This document shows, piece by piece, positions 1 to 64,000 of a stretch of 64,000 nt of DNA; positions within the stretch are counted from its first letter, which is position 1, and the number at the start of each line of letters is the position of its first letter. The stretch is from Elusimicrobiota bacterium (GTDB lineage Bacteria; Elusimicrobiota; UBA8919). The position numbers were made by a program, and so were the translations under genes. The stretch spans positions 777,186-841,185 of the forward strand of contig JAQUMH010000001.1 of NCBI GenBank assembly GCA_028718185.1, in the 5' to 3' direction. The notes under the pieces are model-generated. The model saw only the letters and a program-made list of their open reading frames with translations, ran no database searches and was not told the origin of the DNA.

Positions 1-109
1 TATAGATAATTTCTTTTGTATCTTTATTTTCAATAACTCTTCTTACGACTTCTGAAAAAGTTTTAGAAGAAATTAATAATATAAGCAAAAACACAAATAT
101 TCTTTTCAT
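1..109 (-). CDS. N-terminal fragment of a secreted protein (runs off the window)
   Basis: This is an open frame from the ATG at 109 to the window edge, 36 codons. It begins with Lys-Arg, then a hydrophobic run (IFVFLLILLISS) and a polar segment starting TFSEVVRR, which is the layout of a Sec signal peptide. A GAAGAG purine stretch lies just upstream of the ATG. The rest of the gene is outside the window, so no function can be given. It is divergent from the lipoprotein gene that starts at 306. Confidence 0.6.
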   Translation of the reverse strand, partial: MKRIFVFLLILLISSKTFSEVVRRVIENKDTKEIIY

Positions 110-197
110 ATTCACTCTTCCACTTTATCTAAAAAATCCCCATAGTGATAATTCTACTTATATTTTATATTATTTTCAAGAAAAACAAATAAATTTC

Positions 198-226
198 TTG
201 ACAACTTATCGATATTTATCTATAAT
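198..226 (+). promoter_or_regulatory. sigma-70 promoter of the CsgG-like lipoprotein gene
   Basis: TTGACA at 198-203 and TATAAT at 221-226 are separated by 17 bp, a perfect consensus. Transcription would start near 233, giving a leader of about 70 nt before the ATG at 306. Confidence 0.8.
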
Positions 227-305
227 TTTACTTTAAGAGTTCTATATAACTTAAGATAATCATAAATAGTTGGAAAGAACCAAATCAGAAAAGGAGAAAA
301 CAATC

Positions 306-1310
306 ATGGACAGATGTAATTGGAAAATTGTAGCGTTATTTTTTTGTTGTTTGGTATTAGCCGGGTGTGCTGCTTCTCAAATTACTTTAAATCCTCAAAC
401 AAACATAAAGGAATTCAGGAAAATTGCGGTTGTAGGTCCTAATACTACACCTGAAGTTCTAGTAGCTGCAGGATTATGGGAAGCAGATTTAATGGCCCTG
501 GGTTTTACTGTAGTAGACAGAGGAAATATTGATACTCTTTTGAAAGAACAAGGACTTTCTTTATCAGGAGTAACCAAATCCGAGCAGTCAATGAAGATAG
601 GTAGTTTGCTCGGAGTCGATGGGATACTTTACGTTGACAAAGGTATTTCAGAAAAATTTACAGGGAAATGCGGACAGGTCCACCTGGTAGATGCTAACAC
701 CGGGAAAGTTGTTTTTGTGGGTTATCCCACCGATATATATGATTTATATACTCCATTAAGACAAACACTTAAAAAAATGAAATGGGAACACTTTATGAAA
801 AATCCATTTTACACTTCACAATCATACCTCATTGGAAAAGAATATTTAGATGATAGAAATAATATCAGTGTTGACAGATTTAAATATACATGGCCGGAAG
901 ATTTTGACCAGGATTCTATCCAGAAAGTTGCTATTTCGCCAAACATAAAACATGATTTAATGGCTGCTCTCATATCGATTGGTTACGATATAATTGAGAG
1001 ACCCCAGCTTGAAAGAATCCTCAAGGAAGCCGGTCTTTCAGCAACAGGCATAATTTCTTCAGTCGACATGAAAAAAATTAATCAAATTTCAGGGATAGAC
1101 GGTATGGTTTTCAGCGAGCAAGTCAGAGAAAATATTCCGGGACAGGGATACATCAATTATCATTTCATAAAAATGGTTAAACTTGACACGGGATCGATTG
1201 CATGGTCCGTAAGGATCTTCGATTTCAAGCAGCTATCTACCGAGGAAGAAATTAGCGATTTACTAAAAACAATTCATAAGAAAATCAATAAACTTAAGAA
1301 GAAAAAATAG
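306..1310 (+). CDS. lipoprotein with two CsgG-like domains
   Basis: This is a 334-residue predicted lipoprotein. The N-terminus has a signal peptide with the lipobox LAGC (lipidated Cys21), so it should be membrane anchored outside the cytoplasm. Residues about 39-136 resemble the CsgG/curli-secretion family core (VVDRGNIDTLLKEQGLSLSG followed by an IGSLLGVDGILYV strand). Residues about 206-300 repeat the same pattern (IIERPQLERILKEAGLSATG, then ISGIDGMVFS). The start at 306 is chosen because AAAGGAG lies just before it and the signal peptide begins there; an upstream in-frame ATG at 270 lacks this. It has its own consensus promoter and converges on trpF. No other curli gene is nearby, so a role in envelope assembly or secretion is inference. 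Confidence 0.75.
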   Translation: MDRCNWKIVALFFCCLVLAGCAASQITLNPQTNIKEFRKIAVVGPNTTPEVLVAAGLWEADLMALGFTVVDRGNIDTLLKEQGLSLSGVTKSEQSMKIGSLLGVDGILYVDKGISEKFTGKCGQVHLVDANTGKVVFVGYPTDIYDLYTPLRQTLKKMKWEHFMKNPFYTSQSYLIGKEYLDDRNNISVDRFKYTWPEDFDQDSIQKVAISPNIKHDLMAALISIGYDIIERPQLERILKEAGLSATGIISSVDMKKINQISGIDGMVFSEQVRENIPGQGYINYHFIKMVKLDTGSIAWSVRIFDFKQLSTEEEISDLLKTIHKKINKLKKKK

Positions 1311-1317
1311 ATCTTTT

Positions 1318-1983
1318 TTATATTTTTTTTACTGCCTTGACAAATGCAAGAACTTTGTCGTAGTCCTTACGAGTGGGGGTCCTTTCAACACCCGAACAAA
1401 CATCTACAGCGTATGGTTCAACTTTTTTTATTGCATCGGATACATTCTCAGGAGTTAAACCGCCGGATAGAAAAACAGGTTTCCCTAACTTTTTTATTTC
1501 CACAGCTAAATCCCAGTTAAAAGTTTGCCCGGTACCTCCCAAAACACTTTCTATAAAAGTATCAAGTAAAAAATAATCCACATTTTGGTAATTAGCCATC
1601 TGTTCAGTTTGTAAATTATCTCCAATACGAAAAGCTTTTATAATCTGCATCTTGTCTTCCCAAAGTATATTCGCAGGGACAGAACTCACAATTTTTTCTT
1701 TAAGTTCGCTGCAATATTCCGGAGTTTCGCTGCCGTGCAACTGAACAAGTCTTAATTTTGCCTTTTTTACAACTTTCAATACCGTTTCAATTTCTTCATC
1801 AACAAAAACACCAACCAACTTCACAAATTCCGGCAATGAAGAAGCAATTTTTGCTGCCATACTAATTGAAATTTTACGAGGACTATTTTTATAAAAGTTA
1901 AGTCCTATAAAATCTACACCCATATTCGCAGCCCATAAAGCATCCTTATCGTTGGTAACACCACAAATTTTTATTTTTGTCAT
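1318..1983 (-). CDS. trpF: phosphoribosylanthranilate isomerase
   Basis: This 221-residue (beta/alpha)8 enzyme converts N-(5'-phosphoribosyl)anthranilate to CdRP, the third step of tryptophan synthesis. The N-terminus is typical (KIKICGVTN, with catalytic Cys). FIGLNFY, VQLHGSE and the phosphate-binding end (FLSGGLTPENV, DVCSGVE) follow in family order. The ATG at 1983 is preferred over an in-frame start at 2076, because the extra 31 residues come from repeat DNA (the palindromic element at 2030-2161) and match nothing in the family. It is the last gene of the trp run, separated from trpB by about 220 bp of repeat-filled DNA. Confidence 0.93.
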   Translation of the reverse strand: MTKIKICGVTNDKDALWAANMGVDFIGLNFYKNSPRKISISMAAKIASSLPEFVKLVGVFVDEEIETVLKVVKKAKLRLVQLHGSETPEYCSELKEKIVSSVPANILWEDKMQIIKAFRIGDNLQTEQMANYQNVDYFLLDTFIESVLGGTGQTFNWDLAVEIKKLGKPVFLSGGLTPENVSDAIKKVEPYAVDVCSGVERTPTRKDYDKVLAFVKAVKKI

Positions 1984-2029
1984 TTTTTCACCTTCACAAC
2001 CAAAGAGACTATGCCATAACTCACAATTT

Positions 2030-2161
2030 GTCATTGCGAGAACCAATTTATTGGTTCGTGGCAATCCCGTCTTCAACAGACTACATTTTATGAGATTGCC
2101 CCATGAATGGGATCTTCGACTTCGCTATTGCCTGCCTACCGTCAGGCAGGCTCGCAATGAC
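2030..2161. repeat. palindromic GTCATTGCGAG element
   Basis: The outer ends are exact inverted copies, GTCATTGCGAG at 2030-2040 and CTCGCAATGAC at 2151-2161. Further internal palindromes are present (CCTGCCTACCGTCAGGCAGG around 2130-2150). It sits between trpB and trpF. A related copy occurs at 53411-53496 and a half copy lies inside hisD. This looks like a MITE- or REP-type dispersed element. Confidence 0.8.
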
Positions 2162-2207
2162 ATTACTACACAGTTTGCTTAGATTTGCTACTGCTTACAA
2201 GTTACAA

Positions 2208-3560
2208 TTATATCACCGGGACTTCTTTTAATGCTTTTTTTATTTCCTCATCCGGAAGTTCATAGTCTTGTAATTTTTTATTTAAATACGCATCATAAGC
2301 CGATAAATCAAAGTGCCCGTGTCCGGAGAAATTGAAGACTATACATTTTGCTTCATTTTTCTCACGACATCTTATAGCTTCATCAATTACACATTTTATT
2401 GCATGTGCAGTTTCCGGTGCCGGCAAAAAACCTTCCGTTTTTGCAAATAAAAGTGCAGATTCAAAAACGGCATTTTGCGGATATGCAACTGCTTCAATAA
2501 TTTTCTTATTGACAAGCAGTGAAAGAAGCGGAGAATCGCCGTGATATCTTAGACCGCCGGCATGAATTGCCGGTGGAATAAAAGAATGCCCTAACGTATA
2601 CATTTTCATAAGAGGTGTAAGCTTAGCGACATCACCATAATCATACCTAAAAGGTCCTTTTGTAAGAGTAGGGCATGATGTCGGTTCAACAGCAATCATC
2701 CTGATAGGTTTACCTTTAAGTTTTTGCGGTACGAACGGAAAAACAAAACCGCTAAAATTACTTCCTCCGCCGACACAACCAATTAAAATATCCGGTTTTT
2801 CACCCGCAATTTTCAACTGTTTTTCAGTTTCAAGTCCGATGATTGTCTGGTGCAGCATCACATGGTTCAAAACACTGCCAAGGGCATATTTTGTATCATT
2901 ATGTGTCGCTGCATCTTCTACCGCTTCGGAAATTGCAATTCCAAGCGACCCTGGTGAGTTAGGATCTTTTTTCAGAACTTCCCGTCCGGAATTAGTTAAA
3001 TTGGTCGGTGACGGATAAACCGTTGCACCCCACGTTTGCATCATTATTTTTCTGTAAGGTTTTTGTTCATATGAAACTTTCACCATATAAACGGTACATT
3101 CAAGTCCAAACAAATTACAAGCAAATGAAAGTGCGCTTCCCCATTGACCTGCACCTGTTTCAGTTGCCAATCGTTTAACACCTTCCTTTTTGTTGTAATA
3201 AGCCTGGGCAACCGCAGTATTCGGTTTATGGCTTCCTGCAGGAGAAATAGATTCATTCTTAAAATATATTCTTGCAGGAGTTTTTAAGAACTTTTCAAGC
3301 CGTTTTGCCCTATGCAAAGGTGATGGTCTCCACATTTTATATATATCAATTAATTCGTCAGGTATTTCTATCCATCTTTCTTGAGACACTTCCTGTTTAA
3401 TCAACTCCATTGGAAAAATAGCCGCTAAATCCTGGGGTCCAATCGGCTTTTTTGTCTGTGGATTAATCGGTGGCGCCAAAGGTTCCGGCAAATCTGCCTG
3501 AACGTTATACCATTTCTGGGGCATTTCCTTTTCCGACAAAAAAATCTTTACATCTTCCAT
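2208..3560 (-). CDS. trpB: tryptophan synthase beta chain, TrpB2 type
   Basis: This 450-residue PLP enzyme makes tryptophan from indole and serine (or an activated serine). The PLP lysine lies in SHKPN (about residue 112), followed by [11 protein letters not shown] and the phosphate-binding GGGSN. The longer N-terminal region (about 80 residues rich in proline before WRPSPL) and the SHKPN wording mark the TrpB2 subfamily rather than the normal trpA-partnered TrpB1. The ATG at 3560 has a strong AAAGGAGG site. No trpA lies in the window. Some characterised TrpB2 enzymes act without TrpA and can use O-phosphoserine; whether this one does is unknown. Confidence 0.92.
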
Positions 3561-3586
3561 AAACCCTCCTTTTAAAATAAGCGACT

Positions 3587-3722
3587 TAGTCGCAGATTAC
3601 ATACACCCCGAACCGATACTGGTTCAGGGCAGGAATTTCTAAATGAGATTACACAGATGACTAAAAATTGTGTTTTAATCTATAATCTGACTTTTAATCA
3701 ATGTAATCAAGAGCAAAACCCT
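3587..3722. repeat. word-like repeat DNA (CGCAGATTAC family)
   Basis: The gap between trpC and trpB holds variants of the words CGCAGATTAC, GATTACACAGAT and AATCTGACTTTTAATC, plus a small palindrome (CCGAACCGATACTGGTTCAGG). The same words recur at 9133-9190, 35112-35205 and 44620-44667. No gene is seen here. Confidence 0.6.
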
Positions 3723-3727
3723 AAAAT

Positions 3728-4510
3728 CTAATCAACCGGAAAAAGTTCCGCAATTGATTTAGTAATATTTTGCGACTCCATAAAATGTTGCCCTATCAAA
3801 ACAGCGTTTACGCCGATTGTTTTTAACATATCTATATCTTCTTTCTTTTTAATCCCGCTTTCAGAAACAACAACTTTATTTTTTGGAATTTTCGGTTTAA
3901 GTTTTAAAGTCGTACCTATATCAACTGATAAATCAGCAAGATTCCTATTGTTTATACCGATAATTTCCGCGTCAACTGCAAGGGCAGATTTTAGCTCCTC
4001 TTGCGTGTGAATTTCTACGATTACCGATAGATTCAGTTTTTTCGCAATATTCAAAAAATACCTTACTCTTTCCTCGCCCAGAATCGCCATTATCAAAAGA
4101 ATTGCATCGGCATTAAAATATCTAGACTCGTAAATTTGATACTCGTCAATTATAAAGTCCTTTCTTAAAACGGGAAGCAAAGATGATTGTTTTACGATAT
4201 TAATATAAGAAATATTACCCTGAAAATACTTTGTTTCCGTAAGGACAGATATTGCATCAACATACGACTCTTCATATTGCTTTGCGATTTTTTTAACGTT
4301 AAAATTTTTAACTATCTCCCCTGCAGAAGGCGATGCCTTTTTTATTTCAGCAATCAAATTCAGACGGTCAGGCTTGGATATCGCTAAAGTAAAATCCCTG
4401 GGAAGAGATAACTTTTCAATCCCGGACAAAATATTTTTCAGTGGCAGTCGCTTTTTTGCATGTTCAACTTCTAATTTTTTATATTCGACAATCTCACTAA
4501 GTATGTTCAT
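3728..4510 (-). CDS. trpC: indole-3-glycerol phosphate synthase
   Basis: This 260-residue monofunctional enzyme closes the indole ring from CdRP, with loss of CO2 and water. Family motifs in order are [15 protein letters not shown] (substrate-binding Lys), [37 protein letters not shown] and VVSESGI. Its ATG overlaps the trpD stop by 4 bp (ATGA type), so the two are translationally coupled. Length and motifs are normal, with no TrpF fusion; trpF is separate at 1318-1983. Confidence 0.96.
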
Positions 4511-5559
4511 TTTGCTGTATGTTTTTTCAGTTCATCCAATTTTCTCAATGCTTTGCCCATATCTATTGACTTTTCTGCAAGTTCAATACCGGCTTTAAAA
4601 TCTTTTGATTTTCCTGCTGCTGTAAGCACTACTGCTGCATTTAACAAAACGATATCTCTTTTGGGTCCTTTTTTACCTTCGAGAATATCCATTATTATTT
4701 TTGCATTTTCTTTTGCATCTCCGCCTGCTATATCTTCAGGTTCAGCTTCTTTTAATCCAAAATCTTTGGGTGTTATAGTATATGTTTTTATTTCACCGTT
4801 TTTTAGTTCTGAAACACGTGTTTTGCCTGTAATCGAAATTTCATCAACTGAATCCATACCATGTACGACAAAAGCACTTTTGGAACCGAGATTTTTTAAT
4901 ACAAAAGCAAGCGTTTCTGTTAATTCAGGGGAATAAACTCCTAATACCTGAACATTTGCACCTGCCGGGTTGGTAAGAGGTCCTAAAATATTGAAAATTG
5001 TTCTGATGCCTATTTGTCTTCTTGGTCCGATAGCATATTTCATTGCAGAGTGAAGAAGCGGTGCATATAAAAAACCAATCCCGATTTTATTTATACATTC
5101 TTCAACCTTTTGGGAAGATATTTCCAGGTTTACTCCAAGTTCTTCAAGGACATCGGCACTTCCGCATTTTGATGAGACAGCACGATTCCCGTGTTTTGCA
5201 ACTACAACATTACAACCTGCTACTACAAATGCTGTTGCTGTCGACACGTTAAAAGTTTTAGTCTTATCTCCTCCGGTACCACAAGTATCAACAACCGTCT
5301 CCCAGTCAATGTTTATCTCGTCCCTGTCAATATCAACGACATGTTTTTGTACGGTGATTTTCGTAGCATGTTCACGCATAACTTTTGCGCAACCGGTTAT
5401 TTCCTCGACCGTTTCACCTTTCATTCTAAGTGCCGTGATAAACGATGCTATCTGTGCCTCTGTCGTTTGTCCTGTCATTATTTCAGTCATTACTTCTATC
5501 GCTTCTTTTTCCGATAAGTTTTCTTTTTGTACAATTTTTGAAATTGCTTCTTTAATCAT
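4507..5559 (-). CDS. trpD: anthranilate phosphoribosyltransferase
   Basis: This 350-residue enzyme transfers phosphoribose from PRPP to anthranilate. The PRPP-binding motif [14 protein letters not shown] is followed by [21 protein letters not shown] and GPLTNPAG. The ATG at 5559 is chosen because GGGAGAAGTT precedes it and the family begins with the helix that follows ([19 protein letters not shown]); an in-frame ATG 24 bp upstream has no such support. About 13 extra residues (around [14 protein letters not shown]) lie just before the CGTGG motif. It overlaps trpC by 4 bp. Confidence 0.95.
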
Positions 5560-5633
5560 AACTTCTCCCGAATGATACATCACAAATTGTTTAACGAATG
5601 GTCACGAATAAAATCAATCAAAACTTGTGCTGT

Positions 5634-5674
5634 AGAAAATTTTTCAATAGTTTCTTTCCCGGCTTTGTTAATAT
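5634..5674. repeat. direct repeat copy A: displaced 3' end of trpG
   Basis: These 41 bp are identical to 6543-6583, which lie inside the 3' end of trpG. On the minus strand they read [14 protein letters not shown], then QHKF and a TGA stop, so this is a second, detached trpG C-terminus next to trpD. It begins one base after the stop codon of the CPBP gene (5676). The two copies bracket that gene exactly. Confidence 0.9.
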
Positions 5675-5675
5675 G

Positions 5676-6461
5676 TTATGAAACTGCTTTTAGTATGACT
5701 TCAACCATTGCTTCTAAATTCACTAACATATGCAAAAAAATAGTAAGATAAATAGAACCGGTTTTAAAACGGCAAAATCCAAACAACAAACCCATCAAAA
5801 AAATTGTCACTATCTCATATAATCCATACTGTAAATGTAATGATGCCCAAATCAAAGAGGTGATGATTATAGCTCCCACTATTTTCAAACGGGAGTATCT
5901 TATCCCTTCAAACAGAAAACCACGAAAAACTATTTCTTCGTAAATAGGTGCCATAATTACAACTACAATAAATAATAAAAGCGGGGAACGACTGGTTTTA
6001 TATAAATCCACTAAATATTGAGAAGCAAACGGTCTTTTTATAATTATCTCAATAATATAGAATACTGCAATAATAATTCCGAAAGTAAGAGACCACTTTA
6101 ATGACTCTTTTTTAGTAGGTATTTTCAATCCGATATATTCTCTAATCGAAAAACTTTTACGGATTTTCATAATATAAATTAATAAAGGGCCTTGAACAAT
6201 ATATGTCACAAAAAGGTTAATATGGTCAAAATAACTGTTTTTTCCAAAAATTTTAAAATAGCCGTAACGCCCTGTTATGTAAATCGCCAACTCAATCGCG
6301 AATAAAATTAAAACAATCCTCAAGGTCATCATTAAATTCCATGGAGCAGCAACTCCAACTTCCGAGAGTTCTTGTTTTTTTAGTTCCTTAATAAATTTTA
6401 AAAAACTAGAAATAACTATGGCTATAAAAACCAGATAAAAAACAATAAATAAAATATTCAT
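5676..6461 (-). CDS. CPBP family intramembrane glutamic protease
   Basis: This 261-residue polytopic membrane protein, with about seven hydrophobic segments, belongs to the CAAX protease/Abi (CPBP) family. The catalytic signatures are EEIVFRGF (EExxxR), the second motif around LIWASLHLQYG, and HMLVN near the C-terminus (HxxxN). Substrates of bacterial members are mostly unknown. It interrupts the trp operon between trpG and trpD and is bracketed by an exact 41-bp duplication of the trpG 3' end (5634-5674 and 6543-6583). This suggests it was inserted there rather than being an original operon member. It has no obvious role in tryptophan synthesis. Confidence 0.85.
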   Translation of the reverse strand: MNILFIVFYLVFIAIVISSFLKFIKELKKQELSEVGVAAPWNLMMTLRIVLILFAIELAIYITGRYGYFKIFGKNSYFDHINLFVTYIVQGPLLIYIMKIRKSFSIREYIGLKIPTKKESLKWSLTFGIIIAVFYIIEIIIKRPFASQYLVDLYKTSRSPLLLFIVVVIMAPIYEEIVFRGFLFEGIRYSRLKIVGAIIITSLIWASLHLQYGLYEIVTIFLMGLLFGFCRFKTGSIYLTIFLHMLVNLEAMVEVILKAVS

Positions 6462-6496
6462 AAATTCAGTGCCAAGAGAAAAAACTTTATAAAATC

Positions 6497-7123
6497 CTAT
6501 TTTACTTTATCTTGCTTGCCCCTATTTTTTCTTTTTAATTCCAGAAAATTTTTCAATAGTTTCTTTCCCGGCTTTGTTAATATTGATTCAGGGTGAAATT
6601 GGATGCCCTCTACATAAACGTTGAGAGACGAGAGGTGAGAGGCGAGAAATTTCAACCGTAAGCCCATTATTTCGCCCTCTTTCGTCCATGCTGATATTTC
6701 CAGGCATTTTGGTAATGATTTTTTTTCTACGATTAGCGAATGATATCTTGTCGCTTCAAAAGGATTTTCTAAACCTTTAAATATTGTTTTGCCATCATGA
6801 TAAATTAACGATGTTTTACCATGCATAAGTTTCGGAGCATGTATTACTTTTCCTCCCATTGCCGCACCAATTGACTGGTGTCCCAGACAGACACCCAAAA
6901 TGGGTATTTTACCTGAAAAAGCTTTTACAACATCTATTGAAATTCCGGCTTCTTTCGGAGTACAAGGACCCGGAGAAATTACAATATGCGAAGGATTAAG
7001 TTTTTCAATTTCTTTTAATGTAATTTTATCATTTCTGAAAACTTCTATATCGGGATTTAACTCGCCGAGATACTGAACTAGGTTGTAGACGAAAGAATCG
7101 TAGTTATCTATTACTAATATCAC
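6497..7123 (-). CDS. trpG: anthranilate synthase glutamine amidotransferase subunit
   Basis: This 208-residue class I glutaminase feeds ammonia to TrpE. The triad is visible: Cys in [10 protein letters not shown], and His and Glu in [22 protein letters not shown] at the N-terminus and [12 protein letters not shown] are typical. About 9-10 extra residues (around [10 protein letters not shown]) sit just before [10 protein letters not shown]; they are encoded by a word-like repeat at 6620-6650. The last residues after KNFL ([14 protein letters not shown]) differ from the ending kept in the detached copy at 5634-5674 (QHKF), consistent with a later insertion downstream. It overlaps trpE by 4 bp. 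Confidence 0.95.
6543..6583. repeat. direct repeat copy B: within the 3' end of trpG
   Basis: These 41 bp are identical to 5634-5674, at an offset of exactly 909 bp. Here they encode [14 protein letters not shown] of TrpG. With copy A they flank the CPBP protease gene. Confidence 0.9.
6620..6650. repeat. in-frame word repeat inside trpG
   Basis: A run of GAGA(G/C)G-type words (GAGAGACGAGAGGTGAGAGG and onward) encodes residues around [10 protein letters not shown] of TrpG. These residues are absent from the usual family spacing between the MGLR strand and FHPES. Confidence 0.65.
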
Positions 7124-8604
7124 TCTAATCCTCCCTCTGCCATTTCTATCGCTTTAACCAGCGCTTTCATTTTGTTAAGTGTTTCATTGTATTCCTTTTC
7201 AGGATTAGAATCAGCAACAATTCCGGCTGCTGCCTGTATATACGCATACCCGTCTTTCATAACTGCTGTCCTTATCGTTATAGCGCTATCAAGATTACCG
7301 GAAAATCCAAAGTATCCGACAGTTCCTGCATATGGACCGCGTTTTGTTTTCTCCAGTTCGTCAATAATTTCCATCGCTCTTATTTTCGGCGCACCTGTAA
7401 CCGTGCCCGCAGGAAACGTGGCATGCAAAACGTCAAACTGGTCTAATCCGTTCCGTAATTTACCGATAACATCAGATACTATGTGCATAACATGGGAATA
7501 TTTTTCAATAACCATAAGCTCCGGAACTTTTACGGAATTAAATTCGCTGATTCTGCCAAGATCGTTTCTGGCCAAGTCAACCAGCATTATATGTTCTGCT
7601 TTCTCTTTAGGGTCAGAAAGTAATTCCTTTTGTAAAACTTCGTCTTCGTCTTTATTTTTTCCCCGTTTAATTGTACCTGCTATAGGACGTATCTCTACTT
7701 TTTTATCTTCCAGACGCACCAGTATTTCAGGCGACGAACCTGCAATGTTGAGTTTGTCGAATTTCAAAAAATACATATATGGCGAAGGATTGACTATTCT
7801 CAAAGCTCTGTAAACATCAAACGGATTTGATTTTATTTTTGCTTTAAGCCGCTGTGAAATTTGAACCTGTATTATGTCTCCATCTGTAATATAATCCTTT
7901 GATATTTTCACATTTCTTTTGAATTCATTTTTTGTACAGTTGGATACAAAATTCAAAGAGGAATGTTTTTTTATATTTTTTTTAGCCGGTATAGGATTTT
8001 TCAATTTTTCGCTGATTTTGTCTATTTTTCTGAGTGCTGCTTTATAATTTTCTCTTATATTTTTTTTGCTGTCAATATGCGTATTAGAAACAATTTTTAT
8101 AATGTGCTTTAAATTGTCAAATATTAAGATAGTATCGGTAAATACAAAAAACATATCAGGAATTTTAAGATCGTCTTTTTTGATAGCCGGCAGTTTTTCA
8201 AAAAACCTTACCATTTCGTAACCTATATATCCGACCGCACCGCCGTAAAATCTTGGTAACCCGTTGATTTTTACCGGATTGTAATTTGACATAAGCTTTT
8301 TAAAATAATTAAACGGGTCTTGCTCATTTATAATTTTTGATTTACCATTTTCGATAATTTCCAAAATATTATTTTGATACTTTACTATCTTTGAAGGATT
8401 ATTTCCAAGAAATGAATATTCCCCCCATTTTTCCCCGCCTTCAATACTCTCAAGAAGATATGAATACTTTCCTTCTTCACCTTCACTTATCTTTAAAAAT
8501 GCAGAAACAGGTGTCTCTTTATCAGCAAGAATCTCCTTATAAACAGGAATTAGATTTCCCTTTTTTGATAATTTTATAAATTCAGTTAGATTTGGATAAT
8601 ACAT
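7120..8604 (-). CDS. trpE: anthranilate synthase component I
   Basis: This 494-residue chorismate-utilising enzyme makes anthranilate with ammonia from TrpG. The N-terminal feedback domain contains [18 protein letters not shown], the LLES region where tryptophan binds in the family. The catalytic C-terminal half has [60 protein letters not shown] and YAGTVGYFG. It overlaps trpG by 4 bp and follows lepB by about 20 bp. No attenuator or leader peptide was seen in the short upstream gap, so the gene is probably read from the upstream his/lepB transcript. Confidence 0.96.
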
Positions 8605-8623
8605 AATATATTTTAAGTTGGCG

Positions 8624-9130
8624 TCAGAACCTTATTATCTTTCCTTTTATGTTATCTTTATGCACAAAATAAATATTTTGATTTGTCTTTGCGTCAAGCC
8701 AATCCCGGGAATCGTTTGATACATCCCTGTTGTCACCTAAAACAAAGAAACAATCTTTTGGAATTTTCAATTCAGAGATTTTATCGCCTTTTAGCACTTC
8801 ATCCGGTCTGGTATGCTGAGTATATGGTTCTGTAAGCTTTTGCTCGTTAACATATACATCTTTATTTTCTATTGAAACGATATCTCCGCCGACAGCAATA
8901 ACTCTCTTAACTAAATCTTTCTCTTCAGATACAGGCGATTTGAAAACGATAATCTCATTACGATACGGCTGTCTGAAATAATATGTAACTTTATCTACAA
9001 AAAAATGGTCATTTAGCTGTAATGTCGGAAACATGGAGTCTGATGCAATATAAATCCCTTCAAATAAAAATGTTCTAATAATAATTGCAATTACAGCAGC
9101 AATAAAAACTAAACGTAAAATTCGCTTCAT
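8624..9130 (-). CDS. lepB: signal peptidase I
   Basis: This 168-residue membrane-anchored serine protease cleaves Sec signal peptides. One N-terminal transmembrane segment (residues about 5-20) is followed by the catalytic serine box SDSMFPT (Ser32), the lysine box VKRVIAVGGD and the conserved LGDNRDVSNDSRDW. It is at the short end for the family, as in many non-proteobacterial SPases. It lies between hisI and trpE, preceded by about 60 bp of repeat words (GCTGATTACACTGATT). It carries no tie to amino-acid synthesis beyond shared transcription. Confidence 0.94.
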   Translation of the reverse strand: MKRILRLVFIAAVIAIIIRTFLFEGIYIASDSMFPTLQLNDHFFVDKVTYYFRQPYRNEIIVFKSPVSEEKDLVKRVIAVGGDIVSIENKDVYVNEQKLTEPYTQHTRPDEVLKGDKISELKIPKDCFFVLGDNRDVSNDSRDWLDAKTNQNIYFVHKDNIKGKIIRF

Positions 9131-9132
9131 TT

Positions 9133-9189
9133 TTTAAACGCTGATTACACTGATTAAAAAAAACGATTACATGGATATTTATCTGTGAT
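9133..9189. repeat. word-like repeat DNA (CTGATTACA family)
   Basis: The gap between hisI and lepB holds GCTGATTACACTGATT, GATTACATGG and ATCTGTGATT. These are variants of the words also found at 3587-3722, 35112-35205 and 44620-44667. Confidence 0.55.
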
Positions 9190-9545
9190 TTATTTTTTGT
9201 ACACTTTTTCCGGGTCAAACATTTTTTTTGAGATAATTTTACCTTCTCCGGTTCTGTAAAAACAGGAATTGTAGCCGTTATGGCACGCCGGACCTTTTGG
9301 TTTAACAAGTAATAAAATAGTATCATTATCACAATCGATAAATATTTTCTTTACAATTTGGACATTACCTGATTGCTCGCCTTTCATCCATAGTTTTTTC
9401 CTGCTTCTTGAATAAAACCATGTCCGTTTCGTTTTTATTGTTTTTTCTAATGATACTTTGTTCATATATGCTACCATTAGAACATTTTTTGTTTTTTCAT
9501 CTTGAATTACAACGGGAATCAACCCGTTATCGTCAAATTTAAATT

Positions 9546-9552
<7 letters not shown>
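9190..9552 (-). CDS. hisI: phosphoribosyl-AMP cyclohydrolase
   Basis: This 120-residue monofunctional cyclohydrolase opens the adenine ring of PR-AMP in histidine synthesis. Seen are [22 protein letters not shown] (substrate loop), [11 protein letters not shown] with Mg-binding aspartates, and the zinc cysteines in [12 protein letters not shown]. There is no fused HisE (PR-ATP pyrophosphohydrolase) domain and no separate hisE in the window, so that step must be encoded elsewhere. It overlaps hisF by 7 bp. Confidence 0.95.
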
Positions 9553-10319
<767 letters not shown>

Positions 10320-10324
10320 TTTCC

Positions 10325-10441
10325 TCACTTCGTGTCGGATACACGAATTATCACGAATCTATGAACACTTCACTAATTTATCACGAATAAATATTCGTGC
10401 TTTATTCGTGATCCTTTGCTTATTCGTGTTTATTCGTGAGT
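10325..10441. repeat. TTCGTGA/TCACGAATA word repeats between hisA and hisF
   Basis: At least seven copies of TTCGTG or its complement CACGAA alternate over about 115 bp (CACGAATTATCACGAATC, AATATTCGTGC, TTATTCGTGATCC, TTCGTGTTTATTCGTGAG). The block supplies the last residues and the stop codon of hisA. A shorter relative lies at about 5590-5615. No gene is seen here. Confidence 0.75.
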
Positions 10442-11148
10442 GTAATAGCGTCTTCTAGTTTTATGGAATCTGTATAAATGGCTTTCCCGATAATCATTCC
10501 GGAAACACCATATTTTTCAAGCGCCGATATTTTTTTCACATCATCAATCGTTGAGACACCGCCTGATGCTATTACAGCTAAATCACTTTTACATATTTTT
10601 CTTATGCCTTCAATATTAGGACCTTCCATCATTCCGTCTTTTTTTATATCAGTTACTATTATTTCCTTAATCCCAATCTCTTTAGCGCTTTTTGCAAATT
10701 CCAATGCTTCATGCTGTGTTACTTCTTTCCAACCCCCGATTGCAATCTTTCCGTCAAAAACGTCTATGGCAAGAATAATCCTGTCTTTAAATTTCTTAAC
10801 CGCTTCTTTCATTAACTCAGGATTAAAAACTGCTACTGTGCCGAGAATTATCTTATCAATCCCCATATTGGCAATTTTTTCAAGAGTTTCAATTTTCCTG
10901 ATTCCGCCGCCAAACTCAATTTCTATGGACACTGCCTGGCGTATCTTTTCAAGTTCTACCAGATTTTGCGGTGCTCCTTTAAATGCCCCGTCAAGGTCAA
11001 CTATATGAATCCGTTTTGCGCCTTTGGACTGAAACATTTTTGCAATAAAAGTCGGGTCCTTTGAATAAATGCACTCTGCTTCAAGTTTGCCCTGACTTAA
11101 CCTTACACAATTACCATCACGAATATCAATTGCCGGTATAATTAACAT
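10420..11148 (-). CDS. hisA: ProFAR isomerase
   Basis: This 242-residue (beta/alpha)8 isomerase converts ProFAR to PRFAR. MLIIPAIDIRDGNCVRLSQG carries the catalytic Asp, followed by IHIVDLDGAFKG, EFGGGIR, ILAIDVFDG, EIIVTDIKKDGMMEG and VIASGGVST. The C-terminal TNKHE runs into the TTCGTGA repeat block at 10325-10441, so the natural end has probably been replaced by repeat sequence. The start overlaps hisH by 23 bp. Confidence 0.95.
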   Translation of the reverse strand: MLIIPAIDIRDGNCVRLSQGKLEAECIYSKDPTFIAKMFQSKGAKRIHIVDLDGAFKGAPQNLVELEKIRQAVSIEIEFGGGIRKIETLEKIANMGIDKIILGTVAVFNPELMKEAVKKFKDRIILAIDVFDGKIAIGGWKEVTQHEALEFAKSAKEIGIKEIIVTDIKKDGMMEGPNIEGIRKICKSDLAVIASGGVSTIDDVKKISALEKYGVSGMIIGKAIYTDSIKLEDAITLTNKHE

Positions 11149-11746
11149 AATTTTTCAACAACAGTAACCCCTTTTTTTGACTTTTTTCAGGATGAAATTG
11201 GGTTGCAAAAATATTTTTATAAAAAATTGATGATGCAAAATTTACGCCATAATTTGTAGTAGTTGCAACAATCTTTTCTTCTTTTGGTTTAACATAATAT
11301 GAATGCACAAAATAAAAATACGAGTTATCTTCTATCCCTTTAAATATCTTGCTTCCTGCTTCCTGCTTCTTGTGTTTGATATTGTTCCACCCCATATGCG
11401 GAATTTTCAACCCGCTTTTAAATGAGAACTTTTTCACTTCACCCTTAAATATTCCAAGTCCCTTACAATTCCCTTCTTCGCTTCGCTCAAAAAGAATCTG
11501 CAACCCAAGACACAATCCTAAAAACGGTTTATTATTATTAATAACCTTATAAATCGTTTCAATAAGTTTTAACTTCTTGAGATTTGTAATGGCGGCGGAA
11601 AAAGAACCTACTCCAGGAAGCACAACTAACGACGACTTTAATATTTTATTTTTATCAGCAGTAATAACTGCCTTTCTGTTGATAAACTCAAACGCTTTCT
11701 GAACGCTCCTCAAATTACCCATGCCATAATCAACAATTGCAATCAT
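11126..11746 (-). CDS. hisH: imidazole glycerol phosphate synthase, glutaminase subunit
   Basis: This 206-residue class I glutaminase pairs with HisF. IAIVDYGMGNLRSVQKAFE, VVLPGVGSF, PFLGLCLGLQILFE (nucleophile Cys) and FHPEKS (His, Glu) are present. About seven extra residues (around HKKQEAGSK) lie between MGWNNIK and IFKGIEDNSYFYFVHSYY and are encoded by a repeat of the word GCTTCCT at 11350-11372. It overlaps hisA by 23 bp and hisB by 4 bp. Confidence 0.95.
   Translation of the reverse strand: MIAIVDYGMGNLRSVQKAFEFINRKAVITADKNKILKSSLVVLPGVGSFSAAITNLKKLKLIETIYKVINNNKPFLGLCLGLQILFERSEEGNCKGLGIFKGEVKKFSFKSGLKIPHMGWNNIKHKKQEAGSKIFKGIEDNSYFYFVHSYYVKPKEEKIVATTTNYGVNFASSIFYKNIFATQFHPEKSQKKGLLLLKNYVNYTGN
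11350..11372. repeat. in-frame GCTTCCT repeat inside hisH
   Basis: Three copies of GCTTCCT/GCTTCTT lie in tandem (7-bp unit) and encode residues around KKQEAGSK of HisH, an extra loop compared with the family. Confidence 0.7.
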
Positions 11747-12351
11747 AATAATTTTTTGGTCGAGGGAACTCCCCTGGTTTTTTTGTCAATTTTTACCGCC
11801 TGCTGGAGTGCTTTTGCAAATCCTTTAAAAATCGATTCTGATATATGATGATTATTTTTACCGGTATGGTTTTTTATGTGTAAATTCATCCCGCAGGAAT
11901 TAGAAAGGGCTCTAAAAAATTCTTCAATTAAACAATAGTCAAAACTAATAACTTTTTTCCCACCAGAGGCGTAGCTTTGTTTAACAGAAAATTTAACATT
12001 GAAAGAAAAATATGGCCTCCCCGACAAATCAATTGCAACATAACTTAAAGCTTCGTCCATTGGAAGTAAAAAATTTCCATATCTCGCTATTCCAATTTTT
12101 TTCCCTAAAGCTTTTTTTATCGCTTCACCAAGAACAATACCCAAATCCTCAACAAGATGATGATAATCAACTTCAATATCGCCCTTTGCTTTTATATTTA
12201 AATCAATCGCAGAATGTTTTGAAAACAATGCAAGCATATGGTCAATAAACGGAATAGTTGTGTTAATTTTATATTTACCGCTACCGTCTAAATTAAGTGA
12301 AAGTTCTATGTTAGTTTCTGATGTTTTTCTCTTAATTTTTGTTTTTCTCAC
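11743..12351 (-). CDS. hisB: imidazoleglycerol-phosphate dehydratase
   Basis: This 202-residue monofunctional dehydratase forms imidazole acetol phosphate. The paired metal-binding histidine motifs are both present, DYHHLVEDLGIVLGEA in the first half and KNHHISESIFKGFAKAL in the second, together with PFIDHMLALFSKHS. Translation starts at a GTG (12351) behind a strong GGAGG site, inside the end of hisD (20-bp overlap). There is no phosphatase domain. Confidence 0.95.
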   Translation of the reverse strand: MRKTKIKRKTSETNIELSLNLDGSGKYKINTTIPFIDHMLALFSKHSAIDLNIKAKGDIEVDYHHLVEDLGIVLGEAIKKALGKKIGIARYGNFLLPMDEALSYVAIDLSGRPYFSFNVKFSVKQSYASGGKKVISFDYCLIEEFFRALSNSCGMNLHIKNHTGKNNHHISESIFKGFAKALQQAVKIDKKTRGVPSTKKLL

Positions 12352-13549
12352 TTTTCCTCCAAAATCTTACCTTTATCGAATCAGCATGTTTTATAAGCCC
12401 TTCTGTTCTTGCCAGTTTCATTACTTCATTTGCAAATTTATTTAAGCTGGATTTTTGGTAATGTATCACAGATGATGATTTAATAAAATCATATACAGAC
12501 AGGCTTGATGAAAATTTCGCAGTCCTGCCGGTAGGAAGTACATGACTTGGTCCGGCAAAATAATCACCTATTGCAACAGGTGAGTAATTGCCCATAAAAA
12601 TTGCTCCTGCATTTTTTATTCTTTCGGCAACTTTTTCAGGATTTTTTACCATAATCTCAACATGTTCAGCCGCAGTTTCATTTGCGATTCTAATTGCCTG
12701 TTCAATATTAGCTACCTTGATAATTTTTACCTGACCTAAAAGATCACTGTGAGTTTGCTTTGCTAATGCTCGCAATGACTTCATAATAGTATCTGCTAAT
12801 TTTCCTGATAATGAAATTAAAACGGCTCCGGCATTTTTGTCGTGTTCACATTGTGCCAGCAAATCAGCAATTACGAACTCAGGTAGGGCTGTCATATCTG
12901 CAATTACCAATACCTCACTCGGACCTGCCAACATATCAATACCTACTTCACCAAAAACCTGCTTTTTAGCTTCGGTCACAAAAACATTCCCAGGACCAAC
13001 TATTTTATCAACTTTAGGAATAGTTTTTGACCCATAAGCCAATGCAGCTATCGCTTGGGCCCCACCGATACGATAAATTTCATCAACACCGCATATTTTA
13101 GCGGTTGCTAAAACTTCCCTTGTAAGATTGTTAGATGGACTTACCATAACAATTTTTTTCACACCTGCAACTTTTGCAGGAATAGCTGTCATTAAAACTG
13201 TTGATGGATATGCAAATTCTCCGCCCGGGATATAAATACCCACTTTTTCTATAGGTCTAAAAATATGTTTTAAAACAATTCCCTTTTTTCTGATGATAGT
13301 TGATTTTGGATATATCTTTTTTTGAAAAAACTCAATATTTTCCTTTGCTTGTTTTATTGTATTTAAAAAATCACTACTAACTTTTTTAATCGCTTTATAC
13401 GTTTCTTTTTCAGAAACCTTAAAATTTCCGGGTTTAATACTTATTCCGTCATATTTTTTTGTATAAAATGCAACGGCGATATCACCTTCATTTTTAACTC
13501 TACTTATTATACTTCTAACAATAACCGCAACATCTGTATTTTTTACCAT
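12332..13549 (-). CDS. hisD: histidinol dehydrogenase
   Basis: This 405-residue zinc enzyme oxidises histidinol to histidine. Seen are YIPGGEFAYPSTVLMTAIPAKVAGV, RIGGAQAIAALAYG, KIVGPGNVFVTEAKKQVFG, GPSEVLVIAD, QCEHDKNAGAV (zinc-binding Gln-His), EHVEI and GPSHVLPTGRTAKF. It is about 25 residues short of the usual length, at the N-terminus and around the loop after LISLSGKLADTIMK. That loop overlaps a partial CTCGCAATGAC repeat (12757-12782). No SD site precedes the ATG, and a promoter (13556-13584) sits so close that the mRNA may be leaderless. It is the first his gene of the run. Confidence 0.94.
   Translation of the reverse strand: MVKNTDVAVIVRSIISRVKNEGDIAVAFYTKKYDGISIKPGNFKVSEKETYKAIKKVSSDFLNTIKQAKENIEFFQKKIYPKSTIIRKKGIVLKHIFRPIEKVGIYIPGGEFAYPSTVLMTAIPAKVAGVKKIVMVSPSNNLTREVLATAKICGVDEIYRIGGAQAIAALAYGSKTIPKVDKIVGPGNVFVTEAKKQVFGEVGIDMLAGPSEVLVIADMTALPEFVIADLLAQCEHDKNAGAVLISLSGKLADTIMKSLRALAKQTHSDLLGQVKIIKVANIEQAIRIANETAAEHVEIMVKNPEKVAERIKNAGAIFMGNYSPVAIGDYFAGPSHVLPTGRTAKFSSSLSVYDFIKSSSVIHYQKSSLNKFANEVMKLARTEGLIKHADSIKVRFWRKSEKNKN
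12757..12782. repeat. half GTCATTGCGAG element inside hisD
   Basis: CTCGCAATGAC at 12769-12779 is an exact 11-bp match to the arm of the palindromic elements at 2030-2161 and 53411-53421. The flanking GCTTTGCTAATG also resembles the usual element context. It encodes RALAKQ in a variable loop of HisD. Confidence 0.45.
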
Positions 13550-13555
13550 AAAATC

Positions 13556-13584
13556 ATTATATTACTTTTTCTGTCAATTATCAA
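13556..13584 (-). promoter_or_regulatory. promoter of the his operon
   Basis: On the minus strand TTGATA (13584-13579), a 17-bp spacer and TATAAT (13561-13556) precede hisD. The predicted transcription start is at or within a base or two of the ATG at 13549. An inverted repeat (TCTGGCTC at 13585-13592 and GAGCCAGA at 13605-13612) abuts the -35 box and overlaps the end of murA. It could be an operator or a weak terminator for murA. Confidence 0.6.
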
Positions 13585-13596
13585 TCTGGCTCCACA

Positions 13597-14859
13597 TCAA
13601 TTATGAGCCAGACTGACTCGCTTAATATTTGCTCCGAGTTTTTTCAACTTACCTACTATATCTTCATAGCCGCGGTCGAGATGTTCAAGTCCTGTAATTT
13701 CAGTCCTTCCCTCCGCTGAAAGCCCTGCGAGTATAAGAGCAGCTGCAGACCTTAAATCGGACGCGACAACTTTTGTTCCGGTAAGTTTTTTAACTCCTTT
13801 TATAATAGCAAAATTTCCTTTAATTTTTATATCTGCTCCCATTCTTATAAATTCCGCCACAGTTTGCAATCTATTTTCAAAAACAGTCTCGGTTATTACT
13901 GTCTCTCCGGAAGCACACAACATTAAAGCCATCCACAAAGGCTGTAAGTCTGTTGCAAAACCGGGATAAACTGCTGTTTCAACATCAACAGACTTTATTT
14001 TACCTGAACCTTTTACTTTTAAACATTTGTTTTCTAAATCTACTTTTACACCCGCTAATTTAATCTTTTCCACAAGTGCTTCTAAATGTTCAGGGATGGA
14101 ATTGACAATTCTAATATCACCTGATGTAATTGCAGATGCAACAATAAATGTTCCGGCTTCAATCCTATCCGGAATTATTGTATATTCACAACCTGACAAT
14201 TTTTTTACACCTTTTATTTTTAAAATTCTGCTCCCTATTCCGGAAATATCAGCACCAATCTTAACTAAAAAATTCGCCAAATCTGTCACTTCCGGCTCTA
14301 CGGCGGCATTCTCTATTATTGTTTCACCGTTAATCAATGTTGCTGCCATTAAAAGATTTTCAGTAGCACCTACCGAAGGTAAATCAAAAACGATTTTCGA
14401 AGAATACAATCTCTTTGCAAATAACGAGACACTACCTCCCAATGTAATACATCGCGCTCCGTACTTTCTAAAACCATTTAAATGTAAATTAATAGGTCTT
14501 ACTCCGATTGCACAACCACCTGGAAGAGAAATTTTTGCTTCTTTGAATCTTGCCAGTAAGGGTCCTGCAACAAGAATCGATGCTCGCATTTTACTTACCA
14601 GTTCATACGGAGCATCCGTTTTTATTTTTTTATCTGCTGAAATAGTTATTGTATTTTTTTCTTTTTTTATCTTTTTGCCAAGATGTTTTAATAACTTAAG
14701 TACAGTAACATTGTCTTCAAGTTTCGGGACATTTTTTATTATGCATTTTTCATCCGTTAAAAGCGTAGCGATAAGTATCGGAAGTGCGGCATTTTTGGAA
14801 CCGCTGATTTCTACATCACCTGAAAGCTTTCTACCGCCATTAATTATTATTTTGTCCAT
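13597..14859 (-). CDS. murA: UDP-N-acetylglucosamine 1-carboxyvinyltransferase
   Basis: This 420-residue enzyme transfers enolpyruvate from PEP to UDP-GlcNAc, the first committed step of peptidoglycan synthesis. It has GSKNAALPILIATLLTDE at the N-terminus, and the active-site loop LPGGCAIGVRP carries the catalytic, fosfomycin-target cysteine (Cys116). Later motifs are PDRIEAGTF, YPGFATDLQP, ENRLQTVAEFIRMGADI, DLRSAAALILAGL and LDRGYEDI. Length is normal. It overlaps the end of prmC by 20 bp and ends about 50 bp before hisD. Confidence 0.96.
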   Translation of the reverse strand: MDKIIINGGRKLSGDVEISGSKNAALPILIATLLTDEKCIIKNVPKLEDNVTVLKLLKHLGKKIKKEKNTITISADKKIKTDAPYELVSKMRASILVAGPLLARFKEAKISLPGGCAIGVRPINLHLNGFRKYGARCITLGGSVSLFAKRLYSSKIVFDLPSVGATENLLMAATLINGETIIENAAVEPEVTDLANFLVKIGADISGIGSRILKIKGVKKLSGCEYTIIPDRIEAGTFIVASAITSGDIRIVNSIPEHLEALVEKIKLAGVKVDLENKCLKVKGSGKIKSVDVETAVYPGFATDLQPLWMALMLCASGETVITETVFENRLQTVAEFIRMGADIKIKGNFAIIKGVKKLTGTKVVASDLRSAAALILAGLSAEGRTEITGLEHLDRGYEDIVGKLKKLGANIKRVSLAHN

Positions 14860-15685
14860 ATATTATTCTTTCCTGATTCAAATAATCATTTTTCACTTTT
14901 ATGTTTTTGAATCCATTTTTCCTCATTTTCTCCCTTATTATTTTTGAATGATAATAACCAATTTCAAACACTAAAAATCCGTTTTTCCTAAGAAATCCCT
15001 TACCGGAAGATATGATTTCCCTGTAAAATCTCAAACCATCATACCCGCCATCTAATGCAATTGCAGGTTCATGCTGAATTTCTTTTTGAAGGCGTTTTAT
15101 CTCGGCCGTTTTTATATATGGAGGATTTGAGATAATACAGTCATAGAGTTTTAGGATTTTAGAGTTATAGAATTGGTCAAATAAATTACTTTGAATAAAA
15201 GTTATTTTGTCGGAAACACCGTTTGATTTTGCATTTATCTTAGCAACAGTCAACGCTTCTTTTGAAATATCTGTTGCAACAATTCTTGCGTTTGGAACGT
15301 ATTTAGCCAGAGAGATTGCTATGTTCCCGGAACCGGTCCCTATATCAAGAATAGTCAAAAATGAACGATTAGTATTTAGTATTTTGATTACCTCTTCAAC
15401 TAAATTCTCAGTTTCCTGACGGGGAACCAGAACATTTTTATTAACATGAAATTCAAGTCCCATAAATTCCGTCTTTTCCGTAATGTAAGCCGTGGGTAAA
15501 CCTTTTTCCTTTTTATTTAATAACTTTCGATATAAATTCTTTTCGTAAGTTTTTATGTTTTTTTTAGAAAGGTAAAGCTCAGATGGTTTTAATTTCAGGC
15601 AATGTTCCAATAATATTCTTGCGTCGTAACATTTATTTTTACCCAGTTGTTCCTTCCCATAATTAAGAAGTTCTATCGGCTTCAT
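14840..15685 (-). CDS. prmC: peptide chain release factor N5-glutamine methyltransferase
   Basis: This 281-residue SAM enzyme methylates the GGQ glutamine of release factors; its partner prfA is the gene immediately upstream (4-bp overlap). Motifs are VPRQETENLVEEV, ILDIGTGSGNIAISLA (SAM-binding), VATDISKEAL and the catalytic SNPPYI. About six extra residues before the last motif (YNSKILKLYD) are encoded by a TAGAGTTTTAGG-type word repeat at 15143-15173, the same word family that fills several intergenic gaps. Confidence 0.95.
   Translation of the reverse strand: MKPIELLNYGKEQLGKNKCYDARILLEHCLKLKPSELYLSKKNIKTYEKNLYRKLLNKKEKGLPTAYITEKTEFMGLEFHVNKNVLVPRQETENLVEEVIKILNTNRSFLTILDIGTGSGNIAISLAKYVPNARIVATDISKEALTVAKINAKSNGVSDKITFIQSNLFDQFYNSKILKLYDCIISNPPYIKTAEIKRLQKEIQHEPAIALDGGYDGLRFYREIISSGKGFLRKNGFLVFEIGYYHSKIIREKMRKNGFKNIKVKNDYLNQERIIYGQNNN
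15143..15173. repeat. in-frame TAGAGTTTTAGG repeat inside prmC
   Basis: The words TAGAGTTTTAGG, ATTTTAGAG and TTATAGAATT are the same as in the intergenic blocks at 17215-17270, 28424-28516 and 56300-56371. Here they encode YNSKILKLY of PrmC, in a loop just before the NPPY motif. Confidence 0.75.
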
Positions 15686-16728
15686 AACATCTCACTTTCT
15701 TTAAATTTATTCACTATACTATCTAAATCGCCGTCCATTATAGTTTGTATATTATGAAAATTTTCATTAATGCGATGGTCAGTAATCCTATCTTGCGGAA
15801 AATTATAAGTTCTAATCTTCTCACTCCTGTCACCGGTACCAACCTGCTGTTTTCTATCCTTTGCAATTTTCGCTTGCCGTTCATTTTTTATAACATCATA
15901 TATACGGGCTTTTAATATTTTCATCGCCTTTAATTTATTTTTCAGCTGTGATCTTTCATCCTGGCAGGCAACAACTGTATTGGTCGGAATATGGGTTATT
16001 CTTACCGCAGAATCTGTTTTCTGAAGATATTGCCCGCCATGACCTCCTGCACGATAAGTATCAATTCTTAAGTCATTCGGACTTATCTCTACATCGATAT
16101 CTTCGGGTTCAACTAAAACAGCAACGGTTATAGTAGATGTATGAACTCTGCCTGCTGATTCAGTCTTTGGTACTCTTTGAACTCTATGGGTTCCACTTTC
16201 ATATTTAAAAAAACCATATGAACCTTCACCTTCAACAGTAAATATTATCTCTTTTATTCCGCCCAATTCCGTCGGACTTATCTCCAAAACTTCGCTTTTA
16301 AGTCCTTTTAACTGGGCATAACGGGTATACATTCTGTATAATTCAGAAGCGAAAAGCGCCGACTCATCACCGCCGGCTGCACCCCGTATTTCAATAATAA
16401 CATTTTTTTTATCGAGCGGATCTTTTGGTTTCAAGAATTCTTCAAATTCTGCGCTGAGTTTATCCTTTTTTGATTCTAGTACTACCAGCTCCGACTTAGC
16501 AAGTTCCACCATTTCCAAATCTTCGGTTTTGATTATTTCCTTTATATGTGAAATTTCATGTTCAATCTTTTTATAATCCTTAATCTTTTCAACAATAGAA
16601 AATATTTCCTTCCTTCTTTTTGACAAATCTTTTAACTTCTGCATGTCAGAAACTATAGCAGGATCGGTAAGAGATTTTTCTATCTCCCGATATTCATCTT
16701 CAATAACTTTTAATTTCTCTATTAACAT
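15682..16728 (-). CDS. prfA: peptide chain release factor 1
   Basis: This 348-residue release factor reads UAA and UAG stop codons. The N-terminal helices are followed by HRVQRVPKTESAGRVHTS, which contains the PxT anticodon-like tripeptide of RF1. The catalytic GGQ lies in RAGGHGGQYLQKTDSAVRI. The residue before GGQ and the YLQ after it differ from the usual GAGGQHVN wording, but GGQ itself is intact. It is coupled to prmC by a 4-bp overlap. A hairpin terminator (16761-16799) separates it from rpmE, so it may need readthrough or its own promoter. Confidence 0.95.
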   Translation of the reverse strand: MLIEKLKVIEDEYREIEKSLTDPAIVSDMQKLKDLSKRRKEIFSIVEKIKDYKKIEHEISHIKEIIKTEDLEMVELAKSELVVLESKKDKLSAEFEEFLKPKDPLDKKNVIIEIRGAAGGDESALFASELYRMYTRYAQLKGLKSEVLEISPTELGGIKEIIFTVEGEGSYGFFKYESGTHRVQRVPKTESAGRVHTSTITVAVLVEPEDIDVEISPNDLRIDTYRAGGHGGQYLQKTDSAVRITHIPTNTVVACQDERSQLKNKLKAMKILKARIYDVIKNERQAKIAKDRKQQVGTGDRSEKIRTYNFPQDRITDHRINENFHNIQTIMDGDLDSIVNKFKESEML

Positions 16729-16760
16729 AAACTAGCACTCGCTTTGCTCTATACAATTAA

Positions 16761-16799
16761 AAAGGCAAAGAAATCCTTATTAAGAAAAACTTTGCCTTT
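16761..16799 (-). terminator. intrinsic terminator downstream of rpmE
   Basis: AAAGGCAAAG (16761-16770) pairs with CTTTGCCTTT (16790-16799) across a loop of about 19 nt. On the minus strand the stem is followed by TTTTTAATT. It lies between rpmE and prfA. A run of T also follows on the plus strand, so it could work both ways. Confidence 0.7.
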
Positions 16800-16817
16800 A
16801 TATTTTTTGTACTAAAT

Positions 16818-17204
16818 CTACTTCTCTGATGATTTTATTTCTTTTTTTTGTTCTGATTTTGGTTCCGCTTTTGATTCTGATTTCGGTCCTGATTTTCTGA
16901 ACGAATCTTTTTTAGTATATTCTTTTGGTATTGCTTTTTTAATTTTCTTAAGCGGTTTTACTTTCATTACAACCTTTTTAGGCTTCCTCGTTAAAGTTTT
17001 TCCGCCGGTTTTTGAATATTTTGATAAGAATTTATCAACTCGCCCTGCCGTATCAATCAACTTTTGCTTTCCTGTAAAAAAAGGATGACACTTTGAACAA
17101 ATATCCAATTTTATCTCCGGCTTTGTCGACATAGTAACAAAACTATTACCACAGGCACACTCTACCTTACACTCAACATACTTTGGATGAATTCCTTCTC
17201 TCAT
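16818..17204 (-). CDS. rpmE: 50S ribosomal protein L31 with a basic C-terminal extension
   Basis: The first 70 or so residues are a zinc-type L31: [19 protein letters not shown], then [19 protein letters not shown] and [10 protein letters not shown], with two Cys pairs able to bind zinc. L31 normally stops there at about 65-75 residues. This protein continues for about 55 more, first lysine-rich ([19 protein letters not shown]) and then alternating Lys/Glu/Ser ([14 protein letters not shown]). The tail is probably disordered and may contact rRNA. It has its own promoter at 17282-17309 and a terminator behind it. Confidence 0.93.
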
Positions 17205-17214
17205 AATTAAACCT

Positions 17215-17270
17215 CACAGTTTGGGTTATAGAGTTTTAGGGTTAAAATAAAACTCTACAAACACTATAAA
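17215..17270. repeat. TAGAGTTTTAGGGTT word repeat
   Basis: GGGTTATAGAGTTTTAGGG and AACTCTACAAACACTATAA form an inverted, word-like repeat in the leader of rpmE. It belongs to the same family as 28424-28516, 56300-56371 and the in-frame block in prmC. Confidence 0.6.
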
Positions 17271-17281
17271 TTACGTCAGTT

Positions 17282-17309
17282 ATTATATAAAATTTATGAA
17301 ATAAGTCAA
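17282..17309 (-). promoter_or_regulatory. promoter of rpmE
   Basis: On the minus strand TTGACT (17309-17304), a 16-bp spacer and TATAAT (17287-17282) are present. The -35 box overlaps the last codons of the M23 peptidase gene. The start site would be near 17275, giving a leader of about 70 nt. Confidence 0.7.
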
Positions 17310-18187
17310 CTTAAATTTAATTTATTACCGATATATTTTAGAGGGTTCATTGATCTGCCGTATTTTCTAACTTCAAAATGAAGATGCGGTCCCGTAGAAT
17401 TTCCGGTTGAACCAACTTTCCCAATAATTTGTCCCATTTTAACATATTGACCTTTTTTTACAAGAAATGAATTAAGATGCCCGTATTTTGTGGAAAATCC
17501 GTCTCTATGCGAAATAATTATTGTTTTGCCATAACCGGATTTGTAACCAACAAATATTATTTTACCGTCATTTGACGCTCTGATAGGCGCTCTAAAATAA
17601 TTTGCTAAATCCAGCCCTTCATGGAACCTTCTGTCTTTAAAAATCGGATGTCTTCTTAACCCGAACCTGCTTGTAATACGACATCCCGTAAGCGGCCATA
17701 AAAATTCAGAAAAATGAATTTTTACCCCGGGTATGAATATTTTTTCGCCATTAACTAATTCATCATCGTCTTCCATGTCATTTGCAATCAAAATCACTTC
17801 CGTATTAACGTTGTATTTTTTAGAAATCGTTTCTACTGTTTCTCCGTTTTTAACGGTATGAATGTGCCCTTTTTTATTTATAACCAGAATCTGCTGATCC
17901 GGTTTTAAAATAACCGATTCAAGATTATTTATACCCCTGATTGTTGAAACATCTGTACCATATTTCAGTGCTATCTGTTTAATATCTTCACCCTTTGTAA
18001 CAGTATGATTTAAAATAACAAGTTCATCAAGTGTTTTAATGTACTCGTAATCGGGTGACGTTTCTTTTAAGTTTGCAACTGAAAGTTCCTCATAAGTGGG
18101 TTTTCTAAGTGTAGCGGTTAAATTTAAAGTAACGGCAAAAGATATGATTAAACCGACTAATAATATTTTATGCAATAATTTTATCAT
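17306..18187 (-). CDS. M23 family peptidoglycan endopeptidase with two LysM domains
   Basis: This 293-residue envelope protein has an N-terminal hydrophobic segment (residues about 5-25, signal or anchor). LysM repeats lie at about 58-105 (HTVTKGEDIKQIALKYGTD) and 108-152 (HTVKNGETVETISKKYNVN). The C-terminal lysostaphin/M23 metallopeptidase domain has the zinc ligands in FHEGLDLA (HxxxD) and GPHLHFEVR (HxH), with GYGKTIIISHRDGFSTKYGHL between them. All catalytic residues are present, so it is probably active rather than a NlpD/EnvC-type activator. It follows rho by only 7 bp and is likely co-transcribed. Confidence 0.93.
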   Translation of the reverse strand: MIKLLHKILLVGLIISFAVTLNLTATLRKPTYEELSVANLKETSPDYEYIKTLDELVILNHTVTKGEDIKQIALKYGTDVSTIRGINNLESVILKPDQQILVINKKGHIHTVKNGETVETISKKYNVNTEVILIANDMEDDDELVNGEKIFIPGVKIHFSEFLWPLTGCRITSRFGLRRHPIFKDRRFHEGLDLANYFRAPIRASNDGKIIFVGYKSGYGKTIIISHRDGFSTKYGHLNSFLVKKGQYVKMGQIIGKVGSTGNSTGPHLHFEVRKYGRSMNPLKYIGNKLNLS

Positions 18188-18194
18188 TTTGTGC

Positions 18195-19580
18195 CTACTG
18201 AGATAACTCCATTGATTTCAAAAAATCTTTATTGGATTTTGTTGTTGATATTTTTTCAATCAAAAGTTCCATAACTTCAACCGATGACATCGGGGTCAGG
18301 ACTTTCCTTAAAATCCATACTTTATTCAATACGTCAGCTGAAAGCAATAGTTCTTCTTTTCTTGTACCCGATTTATTAATATCAATTGCAGGGAAAATTC
18401 TCCTGTCTGCAAGTTTTCTGTCAAGATGTATTTCCATATTGCCGGTACCTTTGAATTCTTCAAAAATAACATCGTCCATTTTACTTCCGGTATCAACCAA
18501 AGCAGTGGCTATTATTGTAAGAGAACCGCCCTCTTCTATATTTCTTGCTGCGCCAAAAAACCTTTTTGGACGCTGAAGAGCGTTTGAATCAAGTCCGCCT
18601 GAAAGCACTCTTCCGGAAGAAGGCTGGGTGATATTATAAGCACGGGCTAAACGTGTGATTGAATCCAAAAGAATTACAACATCTTTTTTGTGTTCTACAA
18701 GCCGTTTTGCCTTTTCTATAACCATTTCTGAAACCTGAATATGCCTTTCAGCTGACTCATCAAAAGTTGAGGAAATTACCTCGCCTTTTACAGAACGCTG
18801 CATATCGGTAACTTCTTCCGGTCTTTCATCAATCAAAAGAATTATCAAGTGAACTTCCGGATGATTGGTAGATATGGAATTGGCGATTTTTTGAAGTATC
18901 ATCGTTTTTCCTGCTCTTGGCGGAGAAACGATAAGACCGCGCTGCCCTTTGCCGATAGGTGTAAGTAAATCCATTATCCGCATCGTTAATTCATCTTTTC
19001 TTGTTTCAAGATTGACTTTACCCTGAGGATAAAGCGGAGTTAAATTATCAAACAAAATCCGTTCTCTGATTTTTTCCGGATCTTCACCATTAACTGCCTG
19101 AACTTTTAATAATGCCAAAAATCTCTCGTTTTCTTTCGGCGGCCGCACTTCCCCGGAAACTGTATCACCTTTACGCAGTGCAAATTTCTTTATTTGTGAC
19201 GGTGATATATAAATGTCCTCGGGACCCGGAAGATAATTTGAGTTAGGCGAACGCAGAAATCCAAACCCATCCGGCAGCACTTCCAAAACACCTTCGTCAA
19301 ACATAAGACCGTTCTGGGTTATTTGTCCCTGTAAAATCTTAAATACAAGTTCCTGCTTTTTCAATCCGGCAATATCATCAAGTTTCAACTGTTTTGCCAA
19401 ATCTGTCAGTTCTACAATACTCTTTTTTGATAATGCAGAAATATCTGTTTTATTGGTCTGCTCCACTTTACTCTCCGTTTTCTTTGACAATGCCGGAATG
19501 TCTGTTTTGCCGTTCTGTTCCACTTTAACCTCCGTTTTCTTTGATACTGCAGGAATGTCTGTTTTGTTGTTCTGCTCCAC
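18195..19580 (-). CDS. rho: transcription termination factor Rho
   Basis: This hexameric RNA helicase ends untranslated transcripts. Seen are [20 protein letters not shown] (Rho N-terminal domain), [20 protein letters not shown] (RNA-binding cold-shock fold), Walker A in PPRAGKT, Walker B in [17 protein letters not shown], the Q-loop region and the R-loop SGTRKEELL. The N-terminus carries three 19-residue repeats encoded by 57-bp DNA repeats (19425-19595). The start is uncertain. GTG at 19580 has GGAGG five bases upstream and is used here (461 aa). A GTG at 19598 gives 467 aa without an SD site. The second repeat copy contains a similar SD-GTG pair and the third a weaker one. Confidence 0.93.
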
Positions 19581-19595
19581 TTTGTCCTCCGTTTT
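19425..19595. repeat. three tandem 57-bp repeats at the start of rho
   Basis: Three in-frame copies (19595-19539, 19538-19482, 19481-19425) encode the 19-residue unit [19 protein letters not shown]. Copies one and two contain GGAGG followed five bases later by an in-frame GTG; copy three has the weaker GGAGA. Confidence 0.9.
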
Positions 19596-19794
19596 CACTT
19601 GAAATGAAAAAATGAAATCAAAATTTTACTGTTATTATTTATTTTTGGGAAAAGAATCGGAATATTAAAGCGATTAAATCCGTTTAATTAGGATGGCACT
19701 CCATATAAAATTTTTAATTTTTAATATAACTTTTTTTTTGGATTTTCATATTGAAAGGATTTTTCTAAAAGATGTGTTTTTCAACTGTGTTAAT

Positions 19795-19823
19795 ATATTA
19801 CAAAATATAAATTATTTTGTCAA
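19795..19823 (-). promoter_or_regulatory. promoter of rho
   Basis: On the minus strand TTGACA (19823-19818), a 17-bp spacer and TAATAT (19800-19795, four of six matches) are present. The leader would be about 200 nt, long enough for the autoregulation known for rho in other bacteria, but no specific leader structure was recognised. Confidence 0.55.
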
Positions 19824-19882
19824 GTAAAATAATAATTCTCTAAAATATTTAAAATGTTAAAAAATAGTCAACTGATTCCAAC

Positions 19883-20788
19883 TTAATCCTTTAGAGACAG
19901 TGTGTATTTCTTAATCATTTTAAAAGGATGGTAGGATTCTTTTGCTTTTCTTAAACCGGGAACACCTAAATCCTGTTCACGATTGATATATTTGTAACCT
20001 GATGCCTCACTTTCACAAAACATCTGGTTAATAGCCTGATAGATACCGATAAAATTACTGTTAGCTTTTTCAATATGAACAACAAAAGTTTCTGAATTCA
20101 GTGCTTCACCCATACTGACTGCTATAATTTTGGCATCAATCTCGATTATCCCGCTTTTAATATTCAGATATTCGAAATTTTCAAGCATATATTTTATTGC
20201 TTTTCTCTCTTTAGACAAACCGTCTTTATGCTGACAATCTTTTAATAAACACCACTCATCCATAAAAGAAATACATTTCTTTATATCGTTATTTGTCAGT
20301 TTTTTATAGGTAAATGGGTAACTATTTTTAAATCTTCTAATGAAATTTCTTTTGCTGTCAAAACCTTTCCCTTTTAGTTCAGTAAGATCTTTGGTAAGAT
20401 ATACGTAATCAAAATCGTTACGGTCTTCCTTAATTATAAATTGAGTAGTCCCCCGAAACAATGTTATCGTATCTTCGGGAAGAGCTGTAAATTTTATGAT
20501 ATTATTTTTTGGTTGAAGTGAAAAACATTTTAGAATAATGTCTTTTTTTTTACTATTCGTTTCACCAATGGGGTCAAGAATTTTCAATACATCGTTTTCT
20601 ATAAAACTGATTATAATGTAATCTTCTAACGTTGAAACAGCAAACTGATAAGAACACCGCCACGCAAAAAGAGTTACAAATGAAAATTCCGAAATAACCG
20701 GCGGGTATTTTTTGAAAAGATTGTCAAATAGAGGTTTATCTTCAAGCTCAATAAACCGTTTTTTCGGATACTCGGGAATCGGGTTCAT
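19883..20788 (-). CDS. DUF2156 family protein (LPG synthase C-terminal-domain-like)
   Basis: This 301-residue protein resembles the DUF2156 group of GNAT-like folds related to the catalytic domain of lysyl-phosphatidylglycerol synthases. Family hallmarks are FIELEDKPLFDNLFKKYPP with SEFSFVTLFAWR near the N-terminus, and NREQDLGVPGLRKAKESYHP near the C-terminus. There are no membrane segments, so it lacks the MprF flippase part. Its start overlaps the end of the ABC permease gene by 4 bp (ATGA), placing it third in an exporter operon. Substrate and function are unknown; an aminoacyl-tRNA-dependent transfer is possible but not shown by the sequence. Confidence 0.8.
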   Translation of the reverse strand: MNPIPEYPKKRFIELEDKPLFDNLFKKYPPVISEFSFVTLFAWRCSYQFAVSTLEDYIIISFIENDVLKILDPIGETNSKKKDIILKCFSLQPKNNIIKFTALPEDTITLFRGTTQFIIKEDRNDFDYVYLTKDLTELKGKGFDSKRNFIRRFKNSYPFTYKKLTNNDIKKCISFMDEWCLLKDCQHKDGLSKERKAIKYMLENFEYLNIKSGIIEIDAKIIAVSMGEALNSETFVVHIEKANSNFIGIYQAINQMFCESEASGYKYINREQDLGVPGLRKAKESYHPFKMIKKYTLSLKD

Positions 20789-21573
20789 TTAACCAACCTC
20801 TTTTTCATCAGAGCGACACTTAAAAAAGTGCAAAAGAAAGCTAATAATATTAAGATACCAAACTCAAAAATGACAATTTTACTAAGAATGCCTAAAGCGA
20901 GTGCTCTGACAATTGACACTAAAAAAGTCAAAGGCAATCCCCATGCTACATATTGTGCCCATTGAGGCAAAGTTGAAAGCGGAAAAAAAACGCCGCTGAA
21001 TAAAAACATAGGTGTAATAAATAAGAATACCGGGAAATTGAACATCTCTATATTTTTTATAACAGCTGTAAAGCACATACCGATACCGGCAAATGCCATC
21101 CCGGCAACAAAAGCAACAGGTAAAATCCATAGACTAATAGGGAAAGCGAGCAGTCCGAAACAAAGTGCCACAACAAATACAATACAACCTGCAAACAAAG
21201 ATTTAGTTGCACCCCAGATTAACTCTCCAAAAACTATATCCTCAATACTTAACGGTGTTGATAAAATTGCATCGTATGTTTTCTGATAATACATTCTTAC
21301 AAAAGAAGAATATGTTGTTTCAAAAAAACCATGGTTCATAATTGCAGTTGCAATCAAACCCGGAGCAATAAATGTCATATAGGGAATCTGGTTACCCTGA
21401 TAAGTAACATATTTAACAAGCTCGCCAAAACATATACCGAAAGCAAAAAGATACAAAAGCGGTTCCAGCACAGGAGGTATAAAATTTATCTTCCATGTTG
21501 CAAGGTATACATCAAAATTCCTTTGCCAAACACGCCATGCTCTCCAACTAATATTTTTAAGAATACTTTTCAT
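20785..21573 (-). CDS. ABC-2 type transporter permease
   Basis: This 262-residue membrane protein has about six transmembrane segments and the ABC-2 signature region FLFSGVFFPLSTLPQWAQYV followed by PLTFLVSIVRALALG, as in NodJ/DrrB-type exporters. YMTFIAPGLIATAIMNHGFFETTYSSF is also typical. It works with the ATPase encoded at 21770-22702, separated by about 200 bp of palindromic repeats, and overlaps the DUF2156 gene by 4 bp. The substrate (lipid, polysaccharide or drug) cannot be told from sequence. Confidence 0.9.
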   Translation of the reverse strand: MKSILKNISWRAWRVWQRNFDVYLATWKINFIPPVLEPLLYLFAFGICFGELVKYVTYQGNQIPYMTFIAPGLIATAIMNHGFFETTYSSFVRMYYQKTYDAILSTPLSIEDIVFGELIWGATKSLFAGCIVFVVALCFGLLAFPISLWILPVAFVAGMAFAGIGMCFTAVIKNIEMFNFPVFLFITPMFLFSGVFFPLSTLPQWAQYVAWGLPLTFLVSIVRALALGILSKIVIFEFGILILLAFFCTFLSVALMKKRLVK

Positions 21574-21604
21574 GTTATATTTAAGTATCTGCTCGTAACT
21601 TTGT

Positions 21605-21754
21605 CGACATAAGCAGAGCTTCGCTCTGCGGCTACATTTATTTTTACCTTGATATCGCTAAAAAACCACCTGTTTGTCATGCTGAACTTGTTTCAGCATC
21701 CAATTCACCGACAAGAATCGAGACCCCGAAACAAGTTCGGGGTGACGCTATTGG
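21605..21754. repeat. two palindromic elements between ABC genes
   Basis: AGCAGAGCTTCGCTCTGCGGCTAC (21612-21636) is a hairpin related to the element at 27708-27775. The second block (21678-21754) has TGTCATGCTGAACTTG with TTTCAGCATCC, and CCCCGAAACAAGTTCGGGG, typical of dispersed hairpin elements. Neither ends in a T run, so they are not clear terminators. Confidence 0.65.
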
Positions 21755-21769
21755 GCTTTTTCAACAGTT

Positions 21770-22702
21770 TCATTCAAGAAGTTCTCTGCCGGTTAACTTT
21801 AAAAATACATCTTCTAAATTAGCCATTCGTAAAGTACAAATTATACTTCCAAATTTGCCGGAAATATCTGTAAATTCTTCCCCGCCACTTCTGACATAAA
21901 CGAAAAAATGAGTAGAAGTTTTTTCATAGTTGAAACCCTTGTCCTTAATATATTTCTCAATATTTTCATCTGACGACGAAATCTCTATCACGTTTGAACC
22001 GATATACTTTTGAACTAACTCTTTTGACTTGCCTTCCACAAGAATATTGCCTTTATTCATAATAATCAACCTATCACAAAGGTGTGCAGCTTCATCCATA
22101 TAATGAGTTGTCAATAGAACCGTAGTTCCCTGGTTTTTAAGTTGTATTATACTTTCCCAAACCTGATGTCTTGCTTGAGGGTCAAGTCCGGTTGTAGGTT
22201 CATCTAAAATTAAAAAGTCAGGTTTATTAATTAAAGCCCTGGCTATCATCAAACGGCGCCTCATCCCTCCGGAAAGGTCATCTATCTGACTATCTCTTTT
22301 AGAAAATAAACCGATAAAATGGAGCAGTTCTTCACACCGTGATTTCGATTCATTTCCTACTATATCAAAATAACGGGCAAAAACACGCATATTATCCCAT
22401 ACTGATAAATCGGGATCTAAATTATTATCCTGCTGGCATACACCTATACGTGCTTTAATAAGACGCGGATTTTTTTCTGCTTCTTCTCCTAAAATTTTTA
22501 AAAACCCACTTGTCGGCTCAATGAAACAATAAAGCATTCTAACCAATGTTGTTTTACCGGCTCCGTTAGGTCCCAACACACCGAAACATTCCTGCTTTGA
22601 AACAGAAAAATTAATATTATTGACAGCTACAACATCACCAAAAACCTTTGATAAGTTGCGTGCCTGAATTACTTCCTGTTTAACATCAAAATTGTTTGTC
22701 AT
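21770..22702 (-). CDS. ABC transporter ATP-binding protein
   Basis: This 310-residue NodI/DrrA-type ATPase energises the ABC-2 exporter encoded downstream. Walker A is GPNGAGKTT, the signature is LSGGMRRR, Walker B is FLILDEPTTGLDP, and the switch histidine lies in LLTTHYMDEA. A C-terminal domain of about 90 residues follows the nucleotide-binding fold and ends in LEDVFLKLTGRELLE, as is common for this subfamily. It is the first gene of an exporter operon with the permease and DUF2156 genes. Confidence 0.93.
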   Translation of the reverse strand: MTNNFDVKQEVIQARNLSKVFGDVVAVNNINFSVSKQECFGVLGPNGAGKTTLVRMLYCFIEPTSGFLKILGEEAEKNPRLIKARIGVCQQDNNLDPDLSVWDNMRVFARYFDIVGNESKSRCEELLHFIGLFSKRDSQIDDLSGGMRRRLMIARALINKPDFLILDEPTTGLDPQARHQVWESIIQLKNQGTTVLLTTHYMDEAAHLCDRLIIMNKGNILVEGKSKELVQKYIGSNVIEISSSDENIEKYIKDKGFNYEKTSTHFFVYVRSGGEEFTDISGKFGSIICTLRMANLEDVFLKLTGRELLE

Positions 22703-22812
22703 TTTAAAATTTCTAATATACTTAATACGCTAAAAATGCTCTTCTATGTCAATAAACTATCGTCTTTACTTTTTTTCACCCCAATAATCAGAACCGTCCC
22801 CGTTATGGGGTA

Positions 22813-24828
22813 TTACTTGTTTTCTGTTGTAAGTTCTAACGTCCACCGCTTACCTTGTTTAATATAGTTTCCTTCTACAAATATTTCTTTATCTTTAGCG
22901 ATTACATAATCTGTCGGACCATGAAAAACACTATTTATACCAATAACATCCTCTGTTTTTTGGGCAGTATATATCAATACACCATTTTCAGGATTCTGCG
23001 GATTATACCAATCTGTAATAAATCTCAAGTTAGTCCCGGAATAAATAGTATCTGCTACGATTTTATCTGATTCAATCCGCACAGGAAGCATATTTATATA
23101 TTTGGCTAACCAAAGATTACCTTTTGGTGTTCCATAAACAATGATAGTATACTTTGATAAATCTTGTTTTAACGCTTCTTTGTCTGTTAATATAGAATAT
23201 TCTTCAAGAAACATGTCATTCATTTTCCTGACATATAGATAAAGATTATTCTGCTCCTTTTTATTCTCTTCGTTTGTCGGAATAATACAAACTCCGGGAT
23301 TTTTTTTCAAAAAAATCCCCTTGATTGAATTTACATATGAATAGACATCTGAAGAACTTTCTATTTCAAATTTATACTGATATGTTTCATGATTTTTATA
23401 CCATCTAATCGCTTCTTCAGTAGGATTTTTCTTGTCAACCCAATAGTCGGGCGTAAAACCAATAGTTTCTTCAAAATTTTTCATTTTAAATATTTTATAC
23501 GGCAATTGAAATATAATTTTAGAATTCGGTAAATAATAAAACTTTGCCTCACCAAATACTCCAACACCTGCTGTATTTTCTCCGATTCTTAAACTATTTC
23601 CCACTGACCGTGAATAATCTATAGCTGCCTCACCAGAAGAACCTATCCATCTATCCTGTACTACTATCATTACTCCTTTATATGTTCCTAATTTACGTTC
23701 ACTATTGTTATTCCAAATCCGCCATTTCCTTACAGGTTTATTTTTTATTGCATTTAATTCATTCTCCTTTATATATTTACTATTATATTCTGATTGCATT
23801 GTTGCAGGAGAAACTAACATTCCTTCTATCATTTGCCATTCTGCAACTTTATTTAAACCTTTTATAAAAGTCATCGGAAAATCAGAAGATCCTCCCCCAT
23901 TGCCTCGTAAATCCCAGACAAATAAAGACTTATCTTTTAGTTCTCCACCTAACTTAATAAGTTTATCCTGTACATCTTGGGTAACTGATGGGCACTCTTT
24001 CATGCTAACAATCGGGACATCATCATAATATTTAAAATCATAAAGATTCCCAACACCAAAACGCTTAGAAGAATTTGATGCTCTGATTCTACAGGAATGC
24101 ACTGGAATAATTTCTTGTTTGTTATTAAAACTTAATTCTATATTTTTTATCTGGTCATCGTAAGACAGTGTCCCAATAAGATAGTGTTCTTTTCCTTTTG
24201 GAGACAATGTTTTGAAGAGATTCTCTTTACTACTGTTGAACATAGAACCAATAACAACATTTTTTATTTTTGAATCTATTACAAAATAAGTATTGCCTCG
24301 CTTTTCTAATAATATATCTGCAAAATAAGCATCCTTGTGTTTGAAAAATCTATTCATCTTCTTGCCATAAATACCCAAGTGTCCATCTTTTATATCTTTC
24401 AAATAAGATACAATTATGGTCTCAATTTCTTTAACTTTTATATTTTTATTGGTTCCTTCAACATATAACCTTAACTTGTTATACATCTCACTAAAATTAA
24501 TTCCATTTTGTTCCCAATATTCTTTTCCACTATACGCATTTTCAAATAGATATTCCAACATATCTATATCTTCTAACGCTTGTTTTTTTGTTAGATATTC
24601 AGGTATTTTATCTCGTTTGCCTTTTGCATAAGCATTAATATCCAAAAATTTAACTGTTTTATATTCGACATCTTTCTCTTTGACTGTCATATATTTTCTT
24701 AATTCAACAGGAAGTTCATTAGGACCAAAAGTAGAATTGTCACAAAAACCAATACTTATCATTGAAAGACTAATAAATACTGCTATAAAAACTAAATTTT
24801 TTATTTTATACATAATACTATTTCTCAT
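22813..24828 (-). CDS. secreted S41 family peptidase
   Basis: This 671-residue exported protein has a signal peptide (KIKNLVFIAVFISLSMISIGF) and a tail-specific protease-like core. The core shows YLKDIKDGHLGIYG, SLFVWDLRGNGGGSSDF, the serine region in RWIGSSGEAAIDY (S41 nucleophile Ser followed by G-E-A), and NTAGVGVFGEA. No PDZ domain is obvious. The last 170 residues form an extra domain of unknown function. The ATG at 24828 has no SD site; a second ATG five codons in (24813) is about as likely, since GAGA precedes it. It stands alone between repeat-rich gaps; substrate unknown. Confidence 0.85.
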   Translation of the reverse strand: MRNSIMYKIKNLVFIAVFISLSMISIGFCDNSTFGPNELPVELRKYMTVKEKDVEYKTVKFLDINAYAKGKRDKIPEYLTKKQALEDIDMLEYLFENAYSGKEYWEQNGINFSEMYNKLRLYVEGTNKNIKVKEIETIIVSYLKDIKDGHLGIYGKKMNRFFKHKDAYFADILLEKRGNTYFVIDSKIKNVVIGSMFNSSKENLFKTLSPKGKEHYLIGTLSYDDQIKNIELSFNNKQEIIPVHSCRIRASNSSKRFGVGNLYDFKYYDDVPIVSMKECPSVTQDVQDKLIKLGGELKDKSLFVWDLRGNGGGSSDFPMTFIKGLNKVAEWQMIEGMLVSPATMQSEYNSKYIKENELNAIKNKPVRKWRIWNNNSERKLGTYKGVMIVVQDRWIGSSGEAAIDYSRSVGNSLRIGENTAGVGVFGEAKFYYLPNSKIIFQLPYKIFKMKNFEETIGFTPDYWVDKKNPTEEAIRWYKNHETYQYKFEIESSSDVYSYVNSIKGIFLKKNPGVCIIPTNEENKKEQNNLYLYVRKMNDMFLEEYSILTDKEALKQDLSKYTIIVYGTPKGNLWLAKYINMLPVRIESDKIVADTIYSGTNLRFITDWYNPQNPENGVLIYTAQKTEDVIGINSVFHGPTDYVIAKDKEIFVEGNYIKQGKRWTLELTTENK

Positions 24829-24905
24829 GTTATCAATTTCCGTCTAACGCTTGGGATTTCTCTTCGTCTTAATTGTAGTCACACTGCCTTACGGTGCATA
24901 GTAAA

Positions 24906-24928
24906 GCACGCCAAGGGCGTGCAACTAC
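24906..24928. repeat. GCACGCC/GGCGTGC hairpin element
   Basis: GCACGCCAAGGGCGTGC followed by AACTAC is identical to 33468-33490 and close to 50202-50224 (GCTTGCCAAGGGCAAGC). It belongs to a small dispersed palindrome family. The rest of 24829-25025 shows no gene. Confidence 0.75.
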
Positions 24929-25025
24929 TTAGAACCTTAAAAACGAATGAGTTATGACACAGACTGTACATACGAATGGCAAAATGGTTGTTTTGTTTCC
25001 AAAGAAATTCTATGGACAACAGATA

Positions 25026-26330
25026 CTAAAGGTCTGCGGTGTTTAGGGACCAGTATGCCCTTCCCCAAAAATCAGCGACTGTTTCGGCATCGTATTTTTC
25101 CCAGTTAATACCTGTAAAATGAACAGGGTCATACCAATTTAGTGAATTATTTTTATAATAATTATTTGCAATGACAGAAAATATTTTTTTAGTCGCTTTA
25201 AGACCGCCGTTCTTGTTGAAATAATTTGCTATCTTTTGCAGATTTGCAGGATTCAACAATGCAGGGTTAGCAGAATCAAAAATATTCTTTATATCAGGTT
25301 GATTATAATCCGGTATTTCTGCTGATATTTTTGCTTTCTCCCATTTTTTATGTTGTTTTCTCAAATCACTTTTTAAATAAGAATCAACAGCCTCAAGCCA
25401 TCCGGAAGAAGATTCCGGAACTTCTAATTTTTTCTTATTAAAATTCTTTTTGTAAAATCCGATTGCCTTATCAACATCCCACATTATATCCAGGGCATCC
25501 GAATATGACATATTTTTTAATTTGACTATATCTATTGCAGGTCCAAGCTGGCTGTGTCCGTTCATAAGCGATTTCTGGTGTATTGAGCATAAAGCCCTTA
25601 TACATCTCATATATATAGGGTGCGCATACTGTGTTAAATCGGATGAGATACCGGCGGATGGATAAAGCTTACTTGATGATGGAGCATCAGAAATAGTTAC
25701 CGGTATTCCTTTTTTATTTTTCTTTATTATATTATGTGTAAAATATTCCAAAACTTTTCCAAGAGCGTTGTAAGCTTTTCCAAGTTCAGCAGATACCGGT
25801 TTGACCCGTTTCCTGTCACTTGGAACAACTTGTGAATATTTCTGTGCGAGTGACGGAAGCACCATCCCTTCTTTTGCTAATTTTTCAAATGCCTCTGATT
25901 CAATTGAAATTTTTGACCATACGTGGATTCCTGACATTGTCACATCTATCAGGTATTTTATTCCAAACGAATCTAAAATCTGCTCGACATTATTCAATGA
26001 TGATTCCATCAGCTTGAATACTTTCCTTTGGTTTCCCTTATCAAAGATATAAGCCGGATTTTCAGTGTTAAAATACTCAACATCCCATATGACATAAAGA
26101 TATTTATCATCTTTACATCTTATAGGAAAAAATAAATCCAAAGAATCATTCATTAATTCTTCTATTTTAGAAATTTCAATCTCTTTTACGGGAAATGTCC
26201 AACCCCGTTCAACTAAAACTTGTCCGGAACCAATACAATAATCATAATTTTTTGCCTGATTCAATATCAGTCCCTTAATTTTAGAATCACTGTAATACTT
26301 CTTAATAAATTCCATGTTTTTAGGTTCCAT
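25026..26330 (-). CDS. archaeo-eukaryotic primase (PriS)-like protein, copy 2
   Basis: This 434-residue cytosolic protein carries the three catalytic motifs of the archaeo-eukaryotic primase superfamily: IWDVEYFN (acidic pair D83/E85), MSGIHVW (S133, G134, H136) and a late Asp (D231 in DLTQYA) followed by RALCSIHQK (R245, S249, H251, K253). The last motif resembles the KSPF-x-VHPKTG region of PriS. The motifs align at the same residue spacing with the neighbour encoded upstream. The C-terminal 170 residues are unassigned. A strong GGAGG site precedes the ATG, three bases after the neighbour's stop. No helicase, polymerase, ligase or plasmid gene is adjacent. The family call rests on motif reading, not on a search. 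Confidence 0.6.
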   Translation of the reverse strand: MEPKNMEFIKKYYSDSKIKGLILNQAKNYDYCIGSGQVLVERGWTFPVKEIEISKIEELMNDSLDLFFPIRCKDDKYLYVIWDVEYFNTENPAYIFDKGNQRKVFKLMESSLNNVEQILDSFGIKYLIDVTMSGIHVWSKISIESEAFEKLAKEGMVLPSLAQKYSQVVPSDRKRVKPVSAELGKAYNALGKVLEYFTHNIIKKNKKGIPVTISDAPSSSKLYPSAGISSDLTQYAHPIYMRCIRALCSIHQKSLMNGHSQLGPAIDIVKLKNMSYSDALDIMWDVDKAIGFYKKNFNKKKLEVPESSSGWLEAVDSYLKSDLRKQHKKWEKAKISAEIPDYNQPDIKNIFDSANPALLNPANLQKIANYFNKNGGLKATKKIFSVIANNYYKNNSLNWYDPVHFTGINWEKYDAETVADFWGRAYWSLNTADL

Positions 26331-26333
26331 CTA

Positions 26334-27689
26334 CTACCTCCATAACTCTAAATTATGACCGCACCACTGCTGGATACAATATTTTTTTTCCTGATATGAT
26401 ATACAATTTAAATCCGGCAACCTGTCCAGACCAAGATATATAGCTGCCCCATAGAGCTGTACAAAGAAATTAGCGCGGGTTTCAGCATTATACTTATTTA
26501 TTGAAAATTCCGGTAGGTTTTTGTATTTTTTATAAAAAAAGCCGGCAATATGCTTATAATCATACCCTTTTTTCCTTAAAATTGCAATAACTGTCCTTAT
26601 ATTAGTCGGTTTTTTCAGGTGAGGGTCCGGATTTGAAATACCATGTGTGATACACGGTGGAAATTCATTGAAATTAAGGTCGTCAATTCCTTGCTCATAT
26701 TCCACGCTATCAAATTTTTTATGGAATTCGTATAATTCCGATGACTTGTATTTTGCCAGAACATTCAACCAGCCATTAGAAGCATCCGGGACAATACAGC
26801 TTGATTTGGAATCATTTGCATATTCTGAAGCCATTTTAAAATTCCGCCTCATTTTTAAAATATCAATAAGACTCAAATCGCCTGTTGGTAAAGCAATTTG
26901 TACGGGAACCTTTGAACTTATATGCTCTCCTATCTCTTCTTTCTTTACTTTATGTTTCTGATGAGTACTAAACGGGACCCTTATTGCACGCATGTATATA
27001 GAATCAGAATAGATTGTTAAATCAAGCGACACCCCTTCAGGCGGCGACATCTCAATATCACAGTATTGCAGCGAGATAATATTCTTATCTTTTTCTTGTA
27101 AAGCATAAACTCTCCGCATTATTTCTAATGTAGCAAATTGCAAAAGACGGAAAGCACCGGAATACCCAAGCCCTATATAAAGCGGGACATTAAGCTGACC
27201 TCTGATTTTTTCCCTATTCAGATATTGATATTCCAGTGACTGTTCAAGTTTGCCGATTTTTTCCAATTGCCAATGCTCGTTTCTCAATTGCCACAATGAA
27301 TGATAATGATAACCTTGCCCGGTAATGACTTCAAGATACCGTATTCCAAAATCTTTATATACGCTTTTGACAATTTCACGAACCGGTTCAATTTTGTTCC
27401 TGAAAACATTGTCGGCATTTAAATAAACTTCACCAGGTGATTTTGAATTATAATATTCTATATCAAGCGATATTAATGTCCCGTCGTGTCCCAACATCGA
27501 ACTGAATATATCCAGACCACGGTCCATCATCGCATATAAATGTGAAGGCGGTGCGGAATAATGTCCTTTTGGATTTTTCTTGCTGACCTCGGACTCGCCA
27601 TAACCTACAATATATTCGGCATTATTAATAAATTCAAATATACGGTTTCTAACTGCATTGTTTTTATAATATTCTATTTGATTAAGCAT
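26334..27689 (-). CDS. archaeo-eukaryotic primase (PriS)-like protein, copy 1
   Basis: This 451-residue paralogue of the next gene has primase motifs ISLDIEYYN (D76/E78 in this numbering), TGQGYHYHSLW (G126, H128), and SLDLTIYSDSIYMRAIRVPF (D223) running into STHQK (S241, H243, K245). These are the metal-binding acidic pair, the SG-x-H type nucleotide-binding motif and the C-terminal acidic/basic motif of PriS-type enzymes. The start is set at ATG 27689; a longer frame begins at a TTG inside a palindromic repeat. It heads a two-gene operon. The role (primer synthesis, repair, or an accessory polymerase) is unknown. Confidence 0.62.
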   Translation of the reverse strand: MLNQIEYYKNNAVRNRIFEFINNAEYIVGYGESEVSKKNPKGHYSAPPSHLYAMMDRGLDIFSSMLGHDGTLISLDIEYYNSKSPGEVYLNADNVFRNKIEPVREIVKSVYKDFGIRYLEVITGQGYHYHSLWQLRNEHWQLEKIGKLEQSLEYQYLNREKIRGQLNVPLYIGLGYSGAFRLLQFATLEIMRRVYALQEKDKNIISLQYCDIEMSPPEGVSLDLTIYSDSIYMRAIRVPFSTHQKHKVKKEEIGEHISSKVPVQIALPTGDLSLIDILKMRRNFKMASEYANDSKSSCIVPDASNGWLNVLAKYKSSELYEFHKKFDSVEYEQGIDDLNFNEFPPCITHGISNPDPHLKKPTNIRTVIAILRKKGYDYKHIAGFFYKKYKNLPEFSINKYNAETRANFFVQLYGAAIYLGLDRLPDLNCISYQEKKYCIQQWCGHNLELWR

Positions 27690-27707
27690 AAATCTTATTT
27701 TCAAGTT

Positions 27708-27775
27708 AAGCAAAGCTTCGCTTTGCAGCTACAAACCAGTTGACATTGTAGCCGCAGAGCGTTAGCTCTGCTAAA
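27708..27775. repeat. paired palindromes (AGCAAAGCTTCGCTTTGC and relative)
   Basis: AAGCAAAGCTTCGCTTTGCAGCTAC and, in the opposite sense, GTAGCCGCAGAGCGTTAGCTCTGC lie side by side around 27708-27775. They are related to the hairpin at 21612-21636. The block sits upstream of the primase-like operon. Confidence 0.75.
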
Positions 27776-27793
27776 CATTGAAATTCCTATATA

Positions 27794-28405
27794 CTAAAAC
27801 AATTTTTGGAATTTTTTTATCTCGGATTTTACATCGTTTTTTGCAACTACGGAAGAAATTGCACATAATCCGTCGGCACCTGCTTTAACAACTTCACCGG
27901 CATTAGAAAGGTTTATCCCGCCAATTGCAACTATTGGAATTGAAACAACTTTTTTTATATCTTTTATTAGAGTAATCCCTTTGGGATTTCCTGCATCAGA
28001 TTTAGTATTTGTCGCAAAAATCGGAGAAACTCCGAGGTAATCCGCACCCATCTTTTCTGCTACTTTTGCTTCTTCAATATTATGAACAGTAACACCTATT
28101 ATTTTATTTTTACCAAGTATCCTTCTGGCAACCGGATAAGACATGTCATCCTGCCCGATATGAACACCGTTGGCATTAACAGCAACTGCGATATCAAGCC
28201 GGTCATTTATTAAAAAGATAATGTCTCTACATAATCTTTTTAATACCAACGCTTCTTCATACATTTCTTTGGTAGAACCTGATTTATTACGATACTGAAC
28301 AACCTTTACTCCTGCTGAAACAGCAGATTTAACATCACTGATATTACCAGCTTTGCTTAATTCAGTATCCGTTATAAAATAATAACCGGCATAAATATTT
28401 TCCAT
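27794..28405 (-). CDS. thiE: thiamine-phosphate synthase
   Basis: This 203-residue TIM-barrel enzyme joins HMP-pyrophosphate and thiazole phosphate to give thiamine phosphate. Motifs are VQYRNKSGSTKEM, LINDRLDIAVAVNANGVHIG, IIGVTVHNIEEAKVAEKMGADYLGVSPIF and PIVAIGGINLSNAGEVVKAGADGL. It lies downstream of thiM on the same strand, with a repeat block between them. The two make a thiazole-salvage pair; no thiC, thiD or thiG lies in the window. Confidence 0.95.
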   Translation of the reverse strand: MENIYAGYYFITDTELSKAGNISDVKSAVSAGVKVVQYRNKSGSTKEMYEEALVLKRLCRDIIFLINDRLDIAVAVNANGVHIGQDDMSYPVARRILGKNKIIGVTVHNIEEAKVAEKMGADYLGVSPIFATNTKSDAGNPKGITLIKDIKKVVSIPIVAIGGINLSNAGEVVKAGADGLCAISSVVAKNDVKSEIKKFQKLF

Positions 28406-28423
28406 AGAAATATATTGAATCGT

Positions 28424-28516
28424 TGGGTTATAGGGTTATGGGGTTATAGAGTTTTAGGGTTTTAGGGTTTAGGGTTTTTAACTCTATAACTCTACAAACT
28501 CTATAACTCTAAAACT
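28424..28516. repeat. GGGTTATAGAGTTTTAGGG word repeats
   Basis: Tandem and inverted variants of GGGTTATAGGGTTATGGGG, TAGAGTTTTAGGGTTT and AACTCTATAACTCTAC fill the thiE-thiM gap. The same words occur at 17215-17270, 56300-56371 and in frame in prmC. The block can form a long weak hairpin. Confidence 0.75.
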
Positions 28517-29315
28517 ATTTTCTTGTGATTTTGCTCATCTTTTCAACAGTTTTTTTATCTAAATTGAATATTGCATCGAAAAGAGCTTCTTTAAATGAAC
28601 CCGGACCTTTTGACGATTTAACTGCAAGTTCTGCCGCTATTTCAAAACAGCAAAGACCTGCAACTGACGCTAATGCTAAATCCTTTTCTACTGCGGCAAA
28701 AGCGCCGATAACAGATGTGGCCATACATCCTGTACCTACGATGTTCGCCATCATCTGATGCCCGTTCTTCACAATATATGTTATTTTGCCATCAGTAACA
28801 ATATCCTCTTTCCCGGTTATAACAACTGTGCAATTTCTTTTTTTAGCGAGGTGTTTTGCAAGTTCAACGAGATTTTTACCTACTTCGGTTGCATCTACAC
28901 CCTTTGTTTGAACATTCTCACCGGCAATTCTTGCAACTTCAGATGAGTTACCTTTAATAATGTTAATTTTAACTTCGTCTAATAACTCAAAAGATTTCTG
29001 GTCACGCAGTTTAGTTGCTCCTGCCCCGCAGACATCAAGAACAACCGGAATGCCTTTTTCATTTGCACTTTTTGCTGCAATTTTCATTGAGTCAATAAAA
29101 TCAACGGTAAGCGTTCCGATATTGAGTACCAAAGAAGAAGCAATTTTCGCCATATCGGCAACTTCTTCCTTAGCGTGCGCCATTACCGGAGAAGCGCCAA
29201 AAACTTTCACAACATTTGCACAATCATAGATGGTAACCCAGTTAGTAAGATGATGAACAACCGGCTTCTGTGCCCTGACTTTTTCAAGCAAACTATAAAT
29301 TTCAATTTCTGGCAT
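28515..29315 (-). CDS. thiM: hydroxyethylthiazole kinase
   Basis: This 266-residue kinase phosphorylates hydroxyethylthiazole for thiamine salvage. Seen are QKPVVHHLTNWVTIYDCANV, SPVMAHAKEEV, LVLNIGTLT, PVVLDVCGAGAT, IIKGNSSEV, VVITGKEDIVTDG and the ATP/catalytic NIVGTGCMATSVIGAF. The C-terminal extension TVEKMSKITRK is short. A GGGAGGT site precedes the ATG. I looked for a TPP riboswitch in 29316-29560 and saw none; only a small CCCTTAGGTAGTGAGGG hairpin is there. Confidence 0.95.
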   Translation of the reverse strand: MPEIEIYSLLEKVRAQKPVVHHLTNWVTIYDCANVVKVFGASPVMAHAKEEVADMAKIASSLVLNIGTLTVDFIDSMKIAAKSANEKGIPVVLDVCGAGATKLRDQKSFELLDEVKINIIKGNSSEVARIAGENVQTKGVDATEVGKNLVELAKHLAKKRNCTVVITGKEDIVTDGKITYIVKNGHQMMANIVGTGCMATSVIGAFAAVEKDLALASVAGLCCFEIAAELAVKSSKGPGSFKEALFDAIFNLDKKTVEKMSKITRK

Positions 29316-29562
29316 TTTCTACCTCCCTTTTCCAATAAAATAAAATGACTACAACAATGTTTTAAGTAACTTTTTTAACCGTATCCCTCACTACCTAAGG
29401 GACGATAATTTCTATCAACCAACTAATAAGACACAATGTTCCTATGGTAAAAACAAAAGTCTTCATTTTGTTGTTCCTTCAAGTTTTCAAATCAGAAAAA
29501 TGCAAACTACCCATTTTTTTAAATATCTCTATTAAGACAATTAGTATTGTGTCCCCCGATTC

Positions 29563-31140
29563 TCATTCATCCTTTTTGTTTTTTTCCATATAGTCATCCA
29601 ATTTTTTTAAATTATGTTTATCTATATTTCTCTTGTATTTTTTGACTAGAGCTTTAATTGGTTCTATCACATCTGCTGCCGGAAGAATTTGATTATTAGA
29701 AAGTATGGCTTTGAAAATTTCATTTATCTGGCTCTTTGTAAAATTCCCATATTTTGATAGTTCTCTAACGTTTTCTTCAACACCTCTATAGGAACCACTA
29801 TTTCTGAAAATATTTATCACTCTTTTCTTTATGTTTATTTTAGTAATTTTATCCTTAGATTTTGTAAAAACCTGATAAGCTATTCCCCTGCATAATTCTG
29901 CATAATCGTTACCCTTTAAAGGTATTGCTTGAAAAATATCCAAAAAACCGTAAGGATCAATATCCTGAACCTTTACTGGCAGTATTTCTTTTTTATAAAT
30001 AAAAGCAATTCCAGACTCCTGATCTGTCCACTTGGATCCTCTAAAATCACTTGTTATTATAGGTATGAAAAATTTACAATGCCTTAATTCATAAATAATC
30101 TTGTTTTTCCAAATCGACGAAGGTGTTATATCATGGTGTGCAAGAAAAGAGACAATACCATATTGCTCAAGCTCACTTTTTATATTACCTGCGATTCCCT
30201 TATTGATTGTTGAATAACTAATAAAAACACAGCAACTTTTTATTTTAACACTTTTTTTTCTTCTTTTGTATTTTGTGGTAGCCCGGAGTTTATCCTCTAT
30301 TCCTATTGCTAATTTATTATTTAATGCGTTATGACTGTTTTCTTTTTTATTAACAGATGTATCTTTTTTTTGAATATCTGTAAATGAACTATCGTTTTTG
30401 ATGTTTTCATGATTCATTGCGTAATCTTTTATGCATTCAGGTAATTTTATATCAACAAAATGGATTCCACGCAGCATAGAAACAATATTATATATCTCTT
30501 TATTTATATCATCCTTAATTCTTTGTATGGTAGTATCTTTTCTAATTTTTTCTTTTTCTATTATTTCAGCAATTACCGCTGCTTTAAGAAAACCGAGGCT
30601 TTCATCACCAACACCATTATCACTAAAACTTTTATTTTTTTTGAAGTATGCAATTAAGTTACTTATATAATTTTTCTCATTTTTTATACCCTTATTACTT
30701 GTTTTGTAGGTATTTATGATATTATTTAAGAAAGATTCCAATTTCAAAAGGCCATTATAAATTATGTTGTTTATGGTTTCATTAAACTCAACATTTACCC
30801 TATAATCTTTTACCCATTCTCTCTTTTCTTCTAAAAGTTTCTGTGATACTTTGAAATCAGGACGAATGACACCTTCTTTGCCCAATTCAAAATATATCTT
30901 AAAATCAATTCTTGATTTTAAATCATTATACTGGTTTTTATCTGTTGGTTTATTTATTAAATTTTCAAAATCCTCAACCATCTCTTGTGTAAATTTGATT
31001 ATTATTGCATTACTGTTAATCTCGATTCTAAAATCATAATCAGTATCAGGGACAGGTGTCTCGTAATGGTTTACATTTGCAGTCGGAACCAACCCTTTAA
31101 TAAGATTCTCTATATATTTTATTGCATTTTCATTTTTCAT
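29563..31140 (-). CDS. TIR-domain protein, probable immune effector
   Basis: This 525-residue cytosolic protein has a TIR domain at about 300-410: CCVFISYSTINKGIAGNIKS, SFLAHHDITPSSIWKNKI, FFIPIITSDFRGSKWTDQE with the candidate catalytic Glu375, and EILPVKVQDIDPYGFLD. The N-terminal 290 residues are rich in Lys, Asn, Ile and Glu, partly helical, and match nothing I recognise. The C-terminal 110 residues are also unassigned. TIR domains with this Glu are often NAD-cleaving effectors in phage defence. It follows the AlbA_2/ATPase gene by 68 bp on the same strand, which suggests a two-gene unit. Confidence 0.82.
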   Translation of the reverse strand: MKNENAIKYIENLIKGLVPTANVNHYETPVPDTDYDFRIEINSNAIIIKFTQEMVEDFENLINKPTDKNQYNDLKSRIDFKIYFELGKEGVIRPDFKVSQKLLEEKREWVKDYRVNVEFNETINNIIYNGLLKLESFLNNIINTYKTSNKGIKNEKNYISNLIAYFKKNKSFSDNGVGDESLGFLKAAVIAEIIEKEKIRKDTTIQRIKDDINKEIYNIVSMLRGIHFVDIKLPECIKDYAMNHENIKNDSSFTDIQKKDTSVNKKENSHNALNNKLAIGIEDKLRATTKYKRRKKSVKIKSCCVFISYSTINKGIAGNIKSELEQYGIVSFLAHHDITPSSIWKNKIIYELRHCKFFIPIITSDFRGSKWTDQESGIAFIYKKEILPVKVQDIDPYGFLDIFQAIPLKGNDYAELCRGIAYQVFTKSKDKITKINIKKRVINIFRNSGSYRGVEENVRELSKYGNFTKSQINEIFKAILSNNQILPAADVIEPIKALVKKYKRNIDKHNLKKLDDYMEKNKKDE

Positions 31141-31208
31141 CTTTTTAATTCAAGAACATTACTCCAATTCTGATAATTATTTTTACTCATAATTTCTTTT
31201 TTATTTCT

Positions 31209-32621
31209 CTACAACTTCCCCTCTTCGTTATCACTATGGAGGACAAGCCAATGACCGCCTTTATCGGGACCAATGCGTTTAAGTTTTTTATGTTTAATCA
31301 ACTGGGTTAAATGATATTTAATGCCATCTTCTGTAATATTCCCTATCTTTTCCGACAATTCTTTTCTAGTAATTTCAGGATTTACTTTTATCAGATCTAA
31401 TATTTTCTGGGTAGTTTTCTGGGTAGTTTTCTGGGTAGTTTTCTGACTTTCTTTTTCCATTTGTAACGATGATTTTTTAATAGTCACCACGATACTTGTT
31501 CCCGTATATTCGAAAACTGGATCCGGTAATCCCCACTCATGACACCACTTAACTATTTTATTAGTACCTGAGCCAACCTCTTCAACGTATTTGATCCAAA
31601 AGAACTGTTTGGCAATCAGAGGATTCGGCGGCAAAGAGTCATGTTTCGTCGTCAATGTCTCTGCTGTCCACCCTTTTGGTAATCTCCCGGGATTCCAGAA
31701 TTCTATCCGATCATCAAAAATCCTCACCTGGACTTTACCCGTTGACCAATAGTCCCGATGAGCGATAGCATTGGCCAATACCTCACGGATGGCTTTTGGT
31801 GGATACTCCCACTTCTCCTGCCTTTCCAACTTTCCGGATTCAATCCATGCTGATAAAGCAATATTATTGAAGATAAACTTTTCAGCATCTTGCAACTGAT
31901 GAATGACACTACCAGTAATCGGTTTTAAATCTATCATATCTTCGGTCACATCAAGTCCTTTAAATCGAATACATTTCAACTCACATTGAGGATAAAAATC
32001 CTGCGGAACACCAAACAATAGAATAGCCGCATTGGTTGGTTTCTTGTTTTTAAGAAGCTTCATCCTCATTAATGCCTCTTGAACGGGTAATTTTTCACTT
32101 AAATCCAATCCTCGCTCAGACTTCCCCTTAAGAATGAATTCTTTGAGTAAATCACGATCTACATCTTTTAGCAAAGCACCTTTACAAATCTGGCTATCAA
32201 AACGAATTTGGTCCTTGTATTTATCAATAATCTTACTTTCGTATTCATCTTTACTCATTTTTAGAGTAGATTTACCGACACGGATAAAAGGTTTACCATA
32301 AGCCAACACCAGATGGTCAGCTGATTCTTTTACCTCAACTACAATTATCTCTTTTTTTTGTATTCTCTTTGTTATAATTTTAGGATGGATTTTGGGATCA
32401 GTATGCTGGGAAATCTGGTTAGTAAGATTTTCTATGGTATCCTTACCGATTTGAATACCAATGATTTTACCTATATTTGAAACTCCGATAAATATCTTGC
32501 CGCCTTCCGTATTTGCAAAAGCAGAAGTTGTTTCTATTATTTCATTTATTTGAGACAATGATGGTTTCCATTCTATTGTTGTTGATTCTGATTTACCCAT
32601 TAATTGAAGAGGATTTTTCAT
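31209..32621 (-). CDS. AlbA_2 domain/divergent-ATPase transcriptional regulator-like protein
   Basis: This 470-residue protein has an N-terminal AlbA_2 (Schlafen AAA_4-like) domain at about 12-130 (ESTTIEWKPS, TTSAFANTEGGKIFIGVSN, PFIRVGKSTLKMSKDEY). A GHKL-like ATPase module lies at about 270-385 (REVLANAIAHRDYW, DRIEFWNPGRLPKGW, VEEVGSGTNKI), as in RecG-like/COG2865 proteins. A TTQKTTQKTTQK linker leads to a C-terminal winged helix (VNPEITRKELSEKIG). Such proteins are annotated as regulators or defence components. A promoter lies at 32681-32708. The TIR gene follows. Confidence 0.83.
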   Translation of the reverse strand: MKNPLQLMGKSESTTIEWKPSLSQINEIIETTSAFANTEGGKIFIGVSNIGKIIGIQIGKDTIENLTNQISQHTDPKIHPKIITKRIQKKEIIVVEVKESADHLVLAYGKPFIRVGKSTLKMSKDEYESKIIDKYKDQIRFDSQICKGALLKDVDRDLLKEFILKGKSERGLDLSEKLPVQEALMRMKLLKNKKPTNAAILLFGVPQDFYPQCELKCIRFKGLDVTEDMIDLKPITGSVIHQLQDAEKFIFNNIALSAWIESGKLERQEKWEYPPKAIREVLANAIAHRDYWSTGKVQVRIFDDRIEFWNPGRLPKGWTAETLTTKHDSLPPNPLIAKQFFWIKYVEEVGSGTNKIVKWCHEWGLPDPVFEYTGTSIVVTIKKSSLQMEKESQKTTQKTTQKTTQKILDLIKVNPEITRKELSEKIGNITEDGIKYHLTQLIKHKKLKRIGPDKGGHWLVLHSDNEEGKL

Positions 32622-32680
32622 ATTGACTCTGTGCTAAAAACTTTACTGGCAATTTTAAGGAAGTAATACTTAATAATTGT

Positions 32681-32708
32681 ATTATAATCAAATATTATTT
32701 ATTTTCAA
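32681..32708 (-). promoter_or_regulatory. promoter of the AlbA_2-TIR pair
   Basis: On the minus strand TTGAAA (32708-32703), a 16-bp spacer and TATAAT (32686-32681) give a start near 32674 and a leader of about 50 nt. It is divergent from the plus-strand promoter at 32734-32762, with only 25 bp between the two -35 boxes. Confidence 0.65.
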
Positions 32709-32733
32709 TAGTTCTTAACACGATGGGATGTTA

Positions 32734-32762
32734 TTGACACTCGCCAAACATATTTGTATAAT
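32734..32762 (+). promoter_or_regulatory. promoter of the pgmB-like/GH3 operon
   Basis: TTGACA (32734-32739), a 17-bp spacer and TATAAT (32757-32762) form a perfect consensus. Transcription near 32769 leaves a short leader with AAAGGATGG before the ATG at 32788. Confidence 0.8.
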
Positions 32763-32787
32763 TAAATTCATAAAGGATGGTAAAATA

Positions 32788-33444
32788 ATGGAAAATAAAA
32801 AATTTAAATGTGCGATTTTTGATTTGGACGGTGTTATTGTCAATACTGTTCCTGTACATTTTAAGGCGTGGAAAAAAATGTTTGGCGAATACGGTAAAAA
32901 ATTTACATTCACGGACTACCTTAATAAAGTAGACGGTATTCCCAGATTAGACGGTACGAGAGCGATATTAAAAGGTCTTCCTGAAAAACAGATATTGGAA
33001 GCAAATGAGAAAAAACAGGTTTATTTTCTTAATTTTCTTTCCAAAGTTAAAATCCCGGTTTTTAAGTCCACTGTAAGATTAATAAAGCAACTTAAAAAAA
33101 ACAATATTAAACTTGCCGTAGTATCTTCAAGTAAAAATTGCAAGGACATTCTTAGACAGACAAAATTAATCAATTTATTTGAAGTATGCTTAACAGGAAA
33201 TGATATTACAAAAGGTAAACCAAACCCGCAGATATTCATAACAGCTGCCAGACAAATTGGTATCCCGCCTAAAAATTGCGTGGTTTTTGAGGATGCAATA
33301 CTTGGAGTAGAAGCGGCAAAAAGGGCAAAAATGAAATGTGTCGGGATTGACAGGCAGAATAAACCTGAAAGGTTGAAAAAAGCGGATATTGTTGTAAAGG
33401 ATTTGAGAGAAGTAAGTATAAAAACGCTGGAAAAATTGTTTTAG
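32788..33444 (+). CDS. HAD hydrolase, beta-phosphoglucomutase-like
   Basis: This 218-residue HAD enzyme has the nucleophile motif AIFDLDGVIVNTVP, the cap-domain start VHFKAWKKMFGEYG, motif II LAVVSSSKN, motif III Lys in GKPNPQIF and motif IV VFEDAILGVEAAKRAKM. The DGV-x-VNT and SSS patterns fit beta-phosphoglucomutases, which interconvert beta-glucose 1- and 6-phosphate, though other sugar-phosphate phosphatases share them. The start is set by AAAGGATGG upstream of the ATG at 32788; an in-frame ATG at 32728 lies before the promoter. It heads an operon with the GH3 gene. Confidence 0.85.
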   Translation: MENKKFKCAIFDLDGVIVNTVPVHFKAWKKMFGEYGKKFTFTDYLNKVDGIPRLDGTRAILKGLPEKQILEANEKKQVYFLNFLSKVKIPVFKSTVRLIKQLKKNNIKLAVVSSSKNCKDILRQTKLINLFEVCLTGNDITKGKPNPQIFITAARQIGIPPKNCVVFEDAILGVEAAKRAKMKCVGIDRQNKPERLKKADIVVKDLREVSIKTLEKLF

Positions 33445-33467
33445 TGCGTGTAGTAAATTATCATATG

Positions 33468-33490
33468 GCACGCCAAGGGCGTGCAACTAC
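33468..33490. repeat. GCACGCC/GGCGTGC hairpin element
   Basis: This copy is identical to 24906-24928, including the trailing AACTAC. It lies between the HAD and GH3 genes of one operon. Confidence 0.75.
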
Positions 33491-33527
33491 AAAAAACTAT
33501 TACAAATTCATAGCACGGAGGGTGACG

Positions 33528-35096
33528 ATGGTTAAACCGTTAAATATTAATGAGCTCAGTGTTGAACAGAAAATCGGACAGATGCTGCTTGCTAGATCAA
33601 ACTGCATATATAATCCTGCTGATAAAAAATTTGTATTTAATCTGATAAAAAACAGGAGCCTGGGCGGGATTCATCTGCCGTCAAATAAAAAAATTGTATC
33701 AGAATTCCTCGCTTATGCTGACTATCCTATACTGGTATGTGATAATATGGAAAACGGATATAGGGGTAATAACTCGCTTCAGCTACCTTGCCAAATGGCT
33801 GTAGGTGCAACGAATCTTGAAGAGTACGCATATGAATTCGGCAGATTGACGGCTATACAGGCAAAAGCCGACGGGTTAAATGTCGTATTCGGACCAATAC
33901 TTGATATCGCAATGAATCCTCTTTCTAACTGCGTGGGACCAAGGTCATTCGGCGGGAATAAGGAACTGGTAGCTAAAATGGCAATTGCCGCAATAAAAGG
34001 TTATCAGGATAACGGAATGATTGTAACAGGCAAACATTTTCCCGGATTCGGCGAATCGGCAGTTGATTCACATATAGGAATGGTATATCTAAACGGAAAT
34101 AGAAACTCGCTGATAAAAAGAGAACTTTATCCATATATTAAAACCATAAAAGAAGCTAATCTGTCGGGTGTTATGGTAGGACACATAATGGTAGAAAAAA
34201 TAGATAAAAAATATCCTGCATCAATTTCGCCCAAACTCATAAAACTTCTGCGCGACGTGGGATTTGACGGTCTTGTTATGACCGACTCCTTTGCTATGGT
34301 AGGTCTTACAAATCTTTTCTCTCTGGAAAAATGCCATGAACTTGCAATGGCTGCCGGAAATGATATGGTTATGACAAGTTACAGAATCCCCATGAAAACA
34401 GCATATGGATGGATGTTAAAAGCTTACAGAAACGGTGCTATCTCAATAAAACAAATTGACAATGCTGTCAGAAGAGTGATTGAGGCGCAGACAAAAACAA
34501 TGAAACAACCTTCGCAGAAAATAATAACAGATAAAGATAGAAAAACTGCTATAAATATGAGTGAAGCATCTATTACCGCAGTTCTTAATGGAGTGAACTC
34601 AGCAGCAATACCTGTAAATAAAAAACATTTGTTTATTCTTCAGGTAGGAAATTCGTTTAAAGACCCGCAAACACAAAAATCATACACAGAGGACAGCGGT
34701 ACTAAGGAATTTGAACAATTAATTAAAGAATCATTCCCAAATTCTGACATCCGTAAAGTTAATGAATTCCCCAGCCAAGTTCAGATTGAAGCTACTCTTT
34801 CTGAAACCATGAAATATGATAGTTTGGTTGTCATACCATTTTCAAGAACCGAAGGATACCTTGGCTCTTCAGATTTAACTCAGCGGTTAATAGCTTTAGT
34901 TAGCGGAATTTCACCCAAGATTTCAGCAATTGTTTTATTCGGCAACGCTTATGCAGCAAGAGAACTACCTGCTGTGAAAAGACTAATTTTTGCTTACGAA
35001 GGTGAGAATTGTTTTGAATCTGCAATGAAAGTACTCCGGGGACAAATCAAACCACATGGCAAGTTACCGGTTCCGGTAAAATTAAAGAAAATCTAA
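33528..35096 (+). CDS. glycoside hydrolase family 3 (NagZ-like)
   Basis: This 522-residue enzyme has the GH3 (beta/alpha)8 domain with VGPRSFGGNKELVAKMA, KHFPGFGESAVDSH (the Asp-His dyad of NagZ-type enzymes) and GLVMTDSFAMVGL, which carries the nucleophile Asp. The C-terminal 150 residues resemble the second (alpha/beta) domain. No signal peptide is seen, so it should be cytosolic and act on imported or recycled glycosides such as GlcNAc-containing ones. The start at 33528 has GGAGGGTGACG in front; the longer open frame reads through a repeat. It sits downstream of the beta-PGM-like gene, which hints at a role in sugar breakdown. Confidence 0.88.
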   Translation: MVKPLNINELSVEQKIGQMLLARSNCIYNPADKKFVFNLIKNRSLGGIHLPSNKKIVSEFLAYADYPILVCDNMENGYRGNNSLQLPCQMAVGATNLEEYAYEFGRLTAIQAKADGLNVVFGPILDIAMNPLSNCVGPRSFGGNKELVAKMAIAAIKGYQDNGMIVTGKHFPGFGESAVDSHIGMVYLNGNRNSLIKRELYPYIKTIKEANLSGVMVGHIMVEKIDKKYPASISPKLIKLLRDVGFDGLVMTDSFAMVGLTNLFSLEKCHELAMAAGNDMVMTSYRIPMKTAYGWMLKAYRNGAISIKQIDNAVRRVIEAQTKTMKQPSQKIITDKDRKTAINMSEASITAVLNGVNSAAIPVNKKHLFILQVGNSFKDPQTQKSYTEDSGTKEFEQLIKESFPNSDIRKVNEFPSQVQIEATLSETMKYDSLVVIPFSRTEGYLGSSDLTQRLIALVSGISPKISAIVLFGNAYAARELPAVKRLIFAYEGENCFESAMKVLRGQIKPHGKLPVPVKLKKI

Positions 35097-35111
35097 GCCT
35101 CGCTACGCTCG

Positions 35112-35205
35112 GCACTCCGCAGAAACAACAGAAATTTCGCAGATTACACAGAGATTAAATTTTTTCTGCGTAATCTGTGTTTTTTTTGCGTAATCTGCGA
35201 ATAAC
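35112..35205. repeat. GCGTAATCTGTG/CGCAGATTAC word repeats
   Basis: TTTCGCAGATTACACAGAG, TCTGCGTAATCTGTG and TTTGCGTAATCTGCG form direct and inverted copies between GH3 and tRNA-Tyr. They are the clearest members of the family also seen at 3587-3722, 9133-9189 and 44620-44667. Confidence 0.7.
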
Positions 35206-35207
35206 AT

Positions 35208-35291
35208 TGGGCAGGGAAGGATTCGAACCTTCGCAGGGCGCAGCCCGCCAGATTTACAGTCTGGTGCCATTAGCCACTCGGCCACCTACCC
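35208..35291 (-). tRNA. tRNA-Tyr (GUA)
   Basis: Read on the minus strand, the acceptor stem GGGTAGG pairs with CCTGCCC. The anticodon stem-loop CAGACTGTAAATCTG has anticodon GTA, a long class II variable arm follows (GCGGGCTGCGCCCTGC region), and the T arm contains GGTTCGAATCC. The discriminator is A and CCA is not encoded. A promoter lies at 35340-35368. It converges on the GH3 gene. Confidence 0.95.
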
Positions 35292-35339
35292 AATAAAGGC
35301 AGAAACTAGTAGTTAGTAATTAGTTACTGCAATTTGTTC

Positions 35340-35368
35340 ATTTTAGTAAATTCTAATTTATCTGTCAA
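35340..35368 (-). promoter_or_regulatory. promoter of tRNA-Tyr
   Basis: On the minus strand TTGACA (35368-35363), a 17-bp spacer and TAAAAT (35345-35340) precede the tRNA by about 50 bp. Confidence 0.7.
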
Positions 35369-35413
35369 GCATTTATACCAAGTTGTTTTGATAAGTATAA
35401 TAAAAAAATATTT

Positions 35414-35815
35414 TTATTCTATTTTTTTATCATAAAGATCTTTAATTTCTTCTAATAGTTCTTCTATTTCAAACGGCTTTTTAACAAAAAACAATGTTCT
35501 GCTACCCTCTGCTTTTTCACTATATGAAGGAATCTGTTTTTTTATCTCGGAAATTGAAAGACCTGACATGACAATAACAGGAGTATATGCTATATCCTGG
35601 TTGTTTTTAATTTCCTCAAGCACCACGAATCCATTTTTATCAGGTAACATTATATCTAAAATGATTAAATCCGGTTTTTTCTGTTTAGCTATTTCGACAC
35701 CTTCATTACCATCGGATGAAACAAAGACTTCATAACCGGATTTCTCCAGATTTATTTTTAACATTTTGCTTATAGACAAATCATCTTCTATTACTAAAAT
35801 CTTATATTTATTCAT
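35414..35815 (-). CDS. single-domain response regulator (CheY-like)
   Basis: This 133-residue receiver domain has no output domain. The acidic pair is VIEDD, the phosphorylated Asp is in LIILDIMLPDKNG, the Thr/Ser switch is in VIVMSGLS, and the conserved Lys is in FFVKKPF. A small insertion (SEKAEGSRT) precedes the last strand. No histidine kinase is adjacent. Its promoter (36110-36137) lies about 300 bp upstream, so the leader would contain the palindromic block at 35850-36020. Confidence 0.92.
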   Translation of the reverse strand: MNKYKILVIEDDLSISKMLKINLEKSGYEVFVSSDGNEGVEIAKQKKPDLIILDIMLPDKNGFVVLEEIKNNQDIAYTPVIVMSGLSISEIKKQIPSYSEKAEGSRTLFFVKKPFEIEELLEEIKDLYDKKIE

Positions 35816-35849
35816 TTATTTTACCTTCCTTATTTTTTTTAACACAACG

Positions 35850-36020
35850 AACGCTTCTGTCGAATGCTGTGGAGCCCCACCGACTAAAGTCGGTGACACC
35901 TGCTCCCCACCAATGATACTTTGGCGGGCAGGCATCTTCGGCTAAATCCGCCGAAGCATCCGCCACAAAGCGTTGGCGGATACCCTTTATGCATTCATCC
36001 CCCGTCTTCGTCGGGGGCAT
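35850..36020. repeat. composite GC-rich palindromic element
   Basis: At least three hairpins stand in a row: CACCGACTAAAGTCGGTG, TCCGCCACAAAGCGTTGGCGGA and CCCCCGTCTTCGTCGGGGG. A GGCTAAATCCGCC motif lies between them. The block is far more GC-rich than its surroundings. The rest of 35816-36176 holds only the promoter at 36110-36137 and the end of the next gene. Confidence 0.75.
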
Positions 36021-36109
36021 TTTGCATACGCGGGTAAAAAGTCAACTATATCTAACTGCAAGATAGAATTTGAATGCACTTAAACCAAAAATGCTGTTTT
36101 GCTTTTTTT

Positions 36110-36137
36110 ATTATAATTTTTTATGGTTGATTGTCAA
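36110..36137 (-). promoter_or_regulatory. promoter upstream of the first response regulator
   Basis: On the minus strand TTGACA (36137-36132), a 16-bp spacer and TATAAT (36115-36110) are present, a perfect consensus. The transcript would cross the palindromic block before reaching the ATG at 35815. Confidence 0.7.
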
Positions 36138-36176
36138 TGGTTGTATGCGAGGTGATATCAGGTGTATATTCAACTT

Positions 36177-36542
36177 CTATGGTTCGCCGATTGCACATTT
36201 TACTTCTGACATAATTGTTTCAAGAGGAAGCGGTTTCATTAACAAATTGCAGAATTTTCTATTATTTAAGGAAGGCTGTTGTTTTTTATATTCTTCATAC
36301 GCTGTGTAAACAATTACGTGGATTTCACTATACTTTTCACTTATTAAATCTAACATTACCATTCCTTCAATATCGGTCAATCTCATGTCCAATATTACTA
36401 AGTCAGGTCTTGCAGTTTCTAATAATTTAATAGCACTATCGCCTGATAGTGCTATTTTAACTTCATAACCGGTTTCTTCAAGTACTTCCTTGATTATTTC
36501 AGCTAAACACCTGTCATCATCTACTATAAACACTTTCTTCAT
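36177..36542 (-). CDS. single-domain response regulator (CheY-like)
   Basis: This 121-residue receiver domain has acidic residues in FIVDDDR, the phospho-acceptor Asp in LVILDMRLTDIEG, Thr in VIVYTAYEE and the Lys-Pro in LLMKPLP. It has no output domain and no adjacent kinase. It is a separate transcription unit from the receiver gene at 35414-35815, with its own promoter at 36591-36619. The two proteins share only the receiver fold. Confidence 0.92.
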   Translation of the reverse strand: MKKVFIVDDDRCLAEIIKEVLEETGYEVKIALSGDSAIKLLETARPDLVILDMRLTDIEGMVMLDLISEKYSEIHVIVYTAYEEYKKQQPSLNNRKFCNLLMKPLPLETIMSEVKCAIGEP

Positions 36543-36590
36543 AAATTTTATCTATGCGACAATATTTATTACTTTTACACTTCTAATAAT

Positions 36591-36619
36591 AGTATAACGC
36601 AAGGACAGTTTTTTGTCAA
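36591..36619 (-). promoter_or_regulatory. promoter of the second response regulator
   Basis: On the minus strand TTGACA (36619-36614), a 17-bp spacer and TATACT (36596-36591) give a leader of about 40 nt before the ATG at 36542. Confidence 0.75.
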
Positions 36620-36664
36620 GTACTTTCTTTTGTCCAATATAGTGATAATGTTGTCTTAAATTTT

Positions 36665-37639
36665 TCACCTGTATTTAGGCAAAAATGTAATAGGTTTTAT
36701 ACCTACTTTATGAAACTGCAGCGTCCCTGCTAATATAGCATCTCTACTTGCTTCTAAAATATCTTTGCCATGCGATATCCCTGCACACAGAGCTGCAGTT
36801 ACCTGGTCACCACATCCGGTCTCGTCACATAATTTTGCTTTTTTTACATTGGGAACAGGTATATGTTGCTTAATATTCCCGCAAAACAGATAAGCACCAT
36901 TTTTACCATGTGTAATAAGTATATTATTTATGCCTTTCTTATTAAAACAATCAGCGGCTTTCCCCGCTGTCCTGAAATCTTTGACTTCAACTCCGGTTAA
37001 AATCTTGGTTTCATATTCGTTCGGCTTAATCATGAAAATCTCTTGTGCCAGTAATTCTGTATAATTTTCGTCTTTACTTATTCCTCCGGTATCAAGAATC
37101 ACCCTTATGCCGAAATGTTTTGCTTTCTTAATTGCATATATTGCTGTTTTTAGCGGCAATTCAAGAGACATGGTTAATATACCGTTATTTTTCTTTACGG
37201 AAGTAAAAAGTAATTCAGCATCATCAATATCTTTTGCGAGAAAATCATCGTTTATCCCGGGTAAAACATAAATCTGATTCTGTCCTTTAGTATTTACAGG
37301 AATCAACGCTATCCCGGGATATTTTCGGGTCTCATCAAATTTTAATATTTTTATAAATTCGGTATTTACACCAGCTTTTATAAGAGCATCTACCGGTAAC
37401 CGCCATAAATTGAAAGGATCTTTTGAGGTTTTACCTACCATAGCAACTTTATTTTTCCCGAGCAAGGCGGCAACCATCTGGGCAATATTTCTTGATTTGC
37501 CTCCCGGACCTACTACGAAATTACCTCCAAGTGTTAATTCCCCTGGTTTTAAAAGTTCCTTGATGCCAAGACCGATTATGTCAGTATTTAACCCACCCAA
37601 AACCATAACCTGTAATTTATTTCGATTTTTAGAACTCAT
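36665..37639 (-). CDS. PfkB family carbohydrate/nucleoside kinase
   Basis: This 324-residue ribokinase-fold enzyme has VLGGLNTDIIG and VVGPGGKSRNIAQMVAALLG (substrate side), VILDTGG, MIKPNEYETKILTG, NILITHGKNGAYLF and the catalytic/anion-hole motif DETGCGDQVTAALCAGI (the usual DTxGAGD, here with Cys). Substrate is not predictable. Its start overlaps the end of the ADP-ribosylglycohydrolase gene by 11 bp. Such pairs often hydrolyse a riboside and then phosphorylate the freed sugar, which is the likely logic here. Confidence 0.88.
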   Translation of the reverse strand: MSSKNRNKLQVMVLGGLNTDIIGLGIKELLKPGELTLGGNFVVGPGGKSRNIAQMVAALLGKNKVAMVGKTSKDPFNLWRLPVDALIKAGVNTEFIKILKFDETRKYPGIALIPVNTKGQNQIYVLPGINDDFLAKDIDDAELLFTSVKKNNGILTMSLELPLKTAIYAIKKAKHFGIRVILDTGGISKDENYTELLAQEIFMIKPNEYETKILTGVEVKDFRTAGKAADCFNKKGINNILITHGKNGAYLFCGNIKQHIPVPNVKKAKLCDETGCGDQVTAALCAGISHGKDILEASRDAILAGTLQFHKVGIKPITFLPKYR

Positions 37640-38915
37640 TTTTGTATAATTGGAAACCTTCTTTGGCTATTTTGGAAATTTTCACACTATTATACCCGGA
37701 TATTCCTGTTTCAAGTGTATCGTTTAACGGCTCTATCCACTTTTTTGGTAACTTCTTCGCCCCTAATATCATACCAACAATAGAACCAACTGTCGCCCCG
37801 TTACAGTCTGTATCAAAACATGCCTGTACAGCACGGCAAATTGATTTTTCAAAGTCGCCTTCGCCCCACAACAAACCAAGCACTACTACCTGAGCGTTAC
37901 TGATTGTATGACACCAGTGATGCGGGTTGTTTTCATCCCAGCGTTTATGAATACGGGAAATAGCTTCTTCAAAATCAATACCTTCTTCATGCCATTTCAT
38001 AACATCAGAAATACCTTCACTTAAACGGGACTTTGCAGGTATCTCACTCAACCCAATCTTTATTATTTTCTTTATATCACTTTCAACTGCAGATGCCGCT
38101 AACATGGCCGCTACCCACATCTCGCCGTATATCCCATTCTTTATATGGCTTATACTTGCATCACGCCATGCATATTCAGCTGCTAACTCCGGGTTCCCTA
38201 AAGCATAATAACCAAAAAAATCTGCACGGATTTGTGCACCTATCCATTCACGGTATGGATTGCGAAATATAGCTGATTGCGGTGGCTGGATAAGATTTAC
38301 TAAATTTTTATATGTAACCCGTTCTGCTGAATATGTATGTAAAATAGGCATGTTCGTCATCCAAAATCTTGCTACGTTTTCAGGTGTAAAATCTTTTCCG
38401 AATTCTTTTATTATACATATACCGGTTACCGTATAATTTAAATCATCATCTTCCGGCATATGGTCTATCGGTTTATCCGAAGGAAAATAATCCGTTAAGG
38501 GATACCTGTTGAGGTCTTTTAAATGTTTCCACATTTGGGGAGAAAGCCAATGTTCTACCGGCTTCCCCAAAAGACACCCGCTGCAACGCCCCAACCATGC
38601 CCCTAACACTTTATCAAATAATATTTTGTCATTAACTTTGAGAGCTATTTTTCGGGGACCATCCGGTCTTTCTTTTTTAATTCCTTCCAAGTCAGACGGT
38701 TCCAAAAATTTATAACCCGGTTTGGTTGGCAGATTTACTGTCTTGTCCAATAATCGTTGAGCTCTCGTCTGTAAACTTAAATCTTCATCCAAATTGAGTT
38801 TAGATAACTCCTCAAACTCAGAAATAACAGAAGAAATATCTTTCCCTTCATCTTCCACCTGCTCCTGCTCATACTTCAAATCTGAATTCTCAATATACAA
38901 ATATTTCTCTTTCAT
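37629..38915 (-). CDS. ADP-ribosylglycohydrolase family protein
   Basis: This 428-residue enzyme has a family core from about residue 95: LGAWLGRCSGCLLGKPVEHW, the metal-binding PEDDDLNYT and the C-terminal CFDTDCNGATVGSIVGMILGA. The first 90 residues are an acidic extension not usual in the family. Members cleave N- or O-glycosidic bonds to ribose (ADP-ribosyl-protein or nucleosides). Coupling with the PfkB gene (11-bp overlap) argues for nucleoside or ribosyl-compound breakdown rather than protein de-ADP-ribosylation. It lies 11 bp after pflA in one operon. Confidence 0.88.
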   Translation of the reverse strand: MKEKYLYIENSDLKYEQEQVEDEGKDISSVISEFEELSKLNLDEDLSLQTRAQRLLDKTVNLPTKPGYKFLEPSDLEGIKKERPDGPRKIALKVNDKILFDKVLGAWLGRCSGCLLGKPVEHWLSPQMWKHLKDLNRYPLTDYFPSDKPIDHMPEDDDLNYTVTGICIIKEFGKDFTPENVARFWMTNMPILHTYSAERVTYKNLVNLIQPPQSAIFRNPYREWIGAQIRADFFGYYALGNPELAAEYAWRDASISHIKNGIYGEMWVAAMLAASAVESDIKKIIKIGLSEIPAKSRLSEGISDVMKWHEEGIDFEEAISRIHKRWDENNPHHWCHTISNAQVVVLGLLWGEGDFEKSICRAVQACFDTDCNGATVGSIVGMILGAKKLPKKWIEPLNDTLETGISGYNSVKISKIAKEGFQLYKNEF

Positions 38916-38926
38916 AAATCCTCTTT

Positions 38927-39667
38927 TTATTTTTTTAACGGTTCATTATATTCTTTGTCAAAAATGGATTTCAATCTTTTTAGTTTATCAATGTTCATTT
39001 CAGGAATGTTTTTGAGCGGGTATTTCATTTTTAATTTTCCCCATTTTCCAATACCCATTGTATGATACCCGAGAAGTTCAATCTTTTTTACTATTTTGCT
39101 GTCTTTTACGGTTTGTTTAATCAACCTTGCCAGTTTTATTATATCAGAATCACTGTCGTTGGCAGACGGGATAACAACATTTCTTATCCAGACCGGAATA
39201 TTATTTTTACAAAGATATTTTAGAAATGCTATAGTATTATTAAGGGATTTACCTGTAAGCTTTTTGTGCTTCGTTTCATTCCAGTGTTTTATATCAAGTA
39301 TTACAAGATCGGTATAAAGCAGACATTTTTTTACTGCATCATTGAGATAAAAACCATTTGTATCAATTGCAATATTTACATTCTTCTCTTTTAAAATCTT
39401 CAGTATTTCAAGCAAAAAATCGGGTTGGACTAAAGGTTCTCCTCCCGAAAAAGTCACTCCGCCTTTCTTTCCAAAATACTGCTTATATTGAAGCAACTTA
39501 CCGGCTATTTCACTGCTTTCAGAGAGCGTTCCCGATAGCAAGTCCCAGGTATCCGGATTATGACAGTACCCGCAACGCATATTACAACCCTGCATGAAAA
39601 GTATAACTCTCAAGCCGGGACCGTCAAGCGTTCCTAATGTTTCAATTGAGTGAACTTTCCCTCGCAT
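38927..39667 (-). CDS. pflA: pyruvate formate-lyase activating enzyme
   Basis: This 246-residue radical SAM enzyme installs the glycyl radical on PFL. The 4Fe-4S motif is GCNMRCGYC (Cys28, 32, 35), preceded by [20 protein letters not shown]. Then come [37 protein letters not shown] and [13 protein letters not shown]. Its start lies 34 bp inside pflB. There are no extra ferredoxin-type clusters, so it is the PflA type rather than an activase of other glycyl radical enzymes. Confidence 0.94.
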
Positions 39668-41895
39668 ATGCTTTTATGAAATGTGCGTTCTATTACTTCT
39701 TTCTGCTGTTCTTTATTTAATTTATTGAAATTTACTGCGTAACCTGAAACTCTTATTGTAAGATTCGGATATTTGTGCGGGTTTGCCATTGCATCCAGCA
39801 GCTGCTCTTTGTTTAAAACATTGACGTTAAGATGATGTCCGTCTGTCAGAAAATAGCCGTTTATCACGTCCACGAGATTGGGAATCTGCTCCCGCAAAGA
39901 TTTCCCTAATATGTCAGGTATTATTGAGAATGTGTTCGAGATACCGTCGCGACAGCAGGAATAAGGGATTTTTGCTACTGAATTTAGTGACGCAAGTGCA
40001 CCCATTATATCGCGGTTATGCATGGGATTCGCTCCGGGCGCAAAGGGTTCTCCTTTTTTTCTTCCGTCAGGAGTAGAACCGGTTATTTTGCCGTATACTA
40101 TGTTTGAAGTGATAGTCAAAATTGATAAAGTATGTTTTGAATTCCTGTATGCAGGAGTTTTTTTAAGACTTTTCATAAATTCCGATACGAGTTGGCTTGC
40201 AATAACATCAACCCTATTATCATCGTTGCCGAACTTCGGGAAATTTCCTTTTATTTCAAAATCTACTACCAGCCCGCGTTTATTTTTTATAGGTTTGACT
40301 TTTGCATATTTTATGGCGCTTAACGAATCCACGGTAACTGATAAGCCTGCAATACCAAATGCCATAAACCTTTCAACATTTGTTTCATGAAGAGCCATCT
40401 GGATTTTTTCATACGCGTATTTGTCATGCATGGAATGGATTACGTTCATAGTATTAACATAAAGACGGCATAGCCACTCCCTATAGAAAGAGTAACGCTT
40501 CATTACCCATTTATAATCAAGATATGAACCTTTAAAAATATCCGTCACGGGACCAACCTGTTCACCAGTAACTTCATCTTTTCCGCCGTTAATCGCCATA
40601 AGCAGAACTTTAGGAAGGTTGCACCTCGCCCCGAAAAACTGCATCTGTTTTCCTATCTTCATTGCGGAAACACAGCAGGAAATTCCGTAATCATCACCGT
40701 AAATAGACCGCATCAAGTCATCGTTTTCATATTGTATGGAATTAGTTTCTATTGAAATCCCGGCACAGTAGTTTTTAAATTTCACGGGGAGTTTGTCCGA
40801 CCACAATACGGTAAGATTAGGTTCTGCAGACGGACCAAGATTATTAAGAGTGTGCAGCATCCTGAAAGATGTTTTTGTTACAAGCGACTTTCCTGACATG
40901 CTCATGCCCCCGATTGATTCGGTTATCCAGAGAGGGTCACCTGCAAAAAGTTCGTTATATTCCGGGGTGCGCAGATGCCTTGCTACCCTTAATTTAATTA
41001 CAAAATCATCCAGCATTTCCTGTATGCCAGTTTCAGTAATAGTTTTTTCATAAAGATCTCTTTCAAAATATATATCAAGAAAAGAACTGACCCTGCCGAG
41101 AGACATAGCTGCGCCATTTTGTTCTTTTATGGCACCCAGATATGCGAAGTACAGCCACTGAACAGCTTCTCTTGAATTAACAGCAGGTTTGGAAATATCA
41201 AAACCGTACAATTTTGCCATCTCTTTCAATTTGTGAAGGAAACTAATCTGTCTATAAAGTTCTTCTATCAATTTTATATTTTCTTCACTCATATTTAATC
41301 CGCTTATTTTCTGTTTATCTATCTCTTTCTGTTTTATCAGATAATCAACCCCGTAAAGAGAAACCCTCCTGTAGTCGCCTATCAATCTGCCTCTCCCGTA
41401 AGCGTCAGGAAGACCTGTTATTATTCCCGACTTGCGGGCTTTTTTCATCTCTTCGCTATACGCCCTGTAGACGCCGTCGTTATGGGTTGTCCTGTATGAA
41501 AAATATTCTTCGATTTTTTTATTGAGTTTATATCCGTATGCTTTGCATGCAGCCCGGACAGTTCTTATACCGCCAAAAGGGTTTACCGCTCTAACAAGAG
41601 GTTTTGATGTTTGAATGCCAACGATTATCTCGTGTTTTTTATCTATATATCCGGGTTTGTATGTGAGCAACGATGATACTGTCTGGGTATCTATTCCAAG
41701 CACACCGCCATTGGCTTTCTCTTTTGCAATAAGTTTTTGAATTTTATCGTTTAACCTTAGCGTTCTTGAAGTCGGTTCGGAAAGAAAAGATTCATTACCC
41801 GTATAAGGTTTATAATTTTTTTGAATAAAATCCCGGACATCAATTGATTTTTGCCAGACACCGCTATTAAAACCTCTCCACGCATTAGTATTCAT
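39634..41895 (-). CDS. pflB: pyruvate formate-lyase (formate C-acetyltransferase)
   Basis: This 753-residue glycyl radical enzyme makes acetyl-CoA and formate from pyruvate. The paired catalytic cysteines are in [12 protein letters not shown] (Cys407-408), which is specific to true PFL. The radical glycine is in [10 protein letters not shown] (about Gly718). [22 protein letters not shown] and [13 protein letters not shown] are also typical. It heads a tight four-gene operon with pflA, the ADP-ribosylglycohydrolase and the PfkB kinase. It marks an anaerobic fermentative lifestyle, as PFL is destroyed by oxygen. Confidence 0.96.
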
Positions 41896-41936
41896 AATAA
41901 TTCCCTTTTATTTTTTTGAACAAGATTTCTATTAAA

Positions 41937-42185
41937 TCATAGAGAAGTCAATTCAGTCAACTCCCCTGCCCCTTCACATTCAGTCCATAATTCCCTTGCA
42001 AGTAAAAGAAATAACAATAATCCTATAGCCCATATAAATATAATGGTTCCAAGACTAAATATAAAATAACTTATAGTAGGCCAGTGATTCGCCGAAAAGA
42101 ATATTAGCATTGGTATGGTAGCAAATATCATTATTAAAATATATTTTATTTGGACTGCCCCAGCTGATTTTATACCAGCAACCAA
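41937..42185 (-). CDS. small membrane protein, 5' end replaced by the IS3 end
   Basis: This 82-residue frame has two hydrophobic segments (IKYILIMIFATIPMLIFF and YFIFSLGTIIFIWAIGLLLF) and an acidic tail. The first 12 codons lie inside the insertion sequence, whose end is at 42151. Removing the IS and one ATT duplicate joins the frame to about 11 upstream codons, so the original protein was about this size, or began at the internal Met (MIFATIPM). The IS may have cut it from its promoter. No function is recognised. Confidence 0.45.
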   Translation of the reverse strand: MVAGIKSAGAVQIKYILIMIFATIPMLIFFSANHWPTISYFIFSLGTIIFIWAIGLLLFLLLARELWTECEGAGELTELTSL

Positions 42186-43007
42186 CTACTTTTTAGTTGG
42201 TTTAGCCTTCCAGTTTTCATAAAACTTCGAAGGCCTTATCATCCCCAAGGCACTATGCGGCGCCCTGATATTGTAATCCTCAATCCATTTTACTACATTT
42301 TCCGTAATATTGTCAAAACTCATAATTACACTCTGATACACATAATCTCGTTTTAGACTTTTGAAAAACGACTCAGATATACCATTACTCTCGGGACTTC
42401 TTATCGGTGTATTACATACCGTAAGACCTGCTCTTTCAAGAAATTTTCTGAATCCTTTTTCAATAAACTCAGAACCGTTATCGCTTAAAAACTCAAGATT
42501 ACCTTTTGCCGGTACATTCTCGCAGCCAAATCTTTTTTTTAACGCTTCTTTTACCACTTCAATGAGAGTATTACCTGTTATACTTTTAGCCCATTTATAT
42601 GCGATTATCTGCCTGTCCGCACAGTCTATCACTATTGCCAGTCGCCCTTTATCACCATTCCACGCTTTTATTACAGTTATGTCTGATGACCAGCGAGTAT
42701 TTGACTCAGCTACCGATACAACGCCTTCATGTATCCTGCCTTTCCTTAAACGCTTTTGCCTGTTCGTGCTTAACCACAGGTTCAACGCCATATACCGATT
42801 TACTGTCTTAGAATTGCACCTCGGTCCTATCAACTTTAGAATCGCATGTATCCTACGATAACCATATGTCGCAGGTCTTAAATGCACTAACTTTTTTATC
42901 ATTTCTAAGACTTCTGGCCGTTTTATCTTTGGTGTTTTGTCTCTTGCCCTGGCTTTGTAGTAATACCATCGCTGTGTCTTATTAAATGTAATTAATACTC
43001 TTCTCAA
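42186..43007 (-). CDS. IS3-family transposase OrfB (DDE catalytic part)
   Basis: This 273-residue frame carries the integrase-like core: SSDITVIKAWNG (first Asp), FLSDNGSEFIEKGFRKFLE (second Asp) and SPESNGISESFFKSLKRDYV (Glu), preceded by the HTH_21-type YGYRRIHAILK region. The listed start is a TTG. The frame stays open a few codons upstream and overlaps the end of orfA in the -1 frame, so an OrfAB fusion by frameshifting near GAGGAGAAATAAGGG, or reinitiation there, is likely. Confidence 0.92.
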   Translation of the reverse strand: MRRVLITFNKTQRWYYYKARARDKTPKIKRPEVLEMIKKLVHLRPATYGYRRIHAILKLIGPRCNSKTVNRYMALNLWLSTNRQKRLRKGRIHEGVVSVAESNTRWSSDITVIKAWNGDKGRLAIVIDCADRQIIAYKWAKSITGNTLIEVVKEALKKRFGCENVPAKGNLEFLSDNGSEFIEKGFRKFLERAGLTVCNTPIRSPESNGISESFFKSLKRDYVYQSVIMSFDNITENVVKWIEDYNIRAPHSALGMIRPSKFYENWKAKPTKK

Positions 43008-43036
43008 AGAACAATTGAATATGCCAGCTAATACCC

Positions 43037-43381
43037 TTATTTCTCCTCGGGTAACTTTAGCCCCTTCATTTCTAAACTTTTTTTTAAGATATCTGTCTCT
43101 AACGTCTTGCGTCCTAAAGCTCGCTCTAATTCTTCTATCTTCTTTAAGGCGGATACATACATACTTTTCGATATTACTTCGCCATCTTGTCCCAATCCTT
43201 CCTTTCCCATGCTCTCAAATCTCCTCTTCCATTGATAAATCATATTTGCATGGATGTTGTATTTCCGGCTGAGCTCATTTACGTTTACTCCAGACTCAAA
43301 TTCCTTTACTATATTTATCTTCTGTTCCTTACTCCATTTCCTTTTACCATCTTTTCTTACTTCAACTGTCATTCCTTCCAT
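43037..43381 (-). CDS. IS3-family transposase OrfA (DNA-binding part)
   Basis: This 114-residue protein has a helix-turn-helix (WSKEQKINIVKEFESGVNV, ELSRKYNIHANMIYQWKRR) followed by a leucine-zipper-like helix (ALKKIEELERALGRKTLETDIL). This is the standard OrfA layout for multimerisation and end binding. It ends in KLPEEK, immediately before the orfB frame. Confidence 0.92.
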   Translation of the reverse strand: MEGMTVEVRKDGKRKWSKEQKINIVKEFESGVNVNELSRKYNIHANMIYQWKRRFESMGKEGLGQDGEVISKSMYVSALKKIEELERALGRKTLETDILKKSLEMKGLKLPEEK

Positions 43382-43609
43382 ACCAGTACCCCCCTTATAT
43401 TATACTACTTTTACTGGTATACTTCTCTTCTGGGGCACACCAATTTCTCCTAAAAAACATGAGAGTTCCAATAATTTGCACTAAATTCAAATACATAATT
43501 TCTGTTCAAATCTTGAGGAATGAGATGAAATCCAAATATAAAGACTTATTGCAAAAATCAATACAATCCTTGTATAAAAACTAATAACATCTTCCCATTT
43601 TCCAAACCA

Positions 43610-44611
43610 TTACTCAATTCTATACCTTTTTAAAGCGGCGGAAAGGACTTTGCAGACTATTTCTTCGTAGGTAATGCCGATGGCTTTGGCTATTAGCGGG
43701 AAAACATCTATTTTTCCTAAGTTGGGAAGCGGGTTTAATTCTAAAAAATACGGGGTGTCGTTTTCATCAACGCGGAAATCTATTCTTCCAAAATCTTTTA
43801 TACCGAGCGCTTTGTAAGAATTTAATGCAACCTCTTTTAATTTTTCGTTAAGCTTATTTGGGATTTCGGCAGGACAGACATACCTTATATCATCGTTTAT
43901 GACACGGTCGTGGGTGTAAAAATCGTCGCCGAGATATTGTTTTCCTTTTATTGTTATCTGAACAGGCGGTAGAACTTCCGGGGGGTTATTTTCAATTACG
44001 GCGACCGTAAATTCGGTGCCTGTTATAAACTCTTCAATAAGTGCAGGCTGGTTGTATTTTTCAATAAGCCATTTTGTTCTTTTTACAACATCTTTAAAAT
44101 TCCTGGCAATAGATTCCGGTGAAATCCCCTTTGATGTTCCCTCTTCTGACGGTTTTATTATAACCGGATACTTTAAATGGAATTCTTTTTCATCAAGCTG
44201 TTCAATTTTTTCTATTTCCAGAAATTTCGGGGTTAATACTCCATAATGCGAAACAATCATTTTAGCTACTGCTTTATCAAGCGTTAGCCCCATTGTTAAA
44301 GCGTCACTGCCGGAATATGGAATATCATAAAGTTCAAGAATGGTAGGAACTTGTGATTCGCGGTTTCTGCCTTTAATGCCTTCGGCGATATTAAAAATGA
44401 TGTCCCATCTTTTACCTTGTGCAATTTTTTCAAGCAGAACGGATATCCTGCCTATTCTTTCAACTTCATGACCGCTACTTTTTAAAGATTTTTCTATTTC
44501 AGAGATTGTCTCTTCAGAATCAAATTCCGCGTATTTATCCGGTGAGTCTGTAGGCAGGAGATTATAATCTGCTTTAGCATCGTATGTAAAACCAATTTTT
44601 AATTTCTTCAT
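43610..44611 (-). CDS. D-alanine--D-alanine ligase family ATP-grasp protein
   Basis: This 333-residue ATP-grasp ligase has IIFNIAEGIKGRNRESQVP, YSGSDALTMGLTLDKAVAKM, YPVIIKPSEEGTSKGIS, LIEEFITGTEFTVAVI and the C-terminal metal site FGRIDFRVDENDTPYFLELNPLP. The wording matches Ddl-like ligases (EG..GRN.ESQ, then SG.D...M..DK). It is somewhat divergent from housekeeping Ddl, and no mur genes are adjacent, so it could be a Ddl paralogue for another dipeptide. It stands alone downstream of the IS3 element and converges with nothing obvious. Confidence 0.85.
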   Translation of the reverse strand: MKKLKIGFTYDAKADYNLLPTDSPDKYAEFDSEETISEIEKSLKSSGHEVERIGRISVLLEKIAQGKRWDIIFNIAEGIKGRNRESQVPTILELYDIPYSGSDALTMGLTLDKAVAKMIVSHYGVLTPKFLEIEKIEQLDEKEFHLKYPVIIKPSEEGTSKGISPESIARNFKDVVKRTKWLIEKYNQPALIEEFITGTEFTVAVIENNPPEVLPPVQITIKGKQYLGDDFYTHDRVINDDIRYVCPAEIPNKLNEKLKEVALNSYKALGIKDFGRIDFRVDENDTPYFLELNPLPNLGKIDVFPLIAKAIGITYEEIVCKVLSAALKRYRIE

Positions 44612-44619
44612 GGGAACGC

Positions 44620-44667
44620 TGATTGCCGCTGATTAAATATTAAAACGCTGATGACTGCGGATAAACC
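44620..44667. repeat. GCTGATTGCCGCTGATTA word repeats
   Basis: ACGCTGATTGCCGCTGATTA and ACGCTGATGACTGCGG are variants of the CTGATTAC family found at 3587-3722, 9133-9189 and 35112-35205. Confidence 0.5.
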
Positions 44668-44711
44668 CTAAAAACCCTACAACTCAGTCAGACCAAAAAA
44701 TTTATAATTTT

Positions 44712-44761
44712 CCCCTCATCTTTCATCTTCTCCCCTGAGGGGAGAAGAAAGAGTTGAGGGG
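44712..44761. repeat. 50-bp palindrome CCCCTCATC...GAGGGG
   Basis: CCCCTCATCTTTCATCTTCT, then CCCCTGAGGGG and AGAAGAAAGAGTTGAGGGG, form a near-complete inverted repeat. A copy differing at a single base in the centre lies at 56770-56819. Confidence 0.85.
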
Positions 44762-44769
44762 GGACTCCA

Positions 44770-45963
44770 TTACTCCATTACTTTTTTTGCGAAGGTTTTT
44801 CCGAATTCAAAACAGTTTTTTGTGTCCTCTTCTGAGGGTGTATATTTTGCTGATATGGGAGGGAGGACTACTTCTATACCGCTTTCTTTTAATGTATTTT
44901 CAATAATTTTTACTGATTCTCCGCTCCAACCGAATGAACCAAAAGACGCGCCAATGCGGTTTTTTATTTTAAGTCCTTTTATAAAATCAAGAAAACCTGC
45001 TATATTAGGAAGTATGTTATTGTCGTGGGTTGACGAACCGACGAGTATTCCCTTAGAATTGAAAATCTCTTTCATAATTTCAGTCCTGTCGGAAACACTT
45101 ACATTGTATAATTTTGCCTCTGCACCGCCTGTTTTTAATCCTTCTAAAATTGCTTTTGCCATTTTTTCAGTAGCATTCCACATTGTTTCGTACACAATTA
45201 ACACACTTTTCTTGAGAGGCAGTCCTTTTGCCCAGTTAACATATGCATTTACAATTTTCATCGGGTCTTTACGCCAGATAATCCCGTGTGAAGGTGCAAT
45301 TGTTTTTATTTCAATACCGCTTTTTACAACTTCATCTATTTTTCTAAGAATAATAGGACTGTATGGTATTAAAATGTTGGCATAATATTTTGCCGCCTCA
45401 TCCATAAGCGAACATTCATCTACTTCATCGTCAAATCTCTCGGTTGTCGCATAATGCTGCCCGAAAGCGTCATTCGGGAGCAGGAGTTTTTCTTCGGGGA
45501 TATAAGTAAACATACTATCAGGCCAGTGAATCATAGGTGCTTCCAAAAATTTTAATGTCCTGCTGCCAAGCGATATAGTATCTCCTGTCTTAACAACCTG
45601 AAAATCCCAATTTTCGTAATAATGTCTGTAAAGTCCTTCTTTGCATTTAGCAGTTCCAACAACTTTTGCATTTTTAGCTAACTTCATTATATCAGGAAGA
45701 GCACCGGAATGGTCAGTCTCAACGTGATTGGCGATAATATAGTCAATTTTAGCAGGGTCAATAATTTCTTTTATTTTCTCAATCATGTCACCTGAAAAAG
45801 AACCTAAAACAGTATCAACCAGTGCAATTTTTTTATCAATAATCAAATAGGCGTTATAAGTTGAACCTCTTTTCGTAGTATAAGTATAACCGTGAAAATT
45901 ACGCACGTTCCAGTCAACAACCCCAACCCAAAAAATATCCTTAGCAATTTCAATTTTTTTCAT
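44770..45963 (-). CDS. flavodiiron protein (A-type flavoprotein, O2/NO reductase)
   Basis: This 397-residue enzyme has an N-terminal metallo-beta-lactamase-fold domain with the diiron ligands in NHVETDHSGALPDI (H80, E82, D84, H85), further ligands in the region of DAFGQHY and APSHGIIW, and GSTYNAYLI at the start. The C-terminal flavodoxin domain begins about residue 255 (VLIVYETMWNATEKMAKAI). There is no rubredoxin fusion. It reduces oxygen (or nitric oxide) to protect an anaerobe. It follows the rimP-nusA-infB cluster by about 160 bp of repeats. Confidence 0.94.
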   Translation of the reverse strand: MKKIEIAKDIFWVGVVDWNVRNFHGYTYTTKRGSTYNAYLIIDKKIALVDTVLGSFSGDMIEKIKEIIDPAKIDYIIANHVETDHSGALPDIMKLAKNAKVVGTAKCKEGLYRHYYENWDFQVVKTGDTISLGSRTLKFLEAPMIHWPDSMFTYIPEEKLLLPNDAFGQHYATTERFDDEVDECSLMDEAAKYYANILIPYSPIILRKIDEVVKSGIEIKTIAPSHGIIWRKDPMKIVNAYVNWAKGLPLKKSVLIVYETMWNATEKMAKAILEGLKTGGAEAKLYNVSVSDRTEIMKEIFNSKGILVGSSTHDNNILPNIAGFLDFIKGLKIKNRIGASFGSFGWSGESVKIIENTLKESGIEVVLPPISAKYTPSEEDTKNCFEFGKTFAKKVME

Positions 45964-46009
45964 AAAATAAGCGCCTTCATCGCAAAATTAAACAGATAAC
46001 TTAAATCGG

Positions 46010-46119
46010 GTGGACAAGCCCACCCCTACGCGTCAAAACCCACAATCCCGCTATCCCACTATCCCACGACTCTACGACTCTACGACTCTATGACTCTACG
46101 CCCCTACGACTCTACACCC
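46010..46119. repeat. word repeats (GGTGGACAAGCCCACCCC; GACTCTACGACTCTAC)
   Basis: A GGGTGGACAAGCCCACCC hairpin is followed by a run of CCCACTATCCCACGACTCTA and repeated CGACTCTA units. The block fills the infB-flavodiiron gap. The unit is short and unspaced, so this is not a CRISPR array. Confidence 0.7.
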
Positions 46120-48264
46120 CTATAGTTTCCTTTTTACAAGTTCGAATGTAAATGATTCAACTACATCACCGATTTTTACATCACCGAAGCCGTCTAAAAC
46201 CATACCACATTCAAAACCTTTTTCAACTTCTTTCACATCATCCTTAAATCTTTTAAGAGAAGATAGTTTTCCTTCGAAGATTATTGTGTTGTCACGCAAT
46301 AATCTGGCACCACCGGTTCTTAGAATTTTACCATCAATAACTGAATTGCCTAAAATAGTTCCGGTTTTTGCAACTTTGAAAATTTTGAGAACCCGGGCAC
46401 GGCCTAAATAAACCTCTTTTTTGTCCGGTTCCAAAAGACCTTCCATCGCTGCTTTTATATCATTTATAACTTCATAGATAATCCTGTATGTTTTTATATC
46501 TACACCTTCCCGCTGTGCAAGAACCATTGCAGACGTTTCACTTCTGACATTAAAACCGATTATAACGGCATTTGACGCAGCCGCAAGAATAACATCGGAA
46601 TCGTTTATACCGCCTATACCAAAATGTATTATTCTGACTGCAACATCTTTAGTAGATAGTTTTTCAAGTGAATCGCGCAGGACTTCAATAGAACCGCGAA
46701 CATCCGCTTTAAGGATAAGACTTAATTCTTTTGCTTTGCCTTCAATAACATTTTTATGAAAATCTTCGAGTGTCAAATGATTATGAGAAAAAAGCTTTTC
46801 GTCCCTTCTTAACTGCTGGCGGGTTTCACTGATATGCCTGGCTTCTTTCTCGTCAGAAACAACAAAGAACCTGTCACCTGACTGCGGCGCCCACTGAAAA
46901 CCCATTATTTCAACAGGTGTTGCAGGTCCCGCCTCTAAAAGCCGTTTTTTTCTATCGTTATGCATGGCACGGACCTTGCCGTTAGAAGTCCCGGCAACAA
47001 AATGGTCACCAACTTTGAGTGTTCCGCTATTTATTAAAACAGTGGCTACAGGACCGATTTTAGAAGAAACTCTTGCTTCAACTATAACGCCAACCGCTTT
47101 TTTATCGGGGTTCGCTTTTAATTCCATCATTTCAGCCTGAAGCAGAATTAACTCTAAAAGCTTATCAACTCCTGTATTCTTTTTTGCAGAAACCTCAACA
47201 GTGATTGTTTTGCCGCCCCAATCTTCCGGAAGTAAATTCTGGTTTGATAGTTCCTGTTTTACTTTCTGTACGTTTGCCGTAGGTAAATCAACTTTATTAA
47301 TAGCAACCATTATCGGGACATTTGCAGCGCGAGCATGGTCTATAGCTTCAATTGTCTGAGGCATAATTCCATCATCAGCAGCAACAACCAATATGACGAT
47401 ATCAGTTACCTGGGCTCCCCTGGCACGCATTGCCGTGAATGCTTCATGACCGGGAGTATCAAGAAAAACTATTTCTCCGTTTGTTGTTTTAACTTTATAC
47501 GCACCAATATGCTGGGTAATTCCACCCGCCTCTTTTTCAGCGACGTTGGATTCTCTTATAGCATCCATAAGCGACGTTTTACCATGGTCCACATGTCCCA
47601 TTATAGTAACAATAGGGGCGCGATGTTTCAATTTTGCAACATCTTCTTTTGGCTCTGTTTTTAATTCACCATAAAGCGGAATCATCTCGATATCATAGTT
47701 AAATTCAGCAGCAACAAGTTTAACAACATCTGCAACAATACGCTGGTTAATAGTTGCAAGAATACCCATCGACATCATTTTTTTAATTAATTCTACAGCT
47801 TTTATATTTAGTTTTGTTGCTAGTTCGGAAACGGTAATTATTTCGTTAATTTTTATTGTTTGACGGGGAACAGCAGGCTTTGCAGGAACAACCGGAACAG
47901 GTTTTTCAACTGCTTTCACAGAAACCACAGCCGGTTCTTTTATTGGAGCGGGTGAAACCGGCGGCAAAACCGGCTTTTCAACAGCAGGAACAGCAGCAAC
48001 TGCCGTTTTTTTGACTTTTACTGCTTTTTCAGTTTTTACTTTCGGTTTTTTGATTTTCGGCTTTTCAACTTCTTTTGGCGCAGCAATTTCAGCAACAGGT
48101 TTTTCTTCCAGTTTTTTTTCTAATTTTTCTTCCGGTTTGACCGATGACAATACTTTTACTTTCTTTTCTTTTTTTGGTTTTACCGGTTTTTCGGATTTTT
48201 TCTTTTCTTTTTTCTTTTTGTCAATTTCAATTTTTTCTTTATCCTTTAGTTTCTTCTTCACCAT
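46120..48264 (-). CDS. infB: translation initiation factor IF-2
   Basis: This 714-residue GTPase brings fMet-tRNA to the ribosome. The N-terminus is a low-complexity Lys/Glu/Pro/Val-rich linker (residues 1-130), followed by the IF2N helix ([26 protein letters not shown]). The G domain has [39 protein letters not shown] and AINKVDLP, and domains II-IV end in [16 protein letters not shown]. It overlaps nusA by 26 bp, and the low-complexity region begins there. No rbfA or truB follows, unlike the common gene order. Confidence 0.96.
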
Positions 48265-49612
48265 CTTGTACCTCCGCTTCTTTTTGTACTTCTTCTTCTT
48301 TTTGTTCCACCACTTCTTTTTCTACCTCTACTTCTTTTTGTACCTTAACTTTTTTTGTTTCTAAACTTTTTTTAGCAGCCTCTATTATTTTTTGTGCTGT
48401 TTTTTCACCGATACCCTGAAGTGTTGTTAATGTTTCCAGTGAAGCATTTGCCAGCGACTCAATTGTCTTAAACCCTGATTTTATAAGTATTTCTGCTGTT
48501 TTTTTGCCGACTCCTTTAATCCCTATAAAACTATCCATCTTCTGTTCAATTTCTGCTGTCTTATTTGATTTTTTCTCCGATTCAGATTTTATATCAATAT
48601 GCCAACCGGTCAATTTTACAGCAAGACGGACATTCTGACCTGCCTTGCCGATAGCAAGTGAAAGCTGGTCATCAGCAACCGTGATATTTGCTATTTTTCT
48701 TTCAGGTTTAGTATCGATAGAAATCACTTTAGCCGGACTTAACGCATTTACTATATATTGTGTCATATCTGTTGAAAAGGCAACCATATCTATTCTCGCA
48801 CCCTGAAGTTCCTGAATAATCGATTTAATCCTTATCCCTTTAACCCCTACACAAGAACCAATAGCGTCGACTTTCATATTATGAGATAAAACTGCAACTT
48901 TTATACGCGAGTCAGGTTCCCGGACAATATTTTTTATTTCCACAGTATTATCATAAACCTCCGGCACTTCTAACCTGAAAAGATGCCTTATGAGTTCATG
49001 ATGCATGCGGGACACAACCATCTGCGGACCCTTTGGTGTTTTTTCAACCTTTAATACGTAAACTTTGATTCTGTCTCCGATTTTAAATTTCTCACGGGCA
49101 CACTGTTCCCGGACAGGTAAAATCGCCTCGCCATGGTCTATATCAATTATAATATTTCTGCCAACAAATTTGTAAACCATGCCGGTTATTACTTTACCGA
49201 CTTTTGAAGAAAAATCTATAAACAGATTATCTTTTTCAACATCCCTGATTTTCTGGATAATAACCTGCTTTGCTGTCTGGGCTGCTATTCTTCCAAAATC
49301 ATCAATAGAAACCTCAAACTTTAAATCCATATCTAATTTTGCTTTCGGTTTAAGCTTTATAGCTTCGGTAAGAGATATTTCATTATCCGGGTCAGTAAGA
49401 CTTTCCACCACCTTTTTAATGTGATATGCTTTAATTTTGCCTGTAGCTTCATCCAGATGTACTTCTAAATTAAGATTTTTATTGCCTGAATGCTTTCTAA
49501 AAGCAGATACAAGCGCTGATTCTATTGTCGCTAAAAGATCGGCTTTTTTAATACCTTTTTCTCTTTCAATTTGTTCAATTACCGGTAAAAGTTCAATTGT
49601 TTGTTCAGCCAT
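48239..49612 (-). CDS. nusA: transcription elongation/termination factor NusA
   Basis: This 457-residue protein has the NusA N-terminal domain (GIKKADLLATIESALVSAFRK), S1 (VGKVITGMVYKFVGRNIIID), KH domains (GSCVGVKGIRIKSIIQELQGARIDM and LSLAIGKAGQNVRLAVKLTG), then one helix-hairpin-helix pair (GIKGVGKKTAEILIKSGF, TLQGIGEKTAQKII). The last 40 residues are a Lys/Glu/Val low-complexity tail that overlaps the start of infB. It acts with RNA polymerase and probably with the Rho encoded nearby. It sits in the standard rimP-nusA-infB order. Confidence 0.96.
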   Translation of the reverse strand: MAEQTIELLPVIEQIEREKGIKKADLLATIESALVSAFRKHSGNKNLNLEVHLDEATGKIKAYHIKKVVESLTDPDNEISLTEAIKLKPKAKLDMDLKFEVSIDDFGRIAAQTAKQVIIQKIRDVEKDNLFIDFSSKVGKVITGMVYKFVGRNIIIDIDHGEAILPVREQCAREKFKIGDRIKVYVLKVEKTPKGPQMVVSRMHHELIRHLFRLEVPEVYDNTVEIKNIVREPDSRIKVAVLSHNMKVDAIGSCVGVKGIRIKSIIQELQGARIDMVAFSTDMTQYIVNALSPAKVISIDTKPERKIANITVADDQLSLAIGKAGQNVRLAVKLTGWHIDIKSESEKKSNKTAEIEQKMDSFIGIKGVGKKTAEILIKSGFKTIESLANASLETLTTLQGIGEKTAQKIIEAAKKSLETKKVKVQKEVEVEKEVVEQKEEEVQKEAEVQDGEEETKG

Positions 49613-49619
49613 TTAACAT

Positions 49620-49692
49620 CAGGTAGTAGGGAGTAGTAGGTAGGGAGTAGGTAAAACTACTTCCTGCTTGCCACTTTTTACTTCCTGCCTCC
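49620..49692. repeat. AGTAGGGAGTAGTAGG and ACTTCCTGCTTGCCAC words
   Basis: The rimP-nusA gap is filled by AGGTAGTAGGGAGTAGTAGG with TAGGGAGTAGG, then ACTTCCTGCTTGCCACTTTT with TACTTCCTGCC. The second word matches the complement of the in-frame block inside proS (50953-50985). Confidence 0.75.
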
Positions 49693-49693
49693 A

Positions 49694-50140
49694 TTATATT
49701 TCAATTTTCAGTTTTGCTTTTGATATTCTATCTATTGGAATTTTTATATTTTTGTCTTTAGCCGTAATTTCCACAAAACCGTCATTACTGCCGTTAATCT
49801 TTCCTTCAAAATAATTTTTATCGTTAAAATTTTCCCTGAGGAATATCATAACGGTTTCACCCAAATGTTTGTTAAAATCCGCCTCTTTTGCAAGCGGCCT
49901 GTCAAGACCGGGTGAAGAAACCTCTAATTCGTATCCGGCAAAATTCAAATTACTGCCGTCTAAAAGGAACCCGATAATCCCGCTTGCTTTTTCGCAATCA
50001 GCAACTGTAACTCCGCCTGTTTTATCAATAAATACGCGAATATTCGTTCTTCCCTTGAATTTAGAACATCTGATTTCAACTATTTCTAAACCTTCTTTTC
50101 CAATATCGTCTTTTATAATTTCAAGTATTTTTTCTTCCAT
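49694..50140 (-). CDS. rimP: ribosome maturation factor RimP
   Basis: This 148-residue 30S assembly factor has EEKILEIIKDDIGKEGLEIV, IRVFIDKTGGVTVADCEKAS and YELEVSSPGLDRPL, which are diagnostic. The SH3-like C-terminal domain ends in PIDRISKAKLKIEI. The ATG at 50140 fits the family start; a TTG at 50170 would add ten residues and has only a weak AAGAAG upstream. It is the first gene of the rimP-nusA-infB operon. Confidence 0.93.
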   Translation of the reverse strand: MEEKILEIIKDDIGKEGLEIVEIRCSKFKGRTNIRVFIDKTGGVTVADCEKASGIIGFLLDGSNLNFAGYELEVSSPGLDRPLAKEADFNKHLGETVMIFLRENFNDKNYFEGKINGSNDGFVEITAKDKNIKIPIDRISKAKLKIEI

Positions 50141-50201
50141 AGACGCTGACTTATGTTTTTTTGAAAACAAACTGGCTTCTTTAATCTATAATTATTTCAT
50201 T

Positions 50202-50224
50202 GCTTGCCAAGGGCAAGCAACTAC
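50202..50224. repeat. GCTTGCC/GGCAAGC hairpin element
   Basis: GCTTGCCAAGGGCAAGC plus AACTAC is a variant of the elements at 24906-24928 and 33468-33490. The CAAGGG core is kept while both arms carry compensating changes (CACG to CTTG), so the hairpin itself appears to be preserved. Confidence 0.7.
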
Positions 50225-50239
50225 ACTTATCAAAGTTAC

Positions 50240-50269
50240 CAAAAAGAAAGAGTGGTTTTAGCCACTCTT
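50240..50269 (-). terminator. intrinsic terminator of proS
   Basis: On the minus strand AAGAGTGG pairs with CCACTCTT over the loop CTAAAA (stem 50248-50255 and 50262-50269), followed by TCTTTTT. It lies about 25 bp after the proS stop. Confidence 0.85.
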
Positions 50270-50292
50270 CTAATGTTTAAATTATACAATAT

Positions 50293-51996
50293 TTACTTTA
50301 TAATGTCAAGCAGACTTTCTATGCTTACAAGATTTACAGTTTTTTCATTTCTATATTTGAGTTCAACCTTATTTTCTTTGAGCGTTTTCTCGGAAACGGT
50401 AATGCGGATGGGAATACCCAGTAAATCAGCATCTTTAAATTTCACACCGGCTCTCTCATCCCTGTCATCTAAAAGAACATCTGCTCTTTCTGAAAATTGC
50501 GAGTAAATTTTATCGCTTGTCTTTTTAACTTCACCTTCATATGCAATCGGGACTATTACAATTTTATACGGTGCAATTGCCTCGTTCCAAATTATACCAT
50601 CTTTGTCATTTGATTGTTCAACCGCAGCGGCAACTATCCTGGAAACTCCTATTCCATAACAACCCATTATAAAATGATTTTTAACACCTTTTTCATCAAG
50701 AAATGTGGCATTCATTGATTTTGAATATTTTGTACCTAATTTGAAAGTATGTCCTATTTCTATCCCTCTGGAAAATTTTAATTCATTTTTACAACACCTT
50801 GGACACTTATCACCCTTTTTTACTTTTTTTAAATCAGCAACCTCTGATAATTTGCAATCCCTGCTAACATTTATATTTTTCAGATGATAATCTTTTTTAT
50901 TCGCTCCTGAAATGCCATTTACGATATCTTTTATTGAAAAATCAGCATAGATAGGAAGTGGCAAGTCGGAAGCAGGAAGTCGGACAGGACCGGCAAAACC
51001 TACGGGAGCACCTGTGATTTTTTCAACTGTTTTTGCATCTGCAAGAAAAAGTTCGTTACATTTTAGAAAACCTTTAAGTTTTTCTTCGTTTATTTCGCAA
51101 TCACCCCTGACAAGTACCATTACAGGTTTACCATCAGCAAGATAAATCAGTGTTTTTATAAATTTATCCAGCTTCTCATTAAGAAATTTTCCAACTTCTT
51201 CAACAGTCTTCATCCCCGGCGTATGCACTTCCTCCAACTGTTTTAATGCTGAATCCTGAATCCTGAATTTTGTATTGTCCTTAACACATTCCGCTTTTTC
51301 TATATTAGCACCGTAACCGCAATCACAAGAAACGATTTCTTCTTCGCCGGTTTCAGCTAGTACCATAAATTCATGCGAGAGTGAACCTCCGATAGCACCT
51401 GTTGTCGCCTCAACCACGCGAAACTTAAATCCACACCTTTCACAAATTTTGGAGTAAGCATCATAGACAAGCTTGTAATATCTTTCAGCATCTTCTTCTG
51501 TCGCATGAAAAGAATATGCATCTTTCATATAAAATTCTTTTGCCCGTATTACACCAAACCGCGGCCTGATTTCATCTCTGAACTTTGTCTGGAACTGATA
51601 CAGCATTAAAGGAAGCTGGCGATATGAACGGACATCCTTTCTGACAATATCCGTAACAATCTCCTCATGTGTAGGACCTAAACAAAATTCCCTGTCTGAA
51701 CGGTCTTTTAGACGGAATAGCTCTTTACCGTAAATATTCCATCTGCCTGTTTCTTCCCATAATTCTTTTGGTAATATTGCAGGCATAAGAAGTTCCTGAC
51801 CGCCAATTTTATTCATTTCTTCCCGTATTATCTGTTCAACTTTTTTCAATACCCGTAATCCCAACGGCAGCCAATTGTAAGTTCCCGAAGTAAGCTTTCT
51901 TATAAGTGCTGACCGAAGCATTAACTTCTGGGAAACCGTATCAGCATCTGAAGGTGTCTCTTTAACAGTGGGAATAAAAGATTCTGAATATCTCAT
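50293..51996 (-). CDS. proS: prolyl-tRNA synthetase
   Basis: This 567-residue class II synthetase is of the bacterial type with an internal YbaK-like editing domain. Motif 1 is near LPLGLRVLKKVEQIIREEMN, motif 2 is KFRDEIRPRFGVIRAKEFYMKDAY-like (FRDEIRPRFGVIRAKEFYM), GAIGGSLSHEFMVL and motif 3 MGCYGIGVSRIVAA follow. The anticodon domain ends the protein. Two repeat-encoded insertions are visible: KFRIQDSALKQ before LEEVHTPG (51250-51270) and PASDLPL after AGPVRL (50953-50985), both in or near the editing domain. It shares one base (TAATG) with the upstream acyltransferase gene. Confidence 0.95.
   Translation of the reverse strand: MRYSESFIPTVKETPSDADTVSQKLMLRSALIRKLTSGTYNWLPLGLRVLKKVEQIIREEMNKIGGQELLMPAILPKELWEETGRWNIYGKELFRLKDRSDREFCLGPTHEEIVTDIVRKDVRSYRQLPLMLYQFQTKFRDEIRPRFGVIRAKEFYMKDAYSFHATEEDAERYYKLVYDAYSKICERCGFKFRVVEATTGAIGGSLSHEFMVLAETGEEEIVSCDCGYGANIEKAECVKDNTKFRIQDSALKQLEEVHTPGMKTVEEVGKFLNEKLDKFIKTLIYLADGKPVMVLVRGDCEINEEKLKGFLKCNELFLADAKTVEKITGAPVGFAGPVRLPASDLPLPIYADFSIKDIVNGISGANKKDYHLKNINVSRDCKLSEVADLKKVKKGDKCPRCCKNELKFSRGIEIGHTFKLGTKYSKSMNATFLDEKGVKNHFIMGCYGIGVSRIVAAAVEQSNDKDGIIWNEAIAPYKIVIVPIAYEGEVKKTSDKIYSQFSERADVLLDDRDERAGVKFKDADLLGIPIRITVSEKTLKENKVELKYRNEKTVNLVSIESLLDIIK
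50953..50985. repeat. in-frame GGAAGTGGCAAGTCGGAAGC repeat inside proS
   Basis: The words GGAAGTGGCAAG, TCGGAAGCAGG and AAGTCGG encode RLPASDLPLP of ProS. The complement (ACTTCCTGCTTCCGACTTGC, CACTTCC) shares its words with the intergenic block at 49620-49692. Confidence 0.75.
51250..51270. repeat. in-frame CTGAATCCTGAATCCTGAAT repeat inside proS
   Basis: Three tandem copies of the 7-mer TGAATCC (the last partial) encode FRIQDSA of ProS, extra residues between the AECVKDN region and LEEVHTPG. Confidence 0.7.
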
Positions 51997-53357
51997 TATT
52001 TTATCACAATCTCCGGAATATATTTTTTCACCAACCTTAACATTTCCTCGTCAGAAATACCTATTGTTCTTTCCGCTTCATATTGAGTATCAATCCATTC
52101 CTTGATTTTAATTACTCCCGGGTTATCTTTATCAACTTTAATCTTTAAATGATGATTTATCCAGTAAATTATTCCTGCAAAACCGGATTTATCGGTAATT
52201 CCAACAGAAACCGGTTTTTTCAAAATTTTATTTGTATCAAATATGTTGTATATTTCTTCATCTTTCAAAAGCCCGTCCGCATGAATTCCTGCACGTGTAA
52301 CATTAAAATTCTTTCCGACATACGGCTGATTAGGAGGGATTTGATAACCCATTTCTTTTTCAAAATATTCCGCTATTTCAGAAATTACAGTAGTCTCCAT
52401 ACCGTTAGAATCACCGCGAAAAGCAATATATTCAATAACTAATGCCTCAGTCGGCGTGTTACCTGTCCTTTCACCTATACCTAAAAGCGAACCGTTGGTT
52501 ACAGAACAACCATACAACCACGAACCAATAGCATTGGTCAATGCACGATGAAAATCATTATGACCATGCCATTCCAGCCATTCCGAAGGGACCCCGGCAA
52601 ATTTAGTAAGTCCATAAATTATACCGTTGACCGAACGGGGCAAAGTAACACCAGGGTAAGTAACTCCATAACCTAATGTGTCGCACGCACGAATTTTTAT
52701 AGGTATGTTTGCAGCTTTTGACAGTTTCATTAATTCCTGTGCAAAGGGAACCACAAATCCGTAGAAATCAGCACGGGTAATATCCTCAAAATGACATCTC
52801 GGAATTATTTTTTCTTCAAGCGCGTCTTTTACAATACCCAAATACATATCCATCGCTTCTTTTCTTGTTTTTTTAAGTTTCAGGAAAATATGATAATCGG
52901 ACACTGATGTAAGAATTCCGGTTTCTTTAAGTCCGAGTTTTTTAACTAACTTAAAATCCTCTTTGTGCGCCCTTATCCAACCGGTAATTTCGGGATATTT
53001 ATACCCAAGTTCTAAACACTTTGTAACTGATTCTTTGTCTTTTTCAGAATATAAAAAAAATTCAGACTGCCTGATAACGCCATTAGGACCTGACAACCGG
53101 TGAATCATTTTGTAAACATCGACAATTTGCTTTACCGTATACGGAGGACGCGATTGCTGACCGTCACGAAACGTAGTATCGGTTATCCATATTTCTTCCG
53201 TAGGGTTCATAGGCACAACCCGCCAGTTAAAAGAAATTTTCGGTACCTCACCATACGGGAAAATATCCCTGTAAAGGTTCGGTTCTTTTACATCTTGCAG
53301 TTGATATTTATACTCTTCCTGTTCCAAGGTTCTTGTTCTCTTGTTAAATTTTAACAT
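51996..53357 (-). CDS. DRE-TIM acyltransferase: isopropylmalate/homocitrate synthase family, possible Re-citrate synthase
   Basis: This 453-residue TIM-barrel enzyme is of the 2-isopropylmalate/homocitrate synthase family. Metal and base motifs are ITDTTFRDGQQSRPPYTVKQ, CHFEDITRADFYGF and LEWHGHNDFHRALTNA, with GIGERTGNTP. It lacks the leucine-binding regulatory domain of LeuA. The wording RPPYTVKQIVD and GVIRQSEFFLYSEKD is that of a subgroup which, as I recall it, includes Re-citrate synthases of strict anaerobes; that assignment is tentative. No leu, lys or TCA-cycle gene is adjacent. It is translationally coupled to proS. Confidence 0.75.
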   Translation of the reverse strand: MLKFNKRTRTLEQEEYKYQLQDVKEPNLYRDIFPYGEVPKISFNWRVVPMNPTEEIWITDTTFRDGQQSRPPYTVKQIVDVYKMIHRLSGPNGVIRQSEFFLYSEKDKESVTKCLELGYKYPEITGWIRAHKEDFKLVKKLGLKETGILTSVSDYHIFLKLKKTRKEAMDMYLGIVKDALEEKIIPRCHFEDITRADFYGFVVPFAQELMKLSKAANIPIKIRACDTLGYGVTYPGVTLPRSVNGIIYGLTKFAGVPSEWLEWHGHNDFHRALTNAIGSWLYGCSVTNGSLLGIGERTGNTPTEALVIEYIAFRGDSNGMETTVISEIAEYFEKEMGYQIPPNQPYVGKNFNVTRAGIHADGLLKDEEIYNIFDTNKILKKPVSVGITDKSGFAGIIYWINHHLKIKVDKDNPGVIKIKEWIDTQYEAERTIGISDEEMLRLVKKYIPEIVIK

Positions 53358-53410
53358 AATTATACCTCACTTAAATCTCAATCATGAGATTGTCGAAAAA
53401 TCCCTGCTAA

Positions 53411-53496
53411 GTCATTGCGAGGAATATGGTGACGAAACAATCTCAGAATTACCAACTTAAAAGATAGATTGCCACACTCTTCGAGTTCGCAATAAC
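53411..53496. repeat. GTCATTGCGAG element, inverted pair
   Basis: GTCATTGCGAGGAATATGG with GACGAAACAATCTC, and the opposing AGATTGCCACACTCTTCGAG with TTCGCAATAAC, form an imperfect inverted pair. It is a relative of 2030-2161. No gene is seen in 53358-53636. Confidence 0.7.
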
Positions 53497-53636
53497 AGCC
53501 AAAAAATTACTCTTCCAACAATTTCAATTATACAAATTTTTAATTGGATTTCAATAAGGAAATTTTGATATGTGTTATTTAGAGAATTGTCGGATTACTT
53601 CTTTTGGTTTTAAAGAAATTTCATAGGTTATTTTAT

Positions 53637-54746
53637 TCAACCTATTACTACAAGATTGTCTCTGTGGATAACTTCTTCGTAATCTTTACGGCAGAGGATT
53701 TTTTCTATTTCGGATGATTTGTGTCCTTTTATTTTTTCGATATCTTTGCTTGAATATGAAACAATCCCGCGAGCTATTTCTTTCCCTTTATTGAAAATGC
53801 TTACCACATCGCCTTTTTCAAAATCACTTTTAGTCCTGATAATCCCGGACGGGAGCAGACTTTTTGAAGAATCCTTTACTGCAGAAGCAGCTCCGTCATC
53901 TATTTCAATTGTTCCTGATAATTTAGCACCGAAGGCAATCCATTTTTTCCTACTGTCAATTTTTACATCCGCCAGAAATTTAGTGCATTTGACACGACCG
54001 GCAATTATGTCTGAAATACAAACGTTTTTTTTGCCGTTTACTATAAATGTCTCAACACCTGAAGCAGTTGCAATCTTTGCTGCTTCTATTTTTGACATCA
54101 TCCCGCCAACAGAAAAACTACAACCCTCTTCTTTCGTTGCATAATTTTCTATATCAGTTGAAATCTTTTTTACTTCCGAAATCAATTCCGCATTTTTATT
54201 TTTTTTGGGATTACCTTTATAAAGACCGTCTACATCAGTTAAAATAATAAGATAATTAGCATCAACTTTGGAAGCAACTGTCGCTGAAAGAGTATCATTA
54301 TCGCCAAAATTAATTTCTTCCGTAACAACTGTATCATTTTCATTTATTACAGGTATTACTCCCCAGGATAGAAGTCTCATAATCGTGTTTCTTGTATTCA
54401 AATATCTGTTCCTGTCTTCAAAATCATTTTTCGTAAGAAGTATCTGGGCAACAGGTATATTATATTTTGAAAAGATATCAGTCCATTTATTCATCAGACC
54501 CACCTGCCCGACAGAAGCGGCAGCCTGTTTGGACGGTAAATCAGACGGTTTTTTCTTCAAACCCAGCTTTACTATGCCTGTTGCAATCGCACCGGAAGAA
54601 ACGATGATAATCTCGTTTTTCATATTATGAAAAGATGAAACTTCTTCCGCTATTTTCTGCATATAGGTAAAATCTTTCGAAGATGTTATAATACCACTGC
54701 CTATTTTAAGAACAATCCTATTCTTCGTAAATGAACTCATATTCAC
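53637..54746 (-). CDS. proB: glutamate 5-kinase
   Basis: This 369-residue kinase does the first step of proline synthesis. The amino-acid kinase domain has VLKIGSGIITS, IIVSSGAIATGIVKLGL, KQAAASVGQVGLM, PVINENDTV, FGDNDTLSATVAS and VDGLYKGNPKKN, with GGMMSKIEAAKIAT. A C-terminal PUA domain (about 275-365: LPSGIIRTKSDFEKGDVV) is present. It overlaps the end of obg by 29 bp. proA is not in the window. Confidence 0.95.
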   Translation of the reverse strand: MNMSSFTKNRIVLKIGSGIITSSKDFTYMQKIAEEVSSFHNMKNEIIIVSSGAIATGIVKLGLKKKPSDLPSKQAAASVGQVGLMNKWTDIFSKYNIPVAQILLTKNDFEDRNRYLNTRNTIMRLLSWGVIPVINENDTVVTEEINFGDNDTLSATVASKVDANYLIILTDVDGLYKGNPKKNKNAELISEVKKISTDIENYATKEEGCSFSVGGMMSKIEAAKIATASGVETFIVNGKKNVCISDIIAGRVKCTKFLADVKIDSRKKWIAFGAKLSGTIEIDDGAASAVKDSSKSLLPSGIIRTKSDFEKGDVVSIFNKGKEIARGIVSYSSKDIEKIKGHKSSEIEKILCRKDYEEVIHRDNLVVIG

Positions 54747-55959
54747 CTACCCTCACGGTGTCACCGGCAACAATTCCGGCTTCTCTTAACTTTTGTTCGA
54801 CACCGATTTTTTTAAATATGTTTTGAAATCTTTTAGCTGCCTCTTCTTCTGAAAAATTAGTCATAACTGCCAAATCTAAAATTTTCTTGCCCGTAACCTC
54901 AAAAACATTTCCTATTTTATTTACAGCAAATTCCGGTTCATATTTATAATAAACGCTTTTTATTTCAGTTGGTTTTTCTACTTTAACCATTTTAATCTTT
55001 TTAAATATTTCTTCCAACAATGATTTCAACCCTTCCCCTTTCAACGCTGAAATTAAAAATACTTTTTTTCCTCTCTTCTTAAAAAGCTTTACTGATTTTT
55101 CAGCGCCAAAAACATCCATTTTGTTGATTGCTATTACCTGTAATTTCTTAGCAAGTACCGGCGAATAATCTTTCAATTCTTTGTTGATTGCGACATAAGT
55201 TGAATATGCATTTTTATTATCATATCCGAAAGAATCAACAATATGTAAAAGAATCTTTGTTCTTTCTATATGCCTTAAAAAATCATGGCCAAGTCCCTTA
55301 CCGGCAGATGCACCATCAATTAGTCCCGGTATATCTGCAAAAACTAGCGAGTCATCGTATAATTTTACAACACCCAAATTAGGTGATAATGTAGTAAAGG
55401 GATAATCAGCTATCTTCGGTTTTGCCGAAGAAACTTTTGATATAAATGTTGATTTTCCGGCATTTGGATACCCGATAATCCCGACATCAGCAATAATTTT
55501 TAACTCTAATTCTACAATGCATTCTTCGCCGGGCTGACCCTTTTCTGCTATACGAGGAGCGGTGTTTTTTGATGATTTAAAACTTGCATTACCCCTGCCC
55601 CTGCGACCGCCTAAAGCGATTATAATCTCTTGTTTAGGTTCTGTAATGTCTGCTATAATTTCACCGTTCTTTTTTACAGTAGTGCCGAGCGGAACGCCTA
55701 TTCTTAAGTCCTCGGCTGATTTACCGTAACAATTGCTTCCCCAACCATGTTCACCTTCTTTTGCTTTGTAATGCGGGTTCCTTTTAAAATCTAAGAGCGT
55801 TTTCAGATTCTCATTAGCAAAAATTATTACATCGCCGCCTTTCCCGCCGTTACCACCGTCGGGACCGCCAAAAGGAATATATTTCTCCCGCCTAAAAGAA
55901 AGACAGCCGTCACCACCTTTACCTGCTTTAACAAAAAGTTTTGCTTTATCTATAAACAT
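54718..55959 (-). CDS. obg: GTPase Obg/CgtA
   Basis: This 413-residue ribosome-assembly GTPase has the glycine-rich Obg fold (residues 1-155: GGDGCLSFRREKYIPFGGPD, GGNGGKGGDVI), the G domain (VGIIGYPNAGKSTFISKVSS, FADIPGLIDGASAGKGLGHDF, AINKMD) and a C-terminal OCT domain (about 335-410). It follows rplU and rpmA, the usual neighbourhood for obg. It overlaps proB at the 3' end. Confidence 0.96.
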   Translation of the reverse strand: MFIDKAKLFVKAGKGGDGCLSFRREKYIPFGGPDGGNGGKGGDVIIFANENLKTLLDFKRNPHYKAKEGEHGWGSNCYGKSAEDLRIGVPLGTTVKKNGEIIADITEPKQEIIIALGGRRGRGNASFKSSKNTAPRIAEKGQPGEECIVELELKIIADVGIIGYPNAGKSTFISKVSSAKPKIADYPFTTLSPNLGVVKLYDDSLVFADIPGLIDGASAGKGLGHDFLRHIERTKILLHIVDSFGYDNKNAYSTYVAINKELKDYSPVLAKKLQVIAINKMDVFGAEKSVKLFKKRGKKVFLISALKGEGLKSLLEEIFKKIKMVKVEKPTEIKSVYYKYEPEFAVNKIGNVFEVTGKKILDLAVMTNFSEEEAAKRFQNIFKKIGVEQKLREAGIVAGDTVRVGEYEFIYEE

Positions 55960-56016
55960 AATATTTTATTGGATCAAAAATAGAGTAGATGTTCCCGAAG
56001 ACTTGTAAATACTATT

Positions 56017-56274
56017 TCAAACGGAAGGAATTATACTTATTTTCTTACATTTTTTTGATGCCCAATGAAATTTAATCGTACCTTTAACCTTAGCAAAAAG
56101 GGTATCATCTTTACCAATTCCGACATTTAACCCGGGATGATACTTTTTCCCCCGTTGTCTGACAATAATACTGCCTGCAGGAATAACCTGACCTTCAAAA
56201 CGCTTAACACCTAATCGTTGCCCGGCAGAATCGCGTCCATTACCTGTTGAACCTTGAGATTTAGTATGAGCCAT
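56017..56274 (-). CDS. rpmA: 50S ribosomal protein L27
   Basis: This 85-residue protein starts [20 protein letters not shown], with [21 protein letters not shown] and the H-P-G[13 protein letters not shown] motif, all standard L27. The ATG at 56274 is chosen because GGAGGACTAT precedes it; an in-frame ATG four codons upstream lacks support. There is no Firmicutes-type N-terminal processing extension. It lies between rplU and obg. Confidence 0.96.
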
Positions 56275-56299
56275 ATAGTCCTCCAAAAAACTAACAAAG

Positions 56300-56371
56300 T
56301 TTATAGAGTTCGTAGAGTTTTAGAGTTTGTAGTGTTTAAACCCTATAACCCAATAACTCTATAACCCTATA
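56300..56371. repeat. TAGAGTTCGTAGAGTTTTAG and inverted words
   Basis: TTTATAGAGTTCGTAGAGTT and TTAGAGTTTGTAGTG are followed by AACCCTATAACCCAATAACT and CTATAACCCTATAAC. This is the rplU-rpmA gap member of the word family at 17215-17270 and 28424-28516. Confidence 0.7.
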
Positions 56372-56380
56372 ACTTTTTTC

Positions 56381-56680
56381 TTAACTGCCAATTCCTGTTA
56401 TTTCTACTTCTGTATAATCTTGCCTGTGTCCAATCGTTTTTTTATAACCTTTTTTGGGCCGTTTCTTAAAAACAACTACCTTTCTACCTTTGCAAATATC
56501 TACTACTTTACCAAACACTTTTGAATTAGGAGATGTCTGTAACTTTTTATCGTCACCTGAAATAAGAATCGACTTGAACTCAACTGCATCACCTATCTGC
56601 TTTTCCAACAAATCCATCTTAATTGTTTTACCTTTCTCTGCCTTATACTGTTTTCCACCAACGTCAATTATCGCATACAT
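56381..56680 (-). CDS. rplU: 50S ribosomal protein L21
   Basis: This 99-residue protein begins MYAIIDVGGKQYKAEKGKTI and ends in KKRPKKGYKKTIGHRQDYTEVEITGI, the L21 rRNA-binding signature. A GAGGAG site lies upstream of the ATG. It is the first gene of the rplU-rpmA-obg-proB run. No L21 leader structure was recognised upstream. Confidence 0.96.
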   Translation of the reverse strand: MYAIIDVGGKQYKAEKGKTIKMDLLEKQIGDAVEFKSILISGDDKKLQTSPNSKVFGKVVDICKGRKVVVFKKRPKKGYKKTIGHRQDYTEVEITGIGS

Positions 56681-56769
56681 AAATATCCTACTCCTCTTTG
56701 AAATTACTAATTAAAAATCAATCTTTATGTTTTATTGTAGTTGCAATTCCACGTCTGTCCGCTAAATTC

Positions 56770-56819
56770 CCCCTCATCTTTCATCTTCTCCCCTTAGGGG
56801 AGAAGAAAGAGTTGAGGGG
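56770..56819. repeat. 50-bp palindrome CCCCTCATC...GAGGGG, second copy
   Basis: The same 50-bp element as 44712-44761 occurs here, with CCCCTTAGGGG instead of CCCCTGAGGGG at its centre. It lies between rplU and the TM-helix gene. Confidence 0.85.
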
Positions 56820-56834
56820 TTTGTTTGTATTATG

Positions 56835-57509
56835 TTATTTTTTCTTTAAGAAATCGTACAACTCATTAATCAATTTAGCTGCCACATCCTTGCTTCCTAA
56901 ACCAAATGCAATCGCAAAAGCAAGACCACTTGAAGCAAATAGTATAGTAATCACAGAATTAATTATTTGTATATCAATTTTCAACTGCTTAAGTGCAATT
57001 ACGACTGTGAATATAATAACAGCTATCGACACAACTTTACCAAGTACTTTCGCTTGTAATACACCTGCATTTGAAGTTGCAGTAACAACTAAAGAATTTA
57101 AAAATGAAGCTAAAAACATTCCAAGTATTAAAACAAAAATTGCAACTATTATGTTAGGTATATAAAGTATAATGCTATCTAAAATTACGCTAACAGATGT
57201 AAGTCCTAAAGCATTTATTGCAGTCGCTATAATAATGAAAATTATAATCCAATAAAAAATAACACCAATAATTTCCGATAAAGTATACTTTATTTCTGCT
57301 TTTTCAAGCATCTTTGAAAAACCAATCCTGCCGGAAAGAACATCCAGCTTTAGAAAAACAAGTAGTTTTACAAAAACATTTTTCAAAGCTACGGCAATTA
57401 TCCAACCAATAAGAAGTATTACCAAAAATCCTATAAAAATAGGAACAAACTGGGCAACTTTACCCAACATCATCTTAACCGGTTCAACAAAAACAAGACC
57501 CCAATCCAT
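56835..57509 (-). CDS. TM-helix repeat (small-conductance channel-like) membrane protein
   Basis: This 224-residue protein has about five hydrophobic segments and the conserved TM helix repeats seen in MscS-related proteins that lack the MscS beta domain: LVILLIGWIIAVALKNVFVKLL, IFVLILGMFLASFLNSLV, and GLAFAIAFGLGSKDVAAKLI, which resembles the MscS pore helix and the turn after it. Channel function is inferred. It is a single-gene unit with its own consensus promoter (57568-57595). Confidence 0.8.
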   Translation of the reverse strand: MDWGLVFVEPVKMMLGKVAQFVPIFIGFLVILLIGWIIAVALKNVFVKLLVFLKLDVLSGRIGFSKMLEKAEIKYTLSEIIGVIFYWIIIFIIIATAINALGLTSVSVILDSIILYIPNIIVAIFVLILGMFLASFLNSLVVTATSNAGVLQAKVLGKVVSIAVIIFTVVIALKQLKIDIQIINSVITILFASSGLAFAIAFGLGSKDVAAKLINELYDFLKKK

Positions 57510-57567
57510 GAACCCTCCTTTCCCTAATTTGAGTCACTATACGTGAAAAGCCTTAAATCTTCGTTTT

Positions 57568-57595
57568 ATTATATTAAAAAAAACGGTTTTGTCAA
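57568..57595 (-). promoter_or_regulatory. promoter of the TM-helix gene
   Basis: On the minus strand TTGACA (57595-57590), a 16-bp spacer and TATAAT (57573-57568) give a start near 57561 and a leader of about 50 nt. Confidence 0.8.
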
Positions 57596-57617
57596 CTTGT
57601 TTTTTTTAATATTAAAT

Positions 57618-59252
57618 CTATTGTTGGGAAATAATATATTTGATAATATTTTCTTTAAAAGAGGCAAGATTGCTTTTTGGGTCAGTAGTTATGTCTTTTA
57701 AACATTTATTTATGTATTTTTTGTCCAATTTACCTTGCTGTTTATCCGGAATTTGATTTAAAATGTTTAAAAAATGATAAGCCATTCTCATGTTAAATTC
57801 TTTAGAATCAGTTTTGTCTGTCCAACTTTTTTCGGCAACCGCTAAAATACGCGGTAAGAGTACTATGTCTTCCGTGAGTTCTTTCCTGTCACCCCAGGAA
57901 CAACTGATAATACCTAAAGTATTTTCAGGTATATCTTTTGTTATAACCGGGTTAAATTCAAGAATTTCTTTTGGAGTACTCGTGTTGTGGCTAAGATAAA
58001 GCGGGAACCATTGCGAATTAATAATTTTGAATTCTTCTTTAACTGAATTTTCTTTTGCTTTGCCTCGCCATTCCTGCAGGATGGTGTTGTCTTTATCTAA
58101 CCATTTGTCTAACTGCGGGAAATATTCCCACCATATAACCATTTTTTTATTATATTTGATTAACATTTCTTGAACGCGTTTCAAAAAATAAAAATAAAGT
58201 TCTTTTTCATCGCTTAAATTTTCATCAGAAATACGTTTAGAACAAATTGGACAGTTTTGCCATTCGTGGGTTTCTACTTCATCAGCACCAACATGGAAAT
58301 AAGGTCCTTTAAAAATAGGACAGAACTCGGCAAAAATATCTTCCAAAAATTTATAAGTTTCTTCATTGCCCGGACATATAACCGAACTACGCTTTTTGCC
58401 GCTACTCTGACAGGCTAACTCCGGATAAGCTTTACGTAATGCCCTGCAATGTCCGGGCATGTCAATTTCAGGTATAACAGTAATAAAATGTTGTTCTGCA
58501 AATGAAACTATTTCATTAAGCTCATCCTGAGTGTAAAATTTCCCGGGCACAGTAAGTTTATATTTTTTACTTTCAAGTGTCCACGCCTGGTCATCAGTAA
58601 AATGAATATGAATTGTATTCATCTTATACCGGGCGAGAATTTCTATGTATCGCTTTAGTAATTCTACATTACGGAATTGCCTTGCCGGGTCAAAATGCTG
58701 ACCACGTATAGAAAAATGCGGTTCATCGATAATACGCGAGTACGGTACAGACCAAGCATTATGTTCATATTTAAGCATCTGAAGAAAACTCTGTACAGCA
58801 TAAAATGCTCCTGCTTCATCCACACCACAAAAAACAGCATTTTCTGAGATTTCAAGCAGGTAACCTTCTTTACCAAGTTCATTTAGTTTAATATCTTCCA
58901 TTTCTTTTGGTAAAAACATTTCCGGTAATGAACTATTATTAGTTGTAATTAAAAGCATTTTTTCCGTTCTATCTTTAATATTTGCTAATTCCGTAATATT
59001 TAAATCAAAGCCGGTTATATCAAAAATATGTTTTTTTAAATCCTTTGCAATATTTTCTAATTTATCTCCTCCGGTTGATGCAAAAACAATTTTTACATCG
59101 TCCGTGATTCTAAAATCGCCGGTCTTATATTTGATATACTTTGGCTTAGGCAATATAATGGTTTCTTCACAAAAAATATTAGATGTTATTAAACAAATAA
59201 AACCAAGCAAATAGGTTAACAATAAAAATCGTATCTTCATAGGATTTCTCAT
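57618..59252 (-). CDS. GH20 beta-N-acetylhexosaminidase
   Basis: This 544-residue exported glycosidase has a signal peptide at residues 5-28 (KIRFLLLTYLLGFICLI). A GH20b-like domain (about 35-170) precedes the catalytic barrel: RGQHFDPARQFRNVELLKRY, IHIHFTDDQAW, VIPEIDMPGHCRAL and HVGADEVETHEW, with the catalytic Asp-Glu pair at 324-325. It removes terminal GlcNAc or GalNAc outside the cytoplasm. The first ATG (59252) and one four codons later (59240) are both possible starts. With the GH3 enzyme it suggests use of amino-sugar glycans. Confidence 0.92.
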   Translation of the reverse strand: MRNPMKIRFLLLTYLLGFICLITSNIFCEETIILPKPKYIKYKTGDFRITDDVKIVFASTGGDKLENIAKDLKKHIFDITGFDLNITELANIKDRTEKMLLITTNNSSLPEMFLPKEMEDIKLNELGKEGYLLEISENAVFCGVDEAGAFYAVQSFLQMLKYEHNAWSVPYSRIIDEPHFSIRGQHFDPARQFRNVELLKRYIEILARYKMNTIHIHFTDDQAWTLESKKYKLTVPGKFYTQDELNEIVSFAEQHFITVIPEIDMPGHCRALRKAYPELACQSSGKKRSSVICPGNEETYKFLEDIFAEFCPIFKGPYFHVGADEVETHEWQNCPICSKRISDENLSDEKELYFYFLKRVQEMLIKYNKKMVIWWEYFPQLDKWLDKDNTILQEWRGKAKENSVKEEFKIINSQWFPLYLSHNTSTPKEILEFNPVITKDIPENTLGIISCSWGDRKELTEDIVLLPRILAVAEKSWTDKTDSKEFNMRMAYHFLNILNQIPDKQQGKLDKKYINKCLKDITTDPKSNLASFKENIIKYIISQQ

Positions 59253-59310
59253 TTTTTACTAACTAATACTGTTTCAATAATTACTTCTGCAAACTTTTTA
59301 ATATATGAAA

Positions 59311-60021
59311 TTAAATATTATTTATTTTTTGAGTAATTTCATTGTATATCAACTTCAAAAATTGAATTAAGTATTCCCACAGATATTTGTAAATCTTCCC
59401 GGATGTTACCAATCCTTCAGAAAAATATTTTTTAAATGAAATTCTATCGGGTGTAATGAATTTTAATATAAGGACTGCTGTTATTAAATTCAAAATAATA
59501 ATAACAACGTAAGAAAACACACGACCTGTCTTTTTTACATCAGATTGACCGGCTGCCAATGAATCACCTGTCAGAAAAAAATGAAATGAATATGTAATAC
59601 CTACAAAAAAGAACAACCATTCAATCCATCTTGAAACGTTAAAGAAAAAAGCAAGGATATAAAAAAGTAAGATTAATAAAAAGGTGTAAATTGGGAAGAA
59701 ATAAGGGGCTAGAAAAATAAAAAAATTGGTTTTAGTTGAAACTACATTGCCGTTTTTTGAAGAGACGTTAAATTCTTTGATTTTCCCTCTAAATAAAACT
59801 GCCCAGAATGCATGTGTAAGTTCGTGCCCAAAAACATATAGACTACCTGGCAGCGATTTAAACAAGAATATCAAAAAAAATACGATAAAACCTGAAATAA
59901 ACCAAATCACCGAAGATGTTAAGGGAAACATAGAAATTAAAAGAACAAAAAACAACTTAACCAACCCTAATAACACCGGCAACAAAATTATTGCTATTAA
60001 TAATTTGATAAAACCAGCCAT
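59311..60021 (-). CDS. M50-like membrane metalloprotease homologue
   Basis: This 236-residue membrane protein has about five or six transmembrane segments and a zinc-binding HELTH motif in YVFGHELTHAFWAVLF, near residue 70. KIKEFNVSSKNGNVVSTKTNFF follows, as in site-2 protease relatives, where a strand lies after the HExxH helix. A clear NPDG or second Asp motif was not found, so activity is uncertain. It sits between the GH20 and panC genes on the same strand with small gaps. Confidence 0.6.
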   Translation of the reverse strand: MAGFIKLLIAIILLPVLLGLVKLFFVLLISMFPLTSSVIWFISGFIVFFLIFLFKSLPGSLYVFGHELTHAFWAVLFRGKIKEFNVSSKNGNVVSTKTNFFIFLAPYFFPIYTFLLILLFYILAFFFNVSRWIEWLFFFVGITYSFHFFLTGDSLAAGQSDVKKTGRVFSYVVIIILNLITAVLILKFITPDRISFKKYFSEGLVTSGKIYKYLWEYLIQFLKLIYNEITQKINNI

Positions 60022-60032
60022 AAAAATAAGTA

Positions 60033-60085
60033 GTTTAGGGTTGAGGGTTTAGTATTCAGGGATAAAATCAAAACCTCTAAACTAT
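60033..60085. repeat. GTTTAGGGTTGAGGGTTTAG word repeat
   Basis: TAGGGTTGAGGGTTTAG followed by AAAACCTCTAAAC is a weak inverted word repeat between panC and the M50-like gene. Confidence 0.4.
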
Positions 60086-60110
60086 TTTTACAATTCTTAA
60101 TCTCGCTCTT

Positions 60111-60965
60111 TTATTTGCTAACAACTATATTATCAATCAGACGGGTTTTGCCTACAAAAACGGCGATAGCAATTACGATTTTGTTAATATGACTATCAAT
60201 AACTTTTATTTCTTCGAGTGTTTCCGCGTCTCTTATTTCTATATAGTCAATTTTATCCACATTAGGAGCAATTGTTTTCTTTATTTTAGAAATTACTGTT
60301 TCTGCGGAAACATTTTTTTTATTTTCTACTAAATTTCTTGCCATTTTCAAAGAACGCGATATAGATATCGCTCTTTCTAATCCTTCATCAGATAAATAAA
60401 TATTCCTGCTTGAAAGCGCCAAACCGCTTTTTTCACGAACGGTGGGACACGCAATAATTTTTACAGGAAAATTTAAATCATTTACCATTTTCTTAATTAT
60501 AACTGACTGCTGGTAATCTTTTAACCCGAAATAAGCTTTATCCGGCTGAATTATATTGAAAAGTTTTGCTACAATTGTTGCAACACCTTTAAAATGACCC
60601 GGACGGAATCTTCCGCACATAATATCAGAAATCTTTTCAACAGTAATATAGGTAAGATATTTTTCCGGATACATACCGGACGGTTTGGGTGAAAAAACTA
60701 TATCCACATTTTCCTTTTTGCATAAAAGAACATCTTTTTTAAACGGTCTTGGATATTTTTTTAAATCTTCGTTAGGTCCAAATTGTGACGGGTTAACAAA
60801 AATGCTTACCACAACAACATCGCTTTCTTTTCTTGCGCGACGAATAAGTGAAGCATGCCCTTCATGCAACGCTCCCATAGTCGGCACTAAACTTATGGCT
60901 CTGCCATTAAGCTTGAGTTTTTTTATAAAATTTTGAATTTCTTGCGGGTTTGAAAATATTTTCAT
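60111..60965 (-). CDS. panC: pantothenate synthetase
   Basis: This 284-residue enzyme joins pantoate and beta-alanine using ATP. Motifs are LVPTMGALHEGHASLIRRAR (HIGH-type), VSIFVNPSQFGPNEDLKKYPR, MCGRFRPGHFKGVATIVAKL, KAYFGLKDYQQSVIIKKMV and the KMSKS-like LALSSRN. Full length. panB and panD are not in the window. Confidence 0.95.
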   Translation of the reverse strand: MKIFSNPQEIQNFIKKLKLNGRAISLVPTMGALHEGHASLIRRARKESDVVVVSIFVNPSQFGPNEDLKKYPRPFKKDVLLCKKENVDIVFSPKPSGMYPEKYLTYITVEKISDIMCGRFRPGHFKGVATIVAKLFNIIQPDKAYFGLKDYQQSVIIKKMVNDLNFPVKIIACPTVREKSGLALSSRNIYLSDEGLERAISISRSLKMARNLVENKKNVSAETVISKIKKTIAPNVDKIDYIEIRDAETLEEIKVIDSHINKIVIAIAVFVGKTRLIDNIVVSK

Positions 60966-61186
60966 CTTAGATATCTCTCAAAATATTTGCTGACTTTTTT
61001 ATATTCTGTAGCAGTACAATGTTAATACCATCAGTATTTTTGTATACAGGATTTTCTTAATCGGCATTGAAATACTTCGTAGAAATTTTCGAGGAAAAAC
61101 TTATACTTTTTAGCAGAAAACACTTTGTTCCCCTCTACAGACAAGAGAGATTTATCAAAGCATTCCGCTTTTATACCCTGGAAACT

Positions 61187-62227
61187 TTACTTTTTTTCTT
61201 TCTCTTTTTCTTTCTCTTCAGATGGCGGTAAGCTGAATGCTTTTATTAGTAGCGCTTTTTTAATATCTTCGGTAACTTTCGGATTCTCTTTAAGAAAAAC
61301 CTTTGAATTATCCATACCCTGGCCTAACCGCTCGCCTTTATAAATAAACCAACTTCCGCTTTTCTCTATAATGCCATATTCAACACCTGTATCAATAATG
61401 TTTCCCTCAACCGAAATTCCCTGACCAAACGTCATTTCAAATTCAGTCTGTTTAAACGGCGGAGCAACCTTGTTTTTTACAACTTTTACACGCACTCTTG
61501 TCCCTACAACAACATCCCCGTCTTTCAATGTTGTTACTCTTCTGATATCCATACGGATAGAAGCATAAAATTTTAAAGCCAAGCCACCGGTAGTTGTCTC
61601 AGGATTACCGAACATAATACCTATTTTCTGTCGAAGTTGATTGATAAAAATGATTGTTGTTTTGGATTTAGAAACTATCGCAGTAAGTTTTCTTAACGCC
61701 TGCGACATTAACCTTGCCTGAAGTCCCATATGTGAATCACCCATTTCACCTTCTATTTCAGCACGGGGAGTAAGCGCCGCAACAGAGTCAATAACCAAAA
61801 CATCTATTGCATTACTCCGGACAAGTTTTTCTGTAATTTCAAGAGCTTGTTCACCTGAATCCGGCTGTGAAATTAAAAGTTTGTCCACATCCACGCCTAA
61901 TTTTGTCGCATAAACAGGGTCCATAGCATGTTCAGCATCGACATACGCGCAGGTTCCACCGAGCTTTTGAGCACTGGCTACGATTTGAAGCGACAACGTT
62001 GATTTACCTGATGATTCAGGTCCGTAAAGTTCAATAATTCTGCCTTTCGGAATTCCGCCTACACCAATTGCAATATCAAGCCCGATAATACCTGTGGGAA
62101 TTACTTCAACCTTCTGGTGCGGACTTTCTCCAAGACGCATTATTGCACCTTTACCGTATTCTTTCTCTATTTGCGACAACGCTAAATCCAACGCCTTTTC
62201 CTTATCTGATTTTTCTGCTTTTGCCAT
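61187..62227 (-). CDS. recA: recombinase RecA
   Basis: This 346-residue recombinase has Walker A in [65 protein letters not shown] and the L2 loop region. The C-terminal tail is a run of Glu/Lys. The ATG at 62227 has GGAGGACTTA in front and begins [16 protein letters not shown]; an in-frame start eight codons upstream is not needed. A promoter is at 62272-62300. No known LexA box was seen, but a perfect 23-bp palindrome lies further upstream. Confidence 0.97.
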
Positions 62228-62271
62228 TAAGTCCTCCGTTGAAAATATCACATCTTTAACTTTAAGTCTTT

Positions 62272-62300
62272 ATTATATTAAGATTCCTCAATAAAAGCAA
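62272..62300 (-). promoter_or_regulatory. probable promoter of recA
   Basis: On the minus strand TTGCTT (62300-62295), a 17-bp spacer and a consensus TATAAT (62277-62272) are present. The -35 is weak (three of six), as expected for a regulated promoter. Confidence 0.5.
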
Positions 62301-62387
62301 GTAAAAAGATTTTTAACCTTTACACTCTAAAAATATTACTGCTAAAAATATTCAAAATTGTAGAAATCACTATAAAACTAAGGACCA

Positions 62388-62410
62388 TTATTCAGACAGT
62401 GTCTGAATAA
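62388..62410. promoter_or_regulatory. perfect 23-bp palindrome upstream of recA
   Basis: TTATTCAGACA and TGTCTGAATAA are perfect 11-bp inverted arms around a single G. No T run follows directly on either strand, so a protein-binding site fits better than a terminator. Apart from this and the recA promoter, 62252-62573 shows no gene. Confidence 0.5.
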
Positions 62411-62573
62411 TTGGTATAGCATGATGAGTCAAGAAGATTCTTTTCACATATTATTCAAGATTCGAGAAGAAAGTGTTGCAAAATCACTTCAAATTTTCAA
62501 TGCAAGATTCTGGTGGATTATGGAGAAGTCATATTCATATTAACCAAATCAACCACATCCCTCAATTTACTAT

Positions 62574-63431
62574 TTATTCTAACTTTATTCCTTGTTCCTT
62601 TATAAATTCCTGAAGTTCTGAAACACTTATAGCCTCTCCTATCATAACTTGTGATAATTCCCTGTAATAAATCAAAATATCTGCAACAATCTGAGCTTCA
62701 GAGTAATTAACCTTTTCTCCATTACTATTTGTAGCTGAATATATCATCCCTGATGGGTTATTTGCAAGTGCTTTTATCGCTGAATCAATGTACTCTGTAA
62801 GAGGAGCATGTTTACTTACAACAATTCCAATTACTTTATCATCATTGGCTCTAAAAAGAGGACCGCCAGAATTCCCCGGATTAAATGCACCATTTACAAC
62901 TATATGTTTTACAAAACCTTTTTTGTCATTTCTGGGATACGAAGAATATCCAGATATGTGTCCAACTGATAAAAGTGGGGCAGGACCATTATAACCTAAA
63001 GGGAAACCCCAAGTTAACACTTCATTCCCTACAAGAATATCTTCGGAAGATAAAACAAGACCACCATCTAGTTTGTTTTCAGGTATTAACATAGATAAAT
63101 CTCTGTTTTCATCATGTAATATATTTTTTATTTTAATTATTTCATTAAAAGGTGAAATTATTATAATGTTAGAATTATTTCCTCCCCGAACTACATGTTC
63201 ATTTGTTACCAATGGACCATTTTTTAACAGAAACGCGGTTCCTTTCATAGAATTGCTTTTATTAATAATCATATAAACGGACTTGACACATTGTCTATTA
63301 GTTTCTCCTGCAGCATCTAATAACCATTTGGTCGATATAGGAATATTTTCATCTGATAAACAAATTTTACTGTAAAACAAAAGCACAACTATTACATAAA
63401 AATAAACTAATAAAATTTTTATAGTTTTCAC
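62574..63431 (-). CDS. secreted trypsin-like serine protease (DegP/HtrA-like, no PDZ)
   Basis: This 285-residue exported protein has a signal peptide (KILLVYFYVIVVLLFYSKICL). The chymotrypsin-fold triad is visible: His in PLVTNEHVVRGG, Asp in ENRDLSML and Ser in NPGNSGGPLF. No PDZ domain follows; about 60 C-terminal residues are helical. The start is a GTG at 63431 behind GGAGGAGCA. It lies downstream of the repeat-protein gene on the same strand. Confidence 0.85.
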   Translation of the reverse strand: MKTIKILLVYFYVIVVLLFYSKICLSDENIPISTKWLLDAAGETNRQCVKSVYMIINKSNSMKGTAFLLKNGPLVTNEHVVRGGNNSNIIIISPFNEIIKIKNILHDENRDLSMLIPENKLDGGLVLSSEDILVGNEVLTWGFPLGYNGPAPLLSVGHISGYSSYPRNDKKGFVKHIVVNGAFNPGNSGGPLFRANDDKVIGIVVSKHAPLTEYIDSAIKALANNPSGMIYSATNSNGEKVNYSEAQIVADILIYYRELSQVMIGEAISVSELQEFIKEQGIKLE

Positions 63432-63598
63432 TGCTCCTCCTAATAAAATTTATAATTTAAAAACTTTGTTTAACTTATTCTAAAAATATAACTATCAAAT
63501 TCGGTCAAAGTTGGAGAAATCAGAACAATTTAATATTTACTTCCTTGTTAGATCAACAAATAAATCAAGCCTATAATTTTTCTTCATTTTATCATTTC

Positions 63599-64000
63599 TT
63601 ATTTGTCTTGTTTGACTATTTTTCTTGATACATTTACTATTTCTTGGCCTTCTTCAAGAGTGATAAATCCATTTTCCAGAAGTTTGTTTAAAATTTCAAT
63701 TTCAAGCACAATTATATTATATCCACCAACAAGTACTCCACCTACTTCTTGGGAACTTTTAAGTACTTCGTCTGCCTGCTGAATAGTTATATATTTATTT
63801 TGTATTAGTTTATTGATAAATACTTCAGCAAATTTCAATATATTTATTCCACCAAAAAGTACTCCTCTCTTTTCTGATTCTACTATTTTTTTTATTTCTT
63901 CAGCATCTTTTTGTGTGATGAACCCCTTGTAATATGTCATAATAAAAATTGAATTTGAAAGTGTTATTGGATCATATTCACCAATTAAAATACCAGATGC
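63599..64000 (-). CDS. repeat protein with 42-residue units, 5' end outside the window
   Basis: The frame is open to the window edge, so this is the C-terminal part (133 residues) of a longer protein. It consists of tandem units of about 42 residues: a GVLxGG turn (GILIGEY, GVLFGGI, GVLVGGY), a helix ending in (L/I)NKL(L/I) in the last two units, then (Y/F)IT and a helix with an Ala/Gly-x-Glu core (QKDAEEI, QQADEV, EEGQEI). Three units are visible. I do not recognise the family. An internal ATG at 63940 lies inside a unit and is probably not the start. Confidence 0.6.
   Translation of the reverse strand, partial: ASGILIGEYDPITLSNSIFIMTYYKGFITQKDAEEIKKIVESEKRGVLFGGINILKFAEVFINKLIQNKYITIQQADEVLKSSQEVGGVLVGGYNIIVLEIEILNKLLENGFITLEEGQEIVNVSRKIVKQDK

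Follow-up and report, generated by a model that had tools for sequence, protein, structure and literature searches.

Two adjacent genes in the window (the whole analysed DNA stretch of 64,000 nucleotides) encode divergent paralogues that, as their predicted structures show, have the fold of archaeo-eukaryotic primases (AEP, Prim-Pol). They belong to an AEP family that appears to be new, and one branch of this family is linked in operons to a gene for an EndoIV-like enzyme, an association that also appears to be new. A limited search of the open-access literature returned no account of the family or of its association with the EndoIV-like enzyme. We put at about even the chance that the two proteins act in excision repair, as chromosomal Prim-Pols filling the short gaps that follow an EndoIV-like cut.

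The ORF A/ORF B gene pair

Both reading frames are intact and lie in tandem on the minus strand, where the order of transcription is thiM, thiE, ORF A, ORF B:

28515..29315, minus strand: thiM (hydroxyethylthiazole kinase), upstream neighbour, conserved among relatives in the family
27794..28405, minus strand: thiE (thiamine phosphate synthase), upstream neighbour, conserved among relatives in the family
26334..27689, minus strand: ORF A, AEP/Prim-Pol family protein of the A-type, 451 aa, ATG start, upstream member of the pair
26337..26341, minus strand: GGAGG Shine-Dalgarno-like site within the 3' end of ORF A, 6 nt 5' of the ORF B ATG
25026..26330, minus strand: ORF B, AEP/Prim-Pol family protein, B-type paralogue, 434 aa, downstream member of the pair

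The two genes are separated by exactly 3 bp and are probably co-translated. Aligned over 438 columns, the proteins are 26% identical (E = 5e-29) and are therefore paralogues. An earlier sequence-only reading had described operonic paralogues with a 3-bp gap, and the coordinates, the gap and the identity all confirm this. It had also placed the pair outside any replication context, which agrees with the order thiM-thiE-A-B being conserved in relatives and with the gene content of the source genome (G000). DnaG is present there, while PriS (PF01896) gave no match, neither genome-wide nor for the ORF A and ORF B proteins, and Ku (PF02735) and ATP-dependent ligase (PF01068) are absent, with control genomes scoring positive.

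A short hairpin, GCAGAGCTAACGCTCTGC, is located between thiE and ORF A (window positions 27748-27771) and occurs once in the window. Further upstream, at about 2-5 kb from the pair, a gene for a TIR-domain protein (PF13676, E 1.5e-14) adjoins one for an AlbA_2/HATPase_c_4 protein (window positions 29563-32621, both on the minus strand). These two genes are a possible defence or signalling pair.

Conserved motifs and predicted fold

The motifs of AEPs are motif I (hhhDhD/E), motif II (sxH) and motif III (hD/E) (PMC5862659, PMC10345425). The corresponding residues of ORF A and ORF B, together with other conserved elements, are:

27456..27464, minus strand: ORF A motif I, D76-I-E78, predicted metal ligands, on model strand E70-81
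27306..27314, minus strand: ORF A motif II, G126-Y-H128, at the start of model strand E126-134
27021..27023, minus strand: ORF A motif III Asp, D223, at the end of model strand E218-223
26955..26990, minus strand: ORF A basic motif R234-x-I-R237-x3-S241-x3-K245, with R234 and K245 conserved among 65 homologues
26361..26405, minus strand: ORF A C-terminal Cys cluster C429-x8-C438-x4-C443, putative metal site in a region of low model confidence
26076..26084, minus strand: ORF B motif I, D83-V-E85
25923..25931, minus strand: ORF B motif II, G134-I-H136
25638..25640, minus strand: ORF B motif III Asp, D231

ORF B also carries the basic motif (R242...K253), and the spacing of the motifs is equal in both proteins. 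Among the 65 homologues no substitution of D76 or H128 was found, and gaps in these columns occur only in truncated or badly aligned rows. In the E78 column the residue is either E or D; D223, R234 and K245 are practically invariant. Motifs I-III of the AEP superfamily are near-invariant among the 65 sequences, and the alignment bears out the earlier observation of equally spaced D-x-E, G-x-H, Asp and R...K motifs in both proteins. ORF A and ORF B are paralogues that seem to have separated long ago and are apparently both active. The Cys cluster (C-x8/9-C-x4-6-C) is conserved in nearly all A-type members and is lacking in B and C types.

Searches with the ORF A and ORF B sequences against Pfam, NCBIfam, PHROGs, PADLOC and PDB sequences yielded nothing usable, and neither did a search of PDB sequences with a profile of the family. 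AlphaFold models were obtained with pLDDT values of 87.4 (ORF A) and 94.1 (ORF B). When these were compared to the PDB by Foldseek, the top 36 (ORF A) and top 37 (ORF B) matches were all AEP/Prim-Pol structures. The best match for both models was Prim-PolC of M. smegmatis with gapped DNA (6sa0; E 2e-4 for ORF A, 4e-4 for ORF B, prob 1.00), followed by LigD PolDom, CAPP and human PriS, and for ORF A also by human PrimPol. Clearly unrelated folds appeared only at E >= 0.5 and prob < 0.2. By this comparison both models have the AEP catalytic-core fold, with modest TM-scores to known AEPs (target-normalised about 0.45-0.58), and the DSSP strings place the motif residues on the expected strands or strand edges. 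A search of a viral structure library gave weak matches only, some of them AEP-like. Since the motifs are conserved and AEPs are the top matches of both models, the likeness of the motifs exceeds chance. These data support the view of the sequence-only reading that the proteins are divergent and AEP-like; the structure prediction that it had suggested as a check yielded models that match AEPs ahead of all other folds. Its label 'PriS-type' was too specific, since the structures of Prim-PolC, LigD PolDom and CAPP are nearer than PriS. ORF A and ORF B have in common with PriS the order of D-x-E, G-x-H, D and a downstream R/S/K basic motif, but they do not match PF01896 and their bacterial host has DnaG. 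With Prim-PolC (LigC-associated) they share the same type of catalytic triad, while they have no detectable sequence similarity to it and carry a long additional C-terminal part that is helical.

Distribution and phylogeny of the family

In the own phylum, 21 of 341 genomes contain homologues (the source genome has 3.03 Mb, and its relatives are Elusimicrobia MAGs). They are also present on 50 GTDB contigs that, according to the phylum labels in the MAG records, belong to Elusimicrobia, Endomicrobia, Auribacterota, Caldiserica, 'Clostridia', Chloroflexi, Planctomycetota, Fibrobacterota, Verrucomicrobiota, Desulfobacterota and Myxococcota. Just a handful of the 392 planctomycete genomes searched contain family members, so the distribution of the family is patchy. 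The searches run against viral, phage and plasmid collections revealed no relatives of ORF A or ORF B.

In a tree calculated by a quick method and containing some long branches, the A types split from a lineage comprising B and C types; ORF A groups with the former and ORF B with the latter. Of seven members sampled from the own bacterial family, six retain the tandem arrangement of A and B, and on an Auribacterota contig (L038) an A-type gene is directly followed by a gene of the B/C side. In view of these two arrangements the duplication looks old.

An EndoIV-like gene accompanies A-type members

Clustering of the neighbouring genes revealed one gene that is conserved across phyla. It encodes a PF01261 TIM-barrel enzyme of about 280 aa and is located directly 3' of A-type genes. 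A six-frame profile search detected this partner in 17 of the 50 loci, from about eight labelled phyla, as the next gene downstream and in the same orientation (L055, L056 and L059 are among the loci in which the search found it). Besides the 17 intact copies there is one broken copy. Sixteen of the intact copies belong to the 18 A-type loci outside Elusimicrobiota, and in six loci a 4-bp stop/start overlap between the A-type gene and the partner is possible. The same search of the 50 loci found no partner beside C types, and no constant partner of any kind was seen there for B/C-type members, which include ORF B and all the single-copy C types of Desulfobacterota. Within the own phylum (341 genomes), eight of the nine partner-bearing genomes are among the 15 that have an A-type AEP (Fisher p 1.4e-11; the test counts genomes as independent irrespective of relatedness, and they represent roughly five bacterial families). 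The gene linkage is strong evidence that the A-type AEP and the EndoIV-like partner belong together. The sequence-only reading had stated that no partner was visible; this holds for the genes beside ORF A and ORF B but not for the homologous loci, where the neighbourhood survey that it had proposed brought to light the PF01261 gene.

All nine EndoIV zinc-ligand positions, which we take to be those of E. coli Nfo, are invariant in the partner (14 of 14 sequences). We take the partner to be an EndoIV-like phosphodiesterase, probably tri-metal. It shares these positions and the PF01261 TIM barrel with the endonuclease IV/CbiR enzymes (AP endonuclease 2 superfamily), but it scores below the cut-offs of both curated models: about 15-36 bits for Nfo (TIGR00587, cut-off 129.65) and about 35-63 bits for CbiR (NF041277, cut-off 105). 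Its best-scoring models are those for CbiR, a non-DNA phosphodiesterase, or for sugar epimerases, all below curated cut-offs, and the nearest solved structures are the uncharacterised MJ1311, then IolI and EndoIV. Considering these best models and the proximity to MJ1311, the substrate of the partner may be other than DNA.

Two further genes were considered as conserved partners and rejected. YaeQ is encoded shortly upstream of C-type members on three closely related, sulfate-reducer-type contigs (L065, L067, L068) and is upstream only in a few such loci, and an HPF-like gene lies near a few loci only.

The partner in the source genome

In G000 the orthologue of the partner spans C1:185941-186768, 0.6 Mb from ORF A and ORF B, and belongs to a cluster nitroreductase-crp-partner-hisS at about 185-188 kb of contig C1 (L140, G000:C1:179500-192500). 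A second gene for a cNMP-binding protein lies divergently beside this cluster. The order crp-AEP-partner-hisS recurs in relatives, as a whole or in parts: crp-AEP-partner-hisS-aspS (G168), AEP (A-type)-partner-hisS (G329), crp-AEP-partner (L039) and partner-hisS (G241). G333 has nitroreductase-crp-AEP-hisS, with an A-type gene in the slot that is held by the partner in G000. By comparison of these loci, the G000 partner appears to be still in the ancestral slot; ORF A, together with ORF B, is located behind thiE. Other genomes of the own bacterial family that contain A and B have no close homologue of the partner. The partner is the sole match of G000 to the Nfo model TIGR00587 (22.8 bits, far under the cut-off), so the genome may have no other endonuclease IV.

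Putative role in excision repair and alternative functions

Considering the structural match to Prim-PolC and the independent linkage to an EndoIV-like enzyme, short-gap repair synthesis is the most likely function. Mycobacterial Prim-PolC is a gap-filling Prim-Pol with contacts to enzymes of base excision repair, a pathway in which it works together with EndoIV (PMC5663958, PMC7442782), and homologues of ORF A have an EndoIV-like gene next door. The first step would be a cut by the partner where the DNA is abasic or damaged. The Prim-Pol would then bind at the nick or gap and add a single nucleotide or a small number of them. Catalysis would use two metals bound by D76, E78 and D223, while H128 and R234/K245 would hold the nucleotide. 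A host ligase, presumably the NAD-dependent LigA, would then seal the nick. ORF A and ORF B may divide substrates between them or form a heteromer. Several findings stand against excision repair: no ligase or glycosylase was found in linkage at the loci examined, some neighbours are tRNA-related (hisS, aspS, rtcB, tRNA_edit), the partner scores nearer to CbiR and sugar epimerases, B/C types are without a constant partner, and the TM-scores are modest.

The tRNA-related neighbours could instead indicate an RNA or tRNA module, in which the AEP extends RNA 3' ends, the EndoIV-like enzyme processes RNA or a nucleotide derivative by trimming or cleavage, and the link to hisS is functional. In Elusimicrobiota and related loci, the gene directly after the partner or after the AEP is hisS, at times together with aspS, rtcB is located upstream in one Chloroflexi locus and a gene for a tRNA-editing domain upstream in one planctomycete locus, and Prim-PolC prefers ribonucleotides (PMC5663958). 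We nevertheless consider such a module unlikely, since only one section of the A tree shows the hisS linkage, rtcB and tRNA_edit were each seen a single time, and the top structural match is an enzyme acting on gapped DNA. Moreover, hisS is a housekeeping gene. Repriming in damage tolerance, as by eukaryotic PrimPol, is rather unlikely as well. In its favour are the shared AEP core, human PrimPol among the matches of ORF A and the three Cys of nearly all A-type members, whose Cys-rich C-terminal tail could be a zinc knuckle, but B and C types have no such tail, no linkage to a helicase or SSB was seen at the loci examined, and the linkage to an EndoIV-like enzyme suits excision better.

A polymerase acting in trans in NHEJ, similar to LigD-PE, is extremely unlikely: LigD PolDom is among the top structural matches and has the AEP core and the chromosomal location in common with ORF A and ORF B, but these proteins are neither fused nor linked to LigD, no Ku or ligase neighbours were recognised at the loci examined, and G000 has neither Ku nor ATP-dependent ligase. 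We also give very little credence to a replication primase of mobile elements or an AEP of defence or CRISPR systems (PrimPol-PV1, TOTE, CAPP). On a planctomycete contig (G406, L145 165-3245) a fusion of a reverse transcriptase with a TOTE-type AEP, followed by Cas1, is separated by ~2 kb from a C-type member, with the two on different strands, and the TIR and AlbA_2 genes are close to the pair in the window. However, the planctomycete locus is the only family locus seen with Cas1 nearby, ORF A and ORF B match neither PADLOC nor AEP-TOTE (PF22548), the pair is conserved behind thiM-thiE in its own bacterial family, and the mobile carriage of PrimPol-PV1 has no counterpart in the viral, phage and plasmid collections searched. 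A nucleotide-signalling module, consisting of a synthase with the AEP fold, a phosphodiesterase resembling EndoIV/CbiR and a Crp-type regulator that binds cyclic nucleotides, seems highly improbable too. In several families of Elusimicrobiota the AEP or the partner stands behind a gene of the Crp/Fnr family, and the phosphodiesterase CbiR is the best curated model of the partner in several members. Yet Crp/Fnr regulators are common, the present one carries a DNA-binding HTH, crp was not seen beside the AEP-partner pair outside Elusimicrobiota, and we know of no AEP that makes signalling nucleotides. The second-messenger and CRISPR readings have low weight because the respective linkages are lineage-limited or single.

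AEPs on bacterial chromosomes have so far been explained mostly by NHEJ (LigD) or by mycobacterial LigC/Prim-PolC. In contrast to the LigC-Prim-PolC system, G000 has no LigC-type ATP-dependent ligase. If ORF A and ORF B do fill gaps in excision repair, Prim-Pol-based excision repair extends to bacteria without Ku and without ATP-dependent ligase. Somewhat short of an even chance, we tentatively propose a repair pathway independent of both, in which a new AEP family acts with a new subfamily of EndoIV-like nucleases in a genome without canonical endonuclease IV, and two tandem Prim-Pols share the synthesis. An AEP family that existing models do not cover, present in many uncultured bacterial phyla and tied genetically to an EndoIV-like enzyme, would offer a testable two-enzyme pathway.

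Divergent family members

Very divergent D-type members with PriS-like wording of the motifs (SGKGYH, MPGQIYGKTH) were found at L072 (5932-7620) and L137 (G406). On the planctomycete contig L072 the D-type gene stands in tandem with a C-type member.
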